A DNA stretch of 25,798 nucleotides. Source: Pezizomycotina sp. ARF18 (lineage: Eukaryota; Ascomycota). Every line of letters begins with the position of its first letter. Position 1 is the stretch's first letter. Shown here piece after piece: positions 1 through 25,798 of the stretch. Both the position numbers and the translations under genes were made by a program. The stretch covers positions 177,152 through 202,949 of the forward strand of contig AZLU01000065.1 of assembly GCA_002224055.1 (NCBI GenBank). The letters are read 5' to 3'. The notes under the pieces are model-generated. The model searched no databases. It worked only from the letters and a program-made list of their open reading frames with translations, and was not told the origin of the DNA.

Positions 1-700
1 GTGAATATGAGTGGGGGGGGGTTTGAGTAGCGATAATAAAAGTTAGTTCCTGAAGATTGCTCCCTATAATCCTGCGCTTTCGATTCATTAGCGATATTGT
101 TCTGTTCTTGTATTATTTAAAATTTTCGTCTTGAAACTTAGTTATATTGGATTTTTTTTTTTTTTTTTTTTTTTCCTTGTTCTTTTATAAGCTACATAAT
201 TTTTTTTTTTTTTTCTTATTTGATTTGTTCTTTAGTTATATTTTTCTTTATTTTTCTTTATTTATTTTTTTTTTTTTTTTTTTCTATCTTTTCTTTCTTT
301 TAATTCAATATGGGAGCGATTGCAAGGTGAAACAAGGGAACTAAAGAATCGTTGACGTATAACAAACGGGAAATAGGAAACGGTAAAAACAGAAAACCAC
401 AAGTTAGTAGGCGTTTGCCATTACAGAGAGGAATGAAATTAGTAAAATAACTGGAATGCACAATTAGTTAGTGGATCTATCCTGCGGCACCAGCGCCGAT
501 AAATAGCACTGAGTGATCGAGATAAGGTCCATAGTTTAAAGTCGTTACCTTCGTTAAGTAAAGCACCGAGAAACGCCAACTCGCCTAAAAAAGCAAAAAA
601 AGAATTCCGAGCCAGAAGTAAACCAGAGTGCGAATAGATACAACCTATAGATTTCAGAAAACATTTTTACCCCCTCTGGTCCCGATTTCTCTTATTGAGA
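1..700. other. AT-rich intergenic DNA with poly(T) tracts
   Basis: No supportable gene is seen. The stretch contains a G run near positions 11-18 and three long T runs (about 151-174, 200-214 and 267-283). The Phe/Leu-rich reading frame over 147-344 is only a translation of these T runs. Confidence 0.7.
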
Positions 701-711
701 AATCAGAATTA

Positions 712-1802
712 CATCATGACGTCGCCGTCGATATCGAGCTCAATTGGGGAGGCTCGCGCCTGAGTCCGAACATTTCTTCTGCGGCTAGGCCGACGATTCT
801 CGCGCCTGCGAGTATTTCCAGCCGCTCGCTCATCCTCCGCCTGGAGGGCTGGTAAGGGTTTGGTGGGCTGCCCTGAATATCTTGCCGATGGCGACGTTGG
901 CCACGCAGCCCTGCGCCGCGGCGTTTTTGGCCCCGCCGAGTTCGCCCTGCGGAGACCCAGAGGGGGAAGCTGCTGCTGCTGCTGCTGCTGCGGCTGCGGA
1001 TTGAAAGGCGCAAGCAGTTCCGGTCCTGCCGAGGGGAGCGCCGGGCCGTACCTGATTGATGCCTGTGCTCTGCGGACTTGTTCGCAACCCGCGCAGCTTC
1101 TCCTTTCCTTGTCATTTGACAAGTGCTTTACCCTCGTGCCCAGGCTCTTCTGCCGCCGCTTCGTCATGGTCAAGGCGGATCGCAGCCTTTCGTCCACGTC
1201 GCATTCCAAGCCGGTTTCATTGAAGGTGAGGGCTGGCCGGTGATCAGCTTCCTGTAGAAGCTCTCTTGGACCACAAAGTTTAGATATAACGATTTATGCT
1301 TGTAAGCTGAGGGAGGCGTAGGGGGAATATAAAATTGAAGCGTCGTCGGGTCTCTAGGTTTTTTGCAGCAAAATAATTAGCACTACTTGAAGTATATTTC
1401 TTTTTTTTTTTTTTTTGACATTTTTTTAAAATCCCTTCGGCAATTCTTGCGAACGCAAATATAAAAAAAAAGGAAATCTTTGCTAGGCGCACAGGAACCC
1501 TCCCCCCCGCAGCAGGAGGCACCATTCGAGACAGAAGCTCTGGTGATGACGCATAAGAACTCAATCCTAGTAGTTGTTGAACTCATTGGGAAATGACGTT
1601 GCGAAAATGGGTGTGGAGGGCACGGCTGGTCCCCGATATAGGAAGGAATGGGGTTTCGTCTGGAACGGCTGTTGCGGCTGCTGTTGTTGAACGAAAGGTT
1701 CAGTTGTGGCCAGGGCCGGTAGAGAGAGCGACGCGTTCCTCAGGAAAGGAAGCGAGGGTGATGCGGGAGGCTCCGTCGCAACGCACGGGGCGAGACTGAC
1801 AT
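712..1802 (-). CDS. possible Ser/Pro/Gln-rich hypothetical protein, frameshifted
   Basis: I do not recognise this gene. Two GC-rich islands on the minus strand (about 1500-1802 and 712-1251) stand out from AT-rich surroundings and read as low-complexity Ser/Pro/Gln-rich protein. A candidate start is the ATG at 1802 (MSVSPRALR). The first island includes a Q-rich patch followed by QTKPHSFLYRGPAVPSTPIF. The second begins after a plausible acceptor (CTACAG, intron end at 1252) with a basic stretch including DVDERLRSALTMTKRRQKSL. It then crosses a CAG/CTG repeat (about 969-991) that reads as poly-Gln, poly-Ala or poly-Ser depending on frame. No single frame is open throughout, and the candidate intron (about 1252-1490) has no donor I can fix. 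It could be a nuclear regulatory protein, but that is a guess from composition only. The ends and structure are uncertain. Confidence 0.33.
969..991. repeat. (CTG/CAG)n microsatellite
   Basis: A run of GCT/CTG triplets, about seven units followed by an interrupted unit, lies inside the putative coding island. Read on the minus strand it gives poly-Gln (CAG) in the most likely frame. Confidence 0.85.
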
Positions 1803-4400
1803 ATGAGAAAGAATTGCAGGAAAATGTAGTAAGAAAGGCAAACAAAGAATAAGAAACGGCGCGAAACGATAAAAAAAGAGAGCACAGAAAACCGAGGGCC
1901 AAAGTCCGTTTCAGAAAGGATGTCGTTAAAAAAAAAAAAGATAGAGCAGATCAACCTCTAACTGATAAGTAAAAGTCGCTGAGATGGATTTATATAGCAA
2001 TAAAAAGGGGTTTTGGCGAAGGAAGGCGTGCAAGAGGAAGAATGTTCCAATTCCAAAAATATCTTTACCTCCGAGAGACCAGCTAACACTATTTCAGTGC
2101 GGTTGCGGGAAGTGGTACAATTTCTCCTCTTTTTGTCCCCTTGGCTCGAGATAGCGTCTTTATTTTTATTGTAAAATCTTTGCGTCCTTCTTCTTCCGAG
2201 GCGATGGGGATTGTTCGTCGTTCAACCAGCGATCGTGGAGAGTGCATTTATGTTCTGAGAAGAGCCGCATGCGAGAGAGAGAGTAGATCTAAGCGATATA
2301 TATCAGGAATCGTAAACTTTGCTCCGGAGCAGAGAAAACGAGAATGGGAGGATGATAGCACCGAAGACCACGGATTCGGGGGAACCGTATGATGATGAAG
2401 AGGATGAATCGAGGTGCTCGAAAGGTGGTTGAGATAAAGGGAAGACGATGAAGAAGAAGAAAACGGATGAGATCTCTGAGGGGTGGGAAAAAGCCTAAAT
2501 AATTATAAAGGGGTGTGCTGCCCAATCACTGTATATAACGGGAATTGAATAAAGTAAAGGAATAGATGAGCTGTTTCCAGCAGAAAAGCGAGGGAAATAG
2601 TAATAGCAGGTGCGTCACGGGTCGTTTACGGAAGAGACTTGAGTATCCTCCGTATCTTACAGCAATTCGAAGGGGGAGCTCAATCAACCTCCGTTACTTC
2701 TCCGCACGAATTAAAATTGAAAGACAGGACGGAAAGGATAAGATAAGATAAAATAAAATAAAATAAATAAAATAAAATCATCGTCTCTTATTCCTGCTAG
2801 TTCTTCATTCTTCTCAAAGGCCTTCACGATAGTTACACACGGAGTGAAGCGATGAAATTGCCTTAACCGCCTTGAACCGACGGGAGGATGCATAAGAAAT
2901 CACGCCCCGATGTTTTCTTTGGCATTGAAACGAAGCGAGGTTCAACTGGGAGATCATCCGATGTTCTTTGTATATATCAGGCCAGGGACGTGGTATCTCC
3001 CCTGGAATCTGGACGAATGGGTAGTGTTATCGTAGTACATACTTTTTTTTATTGTGATACCTCCTTATATTCCCCCCATTTCTGCCGTCTCTTTGTTACG
3101 AAAAAGAATTGTCCATCACAGCCTGATGCCTCGATGCCTCATCGTTGTGAGATGAGGCCGTAGTAGCCTTTTGCACTAAGCATTCTCGCTTAAGGTTGAA
3201 CGAAACTGGTTAGTATACTACTGCACATTATTGACAATAGTCCGCCTCGTAGTGATTCAAGTCGTCTCCCATTTTATCTGAGCAATTAGCTCTGGCTCTG
3301 GTGTTTCGAGGAATTTTCGAGCTATATCTAATGGAAGATAGTCCTATCACCGATCGTGCAGCTAGCATTGTTAGACCACCTTGGACACCGAAACACAAGA
3401 ACATATAACTCGCGCGTCTTGAAAACTGCTCCTAACCTTGACACGATAATCCTGACCTCTTCTCATCGAAACCTCCACTTTCTTTCTTTTTCAGTTCCGG
3501 TTTTTTTTTTTTTTTTTTTTTTCTCGTAAAGAGGGAGAGCTCTTAGTGGACTCGGACGATTCTTATCCCGCAGCTCGATTGTTTTTCAACAAAGGAAAAG
3601 CGATAAATTACCATCTACCAAACAGTAATTAGCACTGCTGGCAAAAAAAAAAAAGTTTTCTCTTTGTTCTCATTGAGCGGGGTTTCACGACCTTTTTCTT
3701 TTTCTTTCCTGTGGGTAAAAAGGCTGTTCGGTGTTCGCGAAACAACAATGATAACGCTGCCCGACTGTACAGGACGAGTTTAACCTACATTTGCTCCTTT
3801 GCCTTTCCTTTTTGGTGCTTAGCAGGCGCCTTTATCTCATTGAACAATGAATTCGTGCATTTACGGCGCAGACGGCCAGGTGATAGCCGCCGACGGACAG
3901 GCGTTGTGTTTTCAAAGCACCAGGTCGTTGGAAAGAAAAGGACTTTTATGAAAGCCAACGGCAACTACCTGAAATGACTATCATTATTAGTAAGTTTCGA
4001 AGAGAAAATACTACCTGACGCTAAGTGCCTGGTGTTCCTCTTTGTTCTAACAGGAAAAAAAGAAAGACTTACGCGAAACGTATGAACTACCGCGCTGCTA
4101 TTCTGAACGACAGCCTGCTTTCTCCAATTAGTGGTTCGTTAGTGACCTTTAGTGGGTACTATTCTACCTCATTTCCCTTCCGCTGGGCGCAGCCGAGCGA
4201 GAAATCAGCAACCCGAAACTTTGGGTACCATCTGATCTCCATTGATATGGGTATTCTGGGGCAACATGGTAGATTTAGCTCCATACATTTCATCACCTGC
4301 TGGTTCGCAGAATTGAACCGGAAAATGAAACTAAAAGCAGCTCAACGTTAGCTCAACTTCAAAGCGTGTGCTAATTGATCCGATCAACGATACGTTGCAA
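1803..4400. other. intergenic DNA, no gene supported
   Basis: AT-rich DNA with short unrelated reading frames that show no protein-like composition. It contains an A/T-rich pentamer microsatellite (2738-2779), a T run near 3497-3522 and an A run near 3643-3654. I found no tRNA-like fold, transposon terminal repeat or conserved protein segment. Confidence 0.6.
2738..2779. repeat. (GATAA/AAAAT)n imperfect microsatellite
   Basis: Imperfect tandem pentamers, first GATAA-type and then AAAAT-type, visible by eye. There is no associated gene. Confidence 0.85.
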
Positions 4401-4493
4401 CACTTAACCATCATGAGCGCCGTTCCCTGCAAGCCTTGCCCCATCGGTAAGCCGCCTTTGACCGGTTCTCGCTTTGTGAGCCTTTATTCTCCC

Positions 4494-4494
4494 G

Positions 4495-4532
<38 letters not shown>

Positions 4533-4533
4533 G
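4494..4533. repeat. (GTT)13 microsatellite
   Basis: A perfect run of about 13 GTT units (40 nt). It lies upstream of the hypothetical gene at 4904-6275. It would be inside its first intron if the short upstream exon beginning at the ATG at 4413, with a GTAAGC donor at 4447, is real. Confidence 0.95.
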
Positions 4534-4903
4534 CAATTGGTCTTCTTTCTTTTACTTGTTCATCAGATATTCAATAATCCGAAGCTTCCCTTCGTTGTCC
4601 CTAGGATCCGCATTCTTTCCTTGTTGAAAGCTTTAGCTCTGATTTGCACGTCATATTTAGGAAAACGCTCACATGTTGCCACTGATAGGATATAACTATG
4701 GCGTTCTCCCCCCCTTGGGTTTGGATGTTTCCCTTCGATTCGTGATACCAGCCAACTTTTTTTCAATTAGCTTGTCCCTTTGAATCATTGTTCCACACCG
4801 CATGAGCTCTTGCATACAAAGCCCAATGACCTCGGACAGCAAAAAAGCACCCAGGCAGCCGTAGCCTAGAACTCCACGGCAGGAGCATCCGAAAAGAAGC
4901 TCC

Positions 4904-6275
4904 ATGCTTGAAGACAAGACCAAGGAAGCCAAAATATCGCCTCGCGGCGCCTCAATCCCGTTCATGCTCGGTCTGGAAGCCGGTTCGCATGCCCAGATCC
5001 GCAGCTGCGGTTCAGCGGCGAGAAGTCTTCCCCCGCAAGCTAAGGAACAAGGCACGTCTCCCACGCCGGCCGTGACTGCGGCGCTGGAGATGATGTCCAT
5101 CGATAGCCGACGATGACCCTTACCCGAGACTTCTTCGACAGCCGTACCGAGCCACCGTCGCACGCGCTCACTCTTCCGTCGCGAGGTGGGCGCCGCCGGC
5201 GCTTGAGCCTGCAAACCAGCTTCGGCACGACGTCGCCCGGTCGAGCCTCCTCCCGCTCTCCCTCGTCAAGTCTGCCCTCTGCAGATCGACTTCGGCAGCC
5301 AGTACGCCTCCTGGGACGGTGGTAGCTCTGAAGGCGAACCAACAAGGTCGCCGGCCGCGTACCCTGTCTTGCACGAACCAGAAGTGACGACCTTATCCCA
5401 AACCCTTTACACCCCATGCGCCTGGGTCAGCTGCCGGTTTTGTACACCAGGGAGCGCCTCAAGGAGGTTGGGCGGAGGTATCTTTCCGACTCCAGGTCGG
5501 CAGACGCTTTCATCCGCGCCGCTCCGCTTCCGCCACCCCCGTCCGAAGCCGTCCCGAAACACAGAACGATGTCAAACGATGTCAAGACCAAGCCGCAAGG
5601 GCTTCGAGCGGACGATCCCACTAACCACGGCGCCAGCACCAGGATGGAGTACGTGAAGATCAGGATCTTCCCTTGCTCCCGGCCGCAAGCCCTTCTGCAT
5701 ATCGAAGAAGTTCCCCGTCCGCGCTGCTCACCACCACCATCCCCCTCAAGGGAAGCTGCCAGAAACTCTCGGCCATACCGCGTGGAGAAGCGCCACCACC
5801 GCCACTATCACCATCACACCCACGGGACGATTGGTATGCTAGACGTTCCCGTGGACGCCAAGTCTAGGCGCCGGAGCGAGTCTGATATCGCTGCCATGCT
5901 CGAAATGACGCCACCCTTGGAACCGGTCAGCGAAGATTCCTACGGCTGTGGTATGAAAGTAACTTGGCCGGAATATCCAATACGTATGTACCCCTCTCTT
6001 ATTTCTCTTCCTTCTCTTCTAATACCTTACCCTAGATATCGAATATGCCCTCTACCGCGTCCGCTCCTGGCGGCGATACTCAATTCCGGTTCGTCCACAA
6101 GGGTGACACGCCGAGGTGCCCTCCCGTACCCCGAAGCATGGGAGGATACTGTGAGATGGATATATCTTTTCGAATTTCCAATTCAACAGACGACGGGCTC
6201 AGCAGGCGTGAAGAAGACGCCAACACGGAGAAAGTAAAATGCAATGTAGAATACCTGGGCGGGAAGCTTGATTAG
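4904..6275 (+). CDS. hypothetical Ser/Pro/Arg/His-rich protein, frameshifted, one probable intron
   Basis: I do not recognise this gene. A GC-rich island with protein-like composition runs on the plus strand, switching frame several times. The proposed start is the ATG at 4904 (MLEDKTKEAKISPRGASIPF). Later segments are a patch with SQYASWDGGSSEGEP near 5300, a long open stretch (about 5560-5983) containing RMEYVKIRIF, a His-rich run near 5795-5822, and SRRRSESDIAAMLE followed by MKVTWPEYPI. A short intron fits well from the GTATGT donor at 5984 to the TAG acceptor at about 6034, with a pyrimidine-rich interior. The last exon ends at 6237 or 6275 depending on frame. An upstream exon at 4413-4446 is possible. 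The basic, low-complexity character and the RRRSES site would suit a phosphorylated regulatory protein, but this is composition only. Confidence 0.5.
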
Positions 6276-7164
6276 TTCGAAGAGAAAGAGTATTTCTCAA
6301 CTACTAGTTCGTTTGTAAATTATTGTCAAGTGCTATCGTTAAGTATGTAATATATAGAAGAATTGCTGAGACGTCTTCCAGTTATTATATGGTTAATATG
6401 CGATCCTAAAAAAGTAGGATTTGGTAGTAGCGGTAAATAAAATAATAGCTATGATAATAATAAATAATGCAATTGTAGGGGAAATACTTAGGTAAATATA
6501 GATATATAGTAGTGGGCTGTCTCGTCTTTTTCTCTCCCATCACCAATTCGACAAACCAAATACCTCTACTTCATTCAGCCAGCACCTTCACCTCGCGATA
6601 GCTACTTCTATCCAAAGAGATCACGCTTTCTAAATGTATGACTTCCAGGTCTTGACCCCCTTCTCCAATTCTGTCACGGGTACGTTATCCTCTTGTCTAT
6701 GCTGGTGTTGAGTTCTTTTCATTAATCTTTTTGGTGGAAGGATATTTATGAGCAAAGCAATCGCTTGTTACAAAAGGTGGAGAAGAGTAGAAACACCCGC
6801 TTTGAAGACTTCCTTGCCAATAATCCACAATGGTTTGGAGGTCCATAAAGAAAGAATGAACTTGAAAAGAGAGTAACTGATTCGTACGACAACCAAGTAG
6901 CTAAATTAACGACAGGATAAGAAATCATGAAATAAAACTAACAAGAGAGAGATATGCCTTTTAAGAAATGCTGGTAAGTAAGCTGGGACGCCAAATGCTC
7001 TGATATTGGGAAATTTTGTTAAAAAAAAAGAAAAGAAAAGAAAAGAAAAGAAAAAGAAAGGTTTTCATATGCAAACTAATCCTGGAAAACGAAAAAAAAA
7101 AAAAAAAAAAAAAAAAACGTTATCACGTATAATGTACCATTTTCCCCGGCTCCAAAAGAAAATA
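6276..7164. other. intergenic DNA, no gene supported
   Basis: AT-rich. It contains an (AAAAG)n run near 7022-7058 and an A run of about 27 at 7091-7117. The Lys-rich frame across these repeats is a repeat translation. The region would hold the 3' ends of the plus-strand gene to the left and the minus-strand gene to the right, which converge here. Confidence 0.6.
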
Positions 7165-8497
7165 TTATATCTCAAGATCTACAGATTCATCGTCGTCGTC
7201 ATCCTCCGTGCTATCATCGTCACCACCGGGAAGCCAGCCACTCTTCTTGAAGTCCTCGGCTTCTTTCCTGGCCTGCGCAAGTTTGTCTTCATCTCCTTGA
7301 TTTCCTTCCAATCCGGGCGCCCCTTTAGCCATTTGAAGCTGCCCGTTTCGACGATTTTGAGGCACGCTTGGAGGGTCTTGTCGAACTTATCCGCGCGTTG
7401 GAGCATGCTGGGTCTTTGGCGAACATCACCATCCGCCGTTCCTTCTTGACGGCCTGTATTTGCTGCGACATCTCTAAGACTAGGTCGTGGAAGAACTTTT
7501 GGGCCTCCCCGTCGTAGTATATCGGATTGCGGGCTTTCTTCTCCATCAGGGAGTCCAGGATGGTCCTTCTCGAAGAGAGTTTCGGCCTTTTCTTTATGCT
7601 CGCGCTCGAGGAGATCACACTGGGTTCTTTCGCCGATTGCGATACGACGGTGTTTGCTTCGGACATCGGCGTTGGCGGGGACATAACCGGTGGCTGCTGA
7701 GTATCAATGTTCTCTGCTTTTACCGCAATAAAACATTTCTCGTCCGCTGATGGCACGGGTTCGATAGGATGGGGCGTTGGAGGGAGGGTGACGTTCGAGG
7801 TTGCGGTTGTGAGGGGGGACCGCATTCTTTCCAGCGGATCCAGGAAAGGTGTCGACGAGGGATTCGCGTTGGCGTCGTCAGCGCGGTGGGGGATTTGCCG
7901 CCCTCGAAGTGGCAACCGGTCCGACCGGTGGGGTGTGTATGTCGAGATCTTCCATCCTCCTCGCAGGAGGAGACGTCGGGTGTGCTGCCGTTGTCATTTC
8001 GTGGTCCTCGTCCTCGGAGTGGGTTCGTTACTGTGGAAGAGGTTTGGCGGCGTCGCGGGGCGTATCCTCTCCACGGAATCAGCGCTGCAGCCGTCGTCGG
8101 CACCACCTTCGCTATTCTTGCTCTCCAATTTGATCTCGGCGACGGCCGGTGCCTGCGGTGCGTCGTCCATAACCACGTCCCGTTGGCTTTGCTTCCCTAG
8201 GCGGGAACCTTGTGCACACGCTCCTGCTCCTCGCTGCCATCCTCCTCCGAGAGTTTCCGCCTGGCCGACGACTGATCCGACAATTTATCGAGGCCCTCGA
8301 ACCAGCCGTTATCGCGTTGAGAAGGTTATCGAAGGCAGCAAAGTTGTACTCCTGGGTTCCTCCACCGGCTCCTAGACTAGAAAGCATCGCATTGGTGGAT
8401 GAAGGTTAAAACGAGCTTTCATGGCAGCCATCCTGGCCGCAGAGCTCATAGGGCGACCATACCCACCGGCACCTGCAATCAGGTCTCGACCACTCAT
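7165..8497 (-). CDS. conserved-looking hypothetical protein with C-terminal helical domain and acidic tail, frameshifted
   Basis: I do not recognise this gene. The start is the ATG at 8497 (MSGRDLIAGAGGYGRPMSSA) and the end is about 7165. By following the protein-like frame across about seven single-base shifts (near 8390, 8305, 8200, 8020, 7895, 7415 and 7285), I obtain about 440 residues with no intron needed. Order: a Gly/Ala-rich N-terminus, a segment with NGWFEGLDKLSDQS, a long Pro/Ser/Thr-rich linker with several TPP/SPP motifs, and then a compact domain (about the last 130 residues). That domain includes ARNPIYYDGEAQKFFHDLVL, QIQAVKKERRMVMFAKDP and ETGSFKWLKGRPDW. It ends in SGWLPGG and a D/E-rich tail. 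The linker and acidic tail suggest a nuclear or regulatory protein. The helical domain is the part most likely to find homologues. Confidence 0.72.
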
Positions 8498-11179
8498 TTG
8501 TTACTTTGAATGCAACACAAAAAAAAAACAGAACAAAGAAAATTTATCCAAACAAGAAACGCGAGATCAATTGGGTAGGGTCCTATGGAACTAAGGGTGG
8601 CGAGTGCCGCAAATTCAAGTAAAGGGCTTCTGCTTTCAGGGTACAACGACACGAGTCGGTCTAAGCTTAGAGCTTTCCGAGATCCTGGCCTTGGGATCGA
8701 GAACGGGAGATGATATATTACGGGTGCAAAGGGAAAAAAAAAAAAAAAAACCCGAGCGGACAGCGCTCGAGAAGCAGGCCGAGTTTTTTTAAGATTTGGG
8801 GGAGAATCGGTTTGAGAAAATTGGCAAGAAAACAAGAGGAACCACGAAGATAGAAGAAACCGAAGGTTTGTGAGATCCTGATCCACCTTACGATCAAAAA
8901 TAAACTATCACAAAGGAATAGGAGTTCGATCAGAAGAAAAGATGTCTAGAGAATTCGATGGTGAGAAAATCCCAAGACAAAATCGAATGACAAATGGAGA
9001 AAAATGGAATGAAAAAAAAAAAAAAAAAAGGACGGTAGGGCGGGATAAAAAATTTTTTTTTAATAAGGAAAGGACCAAGACAAAAATTCTATTGACCCTC
9101 TCCTCTCTCTTTCCTTTCTTTTTTTCTTTTTTTTTCCCCTACCTAACTCGATGGCGTCCAAAACTTAACACCCAACTACAACCACATTGGTACTTTTTTC
9201 CCTTCTCCTTTTTCACCCTAAGGATACCGAGGAGCGCAGGGTGTGAGAAAGATATATAGAATTTTTCCTAACAGTATATACTTCGCAGGACAATAGGTTA
9301 TATATTACTTCGTGGGGGATGGGCAAGAAATACTGCTAATGAGAAGGGATCCCAGCGCTAAAAAAGATACATTCGACAACTCGCTATCGCTAGTACTGCG
9401 TATGCATACTGCAAGTATTTAAATTAAATGAACAGGCGAGAATACGAAAGCAAAGCCTAGTAAAGGGTGGGTGAGCGTTGCCGAAAAATATATAGCAATA
9501 ATAACACTAGTAATAATACTGACTAATAATAATTGTCTTCCACGGTTCCACCTGCTAGCAGTATTCGCGCCAACGACAAAGTGGGGAAAGAGCGACGTTG
9601 CCTCTTAAAAAGGAATAATCAATCGAAGCGGAAAAAAAAAAGAAAAGGAAAAAAAAGTCTCAGCACAGCGCACCCGCAATAGAACTAGGATCTATCAATT
9701 CGAAATCTAGTTCACATATACTGGTGAGGTCTCGGACGGCGTATTGGACAGCCCTACAGAGAATAATATACGTCTGGTCCACGAATAATTGAGAGACGAC
9801 GACAGAGCGGAGGTGAGTCTGTACGTTTTCCTATTCATTCAAAATCGAAAAAAAAAAAAAGTTCTTTGATCCTCACATGCTTTTCCAGATTGTATTTTCC
9901 CTTTCCTTTTTTTTATTTTTATTGAATACCTTGCGGAGGACACCCCATGTATTTACTGTACCTATACATACACATGCAGACGAAGTGTTGTCAATGTACA
10001 TACCTTTTCAATATGCCGGTTGGTTCCGTTCAGATACGATTGAAGAGGACCAGATCATTCGCTCGTTCAGAGAAAAGATGTACAGGTAAATCGTCACCAT
10101 CGCCGTCATGTCTCCTCGCCGGCCGTTTCCTTTCCTCCCTCTTTTACCCACGATGTCTCTCTTTTCTCCGCCGGTAAATTACTCAATAACCGATACGTCT
10201 TACCGGCGTGATCAGTTTCCTCTGCCAGCAGACAGCACTGAACAGCGTTGCTCTCTAAGGCGCTCTTGCCTGAGCCAGCAACAACACTATAGCAAGTACC
10301 ACCGCGTCTACTCAAAGCTACCTTCTATATACGTCCGTGCCTGTCAAATATTTCTTTCCAACCAATCTGCTCGAGTGGTACAGGTATCCTAAGATGGCAG
10401 CCCGCGGCAATTCCATGCCATTGAGGGCCTCCTCTTGTTGGCACGTTGACGGAACGAAAAAGCCATCTACTAGCCGTTATAGCTATACAACGTCCACCGG
10501 CCGTTGGAAGAGAAAAAAAAAATAAAGGCTCGGGGAAAGTGAGGCTAAAATATATGTCAGAAACGACTATCCGATCTTATTTAAACAATTTGAGAGATGC
10601 TGTTGTCCAGGATTGGCGCCTAGCAGCGATCTTGGATAAAAGAGATGCCGTTCAGAAAGAACAAAGAAGGGAAGATTAAAAATATAGCGAGCGCAATACG
10701 TAATTTAAAAAGGAAAGAAAGAAGCATTTTGGTGTTCTTCTGTTTGATGCTCATATGATCAACCCCATCTCGAGCGTTATAAGATTCAAATTAGGGTTTC
10801 CCTTCCAGACGCCGTTCACGCTGGCTTGCTGCGTTCGTAAGCCTGACATGCATAGCATCCGTTTGTTTGCAAGGGTGTTAGGGTTTATAACTGAATGTTA
10901 ATATACTGCTACTTTCTGCTTTACTCGAATTACTGCCGGTTTACTACTGCCTTCCTGTTCGAGATTCTCCTATCAGCTATCCAAATGACTACGCTGATAG
11001 GGATTTATACTCTCGCTACGTGCGCTCACACAGGTAAGTATAAATCATCAAAGATAGAAGGACGGTAAAAAAGAAATTGAGATGCGTGGAGACAAGAAAA
11101 AAAATTTTTTTTTTTTCTCGATAGAAAAGCGGTGCGGTCGGGGAGGATTCAAGATCCAAAAACGTTAAAGAAGCCGTGA

Positions 11180-11193
11180 TCAGTGATCACTGA
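11180..11193. promoter_or_regulatory. 14-bp perfect palindrome
   Basis: TCAGTGATCACTGA is a perfect dyad with a central TGATCA. It could bind a dimeric factor or be coincidental. It is not close to any gene I can support. Confidence 0.4.
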
Positions 11194-11650
11194 CTCTTGT
11201 TTATTGGCGCGAGGTGTTATCTGAATCAATTTGATCGATAAAGAAGAACTCTCTATTGTTTTTTTATTTTAGTAATGTCGTTTACGGTCTCACGTCTATT
11301 CCTTTTATAGAGTTGACCCTTTTGTTATAGAAATTTCGAAAACGGCGCGCTATTCCGTTGGCTATAACCTTTAAGGTTTGATATGAAGATCACGAATTAT
11401 GATCACCGGACAAGAACAGCAAATCAAACCTCGCGAAGTTTTCAAGAAGTGCTTACCAGTACAGATATTAACTAGTGCTGTCTAATAGCGTGTTTTTCCT
11501 TAAGCAAGCAAGAGAATGCATTGATTGTGATCCTTGCAAGTCTTACAAGCAAAAAGACGACCAAAAAAATTATCACACAAAAGAATTAAAAAAAAAAAAA
11601 AAAAAAGCTAAATTCGATCAATTCTGTTTTCGACTTCGCATAATTTTTAC

Positions 11651-11702
11651 CCTCCTCCCCCCTTCCCTTCCTTCGCCTTCCTTTCCGTTCCCTTCCCTTC
11701 CA
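11651..11702. repeat. CCTTCC-rich pyrimidine tract
   Basis: A polypyrimidine tract built from CCCTTCC/CCTTC units on the plus strand, purine-rich on the other strand. Simple-sequence DNA of unknown role. Confidence 0.8.
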
Positions 11703-11866
11703 TACTCCACTTTCCACGACCGCCCATCCTTGCTTTTCCTTACGGACGAAAACAAAAAAGAGAGAGAGAGAAAAAAAAAAAAAAAAAAAAAAAAAGGAAA
11801 GGCAGATGGCTTGCATTTCCCACCGACAATGTGAATCTGCAGAGACGCGAAGTAGGTGTGTATAAA

Positions 11867-11895
11867 GTACAGTACAAAAACGTCTTGTACTGTAC
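11867..11895. repeat. perfect 11-bp inverted repeat (hairpin)
   Basis: The arms GTACAGTACAA (11867-11877) and TTGTACTGTAC (11885-11895) are exact reverse complements separated by 7 nt. AATAAAATAAAG, which resembles a poly(A) signal, follows immediately on the plus strand. It may be an RNA 3'-end hairpin or a protein-binding dyad. No adjacent coding region is identified. Confidence 0.75.
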
Positions 11896-13231
11896 AATAA
11901 AATAAAGAAGGGAAAAAAGAGTGAGATTTATACTTTTATTCCCCCACTTCCTCCTCCTCCTCCCTCTTCCGAATCTGTTGTGATTCTTGTAAATAAGGAG
12001 CAGCTCAAAAAGATGAAAAAAAAAAAGAAAAAAAATTTTAAAAAAAAATACGGAACCGTCGGTCCGGCCTTAGCGCTCCCGTGGAATTACAAACGATCCA
12101 AGCGATTTAATTGAAATGCTAAATGTATCTCCGCTTTTTCCTAGGCTCCTTCGATTCGTTAAAATCTCTTCTCTCTTTTTTTAGAAAAAAAAAAAAAAAA
12201 GAAAAAACTTGAGACACAAGCTGTACTGTTAAATGCTAAGGATTAAAATGGAAAAGCTTCTTCGAAAGCAAGAACGGAGGGAAATATCAAATTCGGCCTT
12301 AGTGAAACGACTCATGCAATGTTCTTCGTAAAAAGAAGAAATAACGGGAGGAAGAAAAAGGATCTCGAAGGGCTTAACTTCAATGATCAATCCCTAGAGC
12401 CTTGGAAGATTAACAGAAATTAATCCTATAAATATCGCTCTTATTTACTGAGAATATATACAATTTAGCCTAAAAGTGTTATTCGCGAATGATTGGATAA
12501 AAGACGATACTCTTTACGATAGTCTTTCCTTCTTGGTGTTAGAAATACGAACACACGCCCTTCTTCTCGCCCCGTTACTGAAATTTACGCGATGTTATGA
12601 TCAATATACAGCGGTAAAACCCCACAAAAATCCTTTTAGACTAGCCAAACAAAATTAAATGCACGCGATATATCACACGCTTAACCACGTGGCAACTGTT
12701 AATCAGAGTGCTATTCGCCTTATTATAACACGCTCGCTTTTTTCGATACGATCTTCCACGGTCTAGAACTCCTTGGTCCGTTTCGTGAACGAACTAAGAA
12801 GGAACCCCCTTGTTCTTAAGCCTTCTTAATTAAAAAATTAGTCAACAGCGACTTGTATCGCGAAGCTATTAAGCTAGCTTCTTCTCCTTTAATCAAAAAA
12901 TAGGGAAGATTAGGGTGGTTCAATGAGGATGAGGAAAACAATGTTCGAGAGCTGTGCAAAACGGAAAGAAGAAAGTTAGTTCTTCACATGATAGAACATG
13001 GTCCCACTGTATTCCTCGCGCGATTACAGCTACCGCGCCAATGCATGCAAGGATCCTAGTTTAAAAAAAGCTACCGTTTGTTATTAATGAATTTCCTATC
13101 GTCATGTTCTTGACCTTTATTTTCTTTGTATCGCATCCGATAGGCGAGTCAAAAGTTCGCTTTGCTATTAGACAGTTATATTATCACCAATTTCTAGGCC
13201 ACTAATCAATGCAAGATCACTTGAATAAATC

Positions 13232-14248
13232 TCACTCCCCGTCGACGCTATCTTCCTCCTCGTTGGCAGAGACGTACTCGTCCGTGTCCTCCTTCGAAGC
13301 CTGCCTCGGTTCGCTGTGCTTGTACGGCTTTGCGATCGTGAGGTTCAGAACAATGTTGGGAATTTGTTTTCCGGGCTCTTCGTCGTCTACGGAGATGCTA
13401 ATGTCCACGTGGAACCACTCCCGGCGCCTCTGTTCCAGGATAGCGTCCGCGATCGAAAGCACATTCCCAGAGCGTCAGACTGGAGAGTGTCCATGACGCT
13501 TTGAAGGTTGGTTGCGAACGACGAGGTGGCGTTGCTGTCCCCCTGGAGCTGGGAAGGGGTCGGATAGAGACGCAGTAGTTCAGGATCGAGTAGTCTTCTC
13601 CGAGAGTTACGACGTGGTTTCGATGGGGCGCGTGGGAAAGACGGGCTTGACCAGTGACTTGATAAGTGATTTGATGTCTGGGGCGGAAAGTTTAGCTCAA
13701 ATGAATAGTTTTTAATGGTTTGGTTGTTTTTTTTGGGGGGACTATACCGTTACCAGTTGCAGGCTGCTTCTTACGCTGCCTCCTCGAGGTAGCAGGCTGC
13801 TTTGGATCTTCCCTACCCTTCCCCTTAGGCGCAGGCGTTTTCTCCGCATCCTTGGAAGCCGTAGCTCTGGTGACTGCCCTCATCCTGGCCGGTTTCTCAG
13901 ATGCATCTGCGTTCTTATCAACATTCCTACGGCAACGCTTCTAGAAGTTTGTTAATGTTAAAAATACTTTTGCGGGATGAAAAAAATAAAGTAAAGGTCA
14001 TTCAGAACTTACGTTTCCTGACGCCCTGCTCTTCCTTTCCATCTTGTGCTTGTCGCTCTGCGACTTGTAGGAGCTGAGTACCTGCTTCGTCAGACGCACG
14101 ATTTCTCCGGTGTTGTCGCCGAATCGATTGTCATCAACGTACGAGCCGGATTGATCTCGTCTTTCAAGGCTTTGATTTCATCGGTTGCTACGTTGAATTT
14201 ATCTGCAACCCGAAGGAAAGAATTTATACACTTGCGTTTTGGCGGCAT
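13232..14248 (-). CDS. hypothetical protein A of a tandem paralogue pair; one intron, frameshifted
   Basis: I do not recognise this gene. The start is the ATG at 14248 (MPPKRKCINSFLRVADKFNV) and the stop is TGA at 13232-13234. An intron fits at 13941-14012 (GTAAGT donor, TTAAC branch-like site, TAG acceptor) and keeps phase 0. The first exon looks helical or coiled-coil (KALKDEIN, TGEIVRLTKQVLSSYKSQSD). The second opens with a very basic Lys/Arg/Pro linker with KGKGRE and RRQRKKQ, a likely nuclear localisation signal. A C-terminal domain follows, read across frameshifts near 13690, 13615, 13550 and 13480. It contains DIKSLIKSLVKPVFP, TLGEDYSILNYCVSIRP, LSIADAILEQRRREWFHVDI and an acidic tail. 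This domain aligns with that of the gene immediately upstream (14538-15391). A DNA- or chromatin-associated role is only an inference from the basic linker. Confidence 0.68.
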
Positions 14249-14537
14249 TATTAACAAGCCAGAAAGTCAAGCTTAACGTGTTTGTTGATGTTACTGCTAT
14301 AGCATTCTTTTTGTTTCTGGAGGAAAAAAAGAAAAGAAGAAGAAAGAACCCTTATAGTCAACGACTGCCATTAAACTTTCGTGCACATTTTATTAAAGAG
14401 GATTTTTAATAGCAATATTATCAGTAAATGCGGTGCATTTTACCGCAATCAAAGTCAATGAACTCGAGATTCCTAGTAGTAATAGATTATATACATAATG
14501 TAGCTCTCCATTTGTGCTATCAAATCCAATGTTGTAT

Positions 14538-15391
14538 TCACTTGTCTCCGTCATCTTCGATATTAAGCCCGTACGATTTACCAGGTGACGTTGGTGACGC
14601 TGCATCTTCCCCCGCCTTAGCTAGCTCCTCTTCGTCCTCCGGCTCAACCTCGCCTATCCTCGCAATGGCAAACATCACTTTAACGCACGGGCTCCTCTTA
14701 TTCATCCTAAGCGGCGGCCTCGCCCTGTCCGTCGTCGATCCAAGCTTTGATATCCACGTTAAACCACGCGCTGCCCCTTTCTTCCGAAACCGCGGTTATA
14801 ACAGAAAGAATAACGTCTATGCTTTGCATGTCGAGGTGGCTGCCGAGCACCTGGCAGAGGTAGTCCTGGAAGTCGATTTCGCTCCCGTTTTGATGGTGAA
14901 CGGGTACAGCGTCGTGAAATTCGATATCGAGAGCGACTGATGTCCAAGGTGAAGCTGTGGAGCTCGATGGCGGCGTCCGAGCGCTCCGGCTTGAGGAGCT
15001 TCTTGATGTCGGTTTTGAACGTGGGCGGGACCGGCGCTGAGGTGGCTGCTTCCCTGGGACTTTCTGGTGGTTCGTTGATGTTCTAAAGGAGATATTGTGT
15101 CAGAATTATAGAAAGGTTTATACATTGCAAACGACGTAGCCATACTTGTGGTGTTTGCTTGTTGGTCTAAAGACTTATTATTGTCATCTGGGTTCGAAGG
15201 ACAGCCGCGAGAGCTGAACCACCGACAGGGAGAGCTTTTGCGTCCTCTGGCTGCTGTATCGCGTTGATCTTGGCGGAATTACTTGTGGACGCTGGGCCTG
15301 ATCGAGTCTTTCCCCTGAGGGCTCCAGAGCAGGTTTAGTTTCTACTACCTCTCCTTTCGGCTCCCGTTCTTTGCGGCAAAGCTTCGCTCAT
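14538..15391 (-). CDS. hypothetical protein B of a tandem paralogue pair; one intron, frameshifted
   Basis: I do not recognise this gene. The proposed start is the ATG at 15391 (MSEALPQRTGAERRGS) and the stop is TGA at 14538-14540. A probable intron at 15083-15145 (GTATGG donor, TTTAG acceptor) separates a low-complexity N-terminus from the conserved part, which begins NINEPPESPREAA. The C-terminal domain contains TFKTDIKKLLKPE, HQNGSEIDFQDYLCQVLGS, VILSVITAVSEERGSAWFNV and VKVMFAIARIGEVEPEDEEE, and an acidic tail. The blocks DIK-LLKP, a long amphipathic helix, WF-VDI and a final E/D-rich tail match protein A in the same order, so the two genes look like old tandem duplicates. It lacks the long basic linker of protein A. 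Frameshifts are needed near 14960, 14930, 14820 and 14710. The N-terminal exon is the least certain part. Confidence 0.66.
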
Positions 15392-15874
15392 TGTGTTTGT
15401 CTGTCGAATCTAGAGCTATCGTTACAGCGAATAGTCTCTATGAAGCTAGTCCTAGAAGTTGATGTGCTCCAGGGCGTGGTCGAAACTGTGTATTGTCGAG
15501 AAGCAGGTTTATGGGTTGCTTGTTGCGAGGCTATATTTATTTGCAATTATTTGGCTATCAATGATTTTAAGAGATAGCTGACTTGTTTCAAATACTAACA
15601 TTTGAATCCCTACGCATAACAATAAAAATCTTGGTTGTTTCGAATCCATTCAACAATGTATCTGCAATTGCTACTTTGCGGAACCTGCAGGTTACTGTGT
15701 GCACTTGAAACGAAACCGATTCGATTTCACACTGAATCAATGTCACTATCGTAGGGGCTAATATTCTATCTATACTATTAGTACAAATTAAAATGCTTTT
15801 GTACGCCAATATCGAAAACAGTTGTAATGATATGCTATAATTTGCATGCAGTACTCTTTTCTGAGCCACTTTTC

Positions 15875-17980
15875 TTATTTCTGTTTCGCTTCGTTGGTCT
15901 TGTAGCTTATGAAATGTCCCAAGTTCAACTGCACCTCGTCCGCCCTCTCCCTCAGCTCCGGCTGCGTCCTCTTGTCGACGCGCTTTGCCATGGCTTTAAC
16001 CTTGGGAGCCAGTTTCTTCAGCTCGGCCAGGAACCCGCGCTGCACGAAGACGGGTGCATCGTAATCGAACGCACTGTCGGCGTATATTTCGTATAGGATG
16101 TCTAAAGCCTCGACCGCGGGCTCGGCCGGCGTCTTTGCAGCGAAGATACCGCGTTGATGAGGAAAACGCCAATCTCAGCGTTGACGTCCACCTGCCTTGG
16201 GCCATGGCGAGGTTCCCGGTGACGCCGATGCACTTTGCCTTGAGCTCTGCGTTCTCTGTCGCTGCATAAAGCGCCATGAAAGCCTTGTGCTGCCCGTTGC
16301 TGACGTCGAGCTGTCCCTTTGTAACCTTTGCGAGGGCCCAGCAGAGCCCGGCCAGCGTCTCCGCAAGCTCCACGTCGGCTGTGTTGCCCAATAGCACGGC
16401 GTAACGCCCTTGATCCAGATTTCTGTGAGAACTGAGTCCAGTACTGCTTGAGTGCAGGTGGGAAATTGTCTACGAGCTCTACGACAATCCACGCCAGGTT
16501 ATTCAGGACCGTGAGAGCCCTCAATTGTACCAGCGAGCCTAACGTCGTGGTAGGAGGCACGGAAACAATGCTCAGCACCGAAACCGCCACGTCTTCTAGG
16601 AATAGTTTGAGGATCTGCTCTGTTGCCTGCGGTACCTGCTGTTTTGCCTTTACAGCGCCGATGGAGCCTTCCTCGCCGATGACCTCAGCCATGTCTTCTT
16701 CTATCTCGTCCATATCGTCGTCGTCTCCATCCTTGCCCTCATCTTCATCCATCTCGTGATCTTCCTCGTTTGCCTCGTCTGCGCCCGCGGTGGTGCCGTT
16801 CGGTCCCTCCTCGAGGTCAAACTGAACATTCGTTGCCAGGCTCGCCAGCACTTCGAGTGCGGTTTCCAGGACGAGCGCTTGCGTATTTAACGTCTGGTTG
16901 AAATTCTGGTTCGCTTTCAAGATCTGCGTGAGGGTAGAAGTGATCTTCAGCTCCGAGATGCCAAAGTTTTCTGCCAAACCTTCTTGAAGAAGGTCCATCT
17001 CGAGGCCTAAGGAGTGGATGACGCCTAATTGGAGTTAGAGGTTAACGATAGCAGAAACTTGAAGGAGTTTACATACCGCACGTCGACACAGTCCTCAGCT
17101 GGACGAATAAATCGTCAGAAAGGACCTCTGAGAGCTTGACCAGAAGTTCCATGTGCTCGTCCCTCGTGACGAAGCGCTTCGCGACATCTTCATTCTCCTC
17201 CACGACGGACAGGAGACACATTCCAGAGCTCGCCTGCACCTTTTCGGGGCCTTTGCGTCAGGATGGAGAATTCCCATTAGGAACTCTATTATTTCCGGGA
17301 CCGCGACTTCATCAAGTGCTTTCTGGTTTGTTTCGCTTTAAATCGGGGTGTATGTTAGCATTGAATACTCCGAGGAGTAAAATAAAGGATTCCCGTCGCA
17401 TACCAGATGTTCTTTAGCAGGTATATCAGAATATCTGCGCATTCCCACAATATAACCTGCAATTCTTGGGCTATCGACGTGGGGTTCGTTGCAATATTCT
17501 GGATGCCGATTTTAATCTATAATAAGATCGTTAGAAGATAATCTCGCTTCTTTTCTGCTGTTCAATTGATTTCACAAAGCTCACAACATTCGCAACAGCC
17601 TCCTTAGCCGGGACCAGTATTTTCTCCCTGTAGAGGTGCACGGCCAAATCGTAGCCTTCTCCCTCTACAAGGCTTCTCAGCGCCGCCCACGTGAGCATAA
17701 CGTTCTCGTCCGTCGGTCCGTCAGGGAACTTCCATGAGCTTCTTGACGATTTTCTCTTTCAGGAGGAGCTTCCTGCAGGTGTCGTCCTCGACCAGGTTCG
17801 GGATCGCGGCCAGGGAAAGCTTGCGGTCCTCGGTTGCGGATGCGATGCCGGCGACTATAGGTAGGATCTTCTGGTCGCGGATAATCTCGTTCGTCGCGGA
17901 GTTGATGTTGATCGCATTCGGTTGCCCGCGCGCGGGCCGTGGGAGCTGCGGACTGGCTCTTTGCGCTTTGATTTGCCCAT
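15875..17980 (-). CDS. SYO1: symportin Syo1, ARM/HEAT-repeat importer of Rpl5/Rpl11; three introns, frameshifted
   Basis: Syo1 binds ribosomal proteins uL18 (Rpl5) and uL5 (Rpl11) in the cytoplasm and carries them together into the nucleus with Kap104, feeding 5S RNP assembly (family knowledge). The start is the ATG at 17980 (MGKSKRKEPVRSSHGPRAGN), a short basic N-terminus as expected for the import signal. The stop is TAA at 15875-15877. Introns fit at 17517-17584, 17323-17403 and 17025-17076, leaving about 635 residues, close to the family length. Helical repeats run throughout, for example KLSLAAIPNLVEDDTCRKLL, NVMLTWAALRSLVEGEGYDL, IKIGIQNIATNP and ALTVLNNLAWIVVELVD. A long Asp/Glu-rich loop (about 16670-16790) matches the acidic loop that helps bind cargo. 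The C-terminus ends LNLGHFISYKTNEAKQK. Frame changes occur near 17922, 17728, 17404, 17245, 16420, 16190 and 16110. It is transcribed divergently from ESF2. Confidence 0.86.
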
Positions 17981-18333
17981 TGCGATTTTAGGATGACTGA
18001 ATAGGTCTTTGAAGTAGAAATAGGGACTGAAGGAGTTGAAGAAGCGTTTTAAAAAGTCAAACGGTCAATTGGGTTTTTGAATTCTTTTTAAGCTTCTGCG
18101 TTTTGCTATAAAAAGTTTTTTTCTTTTTGCCGCTCCCGCCTGCTGTTTTTAAAGTGCAGGAATAAGCGAAAAGATTCCTTATCGATAAAAAATAGGAAAT
18201 AGGAAATAGCACGTGCGGCCCAAAAAAAAAAAGAAAAAAAAAGAAAAAAACGAGTCTCTCATTTTATCGCGGTCAAAACTTTTACAATATTAAAACGATC
18301 TCAATCTATCACTACAAGTCCAATTCATACGCC
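17981..18333. promoter_or_regulatory. shared divergent promoter of SYO1 and ESF2
   Basis: 353 bp separate the two start codons, so both genes must use this interval. It contains CACGTG at 18210-18215 (embedded in GCACGTGC, the Cbf1/bHLH E-box), a repeated ATAGGAA element just before it (about 18191-18208), and an A-rich tract (about 18221-18250) that could keep the promoter free of nucleosomes. The role of each element is inferred. Confidence 0.7.
18210..18215. promoter_or_regulatory. CACGTG E-box (Cbf1/bHLH-type)
   Basis: A palindromic hexamer between two ribosome-biogenesis genes. Cbf1-type factors bind this site, and in some yeasts they act at ribosomal-protein promoters. Position and palindromy are seen; binding is inferred. 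Confidence 0.45.
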
Positions 18334-19499
18334 ATGCCCCCCTCGGATAGCAAGCAATCGAAACGCAACGAATGGCTCTCCATCGGCGACAGCGACACTG
18401 AAGATGATAGCGCCGGTCACGACTCTGAGGACGACTTGCACGCGAGCAGGGCCGCCGCGACGGCCAGCGTAGATCCTCGAAGTGGCGGAAGGTAGAGCAA
18501 GAAGACGAAACTTCCGATGACGAGGATGAAGCAATCGAGAATAGAGCTACGGGAAATACAAGAGAAGACGATGGCAGCGACGATTACGAAGGTGAAGATG
18601 ACGACGAAGATGACGACGACGGCGGGTTCGACAAGCTCGTTGAAGCCGCAAAGTCAAAGTACGGCAAGCTCGACGCAACATCCAATCGCTCGGTAACGAC
18701 GGGCGACGATTCAATAATAACAAACCCGTCGCAAATGAAAGCCCTCACGAAATCGGAGCTCCTCGCCTCGAAAGCGCGCGTGAAAAAGACCGGCGTCGTC
18801 TACCTGTCCCGCATACCACCGTTCATGAAACCGCAAAAGGTGAAACACTTACTTTCGAGGTTCGGCACCGTCGGGCGCATATTCTTAGCCCCCGAGGATC
18901 CTAAATCGTACAAGAAGCGGGTTAAATTCGGCGGAAACAAGAAGCGCAACTTTGACGAAGGGTGGGTAGAGTTTGCGAGCAAGAAGCACGCCAGGCTCTG
19001 CGCGGAGACGCTGAACACGCAGCAGATCGGCGGGAAGAAAGGGAACTACTACTACGATGACGTGTGGAATATAAAGTACCTGCCGAAGTTCAAGTGGCAT
19101 CACTTGACGGAGCAGATCGGTAAGCGCACTAGTCTATTAATTTATTATTGTTGATGCTAACTTTTTCTAGCAAACGAGAACGCTTCGAAGCAAGCAAGAC
19201 TGCGTGCCGAAATCGCCCAGTCGACCAGGGAGAACAAGCGGTACATACAGAACGTGGAACGGGCAAAGATGATAGAGAACATGCAAGCGTCCAAGAAGAG
19301 GAAGCTCGGATCCGAGGGCCAAGCCGCTGGCGAGTCTACTGCAAAGGAGCCCAAGGTTGAAATACGGCGCCAGTTCAGACAAAACACGGCAATCATAGAA
19401 GGCAAGATCGGTGGTAAAGCTAAAGGCGGCGGCGGCGGCGGCGGCGCCGACCGGGATCAGCAAAAGGCACTTCAAACGCTCCTCGGAAAGATTTTCTAG
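18334..19499 (+). CDS. ESF2: Esf2/ABT1 family pre-rRNA processing factor; one intron, one frameshift
   Basis: Esf2 (ABT1 in animals) is a nucleolar RNA-binding protein of the small-subunit processome. It stimulates the helicase Dbp8 and is needed for early cleavages giving 18S rRNA. The start is the ATG at 18334 (MPPSDSKQSKRNEWLSIGDS). An acidic Ser/Asp/Glu-rich N-terminus runs to about residue 110, as in the family. The RRM-like domain follows, with GVVYLSRIPPFMKPQKVKHL, FGTVGRIFLAPED, NFDEGWVEFASKKHARLCAE and the signature YYYDDVWNIKYLPKFKWHHL. A 51-nt intron (19120-19170, GTAAGC donor, GCTAAC branch site, TAG acceptor) interrupts the helix after the RRM. The tail is basic, with an RRQFRQN segment, a poly-Gly run and a final LGKIF. 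A single frameshift near 18475 separates the acidic N-terminus from the rest. The stop is TAG at 19497-19499. About 370 residues; slightly longer than yeast Esf2. Confidence 0.94.
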
Positions 19500-19554
19500 A
19501 TCTAGATGCATGTTTGTATAATATTCTGTAGCTTAATACATGTAATAATAGCTT

Positions 19555-21284
19555 CTACTCTTTGTCCCGCACCGTCATCTCATCAAACTCGTCCAGTAAC
19601 TCATCCACGCTAATCTCCGGCAGACTATTCTCATCCTCGTCATCGTCTTCGTCCATCTCAGAAGACGGTGCAGCAGGCTTTGCGGGAGCTTCCATCTCGA
19701 CGCCGTGCATCTTCGTCGTGTGCCTCGTAGACTCCCTGCCGGACTTGTACAGCTGCAGGGTGCTCCTGAGGTCGGTGTCCTCCTCGATATCCCTGAGGAA
19801 CATCTCGAACTCCCTCTCCATGCGGTCCTGGTCCGCCTTCTTCGGCAGGAGCTCCCTTCGTCCTTGGCCATGCGCCTGAGCTTCCACCCCTGTTCTTGTT
19901 CTTCTTCTTGCGCTGGTAGTGCTTCTTGACGAGCACGACCTCGGGTATCAGGCTCGGTGGCTCTTCTCCAGCTGCTCGAACTCCCGGTTGTTGAAGTTGT
20001 GTCGGCGAGGAAATAGCCCATCGCGGAATCTCCCGGGTGCAGGAGGCCGCCGAGGTGCGTCCTGATCAGGTACGTCTTGTCGCTGGTCCCATGTCCGAAG
20101 CTTTGGCAACCTGCACGTCCGCAAGCACCCAGTGACCCTTTGTCGGGCCTAGCGGCTCGATATCTAGCACGATAAACTCTGTAAGGTCTGTGGCGTCCGC
20201 CAGGGAAGTGAAAGGTTCCCTCCAGTACACGGGCGTCGAGATTTCGCACGTCGCCAGCGTATTCGGGTTAACGTAATGCGTGTTGTTCCCTACCCTGTAG
20301 CACAATATCATCGGATCTATATTTCCAGGCTCCTCGCGAGCTTCATCGGCAAGCAAACGAGATCATCCTTACATATCGGTATCAACTCCACCGAGTACGT
20401 GAACTTGAAGCTCTTCGTGCTCGTGTGGATATCGTGCGATATCAGCTCTTCGCTCTTCTTCGTCTTTATCGGCGCCACGGAACCTAAAAAATCCAGCAGT
20501 TTCTGCGCGTGCGTCCTCTGCAAGAAGAAAAAATCCAACCCGTCTTTGACTTCCTTGATGTTTATCGTATCTTTGTGCGCGTTGTGCTTCAGTATCAGCT
20601 GCTCGAGGTACAGGAAAGTCCGCTTGTGGGGCACCTTCTGCCGCATCTGGATGCACGCCCTCCAGGTATTTGCCGTGTAGCTCTTCGCGCAGTCCGGGCA
20701 CTGCTGGTAGGCGACGACGTACTCGACCTCGAAGCTCTGCTGCAGTATCGTCTTCTCGAACGCTTCCTGCTGGATGGTGATCTTGACTTTGACCCTGCGG
20801 GAGTGCGGCTCCGTCCATATGAAGCTTGCGTCGATGATGCGGACCTTCGACAGTCCCCGGAGCTTGCGGAGGCATAGCGCCAGCAGCTCGCGGCTTTCCG
20901 GTGCGGCTTCGATCCAGTGCGCGGGAGGCTGGAGGTAGCGGTCGCAGCCGCGGCAGAAGTGCAGCGTAGCCTCACGTTGGACTCCCTCGCTGATGTCGAT
21001 GTTTAGCTTTATGCAATCGTAGCACATTGTGACGCCGGACGTTCCTAAACTGGCGATCAGTACCGATTCATTCAAAATGTGAGGATATAATGGAAATTTA
21101 CCATCCATGGGAACACCGCAGTTGCAACATAGAACTCTGCGAGGATGAGCAATAACCAAGTTAGTATTCTTTTTTTTTTTTTTTTTTTTTTTCCCCAAGG
21201 AAAACAGAGCTGTGAGTAAAGGTCTTACGTTGCGGCTCCTGCTGGCGCACTCTGCGGGATTGGCATGGGAGTGTCAATCTCCAT
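19555..21284 (-). CDS. NMD3: 60S ribosomal export adaptor Nmd3; two introns, frameshifted
   Basis: Nmd3 binds late pre-60S subunits and carries the leucine-rich signal recognised by Crm1, exporting them from the nucleus. The start is the ATG at 21284 (MEIDTPMPIPQSA) and the stop is TAG at 19555-19557. Introns fit at 21137-21228 and 21045-21101, leaving about 527 residues, as in yeast. The N-terminal zinc-binding region shows VLCCNCGVPMDG, MCYDC, FCRGCDRYLQPP and QQCPDCAKSY, that is, four CxxC pairs. Near-invariant family stretches follow, such as VRIIDASFIWTEPHSRRVKV, VPHKRTFLYLEQLILKH, DGLDFFF and DIHTSTKSFKFTYSVELIPI. The C-terminal part has VVLVKKHY, a basic KRK-type cluster, and an acidic tail with EISVDELLDEFDEM, the position of the nuclear export signal. 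Frameshifts are needed near 20322, 20095, 19997, 19958, 19886 and 19855. It converges with ESF2 and diverges from NOP53. Confidence 0.97.
21045..21101 (-). other. 57-nt stop-free intron in NMD3
   Basis: A GTAAAT donor at 21101 and TTTAG acceptor ending at 21045 join G to GA to give MDGTSGVTMCYDC, matching the spacing of the first two CxxC pairs in Nmd3. The intron is 57 nt, divisible by three and without a stop codon in the coding frame. It therefore looks like coding sequence to an ORF finder (19 extra residues containing FPLYPHILNESVLIASL). Confidence 0.75.
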
Positions 21285-21658
21285 TTTTTAAAAAAGATAT
21301 AGAAATCTGAGTGTATTCGTATATCGAGGAGGGTAGGAAGAAAGAAGTAGATATAAGGGTATATGATATGAAGAATGTGGAAAGGTTGGATTTCTTATAG
21401 AAGGGTGGAAGGATAGACGTATGACTGATAGGAAGAGAAGCTTTCTTTGCTCGCTAATCGATAAGAAATTTTCTTTCCAAATTATTAATTTTTTTTTTTT
21501 TTTTTTTTTTTAGGGCGTGGTGTTTTGGAGGAGCTGCATTTAGTGATTTTTGTGCCGCCGGGAAAATTTTCTCCCAGCAATTAAAAAAATAGTACCACGA
21601 AACTACTTACTTCACGGCGAAACACGATCAACAACGCCGGCGACCAGCAGCATCGACA
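21285..21658. promoter_or_regulatory. shared divergent promoter of NMD3 and NOP53
   Basis: 374 bp separate the two start codons. The interval contains two A/T-symmetric elements, GAAATTTTC (21465-21473) and the perfect palindrome GAAAATTTTC (21562-21571). Both resemble the rRNA-processing element (RRPE) core of yeast ribosome-biogenesis promoters. A long poly(T) tract (about 21488-21511) lies between them. The function is inferred from position and resemblance. Confidence 0.65.
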
Positions 21659-23101
21659 ATGGCTTCGACTACGGCAAGCAAGCAGACGTCCCGCAAGGGC
21701 AAGAAGGCCTGGCGCAAGAATGTCGACGTCTCAGACATCAACGAAGGCCTCGAGAACCTGCGTACCGAGATAATCACCGGGTAAACTGAGAGCACTCCCT
21801 CGTATTTTACGACTTTCTTGAGCTAACAATTATCTACATAACAGTGGAGTAATCGCCGAAAAGCCCGACGATGCCCTCTTCTCCGTCGACACCGTCGGTT
21901 CCGCCGCGATAAAACACCGCGTCCGCCGCGACCACAAGCCCCTCCGATGCGACGAGATTCTCGCGCAGCGCTCCGCCGTGCCCGCGCTCGAGTCCCGCAA
22001 GCGCTCCGCCAACGCGAACTCCAATCGATAATAGGCGACGGCATCGTCAAAAAGAAGAAAAAGCACGAACACAGCTTACCGTTCAAGGAGCTGCAGCGGC
22101 TGCGGAGGATAGCGTACGGCGACGGGGTCGAAGGGCAGGAAGTCGCGATGAAAGGGTCCGATGGCATGAACTCGAAGAAGGAGCTGTATGATCCCTGGGG
22201 AGCATTGACGGGAAGAGGAGGAGGAAATGCTGGAAGAAGATGATGCGAAGGAAGATAAATACTCCTTCCTCGAGAAAGCGAAGCCTAAAGTCATCCCCGT
22301 CACGATGAAGAAGGAACCTACGTCGTTGGCGGCGTCGAAGGCCCCCATACCCGCCGTCCGGTTGCCTGACCCGGGATATCGTACAATCCCGAGTTTGAAA
22401 AATGGGACGAGCTGCTGACCAGGGAAGGCGACAAGGAAGTGGAAGCGGAGAAGAAGAGACGGGAGGCAAAAGCGTACGAGGCTCACATACTGAAAATGGC
22501 GCAGGAAGCCGAACCGGAAGAGGAGGGCTCGTCATCGGATGAAGAATTAGAGGAAGACGAAGAAAACGGTAAAGAGGGTGCGCAGTTCGTCAAGAAGCGC
22601 CCGGAGCGAAACACGCAAGCGCAGCGGAACAAAATCAAGAGGCGCAAGGAAGCGGAGCGGGAAATCAAGCGGCTCGAGCACATCAAAAAGCAAAAGGCAC
22701 AACTGCTGGCCATCAAGAAACTAGCTCGGCCGTCGAAGAGAAAGAGAAGCTGAAGCTGCAGCAGCTTGCTACCCGAGCACCGCCGTCCCCGACGCCGACA
22801 TTGAAACACTGAGGAAAAAGAAGTTTGGGAAAAAGACAGTAAGTTTAATCATTCACGATATAATCTTCCGGCGATACTAACAATCTATAGCATTCCGCAA
22901 GCACCGCTGGAGCTCAAGCTGCCCGAAGAGCTCACGGATTCACTCCGCCTCCTGAAACCCGAAGGGAACCTTGTCCGCGACCGCTACAGGAGCTTCCTGG
23001 AGCGCGGCATACTGGAAACTCGCGCCCCGGTATCGCACCGCAGGAAAGCCAAGACGTACACGAGCGAGAAGTGGTCGTACAAAGATTGGACGTGGTCATA
23101 G
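21659..23101 (+). CDS. NOP53: ribosome biogenesis protein Nop53 (PICT1/GLTSCR2 family); two introns, frameshifted
   Basis: Nop53 joins nucleolar pre-60S particles near the 5S RNP and uses an N-terminal arch-interaction motif to bring in the exosome helicase Mtr4 for ITS2 removal. The start is the ATG at 21659. The family opening is clear: SRKGKKAWRKNVDVSDIN. Introns fit at 21781-21844 (GTAAAC donor, GCTAAC branch site, CAG acceptor) and 22839-22890 (GTAAGT, TACTAAC, TAG), leaving about 443 residues, close to yeast (455). Later family features are ILAQRSAVPALESRKR, LPFKELQRLRRIA, ELYDPWGA, the SYNPEFEKWDELL block, a long charged helix rich in Lys/Glu (EAEKKRREAKAYEAHILKMA), and a C-terminus with LPEELTDSLRLLKPEGNLVR and EKWSYKDW just before the stop at 23099-23101. 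Frameshifts are needed near 22020, 22206, 22375, 22722, 22772 and at the second splice junction. Confidence 0.94.
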
Positions 23102-24800
23102 AACTGTACTATACTTATTTGACTATTTAATTGCTTTCCAAGAGCTGGAAAGATAGCTCAGCGAGTTGTAAATATAAAAATAATTTTTATCACGGAAGAA
23201 TAGAAAATCCGACAAAGAGAAATCGGATGAAATTTCTTTGTTTCTGCTATTCGTGCGAATACACAGCTACAGCTATACTATTGGTGCTTGGCCTTATTAG
23301 GGCTTATTCTCTTGAACCAGAACCTTTGAACCTCCACCGCGGAAGATCATTGATCTGGCATCAGGTAAGGGAATTTTAAAAAGCGCACCCCTCGATTGCC
23401 ACTTGATTGTAGTTGCGGTTCGATAATAAACCATGATTTCGAAATCACCATAACCATGGGGAAAGAGCAACCACAGTGAGAAGACGCCCTCTTTGAGCGA
23501 AATTTCAGCTCTTTTGTGTATGAATTATTTATTTATTATTCCCCCGCTTTTTATCCCATCGGTGATATCCTCGTGGGGTCCTAGTTGGGTGCACAATTAA
23601 TTACAAAAACTCGAGGAGAGATTGTACACCGACAATGGAAACCACTGCATCAAAATAATCTGTACAGTGAAGGGTACGCAATTACGTGGTAAATGATGAA
23701 ATTTGGAGGTAATATATCGTTGAAAATCCCAGTGTAGTGAAACCGATCCCAACAATAAGATGTATATCCACCAAAATATATATACGACTATCATATGTCC
23801 AAGGAAAAGCCAAAAATGGTAGAATGACGTTGAAATTGGTGCGAATTATGTGAGGGAGATATTTGAAGTGAAACCAGAATAAATTTGTTTTTTGTGATGT
23901 CAAAACCGCTCCGAATCGCCGTACAATCCAATGCAAAAAAAAAAAAAAAAAAAAAAAAAACGTATAGACAAAGAGAAAGCTGGCCAAGGTGTTCCGCAGA
24001 CCAATGAAAAGAAGGGTTTGAGGTGAGGTAGGACTCTATTCCCTGCCAGATATCATGCAAGTGAAACGAAAGAAGAGAAAATTTGGATATTACAAAGAAA
24101 AAAAGGCTTGAGGGTGATGTATTAGAAAGAAAAGATAAATCAAAATAGAAGAGCGAACCGAAAGGAATCCGTGATCTTCGTGAAAGAGAAGTTGGCATCG
24201 ACGAAAAAAGAAGGGTAAGCATCGCTATGAATGAAGAAGAAAAAAAAGGGGGTGCTCATACATGACTAAACATTTTGTGCCTGGCACAGCATGGTACATC
24301 ATTATGAAAGAGAAGAGGTAGGGAGAATTAGGTAATCAACCATGCGGAAAAGGTATCTAGATGAGTGGAATAAAAAGTAATAAAGTAATTACTTCGAACC
24401 GGAGCAAAAAAAAAAATGCATCTGCTAATGGTACAGAATTTAATCTAGTTCTACAAGTTTCTTCGCGTGCTAATCTTATGAACAAACGGATAGCTACCAT
24501 ACGTGCGCGTAATTCAGCCCAATTGGTCGGGATTTGATATCGTCATCAATCCCCCGATTTAAAAATCCGATGCTGGTCGTGTTCGTTGTAAAAGCTTTCG
24601 TAAGGCTGAAGGATGTGTTTGCGTGGCTTAGAAATACGCGTCTGCTGACTCCGCACCTCCACAATGGGGGAAAAAAAAAATCAAACAAAACGCCAAAAAC
24701 GCATGAAAGAGATGGAATAAAGGAGAAGAGTTATTTGAAAGAGGAGTTTTTTTTTGTCGCTGAATCGAATGGCGAGTGTTGCACTGATCACAACGCATTT
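23102..24800. other. intergenic DNA, no gene supported
   Basis: 1.7 kb of AT-rich DNA between the convergent 3' ends of NOP53 and KEI1. It contains an A run of about 25 (23936-23960) and shorter A runs near 24406 and 24670. Small frames here have no protein-like continuity, and the Phe-rich minus-strand frame is a translation of the A run. Confidence 0.6.
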
Positions 24801-25640
24801 CTACGGGGGAGTTCCTAGGGATGTCGTTGGAATTCTTTCCCGGAGCGTTTCCTCGGACCGCCTGAACTTCCGTTTCGCGCCGCCGTTGGTCCACCCTGTC
24901 GGTCCTTTCCCAGTAGCTCTTGTTGATGCTGAGGAGCGCTCTTCCGACTCTTCCTCCCAAACTTCGCCGTTGTTCCTGCGGTAAACGGGCCAGTCCGGGG
25001 GGTAGCCGATTCCCTCACAACCAGACGAGCGTAGGCCAGCACGACCAGACAGAAGTACACCCTGATCATCCAGAAGAAGCAGGGATGACGATCGTCGACG
25101 GCGACTCGGGCTGCATTACGCCGTTGCTCAGGGTAGCGCTCTGCGAGAGCGTCTCCATGCCGCTCCAAAACACCGACAGCGTCCTGGGGAGCCTTGATTC
25201 CCGAACCCGGGTAAACACCTTCCTCGCTCGCGGTGTGTTGAAGGACCGCCGGAGATCCCGGCAATGTCCTCGATCATCTGGCCCGCCTTTCCGATCCAGG
25301 GCCGGTAGAGATGGCTGGTACTACTGCGCGCGGCGTGATGCTGGAGACGAGGAGGAACCATGGTGACGGCGAACAGGGAAGTATATATCGCGCTGATGAC
25401 GGCGTCGACAACGTTAGAAAAATGCATAGGCAAGGTTCGGCAGCGGAGTTTGCTTCCGAAGGTGTGGTAGGACGTAGAGAAATACCCCGGTGGCGAGGAG
25501 AGAGTATATATACATCGACTCTGCAGGGCTGATATTTCCGCTCCGGTGAAGTGGCGAGACACAAAGGCTCCAGACACCTTGTTAAGAGCACACCAGGTAA
25601 TGACTCGGCCTATTTCGAGATCAAAAAGGCCAAGGAAGCG
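24801..25640 (-). CDS. KEI1: Kei1-like regulatory subunit of inositolphosphorylceramide synthase; 5' exon missing, frameshifted
   Basis: Kei1 is a Golgi multi-pass membrane protein that partners Aur1 in IPC synthase, the fungal sphingolipid enzyme, and helps localise it. The visible main exon starts after a CTAG acceptor ending at 25641, preceded by a GCTAAC branch site (25666-25671), and opens RFLGLFDLEIGRVITWCALN, the conserved family start after the PRP segment. Following segments are FTGAEISALQSRCIYTLS, a third membrane segment with VVDAVISAIYTSLFAVT, a Ser/Pro-rich luminal loop with METLSQSATLSNGVMQPES, the last membrane helix WMIRVYFCLVVLAYARLVVR, and a basic cytosolic tail with GRALLSINKSYWE and KRKFRRSEETLRER. 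It ends GTPP with the stop at 24801-24803. Frameshifts occur near 25465, 25364, 25300, 25085, 25000, 24965 and 24890. The first exon with the initiator ATG is not identified in the remaining 150 bp and may lie beyond the window. Confidence 0.8.
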
Positions 25641-25712
25641 CTAGAAGGTGGCAGGACGATTTCGAGTTAGCACACGGCTGAGAAAGACAAAAGGAAAAAA
25701 ATAAAATCGGTT

Positions 25713-25733
25713 GGCTGGCGAAATCAGCCAGCC
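25713..25733. repeat. 7-bp inverted repeat (GGCTGGC / GCCAGCC)
   Basis: GC-rich arms separated by 7 nt in otherwise AT-rich DNA just upstream of the KEI1 main exon, inside its first intron or leader. A small hairpin is possible in RNA. No function is known. Confidence 0.5.
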
Positions 25734-25798
25734 CATAGCATTAAACACAATACACCATTCTCGTTGAAGAGAATTTAAAAAAGGCAACCACTAGTAGC

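Follow-up and report, generated by a model that had tools for sequence, protein, structure and literature searches.

Four ribosome-assembly genes lie in a row, as two back-to-back pairs, at positions 15875-23101 of the 25,798-bp stretch of DNA analysed here (the window), with start and stop codons read from the sequence. The arrangement is probably best explained by two ordinary bidirectional promoters of the fungal ribosome-biogenesis regulon that lie as neighbours. It comprises the following features:

17980-15875, minus strand: SYO1 (symportin 1), start 17980, stop 15875-15877
17981-18333, unstranded: SYO1/ESF2 divergent promoter, 353 bp between start codons
18178-18184, minus strand: CGATAAG (PAC2 core GATAAG) in the SYO1/ESF2 promoter
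18334-19499, plus strand: ESF2, ESF2/ABT1-like RRM protein, start 18334
19500-19554, unstranded: convergent gap ESF2/NMD3, 55 bp between stop codons
21284-19555, minus strand: NMD3, start 21284
21285-21658, unstranded: NMD3/NOP53 divergent promoter, 374 bp between start codons
21459-21472, plus strand: PAC2-RRPE module CGATAAG+AAATTTT, spacer zero, in the NMD3/NOP53 promoter
21562-21571, unstranded: second RRPE-like site GAAAATTTTC in the NMD3/NOP53 promoter
21659-23101, plus strand: NOP53, start 21659

The preliminary description had given the same three distances, and they were borne out by the ATGs at 17980 and 18334 (353 bp), the ATGs at 21284 and 21659 (374 bp), and the ESF2 end at 19499 and NMD3 edge at 19555 (55 bp). 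Its statement that no unrelated gene interrupts the four also agrees with the sequence and with three scans. No further coding stretch was called between the four genes by the coding-frame model, a tRNA scan found no tRNA gene in the window, and an Rfam scan found no family there at or above the gathering score, both RNA scans including intron-borne RNAs. The right-hand neighbour is a probable KEI1, which is not a recognised ribosome-biogenesis gene. The left-hand neighbour fragments had no convincing Pfam match and were not recognised as ribosome-biogenesis genes either. The contig ends where the window ends.

Gene identities were analysed with Pfam and solved structures. SYO1, a chaperone of 5S RNP import and assembly, matched PF25567 (TPR_SYO1) on 15878-16174 (E 2e-17, 64 bits against a cut-off of 27), and the solved Syo1 structures 5aff and 4gmn matched on 16105-17034 (E about 5e-5). 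By eye, the gene contains three introns, and its reading frame is broken. NMD3, the 60S export adaptor, gave the strongest match (PF04981, E 3.5e-81, 272.7 bits against 24.9), together with the NMD3 OB-fold and SH3 domains of Pfam (PF21192, E 3.1e-11; PF21193, E 2e-6). An intron behind exon 1 was recognised by eye. NMD3 had a single match in the genome, where a search found no second copy, and one NMD3 fragment had no relatives in viral contigs or prokaryotic genomes. NOP53, a pre-60S processing factor, matched PF07767 on three fragments (E 2.7e-21, 1e-15 and 0.0061), the two strong ones scoring 76.8 and 58.5 bits against a cut-off of 24.9; introns are present by eye and the frame is broken. 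For ESF2, RRM_1 (E 1.4e-6) was the only Pfam match. Its second exon, behind a single intron placed by eye, matched no Pfam family, and the PDB held no useful solved relative. ESF2/ABT1 acts in the small-subunit processome. The name is a tentative assignment, made from resemblance to the family sequence on top of the RRM match. Thus, Pfam places both members of NMD3/NOP53 in the ribosome-biogenesis set, and for SYO1/ESF2 membership hinges on ESF2.

The frame breaks raise the question of whether all four genes are decaying copies, that is, pseudogenes. A frame caller reported 13 switches in the four genes (SYO1 3, ESF2 1, NMD3 4, NOP53 5), or 2.4 per kb over 5.4 kb of coding sequence, which is somewhat above the 1.7 per kb found elsewhere (109 switches in 62.9 kb at 19 other loci; range 0.5-2.8). 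Both rates are upper bounds, because this window and these loci also served to train the caller, and a short intron can pass as a switch. At the background rate, at least 13 switches would arise with a probability of 0.16. The break rate of the four genes is therefore compatible with that of the rest of the assembly. In 45 kb of simulated intron-less genes the caller made no false call, which makes the breaks at the other loci genuine as well. Since the four genes match the assembly in this respect, sequencing indels are a likelier cause than pseudogenes. The single NMD3 copy and the intact main domain of NMD3, outside which its breaks fall, also argue against decay. We rejected the pseudogene reading as extremely improbable.

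We then consider the promoters. CGATAAG occurs exactly twice in the window, once in each divergent gap (P=4e-4 for one each, given two). One copy lies 197 bp from the SYO1 ATG and 149 bp from the ESF2 ATG, the other 174 bp from the NMD3 ATG and 193 bp from the NOP53 ATG; both promoters thus carry GATAAG within about 200 bp upstream, at 18178 (minus) and 21460 (plus). The seven-base form and the 0-30 spacing used below were chosen only after the promoters had been inspected; for the published 6-mer GATAAG alone, 2 of the 12 sites in the window fall inside the promoters (P 0.04). AAATTTT is present at 21466 and 21563-21564 in the NMD3/NOP53 promoter and absent from the SYO1/ESF2 promoter.

GATAAG corresponds to the 'PAC2' motif described for ribosome-biogenesis genes in Sordariomycetes and Leotiomycetes (Martyanov and Gross 2013, PMC3612091), where PAC2-RRPE modules have a mean upstream position of -178. 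The distances of 149-197 bp in both promoters resemble this value (PMC3612091). As in such modules, AAATTTT adjoins GATAAG in NMD3/NOP53, whereas the PAC2 core of SYO1/ESF2 has no AAATTTT beside it. Spacing differs, being zero here, while the published median distances are longer and average 38 across species (PMC3612091). The published system belongs to Sordariomycetes and Leotiomycetes (PMC3612091), and the present host may or may not fall in either class.

Beyond the motif, the two promoters have two 9-mers in common against 1.0 expected with equal bases. Such near-chance similarity would fit neutral adjacency, in which compact spacing brought together four housekeeping genes with their own core promoters, and the motif is there by coincidence or as a site for a GATA factor. 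We regard this as possible but rather unlikely, and evidence on both sides of it came from the whole genome. The pattern CGATAAG-N0-30-AAATTTT had 54 listed sites in 46 Mb, compared to 26 for a reversed-pattern control whose A/T steps differ from those of AAATTTT (binomial P 0.001). The canonical-PAC version gave 30 sites versus 24 (binomial P 0.25). As in the PAC2-RRPE system, the excess in this genome lies with PAC2 and not with the canonical PAC. That the NMD3/NOP53 promoter contains one of the 54 listed sites in 46 Mb speaks against an incidental motif.

Among 90 listed DEAD, Brix, GTPase and WD40 genes, families picked as rich in ribosome-biogenesis factors, four had a PAC2-RRPE site upstream of the matched domain at a distance of at most 1.5 kb (0.16 expected); for one of these four the gene itself was read. 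The enrichment has P 2e-5; allowing for a threefold motif density in upstream regions, P is 1.4e-3. Neither a control family (0/23 with PAC2-RRPE, 0.04 expected) nor the canonical-PAC sites (0/30 near such genes, about 0.09 expected) gave any hit, both being too few to discriminate. Judged by eye, CGATAAG lay upstream of the matched domain in 3 of 18 DEAD/Brix genes, no more than 1 kb away, with about 1.9 expected. The surroundings of 4 of the 54 module sites were read: NMD3/NOP53, a putative DBP3-like helicase gene, a tetrahydrofolate dehydrogenase fragment, and one site without a Pfam match.

We also tried an extended motif, ATCGATAAGNAAT, as a signature of the regulon but gave it up, since it was hardly enriched (18 sites versus 13 for the control). 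Around the 16 other ATCGATAAGNAAT sites, a scan restricted to ORFs of at least 85 aa found no classical ribosome-biogenesis family (123 ORFs, 13 Pfam families). MYG1, which has a link to RNA processing, was left out of the count. This missing specificity is again in line with neutral adjacency.

Pairing of ribosome-biogenesis genes, as put forward in the preliminary description, is documented. In S. cerevisiae, 44 of 282 RRB genes are paired (Arnone et al. 2012, PMC3500266), and tandem, divergent and convergent pairs all occur there and in other eukaryotes. Immediate adjacency is common to those pairs and ours, and NMD3 is itself a pair member there, with DBP8. The published cases are pairs, while here four genes with other partners stand in a row (PMC3500266). 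Conserved divergent fungal pairs tend towards functionally related genes, such as RRP3/SSF1 (PMC2871058), and both properties, divergence and functional relatedness, recur here. The printed Table 1 of that paper, some rows of which are unnamed proteins, lists neither SYO1/ESF2 nor NMD3/NOP53 by name. By chance, a run of four would be expected 0.002-0.006 times per genome under assumed gene numbers, which weighs against neutral adjacency. From published pairing rates the expectation is about 0.1-0.5 per genome, and a mild neighbour preference makes such runs not extraordinary even for neutral neighbours. A run of four is uncommon; the kind of arrangement is already known from fungi. We found no similar four-gene cluster in titles and abstract openings of the literature on adjacency, PAC/RRPE, symportin promoters, GATAAG and head-to-head clusters, and, judged by title, no paper on the gene order of NMD3/NOP53/ESF2.

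How two neighbouring bidirectional promoters would work can be outlined as follows. PAC2 (CGATAAG), near the middle of each short gap, would be shared by the two flanking start codons, with RRPE-like elements in addition in NMD3/NOP53. Factors reading these elements may raise or lower both pair members together with growth. The tail-to-tail position of the pairs could follow from the way ribosome-biogenesis genes are known to lie next to one another, and would need no extra four-gene control. Gene order, distances, motif positions and the genome-wide module excess are direct observations; we infer the binding and co-expression, as we would any selection for the arrangement. Co-regulation within each pair via its shared promoter is plausible because of the documented pairing (PMC3500266), the functional relatedness of divergent neighbours (PMC2871058) and the PAC2 core in both promoters.

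The preliminary description had gone further and suggested one co-regulated domain. Such a domain could work through a single chromatin environment or one promoter reaching across the convergent junction. A precedent exists in S. cerevisiae, where PAC/RRPE upstream of MPP10 influences the gene convergent with it over a distance of about 4 kb (review PMC7653285), and the SYO1/ESF2 promoter, having no AAATTTT, could lean on that of NMD3/NOP53. But the pairs meet tail to tail and each has its own promoter and PAC2 core; within-pair co-regulation is plausible, and a single four-gene domain appears unlikely. That such a domain was selected, with the two PAC2 promoters forming one regulatory neighbourhood and the order kept across Pezizomycotina, is more doubtful still. 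If the order were conserved, the locus would offer a compact natural test of mutual influence between neighbouring bidirectional promoters. As two adjoining pairs, it is a longer-than-usual example of ribosome-biogenesis gene pairing, apparently from outside the yeasts, in a filamentous fungus, and ties a gene run to the little-studied PAC2 motif.

In a search for the known pair RRP3/SSF1, SSF1 was located at L036:1093-1842. About 5 kb from it, in divergent orientation, is a helicase that we take to be RRP3 from its N-terminus; a trypsin-like ORF lies between the two, which are thus near but not adjacent. At a cut-off of 1e-20, the PDB gave nothing for the C-terminal piece of this helicase or for the DBP3-like one. 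SSF1 itself matched best to 8i9r_Cg (E 5.8e-50), presumably from Chaetomium, ahead of the SSF1 of 6c0f (8.2e-36), presumably from yeast.

The window is the terminal 25.8 kb of contig C65 (177152-202949 of 202949), from a genome assembly of 408 contigs and 46.4 Mb. At 15875-23101 it carries the genes SYO1(-), ESF2(+), NMD3(-) and NOP53(+), in this order:

17980-15875, (-): SYO1
18334-19499, (+): ESF2
21284-19555, (-): NMD3
21659-23101, (+): NOP53

The starts are 353 bp apart in SYO1/ESF2 and 374 bp apart in NMD3/NOP53, and 55 bp separate the convergent stops of ESF2 and NMD3. The preliminary description of four ribosome-biogenesis genes in two divergent pairs was therefore correct. Pfam matches identified NMD3 (E 3.5e-81), NOP53 (E 2.7e-21 and 1e-15) and SYO1 (E 2e-17), the last also matching solved Syo1 structures. 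For ESF2, an RRM domain was the sole Pfam result and the structure search found no solved relative; we assigned the name provisionally, by likeness to the ESF2/ABT1 sequence. Short introns, judged by eye, and the closest structural relatives of SYO1 and SSF1, presumably Chaetomium entries, suggest a filamentous ascomycete as host.

The block seems to be limited to these four genes. Its right-hand neighbour probably encodes a subunit of inositolphosphorylceramide synthase:

within 24818-25273, (-): probable KEI1 fragment near the contig end (PF08552, E 7.6e-6, 26.3 bits vs 25), the match covering just the final 24 of 181 profile positions

On the left flank, none of the scanned fragments gave a convincing Pfam match. 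Two coding stretches at 13235-15100 (-), likewise without a convincing Pfam family, each contain by eye a similar short W-F-(H/N)-V-D-I stretch and are perhaps diverged duplicates. The 10 kb adjoining the left end of the window (L032, C65:167152-177151) have 27.5% G+C, compared to 37-61% per kb in the window. The frame model called no coding sequence there, and we take this AT-rich block to resemble those that repeat mutation leaves in ascomycetes.

A codon-usage frame model, which was trained on the same sequences and for which a short intron may pass for a switch, called 22 frame switches within the 9.5 kb that it assigned as coding in the window. The four genes accounted for 13 switches in 5.4 kb (2.4 per kb), versus 109 in 62.9 kb (1.7 per kb, range 0.5-2.8) at 19 loci elsewhere in the genome (L033-L051; the twentieth, L032, had no called coding). 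At this background, 13 or more switches have a probability of 0.16. Simulated intron-less genes (45 kb) yielded zero false switches. DEAD-box matches elsewhere were also split between frames, with overlaps or gaps below 30 bases (C120, C356, C44, C61 and C10, among others). Across the parts of the assembly read (window 15878-23092 and L033-L051), interruptions amount to about 2 per kb, and introns explain only part of them. The simplest reading is that the frame breaks are likely assembly-wide uncorrected indel errors, for which gene annotation of the ARF18 genome must allow. Gene ends, and hence intergenic distances, are independent of them.

The two divergent promoters (17981-18333 and 21285-21658) have two 9-mers in common, with about one expected by chance. 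One of them, CTTATCGAT, contains GATAAG on the opposite strand. The motif was seen in the promoters first and its identity with the published PAC2 was recognised later. According to PMC3612091, a PAC-box variant named 'PAC2', with the sequence GATAAG, occurs alongside an A/T-rich RRPE at ribosome-biogenesis genes of Sordariomycetes and Leotiomycetes; PAC2-RRPE modules have a mean position of -178. The sites are:

18178-18184, (-): CGATAAG, 197 bp from the SYO1 ATG and 149 bp from the ESF2 ATG
21459-21472, (+): CGATAAG, 174 bp from the NMD3 ATG and 193 bp from the NOP53 ATG, the PAC2 core being followed without spacer by AAATTTT
21562-21571: second RRPE-like site, GAAAATTTTC, in the NMD3/NOP53 promoter

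AAATTTT was absent from the SYO1/ESF2 promoter. ATCGATAAG and CGATAAG each have exactly two occurrences in the window, one per promoter. Given two CGATAAG sites, this distribution has a probability of 4e-4, with the seventh base picked post hoc; for GATAAG alone, 2 of 12 window sites fall within the promoters (P=0.04).

Genome-wide, CGATAAG followed by AAATTTT within 30 bases was found at 54 sites versus 26 for the reversed control (canonical PAC core, same design: 30 versus 24). We merged the listed family matches into 90 genes (at least 25 DEAD, 3 Brix, 9 GTPase and at least 53 WD40). For four of these 90 listed genes, a PAC2-RRPE site lay no more than 1.5 kb upstream of the matched domain, compared to an expectation of 0.16 (P=2e-5; P=1.4e-3 if the motif were three times denser in upstream regions). 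None of 23 mitochondrial-carrier genes had such a site, and none of the 30 canonical-PAC sites lay near genes of the listed families; both controls are powerless because the expected counts are so small (0.04 and about 0.09).

One of the four is a DEAD-box gene, which we take to be DBP3-like, with the module at L043:4261-4277 (C213:51260-51276). Of the other three, the C143 GTPase is distinct from NOG2, since the N-terminal domain of NOG2 was located on C6, and the two WD40 genes (C33 and C94) are absent from the three Utp12-domain matches. Surroundings were read for four of the 54 module sites: NMD3/NOP53, the DBP3-like gene, a C278 site roughly 2 kb past a Brix gene on its 3' side, with a tetrahydrofolate dehydrogenase fragment as the closest ORF that could be named, and a C223 site where Pfam gave no match. 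Further results count against a regulon signal. A longer string common to both promoters was hardly enriched (18 genome sites versus 13 in the control), and no classical ribosome-biogenesis family was found at its sites elsewhere among ORFs of at least 85 aa. Of 18 DEAD/Brix genes read, 3 had CGATAAG alone less than 1 kb upstream of the domain (about 1.9 expected).

Most likely, each divergent pair is served by a common promoter read by growth-controlled factors. Its PAC2 element, together with the RRPE in NMD3/NOP53, would be read by such factors, so that both genes of a pair would follow the regulon. The motif and its excess were observed directly, while binding, co-expression and any benefit of the arrangement are inferences. 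In S. cerevisiae, the readers are Dot6/Tod6 for PAC and Stb3 for RRPE (PMC3612091). A single co-regulated domain of all four genes, as initially proposed, is possible because in yeast the reach of PAC/RRPE extends about 4 kb and spans a convergent neighbour, according to PMC7653285; nothing here demands such a domain. Co-regulation is supported in part for the pairs and is unproven for the four-gene domain.

Of 282 ribosome-biogenesis genes in S. cerevisiae, 44 directly adjoin another (PMC3500266). Random placement would give 0.002-0.006 runs of four per genome, assuming 200-280 such genes among 10,000-13,000, versus 0.1-0.5 with a neighbour probability of 0.08-0.12 derived from that published pairing. 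Four in a row are thus an uncommon yet foreseeable find when scanning for striking windows, and the block is a further case of the already known pairing of ribosome-biogenesis genes. Pair membership changes between lineages (PMC3500266; PMC7911571), and NMD3 is also paired in S. cerevisiae, but with DBP8 (PMC3500266) instead of NOP53. The RRP3/SSF1 pair, described as conserved and divergent in PMC2871058, is probably divergent here too (L035-L036, C152:27042-33686), with the helicase identified as RRP3-like by reading its N-terminus. It differs in that some 5 kb and a trypsin-like ORF separate the two genes.
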